Below are positions 1 to 64,000 of a stretch of DNA of 64,000 bases, one piece after another; position 1 is the first letter of the stretch, and every line of letters begins with the position of its first letter. The notes under the pieces were generated by a model. It saw only the letters and a program-made list of their open reading frames with translations. It was not told the origin of the DNA and did no database searches. Origin of the DNA: Picocystis sp. L7 (Eukaryota > Chlorophyta > Picocystophyceae > Picocystales > Picocystaceae); the NCBI GenBank assembly GCA_020975725.1, contig QXJR01000019.1, positions 124,001 through 188,000 on the forward strand, written 5' to 3'. The position numbers and the translations under genes are program-made.

Positions 1-2
1 GG

Positions 3-194
3 TGGGCGCATCTGCTCATGGCAGTACTTCTGGAATATCTTTATTCGACCGATCCGAATGTATACCTGAGGCGATGGATTGCTGCAATTCTAGGAGGATT
101 TCTGTTCGAGTTGCGACTGTCCAATCACCAAGAAGATTTTGTTGGGAGTTCATCAGCAGAGCGTTTGAACTCTTTTGGTGGAGGGCTTGCGTGA
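3..194 (+). CDS. C-terminal end of an unrecognised gene (5' part outside the window)
   Basis: The frame starting at base 3 is open from the window edge to a TGA at 192-194 and encodes 63 residues ending in SAERLNSFGGGLA. The peptide has protein-like composition: a hydrophobic stretch (AHLLMAVLLEYLY), an amphipathic middle (VYLRRWIAAILGGFLFELRL) and a polar tail. A competing frame beginning at base 2 is open to 247 but is rich in Cys and Trp and looks like a shadow. I do not recognise a family from so short a tail. It could be the last exon or simply the last 190 bases of an intronless gene, like the others here. The sequence left of the window would decide this. Confidence 0.35.
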   Translation, partial: WAHLLMAVLLEYLYSTDPNVYLRRWIAAILGGFLFELRLSNHQEDFVGSSSAERLNSFGGGLA

Positions 195-1533
195 CTAGTG
201 TTTCCATCGTTCATTGCACATGGGTTGCAACTCGTTCCCGTCCTTGAGTCTGGGCCCCTTTTTGACTTGTACCAATTGCGCAACCAATGATCACAACGGC
301 AAATAAACTGCTCCAGGCATGAGGGGTGTGAGCAAGAAACCACGCCAAGGATTTTGGTCTGCCTTGTTCCAGTCATTCCTCTCCGGACGGTTGCTACAGC
401 AGATTTTCGGGTGCTGCATGGATTGTTTGTGTAGGTGGAGTTAGAAGGCACTTTTACTTTCATGATTTCCTTGGTATTGTACCTGTGTGAAGTTGGATGG
501 GTCTCCTACCCATGAAACACCGATCCCACTCGTTTGGTTGTGTTGGCAGCCGTTCTCGCTTGCCCACCCTGTATATCTTACCCCAAGTGGTTTGGATCCT
601 CTTCCATTTTGTATTCCCTCCTCTCGTTTCTGAATCAAGGATTCACACATGGGCTTGTTTCTTGCATGCATGCATGCCATCTTGTCACCTGTCCATCACA
701 TGGGTGAAGAAGATGAATATGCTCATCCTGTCCCTGGAATCCGCCGAGGTGCTACAGCCTACCCAACGCACCCCTCGAAGGGGGGCAGACGAATCCTCAA
801 AATTCGACGAGGGAAGAATACCCCAATCCAATACCCCCCTTTCGTCCAGGTTTCCTGGGATCTGGTCCGTCGGCCTTTCGAATGGGGACTACAGCCCATG
901 CCATGGGCCCCATGGCACCTTGGACAATGGATGGTGCATACTTGGAGACGGGATGCATCAACAGCATGCATCCGTTCCCACACATGCGGGTTGGACGGCA
1001 ACGCTGGAGACCGTGCCGTGGCACTTGGTTCCAGATCCAGGGTTGGATGGGCGGATTGTGTGTTTGTGTCCATCTGCCCTTCCACCACCAAACACCCACC
1101 ATCTCGTTGAGGACGGGTTGCATTTCGAAGGGAACCTTTCCTGTGTCTTCTGTGTCCCTTTCCTCAATCGTGCGACATGGCATGGCCTGTCCTCCTGCAG
1201 TTACACCCCTTCGTGTCCAGTTGCACCCTCGCGGTCCCCCAACCCTCGTCCCCAGCCCAGACACCACACCCCACCGGCAGACACACCCCGGTGGCCACGG
1301 TCCGATCCCTCCCTCCTTCGCTCGGGTCCCCGAGGCTCCCGGGTGTCGTGTGCACCAGTTGCACCCTCTTTTGTGCAAGACACACCCTCGCTGGGCCGCG
1401 TCGCGACGTGCTGCGCTTCTTTCGTCGCGTCGACGCTTCACGTGCGCGTAAAAGACTCCCTCTACGTGCTGGCACCGCACCTGAAAGGAAAAACGCGAAG
1501 AAAAAGCGCCCGGATCGGCCCAGTGGCGCGGGA
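195..1533. other. Intergenic: 3' flank of the left gene and promoter of the receptor kinase
   Basis: I see no convincing gene. The left half is of mixed composition, while the stretch from about 800 to the kinase start is strongly GC- and C-rich. Long open frames in this part cross in several phases on both strands and have arbitrary composition, so I read them as GC-driven shadows. One CACGTG palindrome lies at 1439-1444, about 90 bases upstream of the chosen kinase ATG. Confidence 0.5.
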
Positions 1534-4155
1534 ATGCGAACCGACGGGAGGAGATGGCGTGCTTTTTTGTTGCTTTGGATGTGGACGATGACCAAGCACG
1601 CCACTGGTCAAGACATGAGCGAAGTTGGCGACCTCCAAGGGGATGAGGTCGACCTGGAAGGCGTGGACGAGGAAGACAGCTGCGACGTGGCCGTAGAATA
1701 TACCACCGATGTGGTCTCCAATCCTGGAGGTGGATCTGCACTTCCCATGTTCCTAGGACAGGCCATCTTGGTCAACACTGCGTCCGAACCTGTGAAAGCA
1801 TGGGAGATGAAAGCCATGTTTCGGTACGATGAAACCATCACTCAAGACGGACTGTTTGGAGCGAGGATCTTGCCTCCAGAAGAAGATGCAGGACAAGACG
1901 GGACAGAAAACCCATCCAATGCGAGCATGGTCCATCTGGCCAGTCTTCCAGAAGAAACGCCGGCCATCACCGCAGGTGGACAGGGATCGTTCGTGTTCCT
2001 GGCCAGGCAAGGGAGGAGAGGCAACGGGGTACTGTCCAACCTCACCCTGAACGGGAAAACATGCAACATGCTCTGGGAAAGATTAAACGTGCAAAACCAA
2101 ACCCAAACCGAACGTGTGGCAGAAAGAGAAGCCGCCACTTCGGGGAATGTCCTGGTGGCCTATCGGGCTGCAGATTACGTATTCGCTGGACCTTACTGGA
2201 AGTTCTGGCAGGACTTCAACTTCACCATCGTGAACCGCCTGCACAGCGGCGGGCCCGTCAGGCTGGAAGATGTTCAGTTGTCCTATTGGTTTGAAGGGTC
2301 ACCCGGTGATTTTGAACCACAAAAGTACAGCTTCGTATGTCGCAATGCGGCCATTGGATGTCAGTACATCAAGGGAAACATCCTTAAAGGCCTAGAAGGA
2401 GAGAGTGGTGCCAAGTTTGAGCTGCGCATCTCTTTCGAGGCCGGTGCAGGAGAGCTGCCAGTTCCCCCCACTGGCCTGCAAGGGGAAGATCTGGTCCAGT
2501 TTTGGAGCCGCAACAGTGTGAATGGTGAAGGTGACGTAATCGGAATGGGCTGGGGAGCTACGGTGGGAATTGAAAGCAGCAACTTCTTGTTCTGGATGGA
2601 CGAAAAGCAGGACTACAGCTACGCCGCCCCGTTGGGAAGCACACTTCGGATCAATCCCCGCATGGTCGCCTACCTGGATGAGGAGAAGGAGTTTGGTATC
2701 CTGCCTGTGCCTGGCGGCTCGGATGCTGTTGATGCATCTGGTCCTGTCCTGTGCAAGCCCGGCGAGACCGGGTGCATGCTTTCTGCAGCTTATTGCTGTG
2801 CGTTTTCGAATGGCACGGAGGTTCCGCTGGTTCCTCCAGTAGAGAATGCTACACCGCCTGAAGCACTCTCTCCATCAGAGGATGATGCAGAGCTGGACCA
2901 GGACAGCGGTTCTACGTTCGAGTGGTGGTGGCTGGTCCTGGGGATTGGAGGTTCTATGGCTGCGCTGGGAGCATTGGCCTTTGGCTTTCATCGATACAGG
3001 CGCACCATTGCCGACGGTTTCCAAATGGCCTGGGATGGAAAGTCTCCTCTTTTCCCATCGTCCTCTGGTAGCGATGATTCACCAAATATGAAGAAGGGAA
3101 CCACTTTGCTTGGCAAGACTATTGATTCCTCACCCACCAGTACCCTGGAGCACGTAGCCGTGAGCTTGGATGGTTCGCGAGAGGGGAATCACGCAAGACA
3201 TCTCTCCCTCCTGGGCAGGGGAATGAACTTTTTGGTGGGGGATGCCCATTCCCCGGAAAATACCTTTCCTTCCATGCCAGAAATAAGCGCACCTGCACAA
3301 CTTTCTGATGCACCCAACGGAGTCGAAGTGCAGTTTCTGGAGGATGTCAAGTTGGAGAGATTTGTGGGACAAGGGGCTTTTGGAACAGTGTATCAAGGTT
3401 GGTGGGGTGACCAAAAAGTGGCGGTGAAGGTGCTGAGTTCAGATTTTGCTTCCGAGCAACAAAGGAATAGTCTGCATCGGGAGGTGCAAATTTTGAGTCG
3501 TTTGGATCATCCAAACATTGTGACCTTTTACGGGGCCTGTATGTTCCCTCCAGATTTCTGTATTGTAGAAGAATTGGTGGAGGGCGGGTCGTTGCATGCC
3601 GTATTGCATGACCAACACAGACCGCTATCATATGTGGAAGTTCTACGGCTGTGTCGAGACATTGCATGTGCGATGACCTACCTTCAGCCAACAGTGATTC
3701 ACAGAGATTTAAAGTCCCATAATGTCTTACTCACAACGGATGGTCATGCGAAAGTGTGCGACTTTGGCATAGCCAAGTTCAAGGAAGGGACCTACCTTAC
3801 ACTAAACACAGGGGGGATGGGAACGGCAGCATACATGGCTCCAGAACTTTTTTCATGCAAGAAAGTTACCGAGAAGTGTGACGTCTTCTCCTTTGGGGTC
3901 TTGCTATGGGAAATGATCACTAGGAGAGAGCCTTGGTCAGAGTTCACCAACTTCATGCAGTTCGTGATGATGGTAGGAGTGCAAAAGAAGCGATTACCAA
4001 TCCCGGATGAGTGCCCAAAGAAATTGAGGTCGATGATGCAAAGGTGCTGGTCCGATGATCCACACAAGCGACCGTCGTTTGCTGAGCTTCTTCGTAAATT
4101 CGACTTGTTGCTGAAGGATGTAGACCAGACGAATGTGTCTTCCAGTGAGACCTAA
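1534..4155 (+). CDS. Receptor-type TKL protein kinase with a CBM3-like (cellulose-binding-like) ectodomain
   Basis: This is an 873-residue type I membrane kinase. The ATG at 1534 opens a signal peptide (RWRAFLLLWMWTM followed by a small-residue stretch). The frame is open further upstream, but without a signal sequence. Residues about 30-200 form a beta-rich region (VNTASEPVKAWEMKAMFRYD, then LTLNGKTC) that could be another carbohydrate-binding sandwich. Residues about 205-394 follow the order of CBM3 modules: FTIVN, VRLEDVQLSYWF, FVCRNAAIGC, KFELRISFEAG, DEKQDYSY, RMVAYLDEEKEFG. A short Cys-rich stalk leads to a membrane span at about 464-486. The kinase domain is complete: GQGAFGTVYQG at 612, VAVKV with Lys632, HRDLKSHN with Asp725, DFG with Asp743, and YMAPEL. 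It resembles Raf/CTR1-like TKL kinases. The likely role is sensing wall polysaccharide at the surface and signalling inside. The ligand is inferred, not shown. Confidence 0.85.
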   Translation: MRTDGRRWRAFLLLWMWTMTKHATGQDMSEVGDLQGDEVDLEGVDEEDSCDVAVEYTTDVVSNPGGGSALPMFLGQAILVNTASEPVKAWEMKAMFRYDETITQDGLFGARILPPEEDAGQDGTENPSNASMVHLASLPEETPAITAGGQGSFVFLARQGRRGNGVLSNLTLNGKTCNMLWERLNVQNQTQTERVAEREAATSGNVLVAYRAADYVFAGPYWKFWQDFNFTIVNRLHSGGPVRLEDVQLSYWFEGSPGDFEPQKYSFVCRNAAIGCQYIKGNILKGLEGESGAKFELRISFEAGAGELPVPPTGLQGEDLVQFWSRNSVNGEGDVIGMGWGATVGIESSNFLFWMDEKQDYSYAAPLGSTLRINPRMVAYLDEEKEFGILPVPGGSDAVDASGPVLCKPGETGCMLSAAYCCAFSNGTEVPLVPPVENATPPEALSPSEDDAELDQDSGSTFEWWWLVLGIGGSMAALGALAFGFHRYRRTIADGFQMAWDGKSPLFPSSSGSDDSPNMKKGTTLLGKTIDSSPTSTLEHVAVSLDGSREGNHARHLSLLGRGMNFLVGDAHSPENTFPSMPEISAPAQLSDAPNGVEVQFLEDVKLERFVGQGAFGTVYQGWWGDQKVAVKVLSSDFASEQQRNSLHREVQILSRLDHPNIVTFYGACMFPPDFCIVEELVEGGSLHAVLHDQHRPLSYVEVLRLCRDIACAMTYLQPTVIHRDLKSHNVLLTTDGHAKVCDFGIAKFKEGTYLTLNTGGMGTAAYMAPELFSCKKVTEKCDVFSFGVLLWEMITRREPWSEFTNFMQFVMMVGVQKKRLPIPDECPKKLRSMMQRCWSDDPHKRPSFAELLRKFDLLLKDVDQTNVSSSET

Positions 4156-5248
4156 GATGCTAGTTATGGCAGACAAAGCACAATTTCTTTCACTACCATG
4201 CACATCACTATCCCACCAGGCTCGGTACTCAGCACACCGAGATATTTACAAGAACCAAATCGTAATACAATCCTTGTTTATCTCTTCTTCAAGGCAGATG
4301 TCTAGCGGTAGAATTCAAATGAAAGAGGCATTATGGATTGAACTAGGAAGTCCAAAGCTCTCGGTTTGAGTCTTGAACTGTCACGCATGGAGCACTTCAA
4401 ATCAGGGCAGTCTTTTGCAAGCTTTCCGAGAGGAAGAACATACGTTCTATGCTTTAGTTTAATTGCGAGCGTGCCCGCTACCTCACACGTGGAAGATCCG
4501 TTTTGCTCCGCATGCGAAGTCGTGAAGATAGTGCCCCCTCTCAAAGAATTTTTTTGCACTAGATCACTTTATTGCTTGAAGCAAGATAGATTTGCCTTCA
4601 ACCAACCATAGCCGAGAAATAATCTTATTCGGAAATCATGAAGGTAGGTGGAACATTTATTCCTCTTGCCCTTTCGTATGTGCATGCGAAGGATTGATGA
4701 TTGTCATCATCATTGATTGTGCTTAGAAATTCGCGCTATCGACATTCAGATGTTGACGCATGCGAACAGTCTTTTGTCGTAAAAGCACTTCGTTGCCCTA
4801 CACATGCGTGTTATTGAAGATATCTCAAGTCCCGTGTCACCTTGAGGGTCACAATCAAATAATTCGGTCGCATCGCAATTTCCAGATCGCATGAACACAG
4901 TTTATTGTGGAAACATTCTACCTACACTATATACAATGTATGCCCACACAACATACAATTCACATAGTTGTAGTTGTTTTTAGTGGCCAAAACGCCTGTG
5001 CTATTTGCGAAGGAGGGACTTGCATCCGCGGAACTGCTATCCTCAAATCCAAGTGGTGGAGCGATCCCAAGGGGCAATCAACCTCACTTTGGGTGAACGA
5101 CAAACCTGTACATCCAAGCCATGAATATTCTACCCATCAACACATGTATACGCAAAGAAACATCAATGCATTTCGGCTCTTCCTCTTCTATGTTCTCCAC
5201 GAATTCGAATGCGTAAACATTGTTTCGAGAAATAACATGCGTACCAAA
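4156..5248. other. Intergenic, AT-richer, no gene seen
   Basis: This holds the 3' flank of the receptor kinase followed by non-coding sequence of lower GC. Open frames are short and none has a recognisable motif. It ends at a diverged solo LTR. Confidence 0.5.
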
Positions 5249-5538
5249 TGTTGAGGATGCTCGAGCCGGGTTAGACTCTATATCCCAAAGGGATCATGTT
5301 CGAAAATCGGCCATGCAACTTTGAGGAGAATTGGATCACTACTGGTCCTTTAAGGTCGATGCCAAAGCTGAAGTGTATAAAACCGGCACGGAGCGATCCT
5401 TGTGTACGTAAGGATCCTCTCCAATTGATGATGCCGCCTGCTTTTGGTGAAAGTCACGACGTCTCCTCTAATTGCGATAAATAAGCACAAAGGCGACAAC
5501 CCCCGGACGTATCAACATTCAACACCTTACTTCTTACA
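5249..5538 (+). repeat. Old, strongly diverged solo LTR of the Ty1/copia family found at 21 kb
   Basis: The segment begins TGTTGAGGATGCTCGAGCC and ends CACCTTACTTCTTACA. These match the ends of the 294-bp LTR at 21189-21482 (TGTTGAGGCTGCTCAAGCC and CACCCTGCTTCTTACA). Blocks near the right end are also shared, such as GATGCCGCC and CGACAACCC.CGGACGTAT. The length of 290 bp fits. The centre is much altered. No matching 5-bp target duplication flanks it. It is a fossil, clearly older than the copy at 18.7 kb. Confidence 0.7.
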
Positions 5539-6376
5539 AAAAGTTTCTCGGCAATCCATGAATATCGTTAGTACAACAAAGCTTCAATCGGATTTTGTAC
5601 GGTTGTGATTGATTCGTCCTTGAACGCGTCATGTTCTTTGCTCATCTCGGCAAATAGTCACGAATTCTACCAAAGACGCAAGTGGGACCTATGCCAATGT
5701 TGGGACACGTGTTTTCAACTTACACCGTTAACGTACAAGTACCGCCAACTAGATACCCGTTGCGGAGGTGACAATACGTTGCATGTGTTACGCTTACAAC
5801 TCACAACAACACTGTTGGTTTTTGCAAGTATTATGCAACGCCCATATGCTCCACAGTGGTACAATGGCGTTCATGCTACTTTACAAAGTCCATCTAAGCC
5901 TGGATGGTATGAGACGAATGGCATAAGGTGCTTTTTCTTTTGGAGAGCACGCGGTTAAATTTGGCTATTGTGCTTCTCGATTGGAATCAGTCCTCGGTTG
6001 TCTACAACGAATGTTATGACGCTCCATACCAATCAACGGACAAAGACTTCGCGTTTGTGATCCGCACTTGTGTTCGATTGGAACGCATAGACTCGTATTC
6101 CTGGCTTTGCACCTTCGATCGATCCTGTGCACCGATGGTCGGTGCCATCTTCTCGTTCACCTGCATCCTTGGGCGTTGGTTCTGGTTTTTCCATCCGATG
6201 TGGGTTTTCGTTTCCACCCCATTCCATCCATTCGGATACTTGTCCTTCTGTCTTCCTTCTGGGCTCCCCTTTCGAACCCAAGGAATAGAACCGAACCCTT
6301 TCGGGTTGTGCCGGGATCCAATGCCATTGTCCCATCCACTGGTGTGTGCCTGGGTGGAGATCCGCCACGTGATACC
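5539..6376. other. Intergenic and promoter of the acid phosphatase
   Basis: I see no gene. GC rises towards the right as in the other promoters here. A CACGTG palindrome lies at 6366-6371, directly before the start codon at 6377, and two more (6433 and 6443) lie just inside the coding region. An open frame reaching back to 6068 has no further domain and is read as a GC-driven extension. Confidence 0.5.
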
Positions 6377-7900
6377 ATGCCGACAGGTGTGATACGCCCC
6401 ATGTGGGGGGCCTGGGTGGCCCTTTTGGCTGCCACGTGTCTCCACGTGGCAGCCGACACCGTGCTAGAGTCGTTCGATGGGTTCCATGGTACTGGAAGCC
6501 ACGTCGAAGCCCAAAGTTCATGGCCAACCGCCGGCTGGCATCACAGCGAGCAGAGAAGGAACCAAGGCGATGCAAGGGTGCCAAATTTGGAACAAGGAGC
6601 ACCAGGGAAGAGGGCGAGATTCAGGCAAACCTCTGAGAAGAATGGACCGATATTTGTGGCGGAACTGTGCAGGCATGGAGACAGAACACCCATCAGCGTG
6701 TTCCCCACGGATCCTTGGCCGATTCCTACATGGAAATGGGGCCCTGGACAACTCACACCCATTGGAGAAGCAGCGCAGTACAATTTGGGTGAAATATTGA
6801 GGAACCGATACCAACCGCCTTGGCCCATGAATTACACATTGCATGCGGTCCGTGCCAGAAGCACCGACGTGGATCGATGCCTCATGTCAGCAGAATCTCA
6901 ATTGGCAGGCATATTCCCGCCTGGATCTGGCACACCTCATGCCCTGCCTTACGAATGGCAGGCAGTCCCGGTTCACACAGCGCCGATAGGCTACGATGCC
7001 CTGTTGAGGGCATTCGACCATGCGCATTGCCCAAGGTATGACCAAATCATGGCCCGCAGGAAAGAAGGCAAAGCCTTCCAAACCATGGAAAAGGAACACA
7101 AGGATTTCTTAGAACACGTGGGCAAACTTGCAGGCATGAAGATTTCTCTCTCCAATTTGTACATAGTTAGCGATGCAATGGTATGTGAAAGGGCACATGG
7201 AAGGGCTTGGGCTACAGGTCTGACGGAGGAAGTGTTCGTGAAGGCGGTGAATTTGTCCGACTGGACCTTGGCTCAGATGTTTGCACCCGGTCCAGAGGAA
7301 CGGACCCCCCATGAACTTGCACGGTTAACAGCCGGTAACCTTGTGCAGCGAATCAAGGAGCTGATGCTGATGGCAGCAAATGGCAACGACACTGTACCGA
7401 TGTTTCAGCTGTTTTCTGCGCATGATACTACCGTCACAGCTCTACTTTCTGCGCTCAATGCTTTCGATGGTGTCAGCCCACCTTACAACTCAACAGTGAT
7501 GTTCGAGTTGTGGGAGAAGAATCTAGGTGACGATGGAGCGAATGATGACTTCCATGTTGTGGCTTACTACAATTGGAAGAGAATCGTGCTCCCCGGGTGT
7601 CAGGAAGAATCTCACTGCAGATTGGGAGATTTTGTGCAAGGGATAGAACCGATTGCTGTCGAATCTGAGGTGGCCTGGGCTGCCGAGTGTCAAGTTTTAG
7701 ACACCTCGCATTCTGATGGAGTGTCACATATTACAACGATGTTTGTTGGCCTCGTCACCTTTGCCGTCGGTGTTCTATCCACCTACCTTTTCCCCAAACT
7801 TTTAGCTGCATGGAGGAGTCGTGCCCAGTATATCAAAATGGAGGATGTTCCAGAAATAAACCTGCAAGCCACAGTTCATGAAGGCACAGGAGCGGTTTAA
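6377..7900 (+). CDS. Membrane-anchored histidine acid phosphatase (lysosomal/prostatic acid phosphatase type)
   Basis: A 507-residue type I membrane protein. The ATG at 6377 starts a signal peptide (MPTGVIRPMWGAWVALLAAT). The longer frame from 6068 has no such start. The catalytic motif of histidine phosphatases is present as ELCRHGDRTP (the nucleophile His of RHGxRxP), and the proton-donor motif appears as SAHDTTVTALLSALN. Between them is a typical alpha-helical cap region. Near the C terminus ITTMFVGLVTFAVGVLSTYLF forms one membrane span, followed by a short cytoplasmic tail containing YIKM. That matches a tyrosine-based sorting signal (YxxPhi) like those that send lysosomal acid phosphatase to endosomes. 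The likely role is phosphate-ester hydrolysis in vacuole, lysosome or cell-surface compartments. The substrate cannot be read from sequence. Confidence 0.88.
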   Translation: MPTGVIRPMWGAWVALLAATCLHVAADTVLESFDGFHGTGSHVEAQSSWPTAGWHHSEQRRNQGDARVPNLEQGAPGKRARFRQTSEKNGPIFVAELCRHGDRTPISVFPTDPWPIPTWKWGPGQLTPIGEAAQYNLGEILRNRYQPPWPMNYTLHAVRARSTDVDRCLMSAESQLAGIFPPGSGTPHALPYEWQAVPVHTAPIGYDALLRAFDHAHCPRYDQIMARRKEGKAFQTMEKEHKDFLEHVGKLAGMKISLSNLYIVSDAMVCERAHGRAWATGLTEEVFVKAVNLSDWTLAQMFAPGPEERTPHELARLTAGNLVQRIKELMLMAANGNDTVPMFQLFSAHDTTVTALLSALNAFDGVSPPYNSTVMFELWEKNLGDDGANDDFHVVAYYNWKRIVLPGCQEESHCRLGDFVQGIEPIAVESEVAWAAECQVLDTSHSDGVSHITTMFVGLVTFAVGVLSTYLFPKLLAAWRSRAQYIKMEDVPEINLQATVHEGTGAV

Positions 7901-9220
7901 GGTGAGGATAATTCAACAGTCTCCGTTGTTCTAAATTTGTCATCATGAATCTTACAACAGCCACCGATGCGCATGGCCCATGCTAAGTGCTGAATGACAC
8001 CCTCATTCCCTGTGGACAATACCATGTGTGACATAACAAAGTAAGATTTACATCGTGTAGTTCCAAAGCCCCCGTCGTCAAACACCTGCTGCGCTCCAAC
8101 CTTGTTGCTCTGTAAACTTTGTCTTTTGGGATGATTTCAAAATTCATGCCGCGTGCCTCTGAAGCCTGGAATCTCCTATGAAAGTGGGGCTTCTCTTGGG
8201 GTGGTACCCAGCCGGAGCACAGGTGTGTGTGACTAATAGGTCCACCATTTAAGGTCGCTGCTTTTTCCGTGAAGAATCACCTGGATGATTGCTTCTTCTG
8301 GCGTCACGAGATGCAATGTATGCATGCTGAGTGTAGGTGCTCCATGTAGATTCGGGTTGGAGTGGCATACAGCATATGCATTTGACAAGTCCTCTACCCA
8401 TTGGCTGCCTTTCTTCTGTCGAACTTCATTGATCCGTGCGTGTTCAACCCGTTTAATGTTTACCTTCCTGAGATTGTTGCTACGAGGGATTCTATGCTTT
8501 GAACGCTCGTTCTTAGAGATGCTGGCGCGATGCACAGTTCAGACAAACGAACATCTTTTCTTGTCTTGAATAAAAATGGGATGGCCATCCTTCAACTCTT
8601 GTTCCTTGTGGATGCACTTGGAAGCCACCCATGTCTTCTTTCGGATTCAAGATCACGCCTCGCATCGTGCTAGACTACTCTATTGCTGAGGACAGTGATG
8701 CTGATTCGAAGCGGGGGCAACGGAGCCAAGGTGGGATTGGCAGCGTTCTAGCAAGGAAACGTCGGAACGTGTTTTTATTCTTTGAAACACAGGAGATCCA
8801 TGGAAGAGACATGCACATGGGACGAGTGACTCTTGCTTACGCATTCGTCTTCCGGTCAGCATTAGGATGATTTTGTTCCCGGCATTGGAAGCATGCAAGG
8901 TACACGACATGGACAAGCAGGCATCTTCCCGGTAGATCCAAGGCGAATGCATCGTTGTGTCGGTTCAATCCCTGGTTGTCCATGGTTCAAGCTTGATGGC
9001 CCTGCACCTCGCCTTCCTTTCAGGTACCTCAGGGATGTGCATGGCCTCCTCTTTATGCGTTGCATGATCATGGCTTTCGATGGGATGGCACGTTCCTTCA
9101 CCACATTCCACGGTGGAGGTCTGCCTTTGCTTCTGTCCTGGTTGGAAGTTGGGAGAAGGGATGGACCCCGTCCATCAAGCAGGTGTGAACCTGGGGTGGT
9201 GACCCGTGGCACAGGATCGA
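7901..9220. other. Intergenic, no gene recognised
   Basis: The left part is the 3' flank of the phosphatase and is AT-richer. The right part becomes GC-rich towards the SHPRH promoter. Short frames, for example around 8631-8870, lack motifs. I see no repeat or RNA gene here. Confidence 0.45.
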
Positions 9221-9370
9221 CACGTGGGTGGTTCCAACACGTGTCGCAGGGGTGGGGACGGGACACGTGGCACTTCGATGGAGGAGAGGACACGTGTCGG
9301 AATGGAGGGTCCACGTGGACCTCCCCGGGTGCGGCTGTGGCCCTTGGGAGCGGTGCCGGTGGTCCACGTG
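9221..9370. promoter_or_regulatory. Cluster of six CACGTG (G-box/E-box) palindromes upstream of the SHPRH-like gene
   Basis: CACGTG occurs at 9221-9226, 9238-9243, 9264-9269, 9291-9296, 9312-9317 and 9365-9370, that is, six times in 150 bases. A given hexamer is expected roughly once in a few kilobases. CACGTG is the core site of plant bZIP and bHLH factors. The cluster lies 110-260 bases before the ATG at 9479. It would fall inside the protein if either earlier in-frame ATG (9278 or 9302) were used, which is one reason for preferring 9479. Confidence 0.6.
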
Positions 9371-9478
9371 GATCCCAGCACCCATCCCGTGGCCACCAAG
9401 GCGAGGAAGGAAGGCGGATGCCGTGACGAACAGGAAGACTCCTGGATCCAGGTTTCGTGTCGATGCGAAACGAATCGC

Positions 9479-12400
9479 ATGGCGTATGCATGGGTGAAAG
9501 CCAAGGATCCGACCACCGCACGTGCGGCGACGGCGCTGGCCAAACACGGGAGCCTGACGTTCCTGCCCACCCAACAAACACACCAATGGGCCATGGCCAT
9601 GACCCAACAAGCCATGCATGGATGCGGGAAAGAACAGTGGAAACAAATCATCCGGTGGACCCAGGAACTTCGAAACAACAACAACCTGCAGTGGGAGGGG
9701 GAAAACGGCGATCCTCGAGCACAAGGACCGGACTCGATCGTGAATCCAGAGGGAGGTGCTCCCCCTGCCCCCGTCGAGAACAGGAGGAAAAGAAAAGCCA
9801 ACCCACCAAAAAGGGCAAGCACATACGAATCCGCCAAAATCAAGAGAAAAAAAGGAACCCCATGCCATGACAACCAAGCGGGCACCCAGGAAGGCGGCGC
9901 GCAAAGCGCCCAGGGAGCACGAGGGCAATCCAGCATGCCCGTCGACATCAAGGCCCTCTACGAGGAGATGGTGCCCACCCAAGACTTCAAGCCCTGCTTG
10001 CCAAACCCGCCACGCACCCTACGAGCCCAATTGCGACCCTATCAATCCCGTGGGGTCTCGTGGATGCTCTGGAGGGAAACGAAGGCCACAGAGGAGGGCC
10101 GGGAACAGGATGCTGAATCTGAAAAACGGGCGATAACCGTCCAATGCTGTGCCATCGCAGCCCAACTCATTCGTCAATCGCACGGCAAAGACAGGCTGGT
10201 ATTGGAACAAGAGTTCCTGTTTGATCAGCAGACCGGGACCCTGTTCGGTAGCACGGAAGATGGGGAACAGAATGTTGTGCCAAAAGTTCCATCGCAGCAT
10301 TCATGCATGGGAGGCGGAGGCATCCTCGCCGATGAAATGGGTCTGGGCAAGTCAATCGAACTGATATCCTGCATACTCTTAAATCCAAGGGGCTCGGATG
10401 CTTTGAAGAGAGACGGAGACAAACGCTCGGGGCCGACGGAAAGAACGGCAGGCGTCGAAATGCCAACGCGGTCCACCCCAAAGGGCTTCACGGATACCAG
10501 CAGGGAAATTGCGGACACATTCCTTGTGGACGTGGAGTCCAATCTGAGCCCAACAGTGAGCGACAGGATCGATCCTGCATCCTTCAAGACGTCCGTGGCA
10601 GCGGGACCGGCCCGCAATTGCCTCTGTGGTATGCCTGTGGACTCCCACGAATGTATGTTGACTTGCACTGAGTGTGGGGCTGTGAGACACGTGGGTTGCA
10701 TTCCGTATGTTGGGAAACCAAAGGGCAAAGGCCTGCAACGGAGTTCTTTCATCTGTGGTGCCTGTACCGCGAAAGCATGCGGTGCTTTCTCGAACCAAGC
10801 AACTTCTAGCACTCTCATTATTTGCCCGGCATCTATTCTGGAACAGTGGAAGCAGGAGTTTGAACGCCACGTCTTGCCAAATGTTCTGAAGGTCGTTGTT
10901 TACAATGGGCAGTCTCAGAAGGCCTCCACTGGCCACTTTCTGGGTGATGGATTAGGAATTACAGCTTCTGAGCTCGGTCAAGCTGATGTTGTCCTGACAA
11001 CCTACGACGCCCTTCGCCATGACCTTCATCTTCGATCGGAGGTTTCTCCGCCACAATCCAGCAAAGCGCTGGTAGAGGGTCCCAACAAGGCGCTTCGGCG
11101 AACCAAGCGGTACGAGGTGATCCCGACGCCGCTCACAAGGATCACGTGGTGGAGGATTTGCCTAGATGAAGCACAGATGATTGATTCACCAACCGCGCAG
11201 GCATCAGCCATGGCCCTTCGACTTGGCTGCGTACATCGCTGGTGCATCACAGGGACACCAGTGAGAAGAGGGCTTGATGATTTGTTTGGATTGGTGAGCT
11301 TTCTAGGGCCCCGTTTGTCGCCGTACTCTCACAAGGCGGCTTGGTTCAACCTTATCCAAAAACCCTTGCAGCACTTCAAGCACGAAGAGAGTGCTTATCG
11401 TGAGCTACTGGACTTGCTCAAAAACCTCATGCTCCGTAGGAGCAGAGAATCCGTCGTCGCGGAGCTTGATCTACCTTCGCAAGGAGATATCACCACATAC
11501 CTCAGATTGTCCGCCGTTGAAAGGCATTGGTACCGAAAGCTTCACTCACAGTGCATCAACAAATCGGGCAAACTCCTTCAGAAGACGCAATCAGGTGCTC
11601 AATTCAATGCACGTGCTGAAGAGTCGTTTGGTGAAGGTCAGCTAGTCTCTGGCCACCGCACGAGCAGTCCCTCCAAGATGGCAGCCATAGCAGCAGAGGA
11701 AAGGGCTCGCGGTTCATTTCACCAAGTGGACTGCACTGAGAAGGACGAGAGACGTGGCTCTCAAATGAATGCAACACACACCACCGCCATGCTCTCGGTA
11801 GGGGAAGAGAAAAAAGTGCTCGCTCCTATTCTTGCCTTACGCCAGGCATGCTGCCATCCGCAAGTGGGTGTACACGGACTCAAAGGTCGTATGTCGACCG
11901 GCAATGTTCTTGGAATGGGAGAGATTCACAGCAAGCTAATCGATAAAGCTTGTGTGGAAGCCGAGGAGACGCAGCGTCTGCTCTTTATGACGCTGAATGG
12001 AATGGCGGCTTTAAGAGTCATTGAGGGGGATGTCATAGGCAGCATAAACATGTACCGCGAAGTTCTCGCAAGGAGCGAACAAAGCTTGAAACAAGACAAT
12101 TTAAGGATGGACCCATTGCAGAAGCTGCACACACTACATAACCTGTCTTTGCTTCTGAGGGAGCCAGAGGCATGTAACGTGGCTAAAACAACCCGTGATG
12201 CAACGATCGAATTGGAAGAGGCAAAAATAAGAGACAGATACATTTCGGAATTCAAATCTAACCTGTCACTGGCTATGGCTGGGTTCGAGGATGTGCAGGA
12301 TGAATGCAACAAGCTATTGGGAGAACGTCCGAAAGAGCTCAACGCATGGTGGATCAACATTCTGCAAAGCCTTACCCACAACGAAGGATACCAACTCATG

Positions 12401-14092
12401 GAACGGCTGTCTCTTACCATGGAAGACAGCTGGCAAGGAAAGTCGTTTCCGTTCTCCGATTTACCGGGACTGCAATTTACTTTGCAGAGGGATTTAGACG
12501 GTATTCTTGAGAAGAGAAATTCTGTACTTTCTTCCTTGGCAAAGGCTATTGATGTTTGCACCGACCCGCCTCAGGAAGAAGTCATTCGATCCGGGAACTG
12601 CGAGCATTGTAGAGACCGAGGAACGGTAGGAGTAGTTTGTATGAATTGTCTGTTAGACAAAGAGTTGGAGGAATACGAAGACCTATTGTACGGGAAGCAG
12701 ATGAAGAGTGCACTTCCTGGCAGGCTGTACATTGATCAAGCAGACGTTGGAACCGGAAGAAACGAGCCAAACTCTGCAGAGAAGTGCCTTCGCATGCTCA
12801 AAAGTATGATGAAGAACAAAAGGCTTCAGTTCTTGGAGAGCATTTCTGCTTCAGGTCTTGCTGAGCATGACCGTTTGGCCGCCAGAACGGTGGACATGTT
12901 GGAAGCTTTGCGCAAGGAATATCCAAGGTCCAGAGCGTTGAGCAGAAGTCAAAGTAGATATCTAGGTGCGCTTGATGAAGTGCGTATGTCATTGCTGAGG
13001 ATACGCCTGCGGTATCCAGAAGAAACCCGCGAGCACAATGGGGGGATCGATCCCCTCCCCGTTCACCTGCGCCTGTCCCGTTTGTCTGAGGATGAAATAC
13101 CTGTGCTAAGTACACAGTACTCGCAAGAAAGGTTGATGTATGAGTCTGAGCTGGATCGTGCAAAGTCTCAAATAAGGTTCTTGTGCTCCCTCCGCCTAGG
13201 AACCGGCCAGACAAACGAATGCTCCGTGTGTCGAGAAACGATGGACGATGAACTCTCTGTATTTCCGTGTGGTCACAGGTTGTGCATGAGTTGCACGGTT
13301 GTTTTGACCAAGAGAGTGGATGATGGCCTTCCGTTTTCAAAACGTACATTCTTCTGCCCGGAATGTAGGCATAGAGTTCATGTGAATGAAGTAAACTACA
13401 TTGGTCAGAAGTCAGCAATTGTCGGAGCGGAGATATTTAACGTGGACTTAAAGCAGATGTTTCAAAACATCCCTGAATTGAAGTCCAAAGCAGAGGTTGC
13501 CGACGATGGTTTTCAGAACTTGCTTCGGGATTTGGACAGTAGTACCAACATATCAGGTTCTTGGGGAACCAAAATAGATGCAATCGTTAAGAGAGTTCTG
13601 CTCATCCAAGACGGGTGTCTTGGTGATAAAATCCTTGTTTTCTCAGAATGGCAAGAAGTGCTGGACGTTGTTTTCACCGCTTTGCAGGAAAATGCTGTGC
13701 GTTGTGTACACGTTAAGAGCAAAAAAAACTTGTCTATCAATCTACAGCAGTTTCGAAGACAGGAAGGACCAAATGTTCTCCTACTCCCATACGCCCATGG
13801 AGCAAATGGTCTGAATATCGTGGAAGCACAGCATGTAGTGTTGGTCGAACCAACAATTGATCCAGGGATTGAAGCACAAGCCATAAAGCGTGTAGATCGC
13901 ATTGGGCAGACAAGAACCACCTGCGTGCATCGCTTCCTTATACGTGACACTGTGGAAGAAAATGTCCACGCCGTCAACCATCTGAGAAAAGTTGCCAATA
14001 GAGGGGGTCCAGATGATGTCTGCTACCGGCGACACGTGAATCTTGAGGAGGTCCAAGCACTGCTTGGAGGAGTGGCAAGAGAGACCAACTAG
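9479..14092 (+). CDS. SHPRH: SHPRH-like SNF2 helicase with inserted PHD and RING fingers (putative E3 ligase)
   Basis: About 1537 residues from the ATG at 9479, close to human SHPRH and its plant homologue At2g40770. The frame is open from 9206, with ATGs at 9278 and 9302, but that part is promoter-like. Order of parts: LRPYQSRGVSWML entry; Walker A in DEMGLGKS (Lys about 291); a PHD finger at about 381-430 (CLCGMPVDSH to CGAC); motif Ia TLIICPASILEQW; a DEAQ box at about 563; HRWCITGTPVRRG; a long helical linker; a C3HC4 RING at about 1248-1296 (CSVC, CGHRLCMSC, CPEC); and the C-terminal helicase lobe (ILVFSEWQEV to RVDRIGQTR). In the family, a RING inside a split SNF2 motor performs PCNA poly-ubiquitination during damage tolerance and nucleosome-linked ubiquitination. 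Nuclear role is inferred. No intron is visible. Confidence 0.9.
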   Translation: MAYAWVKAKDPTTARAATALAKHGSLTFLPTQQTHQWAMAMTQQAMHGCGKEQWKQIIRWTQELRNNNNLQWEGENGDPRAQGPDSIVNPEGGAPPAPVENRRKRKANPPKRASTYESAKIKRKKGTPCHDNQAGTQEGGAQSAQGARGQSSMPVDIKALYEEMVPTQDFKPCLPNPPRTLRAQLRPYQSRGVSWMLWRETKATEEGREQDAESEKRAITVQCCAIAAQLIRQSHGKDRLVLEQEFLFDQQTGTLFGSTEDGEQNVVPKVPSQHSCMGGGGILADEMGLGKSIELISCILLNPRGSDALKRDGDKRSGPTERTAGVEMPTRSTPKGFTDTSREIADTFLVDVESNLSPTVSDRIDPASFKTSVAAGPARNCLCGMPVDSHECMLTCTECGAVRHVGCIPYVGKPKGKGLQRSSFICGACTAKACGAFSNQATSSTLIICPASILEQWKQEFERHVLPNVLKVVVYNGQSQKASTGHFLGDGLGITASELGQADVVLTTYDALRHDLHLRSEVSPPQSSKALVEGPNKALRRTKRYEVIPTPLTRITWWRICLDEAQMIDSPTAQASAMALRLGCVHRWCITGTPVRRGLDDLFGLVSFLGPRLSPYSHKAAWFNLIQKPLQHFKHEESAYRELLDLLKNLMLRRSRESVVAELDLPSQGDITTYLRLSAVERHWYRKLHSQCINKSGKLLQKTQSGAQFNARAEESFGEGQLVSGHRTSSPSKMAAIAAEERARGSFHQVDCTEKDERRGSQMNATHTTAMLSVGEEKKVLAPILALRQACCHPQVGVHGLKGRMSTGNVLGMGEIHSKLIDKACVEAEETQRLLFMTLNGMAALRVIEGDVIGSINMYREVLARSEQSLKQDNLRMDPLQKLHTLHNLSLLLREPEACNVAKTTRDATIELEEAKIRDRYISEFKSNLSLAMAGFEDVQDECNKLLGERPKELNAWWINILQSLTHNEGYQLMERLSLTMEDSWQGKSFPFSDLPGLQFTLQRDLDGILEKRNSVLSSLAKAIDVCTDPPQEEVIRSGNCEHCRDRGTVGVVCMNCLLDKELEEYEDLLYGKQMKSALPGRLYIDQADVGTGRNEPNSAEKCLRMLKSMMKNKRLQFLESISASGLAEHDRLAARTVDMLEALRKEYPRSRALSRSQSRYLGALDEVRMSLLRIRLRYPEETREHNGGIDPLPVHLRLSRLSEDEIPVLSTQYSQERLMYESELDRAKSQIRFLCSLRLGTGQTNECSVCRETMDDELSVFPCGHRLCMSCTVVLTKRVDDGLPFSKRTFFCPECRHRVHVNEVNYIGQKSAIVGAEIFNVDLKQMFQNIPELKSKAEVADDGFQNLLRDLDSSTNISGSWGTKIDAIVKRVLLIQDGCLGDKILVFSEWQEVLDVVFTALQENAVRCVHVKSKKNLSINLQQFRRQEGPNVLLLPYAHGANGLNIVEAQHVVLVEPTIDPGIEAQAIKRVDRIGQTRTTCVHRFLIRDTVEENVHAVNHLRKVANRGGPDDVCYRRHVNLEEVQALLGGVARETN

Positions 14093-14474
14093 AAACTCAA
14101 ACTCTTGCCTTCTTTCAAGCATTGCGATCAGTCTGGTGCGGTGCAGATGCCACCTTTGGTCCACCACAAGGGTTAGATGTGTTGCACGGCAATCTTCGTC
14201 TTTGCCCATCTGTTCTTCTCGCGTCATTCTGCCCTGGATGCACCTGTGATCCGTTCTTGAAGACTGATGACACTGGAAACCGAGGGAAATTGCTTGATTC
14301 TGCTCTATGTCTTCGAACCTTGCCGGTAGGTCTGCTCCAAGCAGATGTCCTTTCCTTGTCCACATTGTCCAACGCGAGTGAGCCATTGCAAAATCTTCAC
14401 AGAATGCTCTGTTTTACCACGATAGTGGTGTGCGTACTCTTGCCAACTTTCACCACGCGGAGTGCTTGCGACTC
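14093..14474. other. Tail-to-tail spacer between SHPRH-like and SYP61-like genes
   Basis: These 382 bases separate the two stop codons and should hold both 3' UTRs and polyadenylation signals. No further gene is visible. Confidence 0.6.
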
Positions 14475-15245
14475 CTAACGCATGACAAGTACAATGAGTA
14501 CAACCAGCAGAGCGATGAGAATGCAGATGAGCGCGAAGCTTCCTCGACGGGTGCCTCGGGTGAGTTTGGCAATGATCCGCCGAGCTTGCGTCATGCGCCC
14601 ATGAACCCCGTCCATCTCAACATCGAGGTCTTCCAGCATAGAGTTTTGCATCTCAAGCTCACTGCCAATTTCTTTTCCTAGGAACCCGATCCTGGTGACT
14701 TGCTCTCCGAGGGCATCCAGCTGTCCATCTTGATCACGCAGTAGCGCCACGTGATCGCCATTGTTGTTTTTCTCCCATGCCCCTTCTTCTCTCCTACCTT
14801 CATCCCAGTCGTTTCCAGGAGGCAAAGTGGGAGAGAATGCGCGGGTAAAAGGCATGTTTCCATCTTGATTCCCGCTGGTGTTCGCAGTCCTGTTTGGTCG
14901 TACGATCGAAACTTCAGTCCTGGAATTGGAAGGAGCAGCATTCCCTTTCGATTCGATCATCTTCTTGAGGGATTCGATGCGCTGCCTCATGTGCTTGGTT
15001 TCTTCCTTCCTTCGGTTCACTTCTTGACCATCCAATTGGAACCGGGCAGGATTGGCGACCATCACCTGTACGGCTTTTTCCAGCTCCATGAGTTCCATGT
15101 CCGCAGCTTCCAGGACGGTCCATTTCCTCGACACGGGCACGTTCTCGTGCCTGTCCATGGCTTGTTCGATGGCCCATTCCACTTCTTCCTTCACTGCAAA
15201 GTAAGGATCGTCCTGGTTCGGATTCGTCCGGTTTCTTCGATCCAT
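14475..15245 (-). CDS. SYP61: Qc-SNARE of the syntaxin-6/SYP61/Tlg1 family
   Basis: 256 residues from the ATG at 15245. The frame continues upstream to 15521 but the extra part looks non-coding and SYP61 proteins are about 245 residues. The N-terminal domain starts DDPYFAVKEEVEWAIEQA, like the syntaxin-6 start (DPFFVVRGEV), and continues with the helical LEKAVQVMVANPARFQL segment typical of the family. The C-terminal SNARE motif runs through LLRDQDGQLDALGEQV to EMDGVHGRM, with the central-layer Gln in SELEMQNSML. The protein ends in a tail anchor (SFALICILIALLVVLIVLVM). In plants SYP61 acts at the trans-Golgi/early endosome in vesicle fusion. The assignment rests on both the N-domain and the SNARE motif. 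Confidence 0.9.
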   Translation of the reverse strand: MDRRNRTNPNQDDPYFAVKEEVEWAIEQAMDRHENVPVSRKWTVLEAADMELMELEKAVQVMVANPARFQLDGQEVNRRKEETKHMRQRIESLKKMIESKGNAAPSNSRTEVSIVRPNRTANTSGNQDGNMPFTRAFSPTLPPGNDWDEGRREEGAWEKNNNGDHVALLRDQDGQLDALGEQVTRIGFLGKEIGSELEMQNSMLEDLDVEMDGVHGRMTQARRIIAKLTRGTRRGSFALICILIALLVVLIVLVMR

Positions 15246-15569
15246 CTTGCTCGCACCTCCCCCTTGGCAGGATCGCACCGTCCTCGGTTCCAAATCCCAA
15301 ACGGCGTTGCGCACGGAACCGCTTCTTGTGACGCGCGAATGGACGTGTGCGACGATGTCGTGTCCCTCTCTTCCACCCTTGTCGGTCGACCTCGGTCGAT
15401 CTCGGGGGGAGAAAGAGGGACCGACACCGACGAGGGTCGACGTTTCCCCTCCCTTCGTCGAGAGGAAGGGAGGGTGGGTGGAGGAGGGTTTCAGACCACC
15501 GGGTCGGTCCGAAAGGGACACGAGACCCCACGTCTTCCCCTTTCAAAACCGATCCTACGTCCGTTTGGA
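15246..15569. other. Promoter region of the SYP61-like gene
   Basis: GC-rich 324-bp stretch between the SYP61 start and the dispersed repeat. It contains several GTCGA/TCGAC-type short palindromes near 15380-15450 but no gene. No CACGTG lies near this start. Confidence 0.4.
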
Positions 15570-16262
15570 CGAGAGATGTGCACCGTAACCCTCGCGATGT
15601 CCTACGATGGAGCTCCCTCGACCTACACCACCGTTGCGATGTCCACGACGTCATCCAAACGTAGGGCGAAGCCGAACGAACTAGATTGCATGTTCGACGA
15701 AATCCATTCCAACGTCGACTTTTTCTCGCAAAGTCCATGGTTCTTGGAATGGGTGCCCCAACTCGCTCGCATGCGTACGGTCGCAAGGAGGGCAGTCAAA
15801 CCGGCTCTCCCGAAGTATCTTGTCCTACTCTCGTGTTCTCAACTTCGCTCCAAAGGACTTCGCCACATATCACTGTCATGGAACCTACACAAGTGGTAGG
15901 AATCGCAAAATATTACCGAGCTAGTATTGCCGAAACTAGGATGGGATTAAGGGAAGACTCCTCCCAACCCTTCAAGTGGTTGAAGAATTCCATTTCTGCT
16001 CGTTTACCTGGCTTTTTGCTGGAAGAGATGAGCATCGTCACCACGGGCGTAGGTGCCGCAACCCCCCGAGTTTGCGAATCCGGCTCCGACCGTTGTAGGT
16101 CGAACTCCTCAAAACTTACTCGTTGTCCAAGAGGCAAACACGCACCATTGTACGCTCCATCATTTGCATCGCCATGATGGAACCCCCACGCGAGTACTTC
16201 TTCGTTTGTGTCACATGTTTCAACTCGGGTGAATTCACGTGATCCCACCGCCTGAAGCGCGT
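15570..16262 (-). repeat. Copy A of an unnamed ~0.7-kb dispersed repeat (inverted relative to copy B at 28.3 kb)
   Basis: Read on the minus strand, this segment aligns along its whole length with 28338-29046. Shared anchors in order are GGTGG.ATCACG, GATGCAAAT.ATG, CCTCTTG.(A/C)CAACGAGT, AAAGCCAGGTAAAC, TGGGAGGAGTC, CCTACC.CTTGTG and GGGTTAC...CTCTCGTCC. In one frame both copies give related peptides: EEVLAWGFHHGDANDG here and EEMLVWGVHRVDANND there, then KPGKRAEMEF and KGWEESS. The frame is interrupted, so this copy looks like a decayed coding sequence or element. I do not recognise the family, and no terminal repeats or target duplications are evident. Confidence 0.65.
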
Positions 16263-18738
16263 GGGACGATAAGCTGATATCGTAAGAACTCCCGCGCCCT
16301 TACGATATGTTACGATACCAATACCATAGCCATTTCGTATCGTAGCTACAATACGATACTGCTGCGGTGCACATCAATCATTTGGACACGTGCATGGCAT
16401 CCCACCCAACTGGACCCGAAGGGGGTTGGACGCGGGGGTTGGAACACATAGGGTACGAGAGGGTCCAATTGCAACAACATTTGTCCAGGACCATGCCGGG
16501 AAACCCAATCCAACCGAACGCGTGCCATGTGCGAGGATCCCCATCGATCCGAACCCGGGCGCTAGAACGAACAGGGATCCATGCGACGAAAAACAAGTGG
16601 GAGAAACTAACCGACATTGCCACTGCCCGATGCCATCCCAACCCAAGAGCAATGCGCAATAGCAGGAGGTAGGGTCCCTCGAAACAACGAGACGATGGAT
16701 CATGCAAGCCTCCTCCTTCAAAGAAAGGAAAAAAAGCTTCGCAAACACAGACCAACGCTGCAATATTTCAACCTTCAAGTGTCCCCGTTGAACACGGTGC
16801 GAAACGGAATCGGACCCGAGGAACGCACGCGACATGATGCATGCTGTCGAAACCAATGGTGCTTGGGTTGGCATCTCTACAAGCCATCCACCCCTGCTTG
16901 GCAAGACCCTTGGAACGATGGGAAGGTGCTGTGAGGAGGAGCATCCCCTCCCATCCATCCTTCTACGGATGTAAACAAAAACACTTGCTTCTTGTGCCCT
17001 TGGACGGGTGAAAGGAATGCCGTGCGAAACAAGGCCATAGTTCATGCCAGAAACGTCTCCCGAGGTCGAGTCCACCAACGCATTTGTATAAGGGACTTCT
17101 ACGGGCATACACGCCAGCTTATGCCCCCTGCATCTGGAAGAGATTCGAGAAAGCCGATCCTTCATGCGTGGATGAGACGTGAAGAAGAGAATTCAAAGCA
17201 ACAGGATTCAAGAGCTATTCCTCTCCGGAGTTCGTCTTGGGAAGGTTGTCGGGTGCAACATGTGATGCCTCCCGTCGTGACTTGGATCTCTCCATTGACA
17301 TCGCGGCTTTCAAAGAGCTCAACTGGCAAGAAACGGGCAAATTGATTCCATTTCTACCATTTTATGCCCTTCCCTTGCATACCTTTCGCCATCTCGTGCG
17401 ACTGCATTCCCGCCATCCAAACGAAGATCTCTCGGATCGACCATTGACGAGAAAGGTCCCAGATCGATATTCGGTCCTCAGTACCGAAAAGGAAAAAGGT
17501 TTGGATCATGTGAAAGCCTCGCTTTGAAAGAATCATAAAAGAAACTGATACTCTTCGGTGAGACGTTTTAGCTACAACCTTTGAACAAGTGCACATCCGA
17601 TCTTCGAATTTTGAACCTAGAAAGTGCCTGCACTTCATGGCGCGGCACCCGGAGAAGAAAGTGTGATGCATGGAGGGGTAAAGACGCAAGAAGTTAAGAG
17701 CCGGAATGCCGTGCATGAGTAAAAATCGCTTTCTATGGTGTATTACACCTGGGGCCGCCAAATCGAGGGAATCCTCAGACAACAACATCCTTTGTTCGCT
17801 CCATTCCCACGCTGTGCCTTATCAACCATCTCAAGCCGCCCGCAGTCGAGGATTCGATGCAGACGGGTCCACATTCAAAGCCCTGTTATTCTGCAAGATC
17901 CTTCAACTTGAATTTTTTTTTGGATTGCAACCTTTGCCCTCGTCTACGCGAATTGTTCATGCAAAATCGGTTCCTGACATACTACTGCAACTGTAATTAC
18001 CACGATGAATGCTGTTGTTCACGACATCATTCCCTACCAAGTATATCCCAAGGAAGTTTGGTGCAATACATCTTTCGGGAAGATCCGGCGTTCAGAAATG
18101 ATCAACAGCAGACCACGAGCAACCCTTCCAGTCCATATTGTCGTAAGCTTACTTGTCACCAAAGCCCGAATACAAAACTTATTTTCCTTGGCTGAGAAAA
18201 GTCATACTGGTAACAAGTGGAATTCAAAGCTAGTTTTGATTTATCCGCTTCCCAGGGGGAGTACATATTCAAGGCAAGTTCCTTGTGCGCGTTCCTTTCG
18301 TAAGTCGTGCTCCTCTCAGCCAACAGAATCATTCCAATGCGATCTGTGATAAATATAAGCTCGCGAGTGTCAAAGTCGCAGTAGTCCTTCTTTACCTTCC
18401 TCATAACGGGTATGATGACGCGACAGGGTCTTCATCATGCAATTCGCAAGATTGTTTGGATCCTCAATCGTCCAATCGATTCTGAATCGATCAGAATGTT
18501 CACGATGGACCGGCCTTGTCAATCGCATTAATTTTATTCTTCAGTAGGACTTCCTAGAACAAGTCATTCGATTCTAAGACTCACAGAAATCGAGCAGTGC
18601 TGCTTCGTGTATTGAGGATCAACGGCTTTTTCGACACTCAAATCTTTTCCAGAGCTACGCTCCGAGAACGAATCTTGAATAAACAAAGCTTCATCTCCCC
18701 AGAAAAGTGGTACCACAATTTCTACCGGCGAAGGAAAC
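16263..18738. other. Gene-poor stretch, no gene recognised
   Basis: The first 100 bases after copy A are rich in short related words (CGATAC, ATATCGTA, TACGATAC). The rest is of mixed GC with only short frames lacking motifs. It may contain decayed elements that I cannot identify. Confidence 0.4.
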
Positions 18739-19033
18739 TGTTGACGCAGCTCCAGCCCTGGTCCCTGGGAGGTCGAATCCCTTAGGGACCACGACCGAGT
18801 TTCGGTCGAGTACCTTCGAGAAGTATGGGGCCCTCCAAGGTACTCGAAGGGCGATGCCCGTTCCTGCAATGAACGATACCGACGAGGAGAGATCACAGTT
18901 AACAGAGTGATCCTCTGCGGTCGATGATGCCGCCATTGCTTGGGGATACTTATCACTCATTCTTGCGTGTAATACACAACTACAAAGGTGGCAACCCACG
19001 AACGTTTCAAAAGTTAACACCTTGCTTCTTGCA
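18739..19033 (+). repeat. Solo LTR, moderately diverged, same Ty1/copia family
   Basis: 295 bp, beginning TGTTGACGCAG and ending CTTGCTTCTTGCA. It aligns end to end with the LTRs at 21189 and 23699, including the hairpin-forming core CGACCGAGTTTCGGTCG. Many differences are C-to-T or G-to-A changes, as expected from decay of methylated sites. The flanking pentamers do not match, so no target duplication remains. Older than the 21-kb element and younger than the 5.2-kb copy. Confidence 0.85.
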
Positions 19034-21183
19034 ATCAAACTCATGGAAATATCTTCATAAATACTAATGTAGCGGACGGACGCCTGTCGACGAGAAGTCC
19101 GATCCATTCCTTCGAATTAGAAAAGAACACGGGGATAGGGAAGATCATCTTTCTACATAGAGTGTTCTTCAATCGTTTCATGGTGAATTGGCCCTTTTCT
19201 TTGTATTTTTATTCCTGCAACGATAGGTAGATTCACACAATAACTGAAACGTAATTACGAAACATCGACGTTCTTCTTAGACGATACGGTTCTTGTTATT
19301 CACACTACACGATGAAGAGCCTGGTATGCAGATTTTGTGGGGTGAAGCATACAAAGGCGAGGAGTACTTCGCTTCCCTGTCTCTGAAATTGTCTAAATGT
19401 AACTGTGAATTGCTCAAACGCGTTATGCAGTCGCAATTTAGCGCAGGTTAAATGTACATCAAGGAATTAAGAAAATGTTATCAAATAGTATTTCTTAATC
19501 GACCAGAGGCATTCATCTCCCTCCTCGAACAACATTGAAGTTTCTGTTGATTGTTTCAAGATGTTCACGGTACATATTGTGTCAAAAGAATGATCAAATG
19601 CTGGTTCCCAAAATTTTTTCCAAGGATAAACTTGCAAAAAGTGTCCAGCTGGTGTCGATGATGTAGATGAAATACGGCCCTTGTACAGTGTTCGTTTCGA
19701 ATTATCCAATTATTAGAGACAGCAACCCTTGGTTTTGCAGCATTTGCCGAAGAGGACCACAAACTCAGCCGTTTTAACTACCTTCAGTAAGTGCGGAAGT
19801 AAGATCGGTCATATGCCTCCGAGTGAACCTTGAGCGCATTCCTTCTTGAATTCAACGTCTTCATGTAAAGCCAAAAGTACGTTTAGGACTATGTACGAGG
19901 GAGGACAAAGCTTGAGCATAACAAATAGCAATATTAGATGCAAGTATTTTACCCCACATAAAAGGAGTTGTGACTGATGAAGGTGGATTTGACGTGTTGG
20001 TCGATCTGTTACGATGATGAGATTGTTTACCAGGAATTTGACAGATGCGTTCACTCCACATCTTAACCTGTCGACTCCTGTGTTTTAGCTTATATACTTT
20101 TCGATGCCAACCGCAAAAAATCATTTACCTCGTCCTTGTTGAGCAAACAACAGTGCAAGCAAGGAAAGAAAAGCTACCGATTCGATACGCAATAGATGCT
20201 AGGCAATTGTACGCAAACCTATAGAATCGCCTTGATTTGTTGATTTAAGTCTGAATACACAAAGCTACTGTATTTACTTCAAGGATTGTGCTTAACACCT
20301 ACATGGGCTATTGGTCACCCTAGACGGGACGTCTACACTGAATCATCATTCGAAGGTTGGCATGCTAAAAACAAGGTCAACGCAAAGGACGAGGCGAAAG
20401 AACAATTTTCATTGCAAATTTGTACCAGATGACTAGAACGTTTCAAAAATTCTTGCCATCTTATTCAGAACAGAGGGGAGATGTGTTTCCATCTTGTTGG
20501 CCTATTTTTACTTGTCGAAAGTCGAGTATACAACTAGCAAACACACGTAGCAAAAGTTGCTTGGTAATCTTTTTAAATATTGAACAGTAGCAGGCTGTCC
20601 TGTTTCTTGTTGCTCAAAAGTTGCACTCGAAATCTAATGTGAGAGGAATGCCTTTTGATGATGTCTTTCTAAGCGGGTCTTCTAGCTGGCAATAGCTGGT
20701 AAAAAGTATTGAAGACTTTAGAGTGAAGAAAGCAGAAGTTATCATACGTTTGTGAACTGGATAGCTGCAGAGCTTCCTCGTCTTGCTTTTTATTCAGCAC
20801 AATTGAGTGTAAGTGTCACAAGCTGACGAAATGATTGTTCATCAATCTTTCCAGAAAGGATAGAGAAGCATTCAGTTTTATGGAAAAAGATCGGGCACAT
20901 TGTCATGCGGGAGTAAGTTCCAGCCCATCGTGGTTGAATCCAAGCATCCACTGTGGTAAATGCTGTGCATGAAAAATCAACGATTTCGGTTGATAGTGAG
21001 AGAGTCGCCGGTCGAAACAACAGTACTTCGTCAGTTCCGATCTCGTGAATAACATTTTCGAATGTGTCTTGTGAATCTTTGGTGAAGGTGTTGTGCTACA
21101 GAATGAAGTTGTTTTCTCTTTGTCAAGATGCGGCATCATTTAAGATGAATTCATCGCATGTTGTTGCATCGACCTTCAAGGAA
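19034..21183. other. AT-rich gene-free stretch
   Basis: About 2.1 kb of AT-rich sequence with only short frames and no recognisable motif, tRNA or tandem array. It ends at the target-site duplication of the Ty1/copia insertion. Confidence 0.5.
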
Positions 21184-21188
21184 GCCCT
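21184..21188. repeat. Left target-site duplication (GCCCT)
   Basis: GCCCT lies directly before the left LTR and is repeated exactly after the right LTR at 23993-23997. A 5-bp duplication is the usual length for Ty1/copia integration, so the two LTRs belong to one insertion event. Confidence 0.9.
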
Positions 21189-21482
21189 TGTTGAGGCTGC
21201 TCAAGCCCTGGTCCCTGGGAGGTCGAATCCCTTAAGGACCACGACCGAGTTTCGGTCGAGTACCTTCGAGGAGTTTGGGGCCCCTCTGGGTCCTCGAAGG
21301 GCGATGCCCATTCCTGCAGTGTTCGATACCGACGAGGAGGGATCCCGGTTACTGAGAGGTCCTCTGCGGTCGATGAAGCCGCCATTGAGTGGGGATACTC
21401 ACCACTCATTCTTGCATGTAATATACAACTACGAAGGTGGCAACCCACGAACGTATCCAAAGTCAACACCCTGCTTCTTACA
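21189..21482 (+). repeat. Left LTR (294 bp)
   Basis: TG...CA ends. Inside are a perfect 7-bp-stem hairpin (CGACCGA GTT TCGGTCG) and a nearby inverted pair CCTTCGAG / CTCGAAGG. Nearly identical to the right LTR. Confidence 0.93.
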
Positions 21483-21497
21483 TGGTATCGGAGCCCG
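21483..21497 (+). other. Primer-binding site matching initiator tRNA-Met
   Basis: TGGTATCGGAGC follows the left LTR at once. It differs by one base from TGGTATCAGAGC, the complement of the 3' end of plant initiator tRNA-Met, which is the standard primer of plant Ty1/copia elements. Confidence 0.85.
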
Positions 21498-21590
21498 TTT
21501 GAAGCAGAAGAAAACAGAAAACAAACTGAAAAACTAAACAGAAAGAAAACGCAAAAAAAAAAAAGGAAAACAGAGAAAAGCAAAAACAAA

Positions 21591-22560
21591 ATGGAAGGAG
21601 TGAACTTCGAGAAACTGAACTCGGAAAATTTCCCGATATGGAAACATCGGATGAAAGCTTTGCTGGTCACCAAGGGAGTTGGAGAAGCCATCTTAAACAA
21701 AGACAGTGAACACTCTGAAAAGGCATTGGCACTCATGTGCTTGTGTGTGAGCAATGAGTATGTGGATTTGGTGGCGAACTCCGAATCTGCGCAGCATGCG
21801 TGGACGATGCTCGAGGACATACATGCGGGTCAAACCGCCGCTCGCCGTCTCACCCTACGCATGGAGTTAACAGGACTTACCAAGAAACCGGAGGAAAGCA
21901 TGATGAGCTTCATCATGCGTGGAAAGCAGATCTGCACCAACCTGCGCGCGATCGATGGGTCGGTGACCGACATCCATCTGATCGATGCGATCCTATCTGG
22001 CCTGCCGGAGGAATATGCCAACAAGGTAGAGATGCTAACTACCTTGGGAGAGACAGATATGCTCAAAATTCAGAATCAGCTTCTCCAGGCAGAAAGTGCC
22101 ATCACGGTGCGAGAGACATCTAGAGGCCAGGTTGCTTTCGCTACGCAGAACCGACGCCCGAAGTTTACCTGCAGCTATTGTGGCAGAAGTGGACATGGCC
22201 GCGAAAAATGCTGGTACCTGAACGGATTGCCTCCACATCTGCAGAAACAGCCCAGAAACGATAGGGAGACGGATGAAAAGGTTGCACTGGTCTCTTACGC
22301 TCTGGAATGTGGAGAAGCAAACTGTTTGGAAAACATCTGGATCGTGGACAGCGGCGCCACCGCTCATGTTTGCGCTCAACAAGCGATGTTTACATCGCTG
22401 ACACAAGAAGCATCGCCGCAGTCCATCTTGGTTGGAAATGGAGAAGTAGTGCACGCCAAGCAATCTGGCACCGTTGCTCTTGCGGAAAACCTGGAATTGC
22501 ATGAGGTGCTGTTTTGCCCGGATCTACGGGTGAACTTAATCTCGGTTCCAAAACTGATGG
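21591..22560 (+). pseudogene. Gag and protease region of the Ty1/copia fossil
   Basis: The reading frame begins shortly after the primer site. Gag shows the copia-type N terminus (NFEKLNSENFPIWKHRMKAL) and a CX2CX4HX4C zinc knuckle (CSYCGRSGHGREKCW). The aspartic protease active site is DSGATAHV. It belongs to the broken element described for 21189-23992. Confidence 0.85.
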
Positions 22561-22949
22561 AACGTGGATGCAACGTGTACTTTGAAAATGGGGAATGTGC
22601 GATTTGGAAAGGAAAGCAGAAAGTCCTCAGTGCGGTGCAGAAAAATGGTCTTTACGTGATCTGTGGAAAAATGGAAAACGTTTTCTCAGCCATGGAGTGG
22701 CACAGAAAATTGGCTCATTTTGGCCAGATGGAAAAGCTGCACGACACCGTGGTAGGTGTACCAGACGATCAAAAGTGGAAAATGTCAAGCAATCCTTGCT
22801 GACCACCTTTGAAGGCAGAGACCTTGGGCCCACGGATCACTTTCTGGGAATTAAAATGGAACGTGACCGAACTGGAAAAACGGTCTTTCTCAGTCAAGAG
22901 ACCTACGTGAACAACGTACTGGAAAGGTTCAGAATGGCAGATTGCTACA

Positions 22950-23704
22950 GTGTCTCTACGCCATTGGAACCTGGAACAAAATGGACCTCAGATGCATCAG
23001 GGACAGAATCCAACTTTCCATATCAGGAATTGGTTGGGTGTCTCATGTACCTTGTAGTGTCCACAAGACCAGACATAGCTTATGTGACCAATCGTCTGGC
23101 CCGCTATGTCTCTGCACCAACTAGCAATCACGTGGCCGTGGCCAAGAGGGTCCTGAAATACCTGAATGGCACAAAGGCAGTTGGTATCTTGCTGGGTGAC
23201 AGCTCCCCAAGTTTGCTGGAAGGCTATTGTGATGCCAATTACGGAGGCTGTGAAGAAACCAGACGTAGCACAACTGGCTACGTGTTCACTTTGCACGGCA
23301 GTTTGGTTTCCTGGCAGACAAAATTGCAGAAAACAGTTGCTGTGTCCACGACGGAGGCCGAGTATATGGCTGCTGCTTCTGCAGCAAAAGAAGCGTTGTA
23401 CCTGAGAAAGGTGTTGAATGATATTGGATTTGGGGCCCAATGCATCACCATTCATTGTGACAATCAAGGTGCTGTGAATTTGACGAAGAACGCTCTGACC
23501 GTTTCCCGTACGAAACACGTCGACATCGCCCATCATTTTGTGCGGAACCGCGTGAGTCGGGGAGAGCTGAAATTCCAGTACATCAGCACAAATGATCAGC
23601 TGGCCGATTTCCTGACCAAGGCCCTGGGGCCCACCAAGTTGCAAGCTGCATTGAAGACATTGGGCTTGTTGGAATACCAGGCCATGAGCAGGGGAGAGTG
23701 TTGA
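22950..23704 (+). pseudogene. Reverse transcriptase end and RNase H region of the Ty1/copia fossil
   Basis: Copia-type motifs are visible: STRPDIAYVTNRLARY at the end of the reverse transcriptase region, then RNase H signatures YCDANYGGC, STTEAEYMAAASAAKEALYL, HCDNQGAVNL, KHVDIAHHFVR and DQLADFLTKAL. It belongs to the broken element described for 21189-23992. Confidence 0.88.
23686..23698 (+). other. Purine-rich tract before the right LTR
   Basis: AGCAGGGGAGAG directly precedes the right LTR and fits the polypurine tract that primes plus-strand synthesis in this family. Confidence 0.65.
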
Positions 23705-23992
23705 GGCTGCTCAAGCCCTGGTCCCTGGGAGGTCGAATCCCTTAAGGACCACGACCGAGTTTCGGTCGAGTACCTTCGAGAAGTATGGGGCCCCTCTGGG
23801 TCCTCGAAGGGCGATGCCCATTCCTGCAGTGTTCGATACCGACGAGGAGGGATCCCGGTTACTGAGAGGTCCTCTGCGGTCGATGAAGCCGCCATTGAGT
23901 GGGGATACTCACCACTCATTCTTGCATGTAATATACAACTACGAAGGTGGCAACCCACGAACGTATCCAAAGTCAACACCCTGCTTCTTACA
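23699..23992 (+). repeat. Right LTR (294 bp)
   Basis: Starts TGTTGAGGCTGC and ends CTTCTTACA. Two differences from the left LTR by my count, both in the stretch after CCTTCGAG. Confidence 0.93.
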
Positions 23993-23997
23993 GCCCT
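23993..23997. repeat. Right target-site duplication (GCCCT)
   Basis: Exact copy of 21184-21188. Confidence 0.9.
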
Positions 23998-26407
23998 TCG
24001 GCTTTTTGGTCCTTCAACGCTCCCGGAACAATGCCACCTGTATTCCTTCACGAATTCAATTTCTTCCGAACCGGAGTTTCATCATCATCAACAACAATGG
24101 TTGATCGCAAGGTAGGAGTCTCTATGAACGAGCTATGTATTGGTTTTCAAGGTCGTCTTTTGTATCAGATTTTAGAAAACATCCGCATGTGTTTCATTCG
24201 TACCTCACAGGCGGTACTTGATTTCACAAGGACATTTTTTTCCCAGTTGATACCAATGATTCGAAAACGAAGCGTGTCAAATGTAGATACTCGTGATTAC
24301 CTTGGATGGTCCTCGAATCTGCTTCACTGGGATCATCAAAAGTTGATGGGGAAAGCACGACTGAACTTCCTCAATGGTTACGATCCTGGACTGGAAAATC
24401 TTTCCAGAGTGCAATGTGAAAGATAGTGCAATTGTCAAGAGATCTAACGGGTTTCGTTTCTACAAGCGACTAGGAGCTTTACAGAATGTAGGAAAGCAAG
24501 AAGTACGTGTTCACTCTAACACTCGACAGGCTGGCTCGATACCCACAAGCAAGGCATCGATCGACGATCGACTGCTTGTGCGTGCACACGGTTAATGACC
24601 GTGCCTTAGAACAACATACGTTTCCAGAGCCACCTTGGACGCCAGGAAGATGTACGACTACCATTTATATCCATGATCCGTAAGCTTCAACACGAAGTCG
24701 AGCTGTAGTTGTTCGTTGGGTAGGCTCGCAAACGAACGAAGGAATTGCAAAGGAACTGTTGTTGTTGATCGAGGCAGCCGCGCATTTCGAATCGTTTTCA
24801 CGTAATTCATAGCCTCATATCTCGTGATGGACAGCAGCGACATGCGGCGACGTTGATTGTAGGCGATCAGTGATGCTACAGCGCTTGTGACCCTTCGGAA
24901 TTAACCACAGCTGGATAAGGTACGTCCTTTCCAGGCTGCAACGGAGTCACTGCACCCTCGATGCGAACCGTCCCTTTCTTGTTCGCAGCACCTCATGGAT
25001 GCATGACTGTGAGAATCATTGCCACTGCATGATCCAATACCGCGCATCCTGGATATGCAGACCGAATGGCTGACATTCGCATTCCAGAACACCATGTTGA
25101 ATGAATGCCTTGGATAATATTCCTCCCAGCATTCCTTTGTGCTGACAATAAGGTCTAATCTTGTAGATCCAGCGTTCGTTCACGCTCGCCGTCGCTGTGG
25201 TTTGCTGATTTACTCAACATCGATCCGAAACCGGTGCATACGAAGAGGCAATTGACTATTCGCCAATGGCATAAGAGTCAAGTTTTTCGCTTCTGATTAT
25301 TCTCCAATTGGTGCACTGTCGAGCACCTTGTACGACTATGGACGAATGGAATACTCCAGAATAACAGCCGCACAGGGCGATCATGACGATTACAATTTCG
25401 CCGTATGGAATATTCAGCCCTACACAGGGAAACGGCAATTCTTGCTTCTGAGAATGCTTTAGACTTGCGTCGCACTATGCCTGCAGGTTACCGGTACGTT
25501 GTTACAGCGCGAGAATATGGATGAAAATACCGCACTTCTTCTTAACAAATGTGGTGGCGTTCTTGGGTCACAATCGATGGCCCTTTCAGGACTTCTAGGT
25601 GAATTTGTATCAATGCACGGATATGGTTTTGCATGAAAGCCGTGGATAGCAATGGCCACAGCACTCCTGCTGGCTTTGAAAAGCCACTGCTGGTTCTTGG
25701 AGAGGCGTTCTTTGTAAGTACCAGTTGTGTTGGTTCTTGAATAGAGTTTGCTGATATGGATTGAGCGGTCCCTTGGGAGATGGCCTTCCGACGGTTCAAG
25801 ACTATCTTGCATGGTGTACAGCACACATTTGGATATAGGACATGTCCTTTTGAAATCCTAACGTTGGTTGATCACTGTACGTGAAAATAGACTGCTTCCT
25901 TCGCCACAGCTCTGTGGTGCGCCGCAAAGTAGATGCGTGTGGTGAAAGAAACCGGCGTAGGACAAGCCAGTTGCCTCTTCTCGTCATTCTATGTCACTCT
26001 TAGGGCTCGTCACACTACCCGCCATGGAGGAACACTGTTCACAATGTCAGGTCCGTTTCGGCGGGTTGTCCCAAGAGACCCATGGGAAAATTGCGATTCC
26101 TGGAGCTTCCAAAGGTACGGAACAGGAGTTCCGGTCATCAAAAGTTAGAAATTGCCTTCACCTTTTGCGTGCACTTGCACATCGTTGGCGAGGGGTTCTG
26201 CGCTTGGGAACTCCAGGCGGATCGGATCGGAAGCGATCGAGACGCTCGTTGCGGTTTATTGAGCGCACAAAGCGGAAGGGGCTTGCGCGTGCTTCCGGTT
26301 GGGTTCAGCGAGATCCCAGTCAAGGACGCAGCCACCGATGTTCTCAATTTGACACCCTCGAAACGCAGAGTAGCAGAATGTGGGGTTCGGGCCCCTTTCG
26401 AGCGGCT
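23998..26407. other. Gene-poor stretch between the Ty1/copia element and the receptor kinase-RING gene
   Basis: 2.4 kb with only short frames on either strand and no motif that I recognise. The last few hundred bases should hold the 3' UTR of the minus-strand kinase gene. Confidence 0.45.
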
Positions 26408-27907
26408 CTATTCCCAGTGTACATACGTTTCCGGAGTCTTTGCGATGGTGAAGGCCTTGACGGACTGGCGACAGATGGGACAGCTGAACAGATCTCGAAA
26501 CTGGCATTTGGAGAGACAAAGCTCGCATATCGTGTTGTGTCCGCAGGGCAGGCACCTGTACAGTCTTGGCCTGTCCATGCAGAGGAGGCAGTCCCTGGTG
26601 GATTCCCCCGATGCATGCTCCAGGGAGTGAAGGCGTGAGGACGACCTTTGGCCGGGAGTGACCATCTGCTCCAGCGTCGGCAGTACGTCCGACGAGTTCG
26701 GGCGGTCTGCAGGGTCCGCCAGGGTGCATCTCTGCGCCATTTCGCAAAGCACGTCCAGGTGTTCTGCAGGCCACTTGCTCAGCCTCGGTGACAACCCATT
26801 GAGGGACACCTCCAAGGCGGAAGAAGGCCGAGCTTGGGAGGAGACAGCATCGACCAAGTTTCTACACGCCGGAGGCCTGGCAGGATCAAAGGCTAGCACG
26901 CCCGTGATGAGTTCGAGCAAGACCACTCCAAAGGCATACACATCCACCTTTGGGCCGATCGAGCCCGTGGTTTCGTACTCCGGAGCCATGTAACCCGAGG
27001 TTCCTTCGGCCCTGTCACCTTGTTCCAAGTCTGACGGACTCTCGTCCTGGTCGAAATGCAACAGACAGGAAGTGCCAAAGTCCGCAAGGCGCGCTCGATA
27101 TTCGGTGTCCAGCAGCACGTTGGATGTTTTCAGGTCCCTGTGGATCACTGGAGGGCTTGCTCTCTCGTGCAGGTACACCAAGGCTTCTGCAATATCCAGG
27201 GCCACGTTCTCGCTCTCTTCCCAAGTAAGCATACCGAGCCTATCTTCCAAGGACCCTCCCCCCATATAGTCGAACAGCAGCGCGTAGATACCGTCCTCGT
27301 TGCAAGCGCCGCGAAACGGCACCAGGTTCGGATGTTCGAGGGACATGAGCGTCTTCACTTCTTGCCAGTATCGTTGCTTGCTGGTGGAGTTTGTGATGTC
27401 GATCTTCTTGACGGCAAACATTCTTCTTTCTGCGAACTTGGCCTTGTACACGGTGCCATGGGATCCCGAGCCTATGACGGCGGCATCGTCGAATTGGTTG
27501 GTGGCTTGCTTCAGTTCCTTGAGTGTGAAGATTCCATTGTGATCGTCTCGAAACGGGGGCCATTCGTGGGGTCCTTCCAGTGCTGGTGTGCCCGTTCTCG
27601 CTGAATTGACCCCCGCCTGATTTCTGGCCGCTTGCATTTGCTCCATCCTTCTGGTGTTGCACAGGTGGACCAGTATCCCGAGCAGCACCAGTCCTCCAAC
27701 GATCCCGATGATGATTCCCGCCACCGTTCCCAGGTCTGCTTCGCAGTAGCACACCCCATCTTGGATGGTGCACCTGCTGATCCCTCCACACGTGATGGGG
27801 CACGCTCCGTCGCAGTCGTCTGCCTTGGCTCTTGTCGTTTGAAGCACGAGCAGTCCCCACAGCATCCACGCCTCGTATCCCAGGTCCGTTCGGGTCCGAG
27901 GATGCAT
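26408..27907 (-). CDS. RLK/Pelle-type receptor kinase with a C-terminal RING finger
   Basis: 499 residues from an ATG at 27907. A signal sequence (MLWGLLVLQTTRAKA) is followed by a very short Cys-rich ectodomain of about 30 residues (CDGACPITCGG, CYCEADLG) and one membrane span (VAGIIIGIVGGLVLLGILVHL). The kinase domain has a glycine loop GSGSHGTVYKA at about 146, the invariant Lys in FAVKKI, the RLK/Pelle-style catalytic loop HRDLKTSNVLLD, LADFGTS and YMAPEY. Residues 440-499 form a C3HC4 RING: CLLC, CGHNTICELC, CPIC. A ligase domain fused to the tail of a receptor kinase suggests coupled phosphorylation and ubiquitination at the plasma membrane. All catalytic residues I can check are present. 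A small-residue N-terminal extension before MLWGLL may not be translated. Confidence 0.87.
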   Translation of the reverse strand: MHPRTRTDLGYEAWMLWGLLVLQTTRAKADDCDGACPITCGGISRCTIQDGVCYCEADLGTVAGIIIGIVGGLVLLGILVHLCNTRRMEQMQAARNQAGVNSARTGTPALEGPHEWPPFRDDHNGIFTLKELKQATNQFDDAAVIGSGSHGTVYKAKFAERRMFAVKKIDITNSTSKQRYWQEVKTLMSLEHPNLVPFRGACNEDGIYALLFDYMGGGSLEDRLGMLTWEESENVALDIAEALVYLHERASPPVIHRDLKTSNVLLDTEYRARLADFGTSCLLHFDQDESPSDLEQGDRAEGTSGYMAPEYETTGSIGPKVDVYAFGVVLLELITGVLAFDPARPPACRNLVDAVSSQARPSSALEVSLNGLSPRLSKWPAEHLDVLCEMAQRCTLADPADRPNSSDVLPTLEQMVTPGQRSSSRLHSLEHASGESTRDCLLCMDRPRLYRCLPCGHNTICELCLSKCQFRDLFSCPICRQSVKAFTIAKTPETYVHWE

Positions 27908-28337
27908 CGTGTTGGACGTGTCTGGGTCTGGATGGGTGATCTATGGTTCGGTTCGCGGTGGGACGGGACCTACCTTCGTGGACCTGTTCGCAGGTTGCAC
28001 TGGATGTGTTTCCACGATCCCTTTCGATCCTGTTTCCTCTCGATTCGCTCCTGTGTGGTGCATGGCCTGCTTCGCAACCGAAGGTACGTCCCAGTGGCCA
28101 AGGGTCGGTGCTCACCGGATCCGAAACCCGTCCTCCAGGGTGAGTGACCCGAAAAAGGGAAGGAAGGTGGACGAAACCAAGGACCAAGGTGAACACCCCG
28201 TCCATCCCGAGAGATCCTGGTCCATGCTTGTGAGGCGCACCGTAGAGACATCGTGACGTGGCTACGAGACGATGTCGACACTGTGCGGGGATTCCGGGGA
28301 AGGACAAGAGGGCGGTGGAGTGCTTGCGATGAAAGGC
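27908..28337. other. Promoter region of the kinase-RING gene
   Basis: GC-rich 430 bp between the minus-strand kinase start and copy B of the dispersed repeat. Frames here are shadows. A CACGTG site lies just inside the gene at 27789-27794. Confidence 0.4.
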
Positions 28338-29046
28338 ATCCGTCCGACGGGCTCGAGGTGGTGGAATCACGCTACACAATTGGGGTCAAACACCTACGAT
28401 GCATGGGAAGAGATGCTCGTGTGGGGGGTCCATCGTGTGGATGCAAATAATGACGTGCTCGCTGATGCATGTCGACCTCTTGACCAACGAGTGCGCTCCA
28501 AAGGGAATTCGGCTTGCATCGGTTGGAGGCTGATTCCCAAAGTTGAAAGGTTGCAACCCCCTGCGTCCGTGGCCAAGAAGCTTATCTCTCCCAATTGAAA
28601 GCCAGGTAAACCGGAGGAAAGAGAATTCCACTCTCTCCAGAAGGGGTGGGAGGAGTCCTCTATTAGTACTTTCCCATTTCAAGCAAAATCAAAGTGGGAA
28701 CGTTATGCCAGTCCTACCGCTTGTGCACGTTCAGAGCGACAATGTAATCCGGCAAAGCGGTCCGAACGAAAGTTAGAACAAGATAAAGACAGGGTGAATT
28801 GTAAGAGTTGACCTGCACCCCCTCAATCTAGCGCGAAGCATGTGAAATGGCAAGGTCATCACATCCAAACACCACGAACTTCATTGGACTCAGTCAACGC
28901 TTTAAGGGAATTTTTTGTCAAACGTAATATGTTCTAAGCTCGTTTTTGAACTTGGTTGCATCATCTAGTAGATATCGCAAGTTTTGCAAGCTATATCATA
29001 TGATACCGCAAGGGTTACACTATACCTCTCTCGTCCCCACCCTGGA
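28338..29046 (+). repeat. Copy B of the unnamed ~0.7-kb dispersed repeat
   Basis: Aligns with the reverse complement of 15570-16262 over about 700 bp, with the same anchors in the same order. The peptide EEMLVWGVHRVDANND, a following CRPLDQRV, then KPGKPEEREF and KGWEESS mirror copy A in the same relative frame. In the first 29-residue block 16 positions are identical. The frame is interrupted by a stop between blocks. It is probably a fragment of a multicopy element or gene family. I cannot assign a known class. Confidence 0.65.
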
Positions 29047-29817
29047 TTTCCTCTCCCACACCCGAGGATCATAAATCCACCTCCACCAGGGTCCTCATGC
29101 CCCTCATGCCATTGGATTTGTGTGTGGAGGGTGTTGCGACCTTGATCGCAACGATGGGGAGGGAAGACGGGGTCAAGGGAGCCCGAAATAGAAGTTAGTA
29201 GGAGAAGAACTCGATTCTGTCCTTTTGGTTGGAACCATCCCTCCCCCGAATCGAAAGAGGATGGGGATGGAAGGCAACCAATTGTGGCGGTATGGTGGAT
29301 CCATCCCACAAACCCATCCCTGCCCACCTCATTGAGCCCGCTCAATTATACAGCTGCATCTGGAGATCCTTTCTTACACAAAGAAAACACATATCGACGT
29401 ACAAAACATCAACAGATTGAGTTGCAAACTCAACAAGTGTCTACGATCATCCAAACAATCGGCGAACTATACTCTCAATATGCACACAACTGTCTTGCAA
29501 AGGAAAGGGTCAGTGGGAGCACTCCAATGTAGAGGTGTGTATGGAGAACAGAAGGTCGAGCGGAATCCTTTCATGAGTAAAATTAAAGGTGATTTATCAC
29601 GCATCGCGATACAAGGAAAGAGATTCATCGCACCAGGCAAAATTTTGAGTCATCGGTGTTCAAGTAGTCAACTGCCTGGCAGGGGATCCGACCGATCCCA
29701 CTCACAGCACTGCCTCCTGGAAGCAAAGAGGAAACTCCGCGACGGGTACAGATCTTCCAGCATATGGAATATGCCCCTCCTAGAGAGCACATCCACAACT
29801 TCGCCCCGTGCTGCCTG
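29047..29817. other. Intergenic, 3' flank of TRAPPC13
   Basis: No gene recognised. Frames are short and lack motifs. The right end must contain the 3' UTR of the minus-strand TRAPPC13 gene. Confidence 0.45.
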
Positions 29818-31590
29818 CTAAATCACAGGCAGGGTCCCATCTACGTACATGTCGTATCTGGGAAGCGAACACAAAACAGTGCCCGTCCCTTTGTCCATGG
29901 CACAGACGGCCGGCAACGGGTGCACACCAGATTTGCAAGCCACCATGGTGAAATCGACTGCTTGCTCCTCCAGAGGACCTAAACTATCAAACACTACTTC
30001 CCTCTTGCCTTGCACCAAAAAACTTGCTCTGGGTCCCGTGGCCTCAATCTGCATCATCACTGGACCCAACGTTCCCTCAGTCAGATTCCTCAACTTGAAC
30101 GTTGCACAAAACGGCGCTTCGAGCGCTGCAGGGCTGGGGACAAAGTGCACGGCCAGCTCTACGTTGGCAGATGCGGATTGAGATGCCATGACTTGCTGTG
30201 TTCTCAGCTCTCCCTTCTCTCCCATGGGCATGCGCCATTCCACCCGCAGACGTCCCAGGCGCTCGGCGTCCGGCACGTCTCCCATCGTCCATGGTGCCTT
30301 GCCCCTCTTTTCTTCCAACGCAAACACGAAGTGCCGCGTACCACCTGCAGGAGCCATAAGATCTAAGTTTCTTGCCACTCGGGATATCCGATCCATCGCA
30401 CGTGCTTTCGCTGCGGACAGGGTCCTATTCACTACCGAATTCCTTTCTCTTTCCAAAGGGGAGTCCGCCTCCGCAAAGCTATGTGCCGATGGCTTGCTTT
30501 TGTCCTCCCCGGATCCATTTCCCCCGGCTTTGCGAACGTGCTCCAGGAAGGACGAGCATATTCCCGAGCTATATGCTTCATCGTCCACTCCCACAAGCCT
30601 GCAGCACAGATGTGGACGGGGTTCAAAACGAACATGCCTCAACAGCAAGGGCGTGTCGGTGAGATTTTCCAGCGCAGCTTCGACAAAGGTGACCGGTCCC
30701 GCTGAAGCATCTGCTTGGGACCCCTTTTCCCAGACATCTTTCACGCTGGTGGTGATGCGCAGGGGATACTCCACCTCGAACTTGAAGTGCTGGGGTAGGA
30801 CTCGTCTGGCGCCCTGAGCATCTGTGTACGTGCAGGAGCAGACCAGGCTGTGCGGTCCTGCCGTTTGCATGGGATACTGCACGCAGAAATCGAACCTTTC
30901 GCCTGGTCCGAGTCGTTTCAGCGTATCCAGGTTCCTCTCCACCGGTCGGTTCTGGTCTGCGCGGGAGGGATCGCCCCCTCGTTCTTCGTTCTGCATCGGT
31001 TGGCCCGTGGGGTCCAAGTCCTGTCCTTCATTGGATTCGTTTCCAGCATGGAAGAGCACGGTTTTCTTCCCTTCACACCTCATCTCTGCTTGCACATCGA
31101 TTTCGGTGGCATATCCTTGTCCTCCGTTGACCAGGCACACGTAGGCATGAAAGGTGGTTCCAACGTGTGCGTTTCCGAATTGCTGCGGCAATCTCAACGG
31201 AGGCAGATGCATCGGATTCTTCCGGAACAGTTTGGCGTTCGTCGTGTCGTGTTCCTGGGTGTCAGGAACGTTTGGCGTCGTCGTTTCGTCTGCGCTTGCT
31301 TGGGATTGTCCTGTGTATCCGGTTTGCCCCTTTCCTTCGTTTTCACGGGTGGTTTCGAAGGCCCTGCATCTTTGCCACGTGTCTTGCGTGGGTTCGCATG
31401 GATCCATGGCGATGGCAAAGTCCGGTTTACCCAATCGCATGGGCAAGAAGCGAAGCAGCACGTCTCCATGGACGTGGGCGCCCTCTTTGTTCTTCCTATG
31501 CGTTTGGATGGTGGATGGGACGTGTGTCTCCTGCGTGTCCCCATCTCCACCGTCGTCCGAAGGCGAAGGTGGGCTGTTGATGGCGTTCAT
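29818..31590 (-). CDS. TRAPPC13: TRAPPC13 (DUF974) subunit of the TRAPP tethering complex
   Basis: 590 residues from the ATG at 31590 (MNAINSPPSPSDD). The frame continues a little upstream but only with a TTG. The family hallmarks are visible: LLRFLPMRLGKPDFA near the N terminus (LLALKVMRLTKP in animals), LRLPQQFGNAHVGTTFHAYVCL ([20 protein letters not shown]), a beta-sandwich block ending HSLVCSCTYTDAQG, then HFKFEVEYPLRI and a conserved ENLTDTPLLLRHVRFEP. The protein is about 170 residues longer than the human one because of charged, low-complexity inserts near residues 75-90, 165-190 and 330-370. TRAPPC13 belongs to the metazoan and plant TRAPP III-type complexes that tether vesicles at Golgi and autophagic membranes. 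It lies head-on behind VPS13 on the same strand. Confidence 0.85.
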   Translation of the reverse strand: MNAINSPPSPSDDGGDGDTQETHVPSTIQTHRKNKEGAHVHGDVLLRFLPMRLGKPDFAIAMDPCEPTQDTWQRCRAFETTRENEGKGQTGYTGQSQASADETTTPNVPDTQEHDTTNAKLFRKNPMHLPPLRLPQQFGNAHVGTTFHAYVCLVNGGQGYATEIDVQAEMRCEGKKTVLFHAGNESNEGQDLDPTGQPMQNEERGGDPSRADQNRPVERNLDTLKRLGPGERFDFCVQYPMQTAGPHSLVCSCTYTDAQGARRVLPQHFKFEVEYPLRITTSVKDVWEKGSQADASAGPVTFVEAALENLTDTPLLLRHVRFEPRPHLCCRLVGVDDEAYSSGICSSFLEHVRKAGGNGSGEDKSKPSAHSFAEADSPLERERNSVVNRTLSAAKARAMDRISRVARNLDLMAPAGGTRHFVFALEEKRGKAPWTMGDVPDAERLGRLRVEWRMPMGEKGELRTQQVMASQSASANVELAVHFVPSPAALEAPFCATFKLRNLTEGTLGPVMMQIEATGPRASFLVQGKREVVFDSLGPLEEQAVDFTMVACKSGVHPLPAVCAMDKGTGTVLCSLPRYDMYVDGTLPVI

Positions 31591-32317
31591 TCGTTCCACT
31601 CCAGGCCGTGATCCAGGACGTCCATGCAAGCCACCTCCAGCTCGTGTCGGTGTCGGTGTTGTGGGTGTCGGTTTCCTGTCCCGTTTCCCTGGGTCGAAAC
31701 CACGGGTCTTTCTTTCTCTTCCATGGAAAGGGGAAAGGGAGACGGTTCAACCCACGTTTTGAAAGGGAGGAGACGTGTCCGATGGTGGGTTCGATCCCTC
31801 CCAGATCTCCCTCGCCCATCCTTCTGGGACGGGTGAAGGGACGCACACGAGGGGGGAAGGAATCCCCCACGTTGGGGGGGGTGTCTCTCTCCCAAGGAAG
31901 GGGACGAGGATCCGGGGAAAAGGGATCCCGTGTGGATCCTCCCTTCCTCGTTCCCTCGGTGAGCTCCGAGGGATGTCCCTTCCCCTCGGACGTGGTCGAA
32001 TGGTAGGACAGGCCCGCCCCTGGAGCAAACGAGGAAGGGAAGGGTCCATCGTGTCCATGAGGATCCTAAGACCCCCATGGGAGGGGAGGGAACCCACACA
32101 GACACGTGTTCCAACCATCCAGGGGCTGAGGGTCATGGGAACCTCCATACACACGTGAAAGAAAGAAAAAGAAAAAAGTAGAAACATGCAGTAACACAAA
32201 AGACACAAAAAGGGGATGGTGTGGGAAACCATACAACCAAACCAAAATCCACACCTACAAAATCGGGGACACGGGCGCAACAGGTACTGCACACCCATGA
32301 AATACAACACGGAACCG
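31591..32317. other. Spacer between VPS13 3' end and TRAPPC13 start
   Basis: 727 bp holding the VPS13 3' UTR (AT-rich right part) and the TRAPPC13 promoter (G-rich left part). CACGTG occurs at about 32103 and 32152. No gene. Confidence 0.5.
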
Positions 32318-35300
32318 TCATGAACGGCGAAACCAAGAAAACCTGCGTTTGGGAGGCGTAGCAACCGCCAATGCAGAGTCCTCACCAGACTTGGAAGACG
32401 TTCGACCCAGAAGCTGACGCACAGCACGACGCATGCCCCCACGTACGAACGCAGCAGCGATCTCCCAATACTTTTCTGTCGCCGCTTGACGGCATTCGGA
32501 TAACACAGCAGCTGCCAACTGGAAGGGAGGCCTCAAAGCACGCTGCACCCTCACACTTGGGAGTGAAAGAGGGACATCGTCTGCAGAAATCCCTCGCATC
32601 TGCACAGACAAAGTCACGGAAGAGCGCTCAATACGCAAGTCTTCTACGTATACAAACTCGGCAAAACGATCTTCCATAAAGTGAGGACCGTCATTCATGG
32701 TGAAATCTGACGCCAGCCTCTGTCGAAGCTCTAATGCAATTTGTGGCATAATGCCCCGGTCTACAAATTCAGGTGTTTCATCTGTGTCCCAAGAGAGGCC
32801 CTCTGACCAGCTCTCTGCAATGTAGCGAAGCCTAGTAATGCCCTTCTCATCAATGGACACCTCGAGGTCGGGAAAGCGTAGAGAAATGAGCTTGAAGAGA
32901 GAGGTTCCACCAGGATCGGCTTCCCTGAGCTTCTGTTCCACAGCAAGCCGCAGAATGCCTCCAGTCCCAGACTTGCTGCTAGCAATCACGGGAAAACGGG
33001 TCTGAGCCGAGCGGTGTTCAATCTGCAGCCGTCCAACCAGTGCCTGCATGATGCGTCTGTTCTTCCTCGTGTCACAGCTTAGCTGAACAGAACCAAGCTC
33101 TGTATAAAGAACTGGATAGAGATGCTGCCCATTGCTATCAGTGTGCTTGCGCTGTTCAGGTTTCTCCATAAGTAATTCAATACGAACGCTCTCAACTTTG
33201 GCCATGACAAGAAAAGAGCCTAACTCTTTTGGTGGTGTACTGATGGCTCTTGACCCATCATCGCTCTCTTTCACTAGTTCGCCAGTAGGAGAAACGGGGC
33301 CGTTTACTTCTAACACAAAGCTTCCCTTCTCAGGAACTACCCGCAGTTCCAATTGTGAGCCCTGTGTTCGCCCAGCCAGAAGTTTAGTTGTTTCTGCCTC
33401 TAAGTTGTGCATGTCGATGAGGGCAACAATGCTTGGGCGAGAGCTGCCAAACTGCCATTGGCATGGCCAGACACGTAGAGTCGGAGCTGCACACGGATCC
33501 TGCCACACAATGTCGACATGGCTTTGAGCATCAACAACCTCTACTTCGCTTCCAAAAGGAAGCTCCTGACAAAATGCCAGCGCTATACTACTGTGGTTCG
33601 AGATGCGATACATGCCCCTGCACTGCGAAGTGAACTCCTGAACATGGACAATTTGCGTAGCAGATTCACTTGGTGACTCCAAGACAATCTGATACTTTGG
33701 CCATTGAGGCATATCTCTGCCTTCTATGGGAAGCCTCAAAAGCACGGATCCTGTATCATAAGGTGAAAATGGAACGGAAGGTTGACCATCCGGTTTGCTG
33801 ACAGCAAGCCTGGTTTGTGTGAGCTCGCCTTCAAGATAGCAAGGTTCTGCAGTATTTGATGGCAGGCTAGGCAATAAAGGACAAAAAGTGGCACTAGCAG
33901 TATCAGTATTGGCATTTCTGCCCTCTGCAGAATAAGTACTGCTACCAGCTGGAACATCCAACTGCCAAATTTTGAGCTCTTCACCTGTTGCATTATGCAC
34001 AATGCACTGGGGACTTAAAATGAACACTTGACTATCTTTAAATATGTTGCGTTCAGGTCTTGAGAGCCCAAGAGCAACATGAATAGGATGGGTGTAAACC
34101 AACTTGGGACCGACCGATAGGCTGTCATTGGTGAGAATAGACGAAAGTGCATCGCTTGAACCTGCCATCCTAAGCGCAATGTCCAAGCTAGATCCAATCG
34201 GCTGGAACTCGCTTACAATGCTTGGACGCTCGTGCGGCTGTGTCACAAAGGACTGGCTGTTTGCTCCCAGAGTCGCTTCTGCAGCTTCTTTGCCGCCTTG
34301 CCATTCCTGGTCTAACAAGGCAGCAACATCTGCATTCTGGTTCTGCAGGTGACACTCAAGGGGGAAGCCGCACATGTTCACAATCCAAAATGAAGACCAT
34401 ATCTTAGCAACGACTGTATTGTGCTCGTAGTGGTAATCTACTGACAGATTAACATAGAGAAGCCCATTAGGGTGATCAACGGATGCAACAGAAAGGGTTT
34501 GCTCTGCTTTCTCAAGAGGTACCGGAGAAAAGTTTGACCAGGAAGGGTTCCCTCCTGGGCTGCCCAGGCAAAACCGCAGGAACAAATTCCTGAATATTTC
34601 CACCTCGTCTACACTGGCAATCTCTCCAGACTGGAGTGAAGCGCTTGCGCTCTGGGGATTGACATCGCTGAGGAGCGACCTGCCTCCTAAAACCCGTGTC
34701 TTAACCTTCTCAGGGGGCACAGGAAGCCCCAGCAGCTCAACCCCTACATCTTCAGGAAGAGCATTGCATAGTAGAATAGGTGGAGTTAACTCTAGAGTAA
34801 CAGTCTTGCATTTCCGCACATTCTGAAGAGCTTCCACAACGGCACCTGGTTCAGGACATGGATTCATGAAGCATGACATCTTCCAGGACAAGTAGGCATT
34901 GGCTTCAAAAAACTTGTAGGCAACCTCACTGGGTGAAGCCTTCAGGTTGACCGAGAAATGCACCGGCTCCATTTGAAGTGAGCCTGTTTCAGAGGAAGGC
35001 ATCCTGTGTGAAAACGAGTAGGGAAGATCCTTCTCCTCAACTCTTTTGAGTTCAAGAAATTTTCCATGGACCCAATGCTCCGGCTTTAATTTACTGCACA
35101 ATTCTGCAGGAAGGATGCAAAGACTCTTGTCAGTGTGTGCTAACACAGGGAAGGGCAAACATTCTCCTGGTTGGAAGTTTCCTAGCACTTCAACGTTTTC
35201 AATAGGATGTTCAGACTCCTCTGTAGCTCCAGTGTGGACAAGGGCTCCACAAAGTGAAGTGGACGTAAGATTTGTCACGACCAGATGTGGAAGAATGCAA

Positions 35301-38300
35301 GTGACCATACTACCATTTTCTACGATAGTCTGCAGGGTGAGTCCTGAAAGAATTCCATCTTGCTGTGATTCATCAGAAGTAGATGTGGGGGAAAGGAAAT
35401 ACACTTTAGATCCTACCCTGTCAAGTCTCACATTTTCAATGCCCCGACAGCCATCAAAAAACAAACTACCACATGCTGATAGTGGAGGCTGGCCTGAGGA
35501 GAGAGAATCCAAATTATGCAGGTCAGCAACACCAAAAATCTCAGAATAGTTGAGTTTCAACTCTGACCTTCCAGCAAGAGGAAAACTGGAACCACGAATC
35601 GTGCAACCCAGATTACTAGCTGTCAAGTTTCTAATTGTGAAAGGGTAAAACTGCTTGTTATTTGAAGTTTCCAGTGTAGGGGATTTGCCAACTTCTATTG
35701 CTTCGTCTGAGAAAACTGCAGAAAGCCTCTGGTCTTTGCTCCAAGACTTTGCAACCAAGCTAAGACTGTTTAAGAAAGTAGAGCTGATTTTGAAGGATGC
35801 GCGATTAGACTCAATTTGAAGGAAAGTCTGCAAGCTTTTCCCTACATCCTCCCCTGTCTTGCCCTTGGATGCTGGACCTATCTGCAGCTTGGCCTCAAAA
35901 TTCCAGGGCTCTAAGAAGATGCTCCAATGTGCAAGGTAGTACTCGTAGGTTTCAACCTGCATGGAAAGATCCAAATACACATTAGTTGTACTGTTGCTGT
36001 TGCTTGCTTGTGCGTTCAAGTAGTGAAAAGTTGTTCGTGCCAAGGGTATCCACTTGTTCCCAAAGTCATCAATCACAATCATCTGAGACCCTTGCAAAGA
36101 GATGGTCGCGTTAATGGTGTCCTCAACTAAGGAAGTGCCAAGATCGGTACTGTTTGCCTCAATGGCAACATCTTTCTTTGTAATTTTTTGCTGGTTGGAA
36201 AGAAGCTTTGCTGCTGTTGCTAGAAGTACAAAGTCTTCATAGGACACCATGAGCCGTACAGGACTTACAGACAAGGTGTATTTCTGGACACGCTTTCCCA
36301 TTGTAGCCGATCCTCCCTTCCAAGCAAACTCTACCGTAAAGGGGCTGACAATGTCCCGTGTGCCTTTATCTTGCACCCCATCACCCGTGACCATGCCAAA
36401 GCTGCTCTGCCTTGAAGCTCCTTTTAAACTTAGGCTCCGAAGGCCAGCATCTAGCAGGACTTCTTCCAAGAGAGAACAGTATGTAGCTGTCAAATCTCCC
36501 TTTGCCAAAAAGCCCTGCTCCGCTCCACAGGGGATGAAAATCTTGCAGGATGGCAACTGTAACTTGATGGACAAGCCAGACACTATGTTGGGAGCTTCAA
36601 CTCCATACCTCAAGACTTCCTCTTCTTCTGAAGAGAACCTAGTGGGACAAGGTGTACCTGAAAAAGCAGACCCTAAATACCCAAGAATAGAAAGAAGAAA
36701 GCCTTTGTCGCCGTCCATGGTTGGTTCTGCAAAATTAACTCCTATTATGGTGTGCTTGTTCAATGACTGTTTTTCCATAAAGATGGCAAGAGCATTCGAA
36801 GATGGAAGATCACCATCCGCATTCCCAAACATAACAGCCAGTGATGGTGGGTGGGAAGCTTCAGAACCGATAGTGTTGAGGATCGTCATTTTCTTCATTA
36901 TTGCATCACACCTAGATAGAATCGGTGCATTGTCCTTTGATCCATCCTCCCTGAAGTTAACAAAGTTAATGGAAAAATCTTCACATTGTATCCTTGCCAG
37001 CTTCAAGGGATCCGAATCGTCGAGCCCAGATGCAAGAAGGGCATCAAGCTCAAGTTCACCTACTTGCAATGCAAAAATCATTTGAGCAGGCCAAGACGCG
37101 GTATACTCTGGACCTTGAACTTCATGAGCCATCAGAGAAGAGAGTCCATGCTCCAAGTTGGGAATTTTCCTGGCGGTTACCTTCTCATCACCTGCAAATA
37201 TCGACTGCTCGGCTAGATTTCCACCCAAAATACCAAGCAGCAAGTTCAACTGATAATCGGATGCGCACAATTTAATCGATGGGACAGATGCCAAGATAGA
37301 GATCGATGCAACTGATGAGGGGGGCTCGGCTTCAGCAGACAAGAACGGAATGCTCACATCAACATTCAAGTCAAATATGGAAGAGAGTAGACTTGACACC
37401 TCCATACACTGGGTGTCAATGCGACAACCTGTCAAAGAGAGACCCCACTGCTGCATGCATCTCCCTTCATCTTCAGCGCATTGAGCCTCTAATTCAAGTT
37501 TTTCGATGCCGCTCAACCCCTCCTTTATTTCGGAATCCCCGCAAGCACTGTCCATACTGAAGGAGTTTTTGGCGGAAAGTCGGGTTAGACTGACTTCAAG
37601 CAATTCACTCGATGTAGAACAGCGAGGAATTTGGAGGCACGGGGCGATCAGTTCCACTGTTGTGTTCATTTTTCTTTTTCTAACATGTAGCATTTCAAGT
37701 GTTCCAGACGCTTTTGTTTCTTGGCTTTCTGGGGTCAGTAGGCTGTCTGAATCAGTGCTACCAACAGGTATCCATCTTGCATTCAGGAACACATCTTGAA
37801 CAAAACGCATCAAGGCCACAATACGCGGGTTTTGCAGGGTGATATGTACCCTGCTGCCAAAACCAGGAAACATGAGGCTCATAGGATCAAATGATTCGTA
37901 CTCCAAAACAAAGGCACGGCCTGCTTGCTCGCCAGTAGACACCACATTTCCGTGAACTTTGCCTTGGGGTGAAGCATCGACAACATAGAAAGAGCTCATT
38001 TCAATATGAGCCATGCTGCCTTCCGCCGAGGTAGAACCAGTGGCACCATACACGCCATTTGCAGTGATGCTGCTGAGTTTGTTGTCGTGTTTATCAAGCA
38101 AGAGCAACTCGAGACTTTCCAGTTCAAAAGAAATCTGAGATGGTTTGGATTCTTTTTCCGACGCCATCTGGGAGGCGGCAGAAGTTGGGTCATTATTGCG
38201 CACATATTCTGAAAGTGCTTCAGCACATGAAAGCGAGCATGAAGATACCACACAACCGTCCTCGGGTTTCTTTCTTACTGCTTGTGATGGACTTTGCAAA

Positions 38301-41300
38301 TGACCATGGTAATGTTCACCACTTTCTTCTAAAGATGATTCGCCATGAGAAAGATTTCCAGATTCCACCATCCCCACCATACGAATGGTCAGGCCACGCT
38401 CGTTCCTCATCTTATTCACTGCGAGTTGATTCGTTTTAAAAGCTGCTAGCGATTTATTGCCACCGGTCCAAGTGCTTGCCACAACATTTCGGACTAAATA
38501 CGCTGTTTCCAAAACTTGCGGTGAAATCCGTAAAGTAATCTTTCCAAGTGAAAACTTTCCACCCTGCTCATGTTCTAGAGTGCTGCTACTTATGGTAGAT
38601 AAGGCAGGCTTGCCTTCAGAGGCTATACTAAAAATGGAAACCTGTACTTGGTCTTTTGATGCAATTGCATTCATGCTCATGATTTGAAAATCAGAGTTGA
38701 TGCTTCCAGGAATGGAACCTTTGGTCGTGAACCGGGCTCCACTTAAAGCCAGCCTAACACAAGAGTAAGATGAACACCTGTACATTTCTTCATCGCTTAT
38801 TGTCAGCTCTATGGACACATTCTTCACCTCTACACTGAGAGCAAACACGAAAACCCGTTCTGTGTGCTTTTTCCATGACTTAGCTTCCAATTGCTTCTCC
38901 TCTCCTTCCATAGCTTGGTGAGCCCTCTTGTATGCTTCGGCAATCTCTGTCACTTGGTCTACGATCTTCTTCCCTGAGGACCTTGAAGCTTTCTTCACAA
39001 GTGCTTTGTTCTGAGACTTTTGCAGTTGCTCAAACCATTGTGGATGTGTCTTGCTACCAGCAAACACACGAATTCTCCTTGACATGTCTTGATCGCGTCC
39101 TGATTGACCAGGGTCAGGCTCCAAACCTATGATGGGCAGGTCATCTCCCTCCCTTTCCTGTGTAAGAGTGACATGCATCAGGTCCACGGCTGACTCTACG
39201 GACTCACTGTGTTGGTACTGCAAAAACTCGAGCTTGTGGCCGTGGAGCACGACCCATTTCCACTTCCAGTCTGTTTTACCCTCGCTGACAAGCAGATAAC
39301 CTTCTATTTTTCTCTTCCATTGCGATGTGGCCGGGACAGGAGGTTCGCGCCAGTGGGAGCTGGCCCACGAGCTCACAATTACTGCGCTTTCCTGGGCTTC
39401 AGCCAAACTGCAGGCAAATTTTGCGTCTTGAAAGCGCACAGTAGCACTCAGGTTTGTCTCTTGCCCAGCATGCTCCTCTTTAGCATGCACAGGCAGGAGC
39501 AAGGTGCTCGTGGAAGCAACGTTCATGTGGAATAATCCAGTTGCAGGTCCCGTGACGCTTCCCAATTCAGCCAGCTCCTTCGTTGAAAACCGGCAAAGAA
39601 GGACGCTCATCCCTCTAATTCCTAGGCGGTACCGATTCGAGAATTTTGAAACACCCTGCAATGTAGACTTTCCCTCTACAACCTCTGTCTCCAGCTGAAG
39701 GTGTCCCATTTTGTAAACCAAAACCTTGTGCTCGGAGGCATCGGAGACTGCAAGGCTAACAGCGGCCATGCCATGCCTTTGAGGCAAATAAAGCTGCGGG
39801 CCTTCAACATCTGCATTTACTTTCACACTGCCAACTACACCAAGGAAAGACATGACCGGGCCCAGCGCAGTGGATTCTTCCTCTACCGGTGCATCTATCT
39901 GGTGATCTGTGCTGCTCCCACGCTGTTGGGAGAAGAAGCTGACAATGTGCTGCTCAAAGCTTGGGCTGAGAGAAAACTTCACCGACGCAGTTTTTACCTT
40001 GATATCTACCTTTGCCGGATAGGAAGACCAATTGGTAAGCAATTGAAAGCTTGCAGGCATCTGGGCAGGGGCATCGATGAGCGACTTAGCAGGGTACCTC
40101 AAAATCATGGCACCGTACGAGTCTCGCATCCAAGCGCCGGACAGCTGAAGCACAAGCATCGTTTGGCTTGGCTTGATCTGAACCATTGCTTTCCCTCCTT
40201 CCATCGCCATGCTTACCACCTGGTTCTTTCTCCTTTCATCTAGCAACTGTACAGCACCGGAGGATACCCTCAGCTCCAGCATCAGGTCCAATGCTTCATC
40301 GGTCTCCTCAAACTCACTGGCATCAAAAGGAGCTCCCAACCCCTTGGAGCGATCCTCACCCTCCGGTTGCTCGCCTGTTTCTCCCAGAGCCTCCAGCACC
40401 TCTTGGATTTCATCCTCTGTGAATACTTCTGTATCCACCGCCTTGCTCTTTCCCGTCACCCAGTCCCACCACGACCTGGAATCCTTCTCAGGCTGCAAGG
40501 GTGCGGTGTCTTGGTTCGCATCGACCGGATCCTTGTTATACTCAAGCTCAGTCAAGTCAGCACTTATACTGGCTCGTTGCTCTGCGCGTTTTTTTCGTGC
40601 CTGACTCCTCCAATACACGATCTGCTCATAAGTCCTACCCTCTTCGAGCTTCTGGAGCTGCTTTTGGACCTCCTCCGGCACCTTCCCCTGCACCCTGGGT
40701 GCGTTGTAAGCCTGAATGTACTTTTCTTCTGCCACTTTCCTCTCCAGCATTTCCTTGGGGTTCCACCACGCCTTTCTCCTGCGTATATCATCCAAGACAA
40801 GCCTTCCCGCGTACTGCCACCACGCGACGGGCGCGTCAGAGCTTGTCAATGGCCTTCTCAATGGACGGTAGGGGCGGTGATGCAACATGACATCGGAAAC
40901 ATGGGCGAGGATAGCAGCCTGGGCTTTGTCTGCCACCACCTGTCCTTTCTGGATATCCAGCATGAGGGACTTGGCAGGGAGGGCCTTCTTTCGGGTGTGC
41001 GGGGAATCTTCTTCCAGCTGATCCTTCCCTTCCTCTCGTTTCCAAGGATCGATATAGCTGAACTTGGCCAGTGCAGTGGCAGGAGTGACGAGCTGGTGCA
41101 GTTGATTTTCGGCGCCGAGCACATGCAGAGCAAGCCCTTCTAGGGTGGCTTCCTTGCACAGCCTCCCAGGCATGTCTAGTTCCATGTCTAGATCTCTTTC
41201 CAGGCTTAGGTTCCCCACCACAACCCTTGTGGTTTCTCCTTTCCACGGATCTATGTACACGAGCTGTAGGTTGTGCACCAGCACGTGCAGGTTGGTGACC

Positions 41301-41812
41301 AGGGCATGGGCCACCGCTTGCATCCTGCCGGCCCGTTTTTTCTTGTCGCTGTCTTTTTTCTTCGGATCCCCTTCTTCATCTCCTTCCTCCCCACTCTTGC
41401 TGGTCCCGCTCTTGTTTCTTTGTGCCGCTATTTCCAACGCTTCTTCCTTGTCCCTGGCCACCTCCCACTGTTGGAGCCTCTCCTGCAGCAGCACGTGTTT
41501 CACTTTGGCGCTGGTTTCGTCGTCCCAATCTGCTTCGGTGGTCCTGGGCCTGACATGGAGCACCACATCGGAGAGGGTGATCCTGAACGCGCTTTTGCTG
41601 ATCCATTCCACGCCCACCGTCTTGGCCACACCTTCTCCTTCAGCGGTCACCGGAAGGCTCAAGGCGTCCAAGCACGCGGATTGGATACGCACGTCTCGCG
41701 CGCTGAGTCCCCAGTCGGACACCGACAGCTGTTTTTCGTCCACCAGGATCCATTTCTCCAGATGGGAGGAGAGCACCCAAGACACCAACCGACGTTTCAA
41801 TCGATCGAACAT
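32318..41812 (-). CDS. VPS13: VPS13-family bridge-like lipid transfer protein, intronless
   Basis: 3164 residues in one uninterrupted frame from the ATG at 41812. The first ~115 residues are a Chorein_N domain (MFDRLKRRLVSWVLSSHLEKWIL, then LSVSDWGLSARDVRI). A PH-like domain sits at about 832-940 (IEGYLLVSEGKTDWKWKWVVL). A long series of beta-rich repeats forms the presumed hydrophobic groove. The VPS13 adaptor-binding/SHR-BD region lies at about 2300-2490 (FFEANAYLSWKMS to MCGFPLECHL), followed by APT1-like and C-terminal segments ending RRFSWFRRS. VPS13 proteins bridge organelle membranes and move bulk glycerolipids from the ER. Plant VPS13s (for example At1g48090) are often 3500-4200 residues, so this one is rather compact. 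A PH domain inside the groove region is a plant-type feature. The base composition falls strongly from start to end of the gene. Confidence 0.92.
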   Translation of the reverse strand: MFDRLKRRLVSWVLSSHLEKWILVDEKQLSVSDWGLSARDVRIQSACLDALSLPVTAEGEGVAKTVGVEWISKSAFRITLSDVVLHVRPRTTEADWDDETSAKVKHVLLQERLQQWEVARDKEEALEIAAQRNKSGTSKSGEEGDEEGDPKKKDSDKKKRAGRMQAVAHALVTNLHVLVHNLQLVYIDPWKGETTRVVVGNLSLERDLDMELDMPGRLCKEATLEGLALHVLGAENQLHQLVTPATALAKFSYIDPWKREEGKDQLEEDSPHTRKKALPAKSLMLDIQKGQVVADKAQAAILAHVSDVMLHHRPYRPLRRPLTSSDAPVAWWQYAGRLVLDDIRRRKAWWNPKEMLERKVAEEKYIQAYNAPRVQGKVPEEVQKQLQKLEEGRTYEQIVYWRSQARKKRAEQRASISADLTELEYNKDPVDANQDTAPLQPEKDSRSWWDWVTGKSKAVDTEVFTEDEIQEVLEALGETGEQPEGEDRSKGLGAPFDASEFEETDEALDLMLELRVSSGAVQLLDERRKNQVVSMAMEGGKAMVQIKPSQTMLVLQLSGAWMRDSYGAMILRYPAKSLIDAPAQMPASFQLLTNWSSYPAKVDIKVKTASVKFSLSPSFEQHIVSFFSQQRGSSTDHQIDAPVEEESTALGPVMSFLGVVGSVKVNADVEGPQLYLPQRHGMAAVSLAVSDASEHKVLVYKMGHLQLETEVVEGKSTLQGVSKFSNRYRLGIRGMSVLLCRFSTKELAELGSVTGPATGLFHMNVASTSTLLLPVHAKEEHAGQETNLSATVRFQDAKFACSLAEAQESAVIVSSWASSHWREPPVPATSQWKRKIEGYLLVSEGKTDWKWKWVVLHGHKLEFLQYQHSESVESAVDLMHVTLTQEREGDDLPIIGLEPDPGQSGRDQDMSRRIRVFAGSKTHPQWFEQLQKSQNKALVKKASRSSGKKIVDQVTEIAEAYKRAHQAMEGEEKQLEAKSWKKHTERVFVFALSVEVKNVSIELTISDEEMYRCSSYSCVRLALSGARFTTKGSIPGSINSDFQIMSMNAIASKDQVQVSIFSIASEGKPALSTISSSTLEHEQGGKFSLGKITLRISPQVLETAYLVRNVVASTWTGGNKSLAAFKTNQLAVNKMRNERGLTIRMVGMVESGNLSHGESSLEESGEHYHGHLQSPSQAVRKKPEDGCVVSSCSLSCAEALSEYVRNNDPTSAASQMASEKESKPSQISFELESLELLLLDKHDNKLSSITANGVYGATGSTSAEGSMAHIEMSSFYVVDASPQGKVHGNVVSTGEQAGRAFVLEYESFDPMSLMFPGFGSRVHITLQNPRIVALMRFVQDVFLNARWIPVGSTDSDSLLTPESQETKASGTLEMLHVRKRKMNTTVELIAPCLQIPRCSTSSELLEVSLTRLSAKNSFSMDSACGDSEIKEGLSGIEKLELEAQCAEDEGRCMQQWGLSLTGCRIDTQCMEVSSLLSSIFDLNVDVSIPFLSAEAEPPSSVASISILASVPSIKLCASDYQLNLLLGILGGNLAEQSIFAGDEKVTARKIPNLEHGLSSLMAHEVQGPEYTASWPAQMIFALQVGELELDALLASGLDDSDPLKLARIQCEDFSINFVNFREDGSKDNAPILSRCDAIMKKMTILNTIGSEASHPPSLAVMFGNADGDLPSSNALAIFMEKQSLNKHTIIGVNFAEPTMDGDKGFLLSILGYLGSAFSGTPCPTRFSSEEEEVLRYGVEAPNIVSGLSIKLQLPSCKIFIPCGAEQGFLAKGDLTATYCSLLEEVLLDAGLRSLSLKGASRQSSFGMVTGDGVQDKGTRDIVSPFTVEFAWKGGSATMGKRVQKYTLSVSPVRLMVSYEDFVLLATAAKLLSNQQKITKKDVAIEANSTDLGTSLVEDTINATISLQGSQMIVIDDFGNKWIPLARTTFHYLNAQASNSNSTTNVYLDLSMQVETYEYYLAHWSIFLEPWNFEAKLQIGPASKGKTGEDVGKSLQTFLQIESNRASFKISSTFLNSLSLVAKSWSKDQRLSAVFSDEAIEVGKSPTLETSNNKQFYPFTIRNLTASNLGCTIRGSSFPLAGRSELKLNYSEIFGVADLHNLDSLSSGQPPLSACGSLFFDGCRGIENVRLDRVGSKVYFLSPTSTSDESQQDGILSGLTLQTIVENGSMVTCILPHLVVTNLTSTSLCGALVHTGATEESEHPIENVEVLGNFQPGECLPFPVLAHTDKSLCILPAELCSKLKPEHWVHGKFLELKRVEEKDLPYSFSHRMPSSETGSLQMEPVHFSVNLKASPSEVAYKFFEANAYLSWKMSCFMNPCPEPGAVVEALQNVRKCKTVTLELTPPILLCNALPEDVGVELLGLPVPPEKVKTRVLGGRSLLSDVNPQSASASLQSGEIASVDEVEIFRNLFLRFCLGSPGGNPSWSNFSPVPLEKAEQTLSVASVDHPNGLLYVNLSVDYHYEHNTVVAKIWSSFWIVNMCGFPLECHLQNQNADVAALLDQEWQGGKEAAEATLGANSQSFVTQPHERPSIVSEFQPIGSSLDIALRMAGSSDALSSILTNDSLSVGPKLVYTHPIHVALGLSRPERNIFKDSQVFILSPQCIVHNATGEELKIWQLDVPAGSSTYSAEGRNANTDTASATFCPLLPSLPSNTAEPCYLEGELTQTRLAVSKPDGQPSVPFSPYDTGSVLLRLPIEGRDMPQWPKYQIVLESPSESATQIVHVQEFTSQCRGMYRISNHSSIALAFCQELPFGSEVEVVDAQSHVDIVWQDPCAAPTLRVWPCQWQFGSSRPSIVALIDMHNLEAETTKLLAGRTQGSQLELRVVPEKGSFVLEVNGPVSPTGELVKESDDGSRAISTPPKELGSFLVMAKVESVRIELLMEKPEQRKHTDSNGQHLYPVLYTELGSVQLSCDTRKNRRIMQALVGRLQIEHRSAQTRFPVIASSKSGTGGILRLAVEQKLREADPGGTSLFKLISLRFPDLEVSIDEKGITRLRYIAESWSEGLSWDTDETPEFVDRGIMPQIALELRQRLASDFTMNDGPHFMEDRFAEFVYVEDLRIERSSVTLSVQMRGISADDVPLSLPSVRVQRALRPPFQLAAAVLSECRQAATEKYWEIAAAFVRGGMRRAVRQLLGRTSSKSGEDSALAVATPPKRRFSWFRRS

Positions 41813-42942
41813 GGTTCAACCACAACCAGTGAGTGGTGGTGTTGGGTTCCTTCCCTGCTGGTGGCGGTGGCGTTCACCACGTGCACGACCAGCCGTCTTT
41901 CCTTCCACGTCCTTCCTCCGAAGGACCTTGTCGCATCCGAATGGACGAATGCTTCGCGACGAAGATCGCGCTTGTGTGCGTTTGCAGGCTTCGAAGCGAC
42001 GTTCCCACCCGCTCTTCCACGCCACGGATCTGCCTTTCCCCGCGCAACGGATCGATGGAACGCGGGTGTTCCGCCGATGGATCCCAGGAGGCGTCGATGG
42101 AGACCCAAAATCACGTTCGTGCCCCTTCGGATGCGGCGATGGCGGAACGGTGCGCGAACAAACGTCGCGACGATGCGCGCGAGGACGGCCACGTGCACGA
42201 GGGATGGGGGGAAAAGGGATCCCCACCAACCCTACCCCTACGAAGATCCAGTCAACGCCAGGAGGGAAACGCGCCGAGAGGGGAGGAGGGGAGGCAGGAT
42301 GCCCTCCCCCTCCCCTTCGAAGGAGTTTCTTCTCGAGGGCGAAGGGTGCGGTTTCGATCGAGATCCTTTCGATCGGAATCGATATCTTTCGAGAGAAGGT
42401 ATCGATGACCGGGGTTCTCGAGGGGATGGGTCCCTCCTTTCCAACCTTTCCTCCTGTTCAAGTGTTGTCCTCTTGGTTGATGCACCAGATAGGATCCACA
42501 AACGAAAGGAATAAAAAGGATTGAACAAAACGATGGACAACGTCGCTGGAACGAGAGGGGAGGTGGGACCTGAACACAGGGGACCCGTCCGCGTTCTCTG
42601 TCCAGGGTGGGTGAAAGTGCAACGTACGAATAGACAACGCCCAGGGAGGTCCAGCTGGAATATGCGGCCATGCGATGGTCTTCCCAACACCGACCTCGGG
42701 CCACGAGTGCATCGGATCCTACCGTGCGATGGAAAACGCCCGCTCTCGACAATGGACGCGTGGAAAACAAAGGCTGGACATGAAGGCCGTGCAAGGTTCG
42801 CACCAGCACTGGCATTATTTTGACACGTCTGCCTTGAAATCAAAGGCACCTTCTCTTTCTCCACCCCCTGCCCTTGCACGGGTCCTTGCACGGGTGCGGG
42901 CGGGAGTCGTTCGAGCGCGATGCTGCCAATCGTTCTGCACCA
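41813..42942. other. VPS13 promoter and 3' flank of the PX-ankyrin gene
   Basis: Very GC-rich. CACGTG occurs at 41878-41883 (about 66 bases before the VPS13 ATG) and 42190-42195. Around 42350-42410 there is a run of overlapping CGATCG/ATCGAT palindromic words. No gene. Confidence 0.45.
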
Positions 42943-44391
42943 TCAGATCGTTATGGAATCGATCCGTTCCGTGGACTCGGACACGACGTCTGTGTAGGCC
43001 GGAGGTAAATCGTTGTCTTCTTCGTTCGCGGAGGAGTTGCCTTCGATCGGTGGTACATGATCTTCTTCCGTTCTGCCTTTGAGGGGGATGCCTTCCATCC
43101 CCTGATCGGCGCCGGTCGTCGTACCCCTTGTCCCCGCATCCATTGCTTCCACCCCTTGGTCCTCCGTTTGCGTTTCTTCGGCTGCATCGGGGTGTTCCTT
43201 CATCCACTCTCGGATTCGCACGGCCAGGCTCGGCGATGCAAGCTGCAAGGGTGTCTCTTTCAGGTGGTTCTTGACGGTCGGGTTCGCTCCCGCTTCCAGC
43301 AGGTTCATGGCCGTGCTTGCGTGGCCAAAGAGGGCGGACAGATGCAGCAGGGTCATGCCTTGTCCGTCCCTGGCATCTGGACACACCTTGCCAGAGGCCA
43401 GCAAATCTTGCAGCATGGACGTGTTTCCCGAGCGCGCTGCATTTCTGGCCATGTCCAGGCATTCGCTCGATCCTTCCGGCACCTTCCATCGTGGCTCTTG
43501 CGTTTTTTCGTCCGTGGCGATCCCCTCTTTCGTTTCGGGACCATCCTTCCGAGCGTGGGCGATGCCATCGTCGCGGCCTGGCGGTGCCTTTTTCGGCGCT
43601 GGTGCGCGTTCCTTCCTCGTCGTCTGGTTCGCACGTGGCTTGTTGGTTTCGCATTCGTGGTCTTGTGTTCGTTCCAGAGGGTGTTCCTTCCACGTGAACG
43701 GCTTGGGTTCCGGCGCACGTGTGTCGAATTGGATCCCGCGGTGGGTGTTGTTGCGTGCGTCTGGTTCTCCATGGGTCTTGGCTTCTCCATCGCGCGTGGT
43801 TCGCACGTCTTCTTCGCTGGTGGTGTATTCTTCGTCCAAGGAAGGTCCCTCACGTCGTCCCAAGGTCCGGATTTCCGTGACTTGTCGTTCCACCGCGGCG
43901 TTCTTCGTCTTGTGGATCGTCCTCGCGAACAGATCCCTGCTCCCACGGGACGTCCCGTCTTCGACGCCTTCTTCTTCGGCTTCGTGTCCGCACGGTGCGC
44001 CGAAGAACGTCAAGACGATCCGATGATTCCACGTCTTGGACACGTCACCGATGGTGTCGAAGAGTCCTTGGAAGGTCCTGGCCCTCTCTTGCAGGACACG
44101 TGGATCGAACCTTTGGAAGGGACGCTTGGGAGGTGCGGACGGGAAGGACACGTCCGGAAACGCGGCTTGCATCTGGTTGCGGAACGCAGTCAGTTCCGAG
44201 TACGTCTTCTTGGTCTGTGCTTGCCACGCTTCTCTACCTTGGTGGGTGGGAAAACGGACGCACACCAGGTATTGGGTACGTATCTTGTCTCCCAGGCGTG
44301 GTTCTTGGGCCACTTCCACGCGTCCGTGGTATCCGTCACCGTCGCCAAACCATCCCTCGGACCCGTCCACGTGCGCTGATGCGACCGCCAT
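42943..44391 (-). CDS. PX-domain protein with ankyrin repeats and a PPAY tail motif
   Basis: 482 residues from the ATG at 44391 (the frame extends to a GTG at 44406). Residues about 20-125 resemble a PX domain: IRTQYLVCVRF, KKTYSELTAFRNQMQAAFP, then PPKRPFQRFDPRVLQERA and GLFDTIG. The usual basic pair before the Tyr (RRY/F) is replaced by KKTY, so phosphoinositide specificity may differ. A long charged linker follows. Ankyrin repeats occupy about 330-410 (GMTLLHLSALFGHASTAMNLLEAGANP, split here by wording only as GMTLLHLSALFGH and MNLLEAGANP). The C terminus carries LPPAYTDVV, a PPxY motif that binds WW domains of NEDD4-type ligases or adaptors. The protein could be an endosomal adaptor. Function is inferred from domains only. 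Confidence 0.75.
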   Translation of the reverse strand: MAVASAHVDGSEGWFGDGDGYHGRVEVAQEPRLGDKIRTQYLVCVRFPTHQGREAWQAQTKKTYSELTAFRNQMQAAFPDVSFPSAPPKRPFQRFDPRVLQERARTFQGLFDTIGDVSKTWNHRIVLTFFGAPCGHEAEEEGVEDGTSRGSRDLFARTIHKTKNAAVERQVTEIRTLGRREGPSLDEEYTTSEEDVRTTRDGEAKTHGEPDARNNTHRGIQFDTRAPEPKPFTWKEHPLERTQDHECETNKPRANQTTRKERAPAPKKAPPGRDDGIAHARKDGPETKEGIATDEKTQEPRWKVPEGSSECLDMARNAARSGNTSMLQDLLASGKVCPDARDGQGMTLLHLSALFGHASTAMNLLEAGANPTVKNHLKETPLQLASPSLAVRIREWMKEHPDAAEETQTEDQGVEAMDAGTRGTTTGADQGMEGIPLKGRTEEDHVPPIEGNSSANEEDNDLPPAYTDVVSESTERIDSITI

Positions 44392-44407
44392 GACCGACAC
44401 GTCCACG

Positions 44408-44809
44408 CTCTCCCTCTCAATCCCTCCCTCCCTCTCTCCCTCTGTTTTCTCTTCCTCTCCTGCCTCTCTCCCTCTCTATCTCCCTCTGTTTTCTCTCCCT
44501 CTCTCCCTCTCTCCCTCTCCCTCTGTTTTCTCTTCCTCTCCTGCCTCTCTCCCTCTCTGTCTCCCTCTGTTTTCTCTTCCTCTCTCCCTCTCTCCCTCTC
44601 TCCCTCTCTGTCTCCCTCTGTTTTCTCTCCCTCTCTCCCTCTCTATCTCCCTCTGTTTTCTCTCCCTCTCTCCCTCTCTCCCTCTGTTTTCTCTTCCTCT
44701 CCTGCCTCTCTCCCTCTCTATCTCCCTCTGTTTTCTCTTCCTCTCTCCCTCTCTGTCTCCCTCTCTCCCTCTCCTGCCTCAATGCCTCAATCCCTCTGCC
44801 TCTCTCTCC
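44408..44809. repeat. 400-bp polypyrimidine (CT-rich) satellite
   Basis: Almost pure C/T on the plus strand, built from CCCTCTCT units with recurring CCCTCTGTTTTCTC blocks that give a higher-order period of several dozen bases. It begins 17 bases before the PX-ankyrin ATG, so it forms its 5' UTR or core promoter. Mirror-symmetric homopurine/homopyrimidine DNA of this type can form triplex structure. Confidence 0.9.
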
Positions 44810-47800
44810 GAGTCGACCACTCTCCCACTCTGCCTTTGATCCGCATTGCCTCGCGTTTGCCCCCCTCTTCCCCTTGTGCCACGCCATGCCTCTCTTCCAA
44901 GGATTCTCTCCCTCAACCCTGTCGTTCTTCTCCTCTCCTCGTGGAAGTCCGACAAAACGGTCCATCCACCTCCACCCAATCGTGCACGTGGGTTTGACCG
45001 CTTGGGATGGACGATCCTACCGTTGGAGTCCCTTCTCGGAGGGAGGGGAGTGGTCCGTCCCCAAAAACATGGTGGTGTGGATACGCGCCGTTCTACATGC
45101 AAGGCCTCCAGTCGACTCGGCAACACCCACGATGCGCACAAAGTAGGTGGATGCATGGATCACAATCATTGCTCGAACAATCCAGAAGCCCTTAGTGATG
45201 CCATCCCACCGCCCCATTCTACGACCGAAACCTTTCGCCTCAATTCAAACCAAGGAAACAATAGCCCGCCTACCCACGGAGAAAGCAAGAGAGAGGATAC
45301 ATACGATGGAACGAATATTTGTTTTGTTCGCGGATCAAAAGAACTAGACGTGCTCGGGAAGCAAACCAACAACAACAAAAGGGGCACTGTTGTCGACAAC
45401 CATGTGTCCTTGCTCCTGTCTTGCGTCCAAAACGATGGCAAGCAAGGTAGAGGATTTCGACAACCCCCAAAGTAAGGTTCCTAATCCTTCGTCGTCCATG
45501 TAAAGATAAATCCAACCTAGAATGGCATCCTTCCCTCACAGCGAGTGCAAGAGCAACAACTTCTACCGTACGTTTTTAATGGGTTGTGAGGCCGGTGTTT
45601 TTTATTTCTATCCTAGTCCAACATTTGAAAAGCTCATGAGTGGTCCACGTTAAGTCTCTAGTTCTACGGCACATACTTGACACCAACCACCAAAGTTAGT
45701 CTACCTAATTTGCACTTGAAATTTGATACTTAGAACAAGTCATTGCAACAAAGTTGACGATTGATCGCCCTAAGCAATCTTCCTATGCTCAAGTCGAGAC
45801 TCAATGTAACGTCCTATGCCTTCTTGGTTCCTTTGCGAATTGTCCACAAAATGGTTGATATAAGGAGAGGCTACCGTCAAGCTTACTTGCAATCTTGCCG
45901 TAAACGGTGCAATTTACTTGCGGTGAAATGCGTTTTCCATATCCATCTATTGTGATAAAAGTAGCGTGTATATTAAAGGACGGTTGTCGTCATGAATCAC
46001 TAACCCGAGAGGAATCTTTTGTTTGATTGCATCCACTAACCCTTGGCAAAAAAGGAGTGCATCTCATCCTCGATGCGTGGAAGTTAGAGTGTATGTGCCC
46101 TTATGTATTGTGCAACATAATTCACGAAGTGATAGGAGATCTTCGGCTTTGAACTTTCCCGCAAACCCCACATGCAGGGGCGTGCAATCATATTTCACTA
46201 CCGTGGCCTTCAAAGATGGTCAGCCCTGCCCTACATCCGATACTTGTGCCGTTCCAAATGTCCCCATGTACTCCGAGATGAATGCATTGTCAATGCAATC
46301 TTGGTTAGTAAGTACCCCCAACCGTATGCCTTTTCGATTGTTTGGGCTCCATGGTTCATTATTGGCACACGATCTTGCAACCGACGCTTTTGACATGGTC
46401 TAATACGAAGAGAATTTTATTTCTTCTATGCGAATCATTCCGTGGAGTCACAACTCCAACTTGTTCGACATGAAAGACGATTGGGCACTCGAATCCACCG
46501 CTTGACTCTGCTCCACTTCCTTGTTTTTCAGTTTGTATTCAATGGCTTGGGATTTGGCGTTGTGCCAAGATGCTGCACCATATAACATAGATGTTGTCCA
46601 CTTCGTCGAGTGGATGATTCGACTTACAATACTTCGTTTGTTGGTGTTGTTAAGCGAGACGTGTAATATAGCTTGGAGCAAGTCGAAATCTCGGTGCCTT
46701 CTACCTTGAAGGTGCACGACTTTGTCACGATAAGAAATTTTACGCTTTTGATCTAATTATTCGAATCAAGTTACTACGTCTAGTAGTCCTCGAAGTTGAA
46801 GAGGGCTCAAATGTACCCTTTAGGTTTCACACAATTTATCTGGTTCAACCCGACCCCGACTTAAAAGCCAGTTCTCGAAGAAAGGGCTGAACGCTCAACC
46901 ATCCAGCGAACTTTGGCACAAAGGGCGGCTTCAACATATTTCTTCAAGTGTGGCACCGTACTTAACATGCGAAACAGAAAACTTTTTTACAATCTTTATT
47001 CGGCAAGTTCAGGTGCTACGTCATTTGCTTGCCCATGGGTGGTCTTCGAGTTTCGTACACGACCACTCAAATGAAAGTGCATAATCCGAGCAGACACTCA
47101 AGATTCATCTTTTAAATATTTGCAATTCTGAGCCTCGCGTGATAAGAGTGTGTGTGTGCCAATGAAGTTGTTTGACCCAAAGTCAAGAAATTGCATGGAA
47201 TAGTAACGGAAAGGGCGGCCAATATAAAAATGGAGTGCTAACAAATCCTTGATGTAATCGTAAGGACACTGCGTCTACGTTCCTTTCCCAAGATCACATC
47301 CTTGATCATTCACTCGTTAGAAGGCAACGTTCCTATACAACGAGCCAATCGAAATAGTCGCTCCTGCCGTGAATTTAAGAGATGCATCTCGAAGTGCATA
47401 TCTAGTTGTTATCTCTCCTTGTTGAAAATGTGCACGTTATGAACTTCACGTTCTTCATAGGCAACTTCCTTTGGACTCGCAAGATTAAAGGGTAGCGCTT
47501 TATTTCTTTAAGAATGGGACAGTGGTGTATGGCATATAAAAAAGTTTGTGCAATTGTGCTCACGAAAACCTGTAAGTGAAGATCTCGTTAGAGCCTTCAC
47601 CAAAAGCGATGTATGCTCTTATTTCTAATGACCCGTAGTGTAGCAAACGTTCAAGCCCTCGCTTGAGAAAGCCTAGTGAGACAAATCCTCCAATATCGGT
47701 GTAAATAGAGCTATCTCTTCATTAATTTTTCATACCAGGTCCAAACCATGAAAGGCGGTGGTGGGCAGTTCAAAGTATGAATTTCCCATGCGAGGAAAGT

Positions 47801-48229
47801 TGATTCATATGGAACCTACTGTGGGATATTTCTGGCGTCCGGGTAAATCTACAACTCAGATACCATCTCAAATCACGCACTCCACCCCCCGCATCCTCTT
47901 CTAAGGGAGGGGGGGGGATCTGCAAGGGCAGCGGATCCTTCAAGTCTTTCTGTCAACCCTCTGCCGCCGGTTGGGGATGCAAGCCCTCACAGGTCTACTT
48001 CAATCCAGGTGGACCCAAGCCAAGGAAGCTTGATGAACAATTCCTCTTCTAATCCGTTCTCCATTCCACCAAAAGTGAGCTGGCCTTTCCGCTCTCGACC
48101 TCTCTCCTTTCTGGCTCAAGAAGACGATTTCTTTCAACACGTTGCGTTGTCTCACCCATGCGCATCCCAATCTTCAGCAGATGCATTGCGCCATTCGAAC
48201 AAAGCGCTGCGTTCGAAGATTGATTGAGT
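44810..48229. other. Gene-poor stretch, AT-rich from 45.5 kb
   Basis: 3.4 kb with no convincing gene. The part from 45.5 to 47.9 kb is AT-rich and full of stops. On the minus strand around 46150-46400 a broken frame contains a TPLH tetrapeptide recalling ankyrin repeats, but this is too weak to call. Around 47900 there is a run of eight or nine G. The last 200 bases before 48230 are the 3' flank of the CYP710 gene. Confidence 0.4.
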
Positions 48230-49789
48230 CTACTGTACCCTTTGCATGGTTACTAGACAGTCACCGGGATAAATGGTCGGTAGATACATCAGCTTGTCGC
48301 TGTCCTGTGTAGTTCTACGAGCCCAAGTACAGCTTAGCGACATGATGGACAGGAAGGTCATCAAATGGTTGATCGCATACAGGCGCCCTACACACATATG
48401 TGCACCTACACCGAATGTCAAGAAATTACTCTGGAACTTGATGTCCTCCTTCCGCTCTGGGCTCATGCGATCCGGGTCAAATTTGAGCGGGTCCGTGAAC
48501 CCTTGCATGTTCGACGCCAAGATGGAGGGCATCACCAGCGTTCCTTTTGGGGCGACCAAACCATCCGCCAGAACGATATCTCTCTCTGCAGTGTTTGGGA
48601 CCATGGTAGCAGGGGGACGGTAGCGCAGCACCTCAAGCACGACTTGCCTGGTGTAGCGCATCGAGGGGAGAAGTTCGCCGGACACCGGAATGTTCATGTC
48701 GCCGCGGACTGTCTTCTGCTCTTCGATGACCTGCTGCATGACTTCTGGGTGATCTGCCATGAGTGCCATGACCCACGTAAGAGATGCGGTCGAGGCATCC
48801 TGGCTGGCAAACAGGAAGTCCATCACAACACTGGCCATTTTTTCATCGGTGGAATGCTTCGGGGCTGGAAGTCCTTCGCCCTCGGCCTCCTTCATTTCCT
48901 CCAATACTTTGCAACTCCAAAAGTCCATCAGACAGCGCGGCTCTTTTCCTGCCTTCATGGCTTCCTTGCTTTCTCTGGCACACTTTTCCAGGATTCTGAG
49001 GACTTTGAAGCGTCCCTGTTTTCCCTTGTAAACGGCGAAACCGGGCAGACAGATGGGAAGCGCCAGGAAACCATCCGTCATGTCTTTGAACGCAGCGGAA
49101 AATTGCTGTTTGGTTTCTTCGGTGAGGTACGGTCCCACAAAAACCTCCTGGGAAGTATCGGTGTTCATGTCGCGGATGAGATCTCGAATTTCGAGTTCCT
49201 CTCCCTCGTGTTCGTCGAACCACTGGGCCAGATGCTTTCGCACCACCTTGTCCTGGATGGTCACGTACTTGGCGAGGGCGGCTTGGGTAAAGAGTGCCAG
49301 GAAGCTCCTCCTGAGATTCTTGTGTTCTGGTCCGTGCATGAAAGCCAAGTTATCATCTCCCAGGATGTGTTTTCCGGACGGATGCACCACCATCATGAAG
49401 TCGTTGGGTGAGTTGTGAGTGAGCACCTTGCGGGTCACGTCCGTATCTGTAGTGAAGAGCATGTACTTTCCCAGGATGCTGTTCCAGGATGCTTTGGCCT
49501 TGACCTTCTCGTTCGGGAATTCCGCCATGGCAAATACCCTTTGTGTCTCCCAGAACCCAAAGGGATCCTTGACCATGGCCAGCACGCATCCCAGCAAGGG
49601 CAGGGTTCCCAGGGGTCCTTCCACGCGTCCGCTTCTCACTTTCATGGTCTGCAGCCACAGCTGTTCGTAGACCACGTATCCCACCAGCAGCGCCCACAGT
49701 CCGATGGCGAGTCCTTTCCCTCCTCCCATGCCAACCCATGCCCCTTGCAGGACCTCCGAGGCCACGTTTCGCATCCCTTCCAGGTCCAT
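48230..49789 (-). CDS. CYP710A: CYP710-family cytochrome P450, sterol C-22 desaturase
   Basis: 519 residues from the ATG at 49789, with an N-terminal membrane anchor (GLAIGLWALLVGYVVYEQLWL). The frame runs on to 50422 but that part is promoter-like. Similarity to Arabidopsis CYP710A is strong in family-specific places: TSQEVFVGPYL, LALPICLPGFAVYKG, MDFLFASQDASTASLTW (I-helix), RYRPPATMVPNTAERD (ExxR region), GFTDPLKFDPDRMS, and the haem loop FLTFGVGAHMCVGRLYA with the Cys ligand at about 465. CYP710 enzymes introduce the C-22 double bond of stigmasterol or ergosterol-type sterols on the ER. CYP61 of fungi is the counterpart. The gene is divergent from the plastid-type SDR. A CACGTG lies about 29 bases before the ATG. 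Confidence 0.92.
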   Translation of the reverse strand: MDLEGMRNVASEVLQGAWVGMGGGKGLAIGLWALLVGYVVYEQLWLQTMKVRSGRVEGPLGTLPLLGCVLAMVKDPFGFWETQRVFAMAEFPNEKVKAKASWNSILGKYMLFTTDTDVTRKVLTHNSPNDFMMVVHPSGKHILGDDNLAFMHGPEHKNLRRSFLALFTQAALAKYVTIQDKVVRKHLAQWFDEHEGEELEIRDLIRDMNTDTSQEVFVGPYLTEETKQQFSAAFKDMTDGFLALPICLPGFAVYKGKQGRFKVLRILEKCARESKEAMKAGKEPRCLMDFWSCKVLEEMKEAEGEGLPAPKHSTDEKMASVVMDFLFASQDASTASLTWVMALMADHPEVMQQVIEEQKTVRGDMNIPVSGELLPSMRYTRQVVLEVLRYRPPATMVPNTAERDIVLADGLVAPKGTLVMPSILASNMQGFTDPLKFDPDRMSPERKEDIKFQSNFLTFGVGAHMCVGRLYAINHLMTFLSIMSLSCTWARRTTQDSDKLMYLPTIYPGDCLVTMQRVQ

Positions 49790-51269
49790 CGCTTGCCCTT
49801 TCGGATGTCCTCCCTTCCACGTGGTCTTTCCTTCGTCGCAAACGCGCAGGTTTCGCTTGCTGGTGGCGCACGCACAGGTGCGCGGTCTTGTGGAAAGACC
49901 AACCAAATTGTGGTGTGGGACATGCTCCAATGGACGTCCGAGGTCCAGGGACCCAGGAAGGGAGCGTCTCAACACCCCCTCCTTCGACGGTAGGAGGACG
50001 AGGAAAAGAGGGAGGAAATGAGAGGAAGGGTGGGGAGGCGAGAGATCCGTCCTCTGCGACACACGATCGGCAGTCGGTGCGGAGGTCGTCCGTGGTTCAG
50101 GGAGGCGGGAGGGCGCCCTCGGCGGGGATCCGGTTCGATGCCCGTGGAGGAGGAGGGACCGACGGTTGCGATCGATCCCAGTTCCCTTCCAACGAAAGGG
50201 AGATGCAAGCCGAAGAAAGGAGGGGGGGTGTGGGAAGGGGGAAAGAGATGGGCAACCGCCACCGTGAGAAAGGGCTTGCACACACATGGGGATGGATTCC
50301 AAGCGAATGAACATGCCCATGCAAGACACATCCCATCCCCACGCGTGGCGAAACGATGGGTGGGGCGGTTCGTGCATGCCCCGCTCCACCAGCCGCCCAA
50401 ACACATGGAACCGGAAGGACAAGCATGCTAGCCTTCTCCGGTTCGAACACGGAATGTGCCGCTGAACCGTCGAGCTTCCACGAAAGAGGAGATGGAAGGC
50501 AGGTGCAATCCTTGCCGGAAGGAAGGATTCGCGATCCTCGATCCCCGTCCCCCGTTTGTGTTGCTTGAACTCGTAGGACGATGGGGTCGTGGAAGAGCAA
50601 CTTCACACCGCTTCGTGGTACGCGTTTCAACAGCATTGGTTGGCATGCGATGGAACGGAGACACCCATGGTAGGGGGAGGTGTGTGGGTGAGGACCGCCT
50701 TTCCACCTCCATGCCCGTCTCCTGGCGCATGCATCCTTCATCGACCCGACCTCCTTTCTCCTGCACATTCCCATCTAGAACTCGTTCGTTTCCGCCCTGA
50801 AGGGCGCCTTTCGAGTGAGCCACCACACCGGATGTGTCCACGATCCTTCTCCCCCCCCGGGTCGAGGGGATGGCTCCCAACCTCCCTCGATGATCGAATC
50901 CTCCCGGACCCCCCCTACAGATCCGTTTATGAGTGGCGAGGACAGGGATCTCGATCCGGATCCCGATCTCTCTCGTTTTGCCTCCCGTTCGGATCACGTG
51001 ATCTATCCTGCCCCCCCCCCTGGTGGACGTGTCGAGTGGAAGACGACCATCGCGCGGTTTCGACGTCATCCATCGCTTTCGCGCCATCGCCAGGACGCGT
51101 CCACGAGGCTTGGAACGGCCCGAGGCGGATCCAGGACACCACCAAGGCCGTGGTGCTCCAGGTGCGGCGATCCAAAAGGATAGGTGGGCAGCACGTGAGA
51201 AGAGAGAGGAGCGGTCCAGGCCCGTCGACGAAGAAGAACCAGCACGTCGTAGCGAAGCAAGCACGTGAG
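49790..51269. promoter_or_regulatory. Divergent promoter region between CYP710 and the plastid-type SDR
   Basis: 1.48 kb, GC-rich, with many shadow frames but no gene. CACGTG occurs at 49818-49823 close to the CYP710 start, and at 50995-51000, 51192-51197 and 51262-51267 close to the SDR start. The last site ends three bases before its ATG. Confidence 0.45.
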
Positions 51270-52073
51270 ATGAACGTTTCGCCGAGCTCGGCCGCCGCTT
51301 CGAGAGGTGTGGTGCATCCAGGAACCACGGTGGCGGTGGTGGGTGCCACGGGAGGTGTAGGACAACTGGCGGTCGCAGCACTGCTTCGGAAAGGATACCA
51401 CGTGCGTGCGGTGTGGAGGAAAGAAGGCCGAGCGTACGACAGTTCGGGGAACGAAAGGGTCACCAGCGTAGGCGTGGACACGAGGGAAGAACAAGGTGCA
51501 GAAGAAGCACTCGGAAACGCAGATGCAGTGGTGTGCTGCACCGGGACCACGGCGTTTCCGACCAAGAGATGGTGGGCGGGTGGTTCGCCCAAAGACGTCG
51601 ACCAAGTGGGCGTCAACAACCTCGTCCAAGCGGCCAAAAAGCAAGGGATGAAGAGGTTCGTGCTGGTATCATCTGCAGGTGTGGATCGAAAGGACAGCTT
51701 CCCCTTTGCCGTCATGAACCTCTGTGGTGTGCTGGACTACAAGAAGGCAGGAGAAGAAGTGTTGAAAGAAAGCGGCATCCCATATACTGTGCTGCGTCCC
51801 AGTCGTCTTACCGATGGACCGTACACATCGTACGACCTGAACACGTTGCTGCAAGGGGTGAGCGGCACTCGCAATCAGCTCAAGGTATCCTCAAGGGACG
51901 AATTGCGTGGAGAGTGCGGCCGCGTGGCACTATCTGAAGCCATCGCACAGATCCTGAGTCTGTCTTGCACGGTGGATCGGACGTTCCATTTGGAAAGTGT
52001 GGAGGGTCCAGGTGCAATCAACGATTCGGAATGGGAGCGGCTTTTTTGTGACGTTGCCAGTCCCGCTGCGTAA
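51270..52073 (+). CDS. Plastid-type atypical SDR (NAD(P)-binding Rossmann protein, At1g72640-like)
   Basis: 267 residues from the ATG at 51270. The frame is open upstream but without a sensible Met. The dinucleotide motif is VAVVGATGGVGQLAVAALL. The next blocks match the plant protein At1g72640 closely: DAVVCCTGTTAFPTKRW, KRFVLVSSAGVDR, NLCGVLDYKKAGEEVL and PYTVLRPSRLTDGPYTSYDL. The family is related to Tic62 and to other plastid NmrA-like proteins. In this class the YxxxK pair of classical SDRs is altered, so a binding or structural role is possible. The first 20 residues are Ser/Ala-rich (MNVSPSSAAASRGVVHPG), fitting a short plastid-targeting start, though a longer transit peptide could begin upstream. 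The reaction is unknown. Confidence 0.85.
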   Translation: MNVSPSSAAASRGVVHPGTTVAVVGATGGVGQLAVAALLRKGYHVRAVWRKEGRAYDSSGNERVTSVGVDTREEQGAEEALGNADAVVCCTGTTAFPTKRWWAGGSPKDVDQVGVNNLVQAAKKQGMKRFVLVSSAGVDRKDSFPFAVMNLCGVLDYKKAGEEVLKESGIPYTVLRPSRLTDGPYTSYDLNTLLQGVSGTRNQLKVSSRDELRGECGRVALSEAIAQILSLSCTVDRTFHLESVEGPGAINDSEWERLFCDVASPAA

Positions 52074-52672
52074 GAAAGTTGTCCTGCACATGGCTCATCG
52101 GTATGGGAAAGTATACCATCTAGACTAGGGTGCTGCGGGGAACTGATTCCGTCCCTGTTGTTCCAATGCGTTGGTGAGATTACCAACAGCACTTGCATTA
52201 CATCTTTCGGCACGTATTTGTGGCTTTCTGCAGGGCACTGGTATCAGTTCCCTCGGGCTGTTCTCGTGTCCATCTTTCGGTTCGTTCTTGGTTTCTTCTT
52301 CACGGCGTTCCTCGTGTCCGTGTTTCGCCCGCATGGTTCTTTCCTCTTCGTTGTTCCTTTTGGTGGTGAGTGCAGCGCAGGAACCAGGCTTGAAGCCTTG
52401 CACTTGGACATGTCGATCCATGGTCCTTCCATCCTTTGCTTCCCCATCTCCTTTCGTTCCCTTTTCGAATTCCCCTTTCGTTCCCTTTCGAATCCCCCTT
52501 TCGTTCCCTTTCGAACCCACCTTTCGTTCCCTTTTCGAACCCCCAATCCTGCGTCCTGGGAATGCCCCAGTAATGCGTAAACCGAGACCTTAACTTCATC
52601 GACTCCTGTGTATCCTCACACGAAGTTTACTGTAAACTCGAACCTGGGCGATGGCGTCGGCATTCCTTCGCG
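52074..52672. other. Spacer and promoter of the PAS1-like gene
   Basis: 600 bp holding the SDR 3' UTR and the promoter of the next gene, including the four-copy TTCGAA-containing minisatellite at 52452-52546. No gene. Confidence 0.5.
52452..52546. repeat. Minisatellite: four ~23-bp units, each with a TTCGAA palindrome
   Basis: Units begin TTTCGTTCCC at 52452, 52476, 52499 and 52522 and contain CTTTTCGAA or CTTTCGAA. It lies about 130 bases before the ATG of the PAS1-like gene. Confidence 0.85.
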
Positions 52673-54721
52673 ATGGCTTCGTCGAAGGTGCGCGACTTGG
52701 CTTCGTTGGTGTCGCAATTGCGTGTCTCTCCGCCTCGATGCGACGTTCCTCCACGTTTTGCAGACGAGGAACACGAAGGAGGAGGTCCCAGTGGACGAAA
52801 CAAGACGCGTGCGAGGTGGGACGTGGCCGCCATCGCCGACGGAGACCTGCAGAAGCGAAGGATCGAACGCCAAGGCGAAACGTGGCCGCATGGAATGGAC
52901 GCGAAAGACGAAGAAGGATCGACAGGAGAGGTGGTGGAAGGAGACCTGGTGACCTTGAAGGTGAGGAGCTGCTGCTATCCGTCCGAAAGAGGAGAAGAAG
53001 AAGTGGAGAACGTCGCCCACGTGTGGCTGGGATCCGCAGAAGCGTGCCATCCACAAGCGCTGCAGAGAGCAGCGCGATCCATGCGCGTGGGAGAACGCGC
53101 ACTGGTGCGTTGGAAGACGGATTGGAACGGAGACGAAGGTGTGGGAGGTGGACCGGCCGTGGTCGACGTCCAACTGTTGCACAAAGAACCCGGACAACCG
53201 TTGCTGGGCAACGAATGGGAAATCAAAACCAAACAAGAGGAAGGGGAAGGATGGAGAACCCCTAGCCGAGGATGCCAAGTCCGCGTGGCCTTTCGAATCC
53301 GATTGATGGTGCCCAAAGTGGGGCGGAAATGTGCGCCGGGTCCACTCCCAACCAATACAGAATCGAATACTAGCGAATTGAATCAGAACACGATCGAGAA
53401 ATTCGACCGATGGGAACAACAGCGAAACGAAGGGGAATTTGGAAAGTGGACCATAGCACAATCCAATGGTGACCGGATTGTCTCCTTGGGAGATGGAACC
53501 TTTCCGAGGACACTGGAGAGGTTGGTGGAGAGCATGCGGACACGTGAAGGTGCCACGCTGTTCGCGTTTGGTGAGAGCGCTGTAGAGACAATGAATTGGG
53601 ATCACAAAGGTGCCGCTGTAGGCTCCCTTGATGCAGCTTCTAAGTTTTTCGACGAGCCGCAGGTTGGTCTGAAGGATGACACCCCTCTGTCTGAGGTTCC
53701 TTCGCCCTCCACGCCGTCACCGTTTGCATCAGGCACAAAAGCCATGGCGGCCAAGTGTGGGGTCGTGATCACTGCTGTCTTAGAGGAATTTGTTCCTGTC
53801 CGAGATGTAACTGGCACGGGTGAGGTAGTCATGCAGCAATTACGTACAGGCCGAGGCGAGTTCCCATCGGACTGTCCACTGGAAGACTGCGATGTGAAGC
53901 TTAGATTCGTGTGCATCTCCCACACAGATGCGGAAAGTCTGCCTGCGATCACGGAAATGATCGATTCGGATTGGTCTCCACAGGACTTGCTTCGCTTGAT
54001 TGAAGAGGTAGAGGTCCGTGAGGCATGCCTTGGTGCTGGAGAGCTACCACAGGGACTAGATATGGCAGTGCATCTTTTGCTTCCCGGAGAGGTGTCCAAG
54101 GTCAGCTGCACATCTACTTTCGGTAAGAAAGCCGATGAGATTCCCCAGCCGTCCAACCACAAACCTGACCACAGGTTGAAGTTGGACATTTCATGGGTTG
54201 TGGAGCTTGTTGGCTTTGAAAAGCCAGTCAACTGGTACTATGCTGAGGTTCCTGAGCTGATGCGGGATGCACAACGTGGCAGGGAGAAGGGCAACGAATT
54301 ATTCAAGAAGGGCAAGCATCAACTAGCGAAGGCTCGTTATGAGAAAACCTTGGGGAAGTTGAACGGACTTCGTGGAATGTCGGAAGAAGAAGCCGGGTTG
54401 GTAAGCGCTGAGAAGGTTCTCTGCCATTTGAACCTTGCTGCTTGTTTTATTCATTTGGAAGAATTCGGGAGCGCCATTCAGCATGCGACCAAGGCCATAG
54501 AGCTCGATCCTAGCTGCGTCAAAGGCTACTTCAGGCGTGGACAAGCACTTGGCCTCTTGAACGAATACGATCGCGCCAGAGAAGAGTATCGAGCTGCAAT
54601 GGAAATCGATCCAAGCTGCAAAGCAGATGCCGAAGCGTCGCTGAGGAAACTTGCGACGCGCGAAAGAGCTGCCTTTGTTTCGGCCCGACAAGACTTTAAC
54701 TTTGCTTTTCCCACGAAGTGA
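52673..54721 (+). CDS. PAS1: PASTICCINO1-like FKBP immunophilin with C-terminal TPR repeats
   Basis: 682 residues from the ATG at 52673. The N-terminal half contains degenerate FKBP-like modules, seen by the repeated pattern of a turn, then a helix, then a M.VGE strand: VWLGSAEACHPQALQRAARS followed by MRVGERALVRW, and GDGTFPRTLERLVESMRTRE followed by GATLFAF. A further one ends GLDMAVHLLLPGEVSKV. Residues about 533-650 hold three TPRs (GREKGNELFKKGKHQLAKA, LNLAACFIHLEEFGSAI, KGYFRRGQALGLLNEYDRAR). Plant PAS1/FKBP72 has the same layout and length (about 635 residues) and acts with very-long-chain fatty acid elongase and Hsp90. Catalytic prolyl-isomerase residues look poorly kept, so scaffolding is likelier than enzyme activity. 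It ends 73 bases from the opposing GT29 stop. Confidence 0.78.
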   Translation: MASSKVRDLASLVSQLRVSPPRCDVPPRFADEEHEGGGPSGRNKTRARWDVAAIADGDLQKRRIERQGETWPHGMDAKDEEGSTGEVVEGDLVTLKVRSCCYPSERGEEEVENVAHVWLGSAEACHPQALQRAARSMRVGERALVRWKTDWNGDEGVGGGPAVVDVQLLHKEPGQPLLGNEWEIKTKQEEGEGWRTPSRGCQVRVAFRIRLMVPKVGRKCAPGPLPTNTESNTSELNQNTIEKFDRWEQQRNEGEFGKWTIAQSNGDRIVSLGDGTFPRTLERLVESMRTREGATLFAFGESAVETMNWDHKGAAVGSLDAASKFFDEPQVGLKDDTPLSEVPSPSTPSPFASGTKAMAAKCGVVITAVLEEFVPVRDVTGTGEVVMQQLRTGRGEFPSDCPLEDCDVKLRFVCISHTDAESLPAITEMIDSDWSPQDLLRLIEEVEVREACLGAGELPQGLDMAVHLLLPGEVSKVSCTSTFGKKADEIPQPSNHKPDHRLKLDISWVVELVGFEKPVNWYYAEVPELMRDAQRGREKGNELFKKGKHQLAKARYEKTLGKLNGLRGMSEEEAGLVSAEKVLCHLNLAACFIHLEEFGSAIQHATKAIELDPSCVKGYFRRGQALGLLNEYDRAREEYRAAMEIDPSCKADAEASLRKLATRERAAFVSARQDFNFAFPTK

Positions 54722-54794
54722 CAGAAGAGGAAGAGGACACAGGACCCACTTCCGTACCTTTTTGGCCAAAGGCAACGGTCTCAGCATTCCATTT
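54722..54794. other. 73-bp tail-to-tail spacer
   Basis: Only 73 bases separate the stop codons of the PAS1-like and GT29 genes, so their 3' UTRs must overlap on opposite strands. Confidence 0.7.
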
Positions 54795-56162
54795 CTAAAC
54801 ATACGTGCAGAGGACACCTGCCTGCATGGCAGCATTGAGAATCATAAACTCTACCTGAGTTTCTTTGGTGCTCCGGGCCGGGGCGTGTTCTCCTGACCAC
54901 CAGTAATAATTTGTTCCTTTCTTTGCACTGCCAGGTTTCAACACCCCGGAGCCGTACACATGCACTTCCTGACACAGGTTTGATCGAAGAACAGTGATTA
55001 CCCCCAGGAGAAGAGGCGATTCCAAGTCGAACGCGTTGTCACCCAAGTCTGAGGTGCCCATGCTTACCAATCGATGGAGCCACTCGTGAACGGCATCACT
55101 AGCTCCCCCAAGCAGTGACAGGACCGGTTTTCCATTCAGGACAGGGAAACTCCGATTGTAGGCGGTGCTCATGTACAACCTCATGCTTTCAAAGTGAAGC
55201 GGAGGTCTGGCCTTCTTCCTGGTGATGAGCGCTTTCCTTGGCTCTCCCATGAAGGTGACATCCGTTTTGTATCCAACGTCCTCTTGGAACCCTAAGACTG
55301 GTGGACTGTTCGCGTAGAAGGCACGTTTGCCGCTGTCTGTGTACCACTGTCCGATTCTAATCACCGTGTCGTGCTCATTGATGTCATAACCATTGCGTAT
55401 ATCAATGATGCTTTGATCGTTCCCCACAATGGCACAACGCCCCCACGGATGCGCTTTTTCAAGAGAGAAGCGTGGCAAAAGCCGTAGCTTGACCATGGTT
55501 CTTTTGCCGTTCCCTGCAGCGACTTCCATGCTCCCTTTGCGACAGTCGTATTCGTTTTTTTTACCGCATATGCAGTGCCTCATCAGCAGAGAGCAATCCG
55601 TGGCGTTCTTCCAGCGGTGGGTTTCGAAGAATGCTTTCATCTGCTTCATAATGTTTCTGTGTTTTGGATCATTTACCAGTGTTTCCAAGTATCCCAGGTG
55701 GTGCACCGTGCTGTCTCCGTGATCCTTGCATTGTTTCTCGGCACGCGTGATGTTCCACAGCTTTTCCCTGTCTTTCCCGAGTAGGATATCTGTTCCCTGT
55801 TCTCGACCAAGCAAGAGCCAGTGATCGAGGTCTTTCTCGTCTTCGCTGGACACGTGTGGATTCGTGTCTCTTTTCTTCCTTCCTGTACGATGGTGCGTGG
55901 ACTTGCCGGTGGTGAAGACGTCGCTGATGTTGTATCTGTTTCCGGAGTAGCTGAGTGCGTCGCTGACGAGCAGCATGACGAGCGCCACGACGGACGCCAT
56001 GCTCAAGTAGATGACGCTCCTGGTGCACACGAGTGCTTTTTCTTCCTCGTCGAGATCGTTTTCGAAGAAGGCGGTGGAATCGATCCACAGGCTCTGTCTC
56101 TCCGCTTCTGGTCCCGTCCCTTGTTCCACGTGTTCCTGGGCCATCCTTGACGCCCTTTCCAT
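54795..56162 (-). CDS. GT29 sialyltransferase-like glycosyltransferase, Golgi type II membrane protein
   Basis: 455 residues from the ATG at 56162. A cytoplasmic tail of about 45 residues leads to one membrane span (SVIYLSMASVVALVMLLVSD) and a lumenal domain. The large sialyl motif is seen as HPWGRCAIVGNDQSIIDIRN followed by GYDINEHDTVIRIG. The small motif is LLGVITVLRSNLCQEVHVYG. The C-terminal part has the His of the very-small motif region (SGEHAPARSTKETQVEF). Several N-glycosylation sequons occur. GT29 enzymes in animals transfer sialic acid from CMP-donors. Plant and algal members have uncertain donors, such as Kdo or related sugars, so the acceptor and donor are unknown here. Conserved Cys residues in the two motifs support a folded enzyme. 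Confidence 0.85.
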   Translation of the reverse strand: MERASRMAQEHVEQGTGPEAERQSLWIDSTAFFENDLDEEEKALVCTRSVIYLSMASVVALVMLLVSDALSYSGNRYNISDVFTTGKSTHHRTGRKKRDTNPHVSSEDEKDLDHWLLLGREQGTDILLGKDREKLWNITRAEKQCKDHGDSTVHHLGYLETLVNDPKHRNIMKQMKAFFETHRWKNATDCSLLMRHCICGKKNEYDCRKGSMEVAAGNGKRTMVKLRLLPRFSLEKAHPWGRCAIVGNDQSIIDIRNGYDINEHDTVIRIGQWYTDSGKRAFYANSPPVLGFQEDVGYKTDVTFMGEPRKALITRKKARPPLHFESMRLYMSTAYNRSFPVLNGKPVLSLLGGASDAVHEWLHRLVSMGTSDLGDNAFDLESPLLLGVITVLRSNLCQEVHVYGSGVLKPGSAKKGTNYYWWSGEHAPARSTKETQVEFMILNAAMQAGVLCTYV

Positions 56163-57174
56163 CGCCTACACCATCTTTCGTCGTCCTGGTTTCGCTCTTC
56201 CGCGTCCCATCCGACGCGTGGAGGGATGGCGTGTTGGTTCTGGCCAGACACAGCTGAAGGACACGCCCCTTCCCCAAGGGAAGACACCGACCCCAAGACG
56301 TGGGGGTCGCCCCCATATCCCCACCCCAAAGGGTTGGTTACAAAGGGACACAGATGGAATAGACCCCGGGAGGAGGGTACATCCCAAAGGGTACGAATGG
56401 GATGTGGGGAAGGGAAGACCCCGGGAGGAGGGTACATCCCAAAGGGTACGAATGGGATGTGGGGAAGGGAAGACCCCGGGAGGAGGGTACATCCCAAAGG
56501 GTACGAATGGGGAAGGGAGGACGTTGGAACGAGGTGGAACGAGGACGGAGCATCCGTCCCATCGATGGACTTGCATCCAACGGTTGGAGTGCGCGTGGAA
56601 GCCCCACCCGAGGAACGATGGAATCGACGGAACCCAACCTTCATAGACCTTGCAAGGACCCAACACGGGTGTGTGTGGAAGGCATCTTCCGTCCCGTGCA
56701 TTGGCTCGTGCTAGTTCGCACGAAGGATCACCGAGACGTCAAGGATCTCCCTCCATCCAACGAAAGGTGCCAAGAATCCTCCACTCCCAATCCGTCGATC
56801 GCCTTGTCCATCTCTGTGCCCGAACAGCGGTCACACCGCACGCATTTTTCCCTTTGCCGCCGTGGCCTCGGGACGGAGGCGCGATATCACGTCGATAGAT
56901 CGGCGTTCATGCCATCCATCCACGCGGATGGACGCGGTGATTCTCGATCGACACCTTCACCACGATTTCCAAAACATCCGCTCTTCTCGCTTGGATCGAG
57001 GCCACCCTTCCATCCCAGCCACGGTCCTCTTCCTTTCCCTTTCGTTCCCGGTTGGCTTCGGTTGGAACGGGATGGTTCATTGGAGATCCATCCATCCATT
57101 CGGGTCTGTCCATCGTCGATGAAACCGGATAGATGGTCGAAAACCACTCGTGAGACGCAACTTTGCGAAGCGCC
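56163..57174. promoter_or_regulatory. Divergent promoter region with a 55-bp minisatellite
   Basis: 1 kb between the GT29 start on the minus strand and the small membrane protein on the plus strand. GC-rich, with shadow frames only. It contains the tandem array at 56362-56518. Confidence 0.45.
56362..56518. repeat. 55-bp tandem repeat, just under three units
   Basis: Units start GACCCCGGGAGGAGGGTACA at 56362, 56417 and 56472, exactly 55 bases apart. The third is shortened. The copies are virtually identical, so the array is recent. It lies 200-360 bases upstream of the GT29 ATG. Confidence 0.95.
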
Positions 57175-57771
57175 ATGCGCGGGGGTCGAACTGGACGAAT
57201 GCTTGGTCGAAGATTCGCAAGACAGGATGCGAACCAAGCAGGTGGACGGACGCCGGTGGAGAAAATCAGACAAGGAGAACCCATCACCTGGAGCGAAGCC
57301 GCACGGGTCCTCACCGAAGGACGTGTGGAACGACCACTGGGATGGGATTGGTACGCCTGGAACTGGTTCGTGTCGTTGCTGCCAACCGCAGTCATTTGCC
57401 TCATGGCCATGCAAGGACGCAAGATGATGGAAGAGAACCGAAAAGAAAAAGCTAGCGCAGTGGAAAGCAGGATGGTGGCCGAGGAAGAGGTGCGACACAG
57501 TGGATTGAAAAGCATGCAGGAACGCATGGATTTCCTGGAACAACAATTCGCAAGTCTTCGTGCACTGCTCGAAGGAACCAGGAGCATGCCTTCCGTCACG
57601 GAATCGCCCACCACGAGCAGATCGATGCCAGGGCCGCAGGAAACAGAGCATGCGGAGGTTCCTCCGGACGGAACCAATCCAAGCACGAAGCGCGGCAGAA
57701 AGGACGCCCGGAACTTGTTGGATTGGATCTTTCTCCGACGGGTGGACCGCAGAAGTGAATCTCCGGATTAG
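57175..57771 (+). CDS. Small single-span membrane protein with coiled coil, unknown family
   Basis: 198 residues from the ATG at 57175 (the frame extends four codons to a TTG). The N terminus is basic and acid-free (MRGGRTGRMLGRRFARQ), as in mitochondrial or plastid presequences. A conserved-looking block WSEAARVLTEGRVERPLGWD precedes one membrane span (WFVSLLPTAVICLMAMQG). It is followed by a charged coiled coil (about residues 80-140: KMMEENRKEKASAVESRM, then MDFLEQQFASLRALLEG) and a polar tail ending in basic residues. I do not recognise it. The layout fits an organelle membrane protein exposing a coiled coil. It is on the same strand as, and 377 bases before, the SET gene. Confidence 0.6.
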   Translation: MRGGRTGRMLGRRFARQDANQAGGRTPVEKIRQGEPITWSEAARVLTEGRVERPLGWDWYAWNWFVSLLPTAVICLMAMQGRKMMEENRKEKASAVESRMVAEEEVRHSGLKSMQERMDFLEQQFASLRALLEGTRSMPSVTESPTTSRSMPGPQETEHAEVPPDGTNPSTKRGRKDARNLLDWIFLRRVDRRSESPD

Positions 57772-58148
57772 CGCAGCCGTTCCTTCCTTCGTAGGGCGTG
57801 TTTCCATCCACCAGCTCTCATCGCCTACTGGTTGGACGTGTGCCCCACCGCCACATCGTCGCTCGTCTGCAACCGCTTCTCCTCATTCTTCTCCTTCTTC
57901 CTGGGCACGTGCGGATTGGCATCCATGCTTCTTTTAACTTTCCCTTGGCCACGTGAATTGGCCCTGGTCCATGCCTTCCTGCCCTTGTCCAAGGGAAAAG
58001 AACGTCCAGGGAGGGGTCCAGGTGGCGATCCTCAGTTAAGTGAAGAGTTAAGTCAGGGTCGAGGACGGGTCCTGATCCGAAGGAAGAAAAAAAAAGAAAA
58101 AAAACGAGTCGAAGACGAAGAATAACCGCCACGTTTGCTTTGCGCGTC
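57772..58148. other. Promoter of the SET-domain gene
   Basis: 377 bp without a gene. CACGTG occurs at 57906-57911 and 57950-57955, and again nine bases inside the coding region at 58158-58163. An A-rich tract lies at about 58085-58105. Confidence 0.5.
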
Positions 58149-60587
58149 ATGGCGTCCCACGTGTCTTACCTGCGTCGAAAAGGGCTGCTGATGGTGCTTC
58201 CTGGCGGGAAGAGGAACACCTCGAGAAAGTGGACCTGTGCCTTGTGTGGAAACACGTATGCGAACCTCCACGAGGTGGCCTTGTCACACTGGTTGCACGA
58301 AGAAGGGGTGCCGCCTTGCAGCTTCACTAAACAAGAACCCACCAGAGAACAGATGCAAGCGGTCAGAGACCTTGCGATGCGTGGATTGTCGACCAGGGAA
58401 GATGTGGTGGGACCCTCCCATCGTAACCCACGCCAAGAAGCCCAAAAGGAAGAACGAGGAAGGCAGAATGGCGAGAAGAAGAAGAAGAAGAAGAGGAAGA
58501 GAAGTGGCCGTCAACAGAACGAAAGTAAACAACTGCAAAGAATCGTCGAGGAACTGGTGGACTTCTCCGATCGCCTACCAATCAATTGCGTCAGGGAGCA
58601 TCTCAGACCTCAGGTTGAATGGAACGAATGGAGCAGCGAATTGAGCCTGGTCACCGCCGCTGAAGATGTCATAAAACCAATGTTCTGGTGTGCAGATGCC
58701 ATCTTGTCAAGGTACTTCCTGAAGCAGTTCAACATGAAGAAGTGGAAAGAGGAATGCGAAGCTGCACTCCAGCTTACAAGGCCTGTCCACAAACTCGCAA
58801 GCCTCATGCAGCAGCTGGATTCAAACTTGGACTGGGAGGAGTTGAACCAACTATGGCTTGTGATGGATCACAGGAATTGGGTGGGGTGGCAGAGCAATGT
58901 TGCCGGTCCTTCCGCAATTTGCCAAGCATGCGGTAAAGACAATGCGGAAGTTGGGGAGCTGAAACGTGTGGGGGAAAGCGCCATCATTCATCAGCAGTGC
59001 TTAGATTGGTTGCCGAATAAATTGCCAATTGAGCAGATGATTGTGGTACTGCCCGATGTCCTTGAAGAAAACAAAAAGAATGTCTGCGAAAAATGCAAGC
59101 GGCCAGGGGCAACAGTTCCATGTGCTGTCGGGAGGTGCAAGAAGTTTTTTCACTATCCATGTGCACTTGAAAGCGAGTGCACTCTGGATGGACATAGTAA
59201 GATGCTATTCTGCGTTGAGCACTCTACAGATAAATATATCAGTATGTATGCAAAGCCAGAGAAGAAGCATAAAAAGAGCAAGACCGATAAGGAAGGGAGG
59301 AAAAAAGCTGCCAAATGTGCAAGTATTCTGGATGAAGCCAAAGCTATTGCGCCATCGGAAATGCAACTGATGTCGTTCTTGAAGCTGCTGAAGTCGGTGC
59401 TTGATCCAGGGATACCCATGAGCTGGTGCAAACAGAGTGCAGAGCTCTTTATGCAATTTCGTCACTTCTTGGATCAAGGCGTTTTTCCGGACATTCTGCG
59501 AGAAGAAATTGCCAAGTCCCTCTTTGGCGACTTGAACACCTGGGAGGTGCATTCGCTCTCGAGAAAAGTAAAAGCCATCATCACACGGCATCAACACGAG
59601 CAGAAAGAATTGGCAAGGCAGCTACCCCAGGATACGTCTGTCATCGGCACCAAAGTAATGGTCGTTGATGATATTAGCTATGGTATGGAGAAGGTCAAGA
59701 TTCCAGCAGTTGTGGAGGTTACAGAAAGCATCTTGAACAGTCTGCGAGAAGGTGAAAAACTGCCTCGTCCGAGAGACTTCCAGTATTTGACCACCAGGGT
59801 GATGTTGGACAGAGAGATGCGGAGTGCAGCTCTCAGCAGCAAAGTGGGTTGCAATTGCAAGGAAAGTTGCTGTCTGCCTTGGAACAAGGAGTCATGCCAA
59901 CACTTTGTTGACTATAGGGAAGACTTCCTCGCATCGGGTCGGCACGGTCCACAGCAGAAAGTCAAGCATTCATTCTACAACCGATTTGGACGGTTAAACT
60001 TGAACCAACCAGGTACCTTCATTTACGAATGCAATGACCTGTGTGCATGTTCGCCGAGTTGTTCCAACCGGGTGGCACAGCAAGGACTTCAAATGAATCT
60101 GCAGGTTGTGTACGACGAATCCAAAGGATGGGGCGTGGTTACACTGGATCCGATCAAAAGAGGGACTTTTGTTTGTGAGTATGCCGGAGAAACCATCAAC
60201 ACCTTTGAAGCAGAGCGACGTGGTCTAGTCTATGACAAGCAGAGGTGCAGTTTTCTATACAACTTAGACTTCCACATCCCACGCGCATCATCGGCAGATC
60301 CGAGTGAGCCACGTAGTATGGAAGAAGATCACGATCTGCTGGCAATCGATGCGACCTTTTATGGGAACGTTGCACGATTTTTCAACCACAGCTGTGCCCC
60401 CAATCTGATCTCCTTTCCGGTCTTGTGGGACACGATGGATTTTCGTCTCCCCCACATCTGCTTTTTCTCCACGAGAGACATTTCGGAAGGCGAAGAGCTA
60501 TGCTACGACTACCATTACTGTTTGCAGGAAGAAGATCAAATGATATGCCATTGTGGCGCGCCCAATTGCAGGGGCAGGTTGTTGTAG
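58149..60587 (+). CDS. SU(VAR)3-9-type SET histone methyltransferase with BED-like and extended PHD fingers
   Basis: 812 residues from the ATG at 58149 (a TTG lies three codons upstream). Near the N terminus a BED-like zinc finger is visible (RKWTCALCGNTYANLHEV, then SHWLHEEG), followed by a Lys/Arg-rich likely nuclear signal (KKKKKKRKRSGRQQ). Residues about 258-355 form an extended PHD finger (CQACGKDN, HQQCLDW, CEKC, CAVGRCKKFFHYPCA, CVEHS). Pre-SET cysteines start at about 567 (CNCKESCC) and continue to LCACSPSCSNR. The SET core has GWGVVTLDPIKRGTFVCEYA, then FFNHSCAPN (Asn746) and GEELCYDYHY, and the post-SET motif CHCGAPNCRGRLL closes the protein. All catalytic signatures are intact. The Pre-SET/SET type predicts H3K9 methylation and heterochromatin, as in plant SUVR/SUVH. 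Finger order before the SET is unusual. Confidence 0.88.
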   Translation: MASHVSYLRRKGLLMVLPGGKRNTSRKWTCALCGNTYANLHEVALSHWLHEEGVPPCSFTKQEPTREQMQAVRDLAMRGLSTREDVVGPSHRNPRQEAQKEERGRQNGEKKKKKKRKRSGRQQNESKQLQRIVEELVDFSDRLPINCVREHLRPQVEWNEWSSELSLVTAAEDVIKPMFWCADAILSRYFLKQFNMKKWKEECEAALQLTRPVHKLASLMQQLDSNLDWEELNQLWLVMDHRNWVGWQSNVAGPSAICQACGKDNAEVGELKRVGESAIIHQQCLDWLPNKLPIEQMIVVLPDVLEENKKNVCEKCKRPGATVPCAVGRCKKFFHYPCALESECTLDGHSKMLFCVEHSTDKYISMYAKPEKKHKKSKTDKEGRKKAAKCASILDEAKAIAPSEMQLMSFLKLLKSVLDPGIPMSWCKQSAELFMQFRHFLDQGVFPDILREEIAKSLFGDLNTWEVHSLSRKVKAIITRHQHEQKELARQLPQDTSVIGTKVMVVDDISYGMEKVKIPAVVEVTESILNSLREGEKLPRPRDFQYLTTRVMLDREMRSAALSSKVGCNCKESCCLPWNKESCQHFVDYREDFLASGRHGPQQKVKHSFYNRFGRLNLNQPGTFIYECNDLCACSPSCSNRVAQQGLQMNLQVVYDESKGWGVVTLDPIKRGTFVCEYAGETINTFEAERRGLVYDKQRCSFLYNLDFHIPRASSADPSEPRSMEEDHDLLAIDATFYGNVARFFNHSCAPNLISFPVLWDTMDFRLPHICFFSTRDISEGEELCYDYHYCLQEEDQMICHCGAPNCRGRLL

Positions 60588-61186
60588 ATTGCTTTGCGTC
60601 GGGTTTGAACGTTTCCATGCGAATTATGACGGTGCCATGCTGGTACATCACAGCAGAATCGAGACCACGAGTTCGTCCAAGTTACCACGCATGTGTTTCA
60701 GTGTGGATCGCGCCCGTCAATATCGTCCAAGCGCTTGGAGTTGCACATCTGCCTCTCTTCCTAGGATTGGTGCCTATCGTGGGCAGGAGATGACCACGTC
60801 TGCGGATGTCAGTTTTCAGGAAGGGTCATCTCGATCCCCCTTGTTGGACCGCGCTGCACGTTTTGGCACACGATCTGCAACGGCCGATGGGTGTGGAAAC
60901 TCGTCCGTTGGACCCCTGTTTTGCATCTCCTGGTCCAGACCTGTTTGGTTGTGTAGACCCCTTCTCCCCTGGTTTGGATGGATGGACCTGGTGGTTCCCT
61001 TCGTGGGACCTGTCTTCCTGGAAGATCCACAGGGAAATGCATCCACCACTTCACCTCGACCTGAGGGATGAACAGGGAGAGAGATCGGTGAGAGGGATGG
61101 AGAGAGAGCCTTCGGAGAGGGACATTGCCGAGAGGGGGATGGAGAGGGAAGGACAGATCCATCGATCGACACCGAGGCGGTGGAGG
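60588..61186. other. Spacer and promoter of the DUF1499 gene
   Basis: 599 bp with no gene. Frames here extend the DUF1499 frame upstream but lack a targeting sequence until 61139-61187. A GAGAGGGA-rich purine patch lies at 61075-61150. Confidence 0.5.
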
Positions 61187-61729
61187 ATGGTCTTGTGGCG
61201 AAGGACGTTCTTGTGGTTCGCAGCCGCGTTCCTGCTTGCACTTGGCGCGACATCGAGGGGGAGACCTGCAGCAACCATGGGCCTGAAGCCATGTCCGTCC
61301 AGTCCCAACTGCGTGAGCAGCGAAGCGGACAAGAAAGACAAGGAGCACTACGTGGCGCCACTGACGTACAGCGGGTTGGCGCCGGAAGACGCGTTGAAGA
61401 GGCTCCGCGACGTGGTGGGAAAGATGTCCAGGGCCAAGCTGGTGGAAGAGCACGACCTGGAGCTGCACTACACCTTCACCACGCTCATCTTTCGCTTCGT
61501 GGACGACGTGAACCTGTTGGTGGTGCCGGACCGATCCTCCTCCCAGGTCACCGCGGAAGGCACGTCCGTCCAAGCAGAACCAAGCGCGCCTTCGACGTCT
61601 GGAACCGTGCAAGTGCGTTCGGCGTCGCGCGTGGGATATTCGGACCTGGGAACGAACCGCAGGCGCGTGGAAGAGATACGCAAGCTCTGGAACGAAGCCG
61701 AACGCGACACGCACGCCTCGAAGATGTGA
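61187..61729 (+). CDS. DUF1499 protein with an N-terminal targeting or membrane segment
   Basis: 180 residues from the ATG at 61187. An in-frame ATG at 61139 would add 16 residues. The start carries a hydrophobic segment typical of a signal or lumenal-targeting sequence (FLWFAAAFLLALGATSRGR). The domain shows the family marks PCPSSPNCVSSEAD, LHYTFTTLIFRFVDDVNLLV and VQVRSASRVGYSDLGTNRRR. DUF1499 is widespread in cyanobacteria, proteobacteria, diatoms, algae and plants, where it is often plastid- or lumen-directed. Its biochemical role is unknown. In place of the usual acidic strand end there is an insert of Ser/Thr/Pro-rich residues (about 125-150). It converges with the DnaJ-type gene. Confidence 0.88.
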   Translation: MVLWRRTFLWFAAAFLLALGATSRGRPAATMGLKPCPSSPNCVSSEADKKDKEHYVAPLTYSGLAPEDALKRLRDVVGKMSRAKLVEEHDLELHYTFTTLIFRFVDDVNLLVVPDRSSSQVTAEGTSVQAEPSAPSTSGTVQVRSASRVGYSDLGTNRRRVEEIRKLWNEAERDTHASKM

Positions 61730-62225
61730 GCCACGTGGCGACCACGTGTCGCCTGGCAGGACGCGTTCGCCGTGGCTTTCCATGCACGTCCGCTTCGCCT
61801 CGTCTGGACGCGATCGACGTCCAAGCCGTGCTTCGCGGACTGGAGCGGAAGCGTCCGTTCTCTTCCTCGTGCGAACGCATCGAGCACGTGGACCACGTCG
61901 CGTTCGAAAGGGACGTCCTCGCTCCCTTTCTTTCTTTCTTTCTTTCTTTTTATTGCAAGACAGGTTCGGTCTGTCGCTTCGCGAACCGACGGTGTCTTCG
62001 ACTCGTTCCTGCGCGCACTTCCCTCTCTTGCCACGAATCGGAGACGAGGCTACGACGCGCGTTCCGAGGCGCGTGCGGCTCGCGTCGCTTGGGAGACGCC
62101 GTGCTCGGCTTCCTTCGACGCGTCCGGCCATCGGAAGCGGGGAACCAGCTGCGTGCTCGACGAGTCGCGTGCGTCTCCTGAGGACCTCGTGTTGCTTTTT
62201 TTTTTTTCGATCTCGCTCCTGCGCG
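61730..62225. other. Tail-to-tail spacer, DUF1499 and DnaJ-type genes
   Basis: 496 bp without a gene. CACGTG occurs at 61732-61737, 61743-61748 and 61885-61890. A short CTTT microsatellite lies at about 61924-61950, and a 13-base T run at about 62196 which may mark the 3' end of the minus-strand gene. Confidence 0.5.
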
Positions 62226-62609
62226 TCACAGCTTGCGATCGTATCCCGTTCCACCACACGCTTTGCAGCGCACCAGTCCCAGACCAGCGCACGCGCGGCA
62301 CTCGTCGGCCGGTTTGGGCTGCACGCCGAAGAAATCCGCCTTGGTTTTCTTCCCGTCGTCCTTTCCTCCTTCGATCCTGGTTTCCCTTCCCGTTCCGTCG
62401 CACACGATGCATCGGACGCCGCCATATCCGCCACACGTGGCGCACGCGCGTGCTTCTTCCTTGGTTCCCACGGCCACCGCGGCGAGCAGTGCGGCTGCGG
62501 CCGTGCCTGCCACGAGGACCTCCTGCGTGCCCACGGCCCTGCACCTCGTGCAGCACCTCCTGGTGCCTGCGGTCGATGCGGATGGACATCGCTTCGTGCT
62601 CGCCTTCAT
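62226..62609 (-). CDS. Small DnaJ-type (CxxCxGxG) zinc-finger protein, probably plastid
   Basis: 127 residues if the ATG at 62609 is used. The C-terminal part contains four zinc-binding motifs of the DnaJ central domain: CATCGGYG, CIVCDGTG, CRACAGLG and CKACGGTG, without a J domain. A short hydrophobic stretch (VLVAGTAAAALLAAVAV) lies before them. The first 30 residues are rich in Ser, Thr, Arg and Cys (MKASTKRCPSASTAG), which could be a plastid transit peptide. The layout recalls plant BSD2, LQY1 and related plastid proteins that fold photosynthetic complexes. In the overlapping frame just upstream, FRDEGEHEAMSIRIDRRHQE also looks protein-like. The true N terminus could therefore come from that frame through a very small intron (see findings). 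The four-motif part is reliable, the start is not. Confidence 0.7.
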   Translation of the reverse strand: MKASTKRCPSASTAGTRRCCTRCRAVGTQEVLVAGTAAAALLAAVAVGTKEEARACATCGGYGGVRCIVCDGTGRETRIEGGKDDGKKTKADFFGVQPKPADECRACAGLGLVRCKACGGTGYDRKL

Positions 62610-62674
62610 CGCGGAACGGAATGCGCAACGTCTCGAACGGGTCCACGTCCCACCTCCCGCTCCACCTCCCTCCA

Positions 62675-62798
62675 CCAATCGCAAACGCGGAACAACCCCG
62701 TTCGCCAATCGGATCGGGGGAAAAACCGTTTTCACCAATGGGCGATCGGGATCGGTCGTGCGGGCGTGGGTTCGGGGTTGTTCCTGCGATGGGATTGG
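62675..62798. promoter_or_regulatory. CCAAT-box array at 30-bp spacing in the divergent promoter
   Basis: CCAAT occurs at 62675-62679, 62705-62709 and 62735-62739, exactly 30 bases apart, and in inverse form (ATTGG) at 62794-62798. The three direct copies share neighbouring bases (CRCCAATSG), so this may be a decayed 30-bp tandem repeat or a spaced NF-Y site array. It sits between the DnaJ-type gene and the TOC34-like gene. Confidence 0.6.
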
Positions 62799-62958
62799 TG
62801 GAGAGGTCGGGGGGGGGAGGGTTTCGAAAGGGAAGCGATCGACGAACGAAACCGACGTCGGAGACGGATCGCGGCGGCGGCGGCATGGACGCGAACTACG
62901 AGGATGGAGGTGCGCGAAGGATGGAAGCGAAGGTCGGAAGGGGTGGAAAGAAAGGTCC

Positions 62959-64000
62959 ATGCGAAGCAGTGGGATCGATGGAAGGGAAATCGGACGGCTG
63001 ACGCGAAGGACGGACGCAGACGAGTACGAGTACGAGGAAGAGGAATACGAAGAAGAACTCGCCGTGGAAGAAGAAGGAGAGGACGTGCTCCCGCCAGTCG
63101 ACTTCAAGGACTGGGAAGGACTCGAAGCCATGGCGGAAGAGACGCGGAAAAGCATCCTGGAAACGATAGAGAAGCTCAAAGCACAGGGAAAAGAAGAGCT
63201 GGTGATCATGGTGGTCGGGAAGTATGGGGTGGGAAAAGCATCCACGGCCAACTCGCTCCTGGGCGAGCGTGTATTCCCGAGCGGTGCTTTCCAACCGCAA
63301 TCGCAAGTGCCCTTGAGAGCCGCCAGGATGCTGGAAGGATTCCAGGTGAACTTCATACTGGCACCTGCACTGCTGGAAGGTGACATTGTCAATGATCTCA
63401 GCATGACCCTCCTCACCAAGGTGGTCGAAAGCGCTCCCTTCGACTGCGTGCTGTACGTGGATCGTCTGGACGTGTGCCGTGTGGAAGGACAGGACAAACA
63501 GCTCATCGAAGCGTTGACCGACGCTTTTGGGGCTGGTATTTGGGATCGGACTGTCCTCACTCTCACGCACGGCAAGGCGGACACGGGGCGACGTGGATAC
63601 GATGAATACGTACAATTGCGTGGGGGAACGCTGAGCAGTGCAATTCGGAAAGTTGCAGGCGGGAAGAAGGGGGTGCACCTTCCAGTGGTCTCGGTGGAGA
63701 ACAGCAGCAGGTGCCCCGTCAATGCCAACAACGAGAAGATCCTTCCAAACAGCACCCGTTGGATTCCTGCCCTGTTCGAAGATATCGGAGATGTAGCCAC
63801 CACCATGCCTACATACAGGTACAACAGGGGAGCCATGAAGTCCAAAAGGGATCACAACAACCGCAACAAATGGCTGATATTGCCGCTATTTGCCCTTCAG
63901 ATTGCTGCAAAGGTTCTCATCGTGGACCGCGTCATCAGGCGAGATGCAGACTTTGGGGATCAGTATGGACCGTTCAGCAAAGAAAAGCAAGAGAAGGACC
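62959..64000 (+). CDS. TOC34: TOC34-family plastid import GTPase-like protein with altered nucleotide motifs (3' end outside the window)
   Basis: At least 347 residues from the ATG at 62959, and the frame is still open at the window edge. The start is short and basic, then acidic (DEYEYEEEEYEEELAVEEEG). The GTPase fold is clear by FDCVLYVDRLDVCRVEGQDK, AFGAGIWDRTVLTLTHGKAD and PVVSVENSSRC, all strongly TOC34-like. A C-terminal span (WLILPLFALQIAAKVLIV) matches the tail anchor in the plastid outer envelope. The P-loop reads GKYGVGKAST (87-96), so the Ser after Lys that binds magnesium in GKS/T is Ala. The DTPG motif (G3) is replaced by LAPA at 134-137. TOC34 binds preproteins and TOC159 at the import pore. 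Here nucleotide hydrolysis is doubtful, so it may be a regulatory paralogue. Upstream DNA is shared with the DnaJ-type gene. Confidence 0.85.
   Translation, partial: MRSSGIDGREIGRLTRRTDADEYEYEEEEYEEELAVEEEGEDVLPPVDFKDWEGLEAMAEETRKSILETIEKLKAQGKEELVIMVVGKYGVGKASTANSLLGERVFPSGAFQPQSQVPLRAARMLEGFQVNFILAPALLEGDIVNDLSMTLLTKVVESAPFDCVLYVDRLDVCRVEGQDKQLIEALTDAFGAGIWDRTVLTLTHGKADTGRRGYDEYVQLRGGTLSSAIRKVAGGKKGVHLPVVSVENSSRCPVNANNEKILPNSTRWIPALFEDIGDVATTMPTYRYNRGAMKSKRDHNNRNKWLILPLFALQIAAKVLIVDRVIRRDADFGDQYGPFSKEKQEKD

Follow-up and report, generated by a model that had tools for sequence, protein, structure and literature searches.

Cellular sensing of wall status is an open question, and the closest described systems are the bacterial RsgI anti-sigma factors and the wall receptors of plants. 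The extracellular CBMs of RsgI proteins act as polysaccharide sensors, and the available sections of PMC4711584 and PMC12484212 place a CBM3 in RsgI1, RsgI2 and RsgI4. Known plant wall sensors carry malectin, WAK, LysM or lectin ectodomains, and one malectin receptor kinase, CORK1, answers cello-oligomers (both from the accessible part of PMC10139151). The gene described here, which lies in a window of 64,000 nucleotides from the green alga Picocystis sp. L7 (contig QXJR01000019.1, positions 124,001 to 188,000), would encode a protein with features of each. Like RsgI1, RsgI2 and RsgI4 of Clostridium thermocellum, as they appear in the available text of PMC4711584, it combines a predicted extracellular CBM3 with a membrane span and a cytoplasmic signalling part; like CORK1, as portrayed in the accessible part of PMC10139151, it is a receptor kinase with a carbohydrate-module-like ectodomain, presumably for wall signals. 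RsgI proteins are bacterial and of reversed topology, with the CBM at the C-terminus and an inner part that binds a sigma factor without phosphorylation, and the table available in PMC4711584 gives them a CBM3 alone, whereas the receptor adds a CBM2-like partner; its cytoplasmic part is a kinase, and Pfam and NCBIfam scans found neither the RsgI-N sigma-binding domain nor any RsgI family. The CORK1 ectodomain, in turn, is of the LRR-malectin type (PMC10139151, accessible part) rather than CBM2-like/CBM3. The receptor would work like RsgI and CORK1 while belonging to neither family. We read it as a type I receptor kinase that would deliver a wall-status signal; its ligand would be a beta-1,4-glycan outside the cell, with mannan-type material a likelier candidate than crystalline cellulose. 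We give this reading a probability of roughly 45%; in broader terms, the receptor probably senses a polysaccharide of the cell wall or another one outside the cell.

A preliminary description, made from the DNA letters, had called this architecture unusual, and the searches agree. When the ectodomain was compared with 5.77 billion proteins (7994 candidates scored), just two came up at E ≤ 0.001, namely the protein of this gene and an orthologue, P0002. A search of the full-text literature, which was represented mostly by titles and the openings of abstracts and included few subscription papers, yielded no CBM3–kinase protein, and the available portion of PMC10762512 contains nothing on receptors. 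Among the records searched, none had a CBM2-like/CBM3 ectodomain on a kinase.

The gene occupies positions 1534 to 4155 of the forward strand, the strand of all features given below, as a frame uninterrupted over 873 codons. A longer alternative frame opens at an upstream ATG at 1177; the start at 1534 is supported because P0002 (874 amino acids, from another source) begins at the same Met. This orthologue is full-length and has the same architecture, with 83% identity over the ectodomain and 84% in the full-length alignment. At the N-terminus, a hydrophobic stretch recognized by eye forms a putative signal peptide (1534–1608, residues 1–25; 14 of 25 residues identical in P0002), which is followed by a poorly conserved acidic linker (1609–1680, residues 26–49; 10 of 24 identical). 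Beyond the two modules considered below, and the inter-module segment that joins them (2068–2142, residues 179–203; 23 of 25 identical), the sequence continues into a stalk with a YCC motif and cysteines at 407, 414, 421 and 422 (2716–2919; 56 of 68 identical). These four, together with Cys50, 177, 269 and 276, make up the eight cysteines of the ectodomain. Hydropathy places a transmembrane span at about residues 463–485 (2920–2988), and 19-residue windows above 1.5 begin only at 465–468, consistent with a single span. On its inner side would lie a juxtamembrane region (2989–3345, residues 486–604; 93 of 119 identical), the TKL-type kinase domain (3346–4104, residues 605–857; 236 of 253 identical), and a short C-terminal tail with the stop codon (4105–4155; 9 of 16 identical). 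Pfam PF07714 covers residues 606–855 of the kinase (E 3.4e-69), and Lys632 of VAVK, the HRD of 723–725 and the DFG of 743–745 are all present. From its sequence, therefore, the receptor is a single-pass membrane protein kinase of the TKL group with intact catalytic motifs and a predicted outside-to-inside topology. The open frame, single span, intact TKL kinase and order of CBM3-like blocks reported in the preliminary description were all recovered, as was, by eye, the putative signal peptide. Plant malectin-type receptor kinases such as CORK1 have kinases of the RLK/Pelle group; that of the receptor resembles, by eye, the Raf/MLK-like TKL kinases of algae. Among other matches to the protein, one to a methyl-CpG family of Pfam and those to peptide deformylase, Fab and PH0802 were rejected as chance. 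NCBIfam returned 16 families, none of them for the ectodomain besides a weak PVV-CTERM match (E 0.32) over the membrane span.

The more C-terminal of the two modules (2143–2715, residues 204–394) is CBM3-derived, as judged by several homology tests. Within it, PF00942 was the sole Pfam family at residues 229–285, with 16.6 bits in the whole protein, 19.4 for the piece alone and 20.6 in the genome search, all below the curated cut-off of 22.4 bits. When the bare sequence was compared with the PDB by phmmer, the best single-sequence match was the CBM3 chain 2wnx (E 4.2e-8). An HMM built from the best 80 of 579 bacterial CBM3 loci gave 23.1 bits on the receptor frame, whereas none of the window's 488 other six-frame ORFs scored above 2.2 and none of 5000 ectodomain shuffles above 9.2, and hhalign of the CBM3 part against CBM3 scored 53, compared with 21.3 for the best of 60 shuffles. 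The similarity falls into two collinear blocks, 240–309 (20.0 bits) and 357–390 (0.8 bits alone; 3.0 in P0002), which are separated by ~27 extra residues. The module is rich in aromatic residues at 221–228 and inside the extra region, at ~310–356.

The predicted structure, from a model built on the alignment of bacterial CBM3s, has the CBM3 beta-sandwich fold. Among the best 50 of 462 Foldseek matches, the CBM3b′ of Cel9V (2wnx, 2wo4, 2wob) came out on top; this module is the best match by both sequence and Foldseek, but it belongs to a GH9 enzyme with neither span nor kinase. In a second structure comparison, the RsgI-like CBM3 4b97 ranked first by Z among the best 50 of 670 matches, tied within 1 with six others, and the best 50 of the 462 and 670 matches include 4b97, 4b9c, 4b9p and, from C. 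clariflavum, 4b96. The CBM3 homology of the ectodomain is accordingly argued from four routes, namely phmmer, hhalign, comparison of modelled structure, and the HMM. The blocks follow the order originally described and score above chance, and the preliminary assignment holds as homology and as predicted fold, although not at Pfam's own cut-off for PF00942. The register is less secure: hmmalign placed block 240–309 only, without the first strand or the second half, and the first strand is displaced in the MAFFT rows, which makes positions outside 240–309, and above all 310–356, uncertain. Searched on its own against proteins, the CBM3 piece had no match at E ≤ 10 (102 candidates), and none of 447 pattern-fitting stretches on viral contigs was confirmed as a relative.

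These results bear on whether the resemblance might be due to chance or to an assembly artefact, that is, an unrelated beta fold or a chimeric gene. The sub-threshold PF00942 score would fit such an account, as would the dependence of the good structural model on bacterial CBM3s, given that AF2, run on the full ectodomain with three algal rows as input, yielded no usable fold (pLDDT 33). However, the decoy and shuffle tests, the phmmer match from bare sequence, the full-length orthologue of identical architecture, and the ordinary eukaryotic neighbours of the gene speak against it, and we regard it as close to refuted. In P0002, 172 of the 191 module residues are identical, and the contrast between this 90% and the 42% of the adjoining linker indicates that the module is under constraint; compared with the 236 of 253 positions shared by the kinases, the CBM3 module is held almost as firmly.

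The preliminary description had also suspected a second carbohydrate module ahead of the CBM3, and residues 50–178 (1681–2067; 103 of 129 identical in P0002) do appear to be CBM2-like. Aligned by hhalign to a CBM2 profile, the two algal rows reached E 1.5e-5 and a score of 35.8, which none of 40 shuffles attained (maximum 20.9); with the two rows of a paralogue added, the score rose to 47.2, compared with a shuffle maximum of 18.4. The profile held 12 bacterial rows from 13 loci, one locus (L102) being below the cut-off and left out, and 11 of the 12 rows are CBM2, the L103 row being linker sequence. As a control, the CBM3 part gave no signal against this profile (hhalign probability 0.09). 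The single sequence was weak by our own CBM2 HMM (9.6 bits, where 5000 shuffles reached up to 9.2), and the region alone had no Pfam match and one PDB match (E 0.6), which is unrelated; hhalign likewise linked it neither to the module of the paralogue nor to the CBM3 rows (probabilities 0.4 and 1.0). The region, which begins at Cys50 and has Cys177 in its NG-x-T-C end, is collinear with the paralogue's N-terminal module through the start Cys, an N-x4-P-x3-W core, a GG-x3-F strand and the NG-x-T-C end. Most bacterial CBM2 (PF00553) rows likewise show an N-T..W core, a GG-x-x-x-F strand and an NG-x-x-C end. Nevertheless, the module is ~25 residues longer than the 104-position CBM2 profile and has no Trp where the bacterial rows carry their other conserved tryptophans. 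Its only Trp, W90, aligns with the core W of N-x-G-W in CBM2, and the tryptophans that we take to face the ligand in CBM2 are absent from residues 50–178. From the profile alignment and the collinearity with the paralogue, we regard the region as CBM2-like and not as CBM2.

The paralogue, on contig C1, is the best other match in the genome, with a kinase 50% identical over 292 residues (53% over residues 591–856). Its frame of 849 amino acids has, by eye, an N-terminal hydrophobic stretch, one span and the YCC stalk motif. The first module is a borderline CBM2, with 23.9 bits, or 24.4 with its neighbours, in the genome search (cut-off 24) and 19.7 bits in the whole-protein scan, and its best PDB match is the secreted cellulose-binding protein 6f7e (E 0.001); the second module matches no assigned family. 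PF00942 (E ≤ 1) and PF00553 (E ≤ 10) were each found at one genomic place, and both places are receptor kinases, the gene described here and this paralogue.

The residues by which CBM3 contacts cellulose were mapped with the residue numbers of CipA. In an alignment with 60 of the 80 bacterial CBM3 rows, an Asp present in all 60 corresponds to Arg270, and a Trp present in 58 of them to Asn271. In the modelled register, which is uncertain, the invariant Trp column (Trp118 of CBM3a) coincides with Trp340, and Asp334 stands where the bacterial rows have their invariant Arg; an alternative register, set by eye, brings Trp354 near the Trp118 position. If the modelled register is right, the ion pair would be present with swapped charges, as Arg270–Asp334. 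The Tyr-bearing loop of CipA is absent, as it is from most of the bacterial rows shown. At the calcium site of CBM3, Asp360 is kept, and Glu254 and Ser256 take the places of Thr and Asp in the YYYT-x-D loop. Thus the planar cellulose-contact strip of CBM3 described in section 6 of PMC12484212 (His/Trp, Tyr, Trp and an Arg–Asp pair) is not reproduced by the module. Several aromatic residues are nonetheless invariant in P0002, specifically W222 and W225 of the first loop together with F323, W324, F351, F353 and W354 of the extra region. The preliminary description would have counted a loss of all surface aromatics needed for binding against its reading; the contact residues are mostly replaced, but such a complete loss is not apparent, as a Trp at the Trp118 position is possible and conserved aromatic-rich stretches lie at 221–228 and within 310–356. 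According to section 6 of PMC12484212, citing Hershko Rimon 2021, a C. thermocellum CBM3 biosensor short of key aromatics prefers xylan. Taken together with the invariant aromatics, this analogy suggests that glycan binding by the CBM3 module may be altered rather than lost.

Equally, either module could have lost glycan binding, since the CBM3 contacts are mostly replaced and W90 is a core Trp. The CBM folds might then have been re-used for protein binding or self-association (a peptide, an adhesion partner or a dimer), with no glycan bound, an alternative that we consider fairly unlikely. It would accommodate the changes to canonical contact residues in both modules, and also the shallow groove of CBM3, which the available text of PMC4579020 discusses as a peptide or linker site. 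By our own mapping, which covers eight of the nine groove residues named there, Trp252, Tyr361, Tyr380 and Pro391 are kept or aromatic, and Ser250, Glu296, Arg298 and Lys385 are changed. Crowding of the surface would also be expected from six N-glycosylation motifs, four of which (169, 188, 229 and 426) are common to P0002. However, relatives of cellulose modules in both paralogous receptors would be an odd coincidence if glycan binding had been lost, and the conserved aromatics at 221–228 and 310–356 could form a binding face.

If the modules do bind glycan, the wall genes of the alga offer clues to the ligand. The 20.5 Mb assembly of 30 contigs gave no match to the cellulose synthase family PF03552 at E ≤ 0.001 (the same search, as a control, gave matches in 3 of 14 genomes) and none to GH9 at E ≤ 1, with the proviso that such searches could miss intron-rich genes or any that the assembly lacks. 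It also shows no phycobilisome linker and has a Rubisco small-subunit gene on a large contig (C6, with sequence beyond 800 kb), both of which point to the green line. PF13632 identified two GT2 genes, one of which (L011) is by its motif, judged by eye, a CslA/C-like synthase. It belongs to PF13632 and PF13641, reaches 102 of 699 bits for CelA, far below the cut-off, and has cellulose synthases as its nearest solved relatives; because these give the best structure scores, the enzyme might make a glucan. A green-algal clade related to CslA/C, called CslK, is of unknown function (PMC3797821, available text). PF00150 (GH5) is represented by three genes, two of which (L110 and L112) have endo-beta-1,4-mannanases as best PDB matches (9m20 and 1rh9; E 4e-78 and 1.1e-67), the third (L111) having been assessed by eye only. 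With no PF03552 or GH9 found, but a CslA/C-like synthase and endo-mannanase genes present, a mannan-type polymer is the more economical own-wall ligand; by inference from this gene inventory, such a polymer is more likely than crystalline cellulose.

The proposal in the preliminary description that the alga reads the state of its cellulose wall consequently finds little favour. The flat face of the CBM3 would grip crystalline cellulose of the own wall and the kinase would report its state, a reading in keeping with the classic cellulose-binding families to which CBM3 and CBM2 belong, with the ability of Trp340 (modelled register) or perhaps Trp354 to occupy the Trp118 position, and with the seven aromatics invariant in P0002. 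Yet the bacterial Asp–Trp pair has become Arg270–Asn271, and the assembly gave no PF03552 or GH9 match but has endo-mannanase genes, and we consider this reading quite unlikely. A foreign ligand, sensed as RsgI senses biomass, appears unlikely to the same degree; it would be cellulose, mannan or an exopolysaccharide that comes from bacteria, from neighbours or from surfaces. RsgI-type CBM3s do act as sensors of the outside world in the available accounts (PMC4711584, PMC12484212), and with no own CesA found, cellulose met outside would be foreign. However, the neighbouring genes reveal no degradation programme among the nine scanned ORFs of the window, out of 38 of at least 250 amino acids, although gene order is weak evidence in a eukaryote. 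Of the nine, one is a kinase with a RING finger, one has no family match, and seven belong to ordinary families (histidine acid phosphatase, TRAPPC13, P450, NAD-binding protein, TPR, GT29 and SET).

Under the preferred reading of a receptor for a beta-1,4-glycan of the alga itself, the CBM2-like and CBM3-derived modules would stand in tandem outside the cell on the cysteine-rich stalk and bind a polysaccharide with beta-1,4 linkages in the alga's own cell covering. Glycan occupancy, clustering, or strain or tension on the receptor would then switch on the TKL kinase, whose output would be the wall-status signal. Pointing in this direction are the CBM relatives in both paralogous receptors, the conservation of the CBM3 module, the RsgI precedent and the wall-gene inventory. 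A more specific version, which we hold tentatively and think somewhat unlikely, is a two-gene algal receptor family that arose by fusion of bacterial-type cellulose modules to a kinase, the modules having been adapted to sense a wall based on mannan. Such a family would comprise CBM2-like plus CBM3 here and CBM2-like plus another module in the paralogue, with a contact strip rebuilt from the swapped Arg270–Asp334 pair, if the register holds, and the new aromatic stretches. Such receptors would sense the wall by a principle of their own, separate from that of the malectin, WAK and lectin types.

An alga with no detected CesA family or GH9 thus carries two paralogous kinases with relatives of mainly bacterial cellulose-binding modules. 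Should these receptors bind wall glycan, their defined domains would make them a compact and tractable system in which to test how green algae sense polysaccharides, and they would be a eukaryotic counterpart of the RsgI sensors. The paralogue has relatives elsewhere at 99% and 84% identity, and a search with its module brought up one further weak place in the genome, on C7 (E 0.08), which contains an internal stop.

The same assembly encodes a paralogue of the receptor kinase at locus L013 on contig C1 (849 aa; 669–3218 of the locus, complement). Its ectodomain combines a CBM2 module of borderline score (19.7 to 24.4 bits against a cut-off of 24) with a second module at approximately residues 236–420 that has no assigned family. 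A weak CBM2-like stretch also occurs on contig C7 (L114, 717628–717768; E 0.08, 36% over ~50 aa); it is interrupted by an internal stop, and its resemblance to CBM2 may be due to chance. Among further kinases, the one at locus L004 (1114–2883, +) appears by eye to cross the membrane and to carry a short outer part rich in cysteine, which suggests that Picocystis sp. L7 has several receptor-like TKL kinases. Two kinase matches on contig C10, at 27511–28287 (–) and 33092–33868 (+), have identical scores on opposite strands and carry one in-frame TGA each; the pair is perhaps an inverted duplication.

Three GH5 genes (PF00150) are present in the genome, L110, L111 and L112, with L110 and L112 matching endo-beta-1,4-mannanases in the PDB. 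L111 and L112 lie ~3 kb apart on contig C15, and a kinase that likewise matches the query kinase (L005) is located ~6 kb from this pair. No match to the cellulose synthase family (PF03552) was obtained across the genome at E<=0.001. A CslA/C-like GT2 synthase is encoded at locus L011 (1021–2580, complement), possibly belonging to the green-algal CslK clade.

Other ORFs of the window include a kinase with a RING finger fused at its C-terminus (26411–27907, –) and an ORF matching the GT29 sialyltransferase family (54798–56162, –; E 7.6e-14), a match that seems unusual in an alga.
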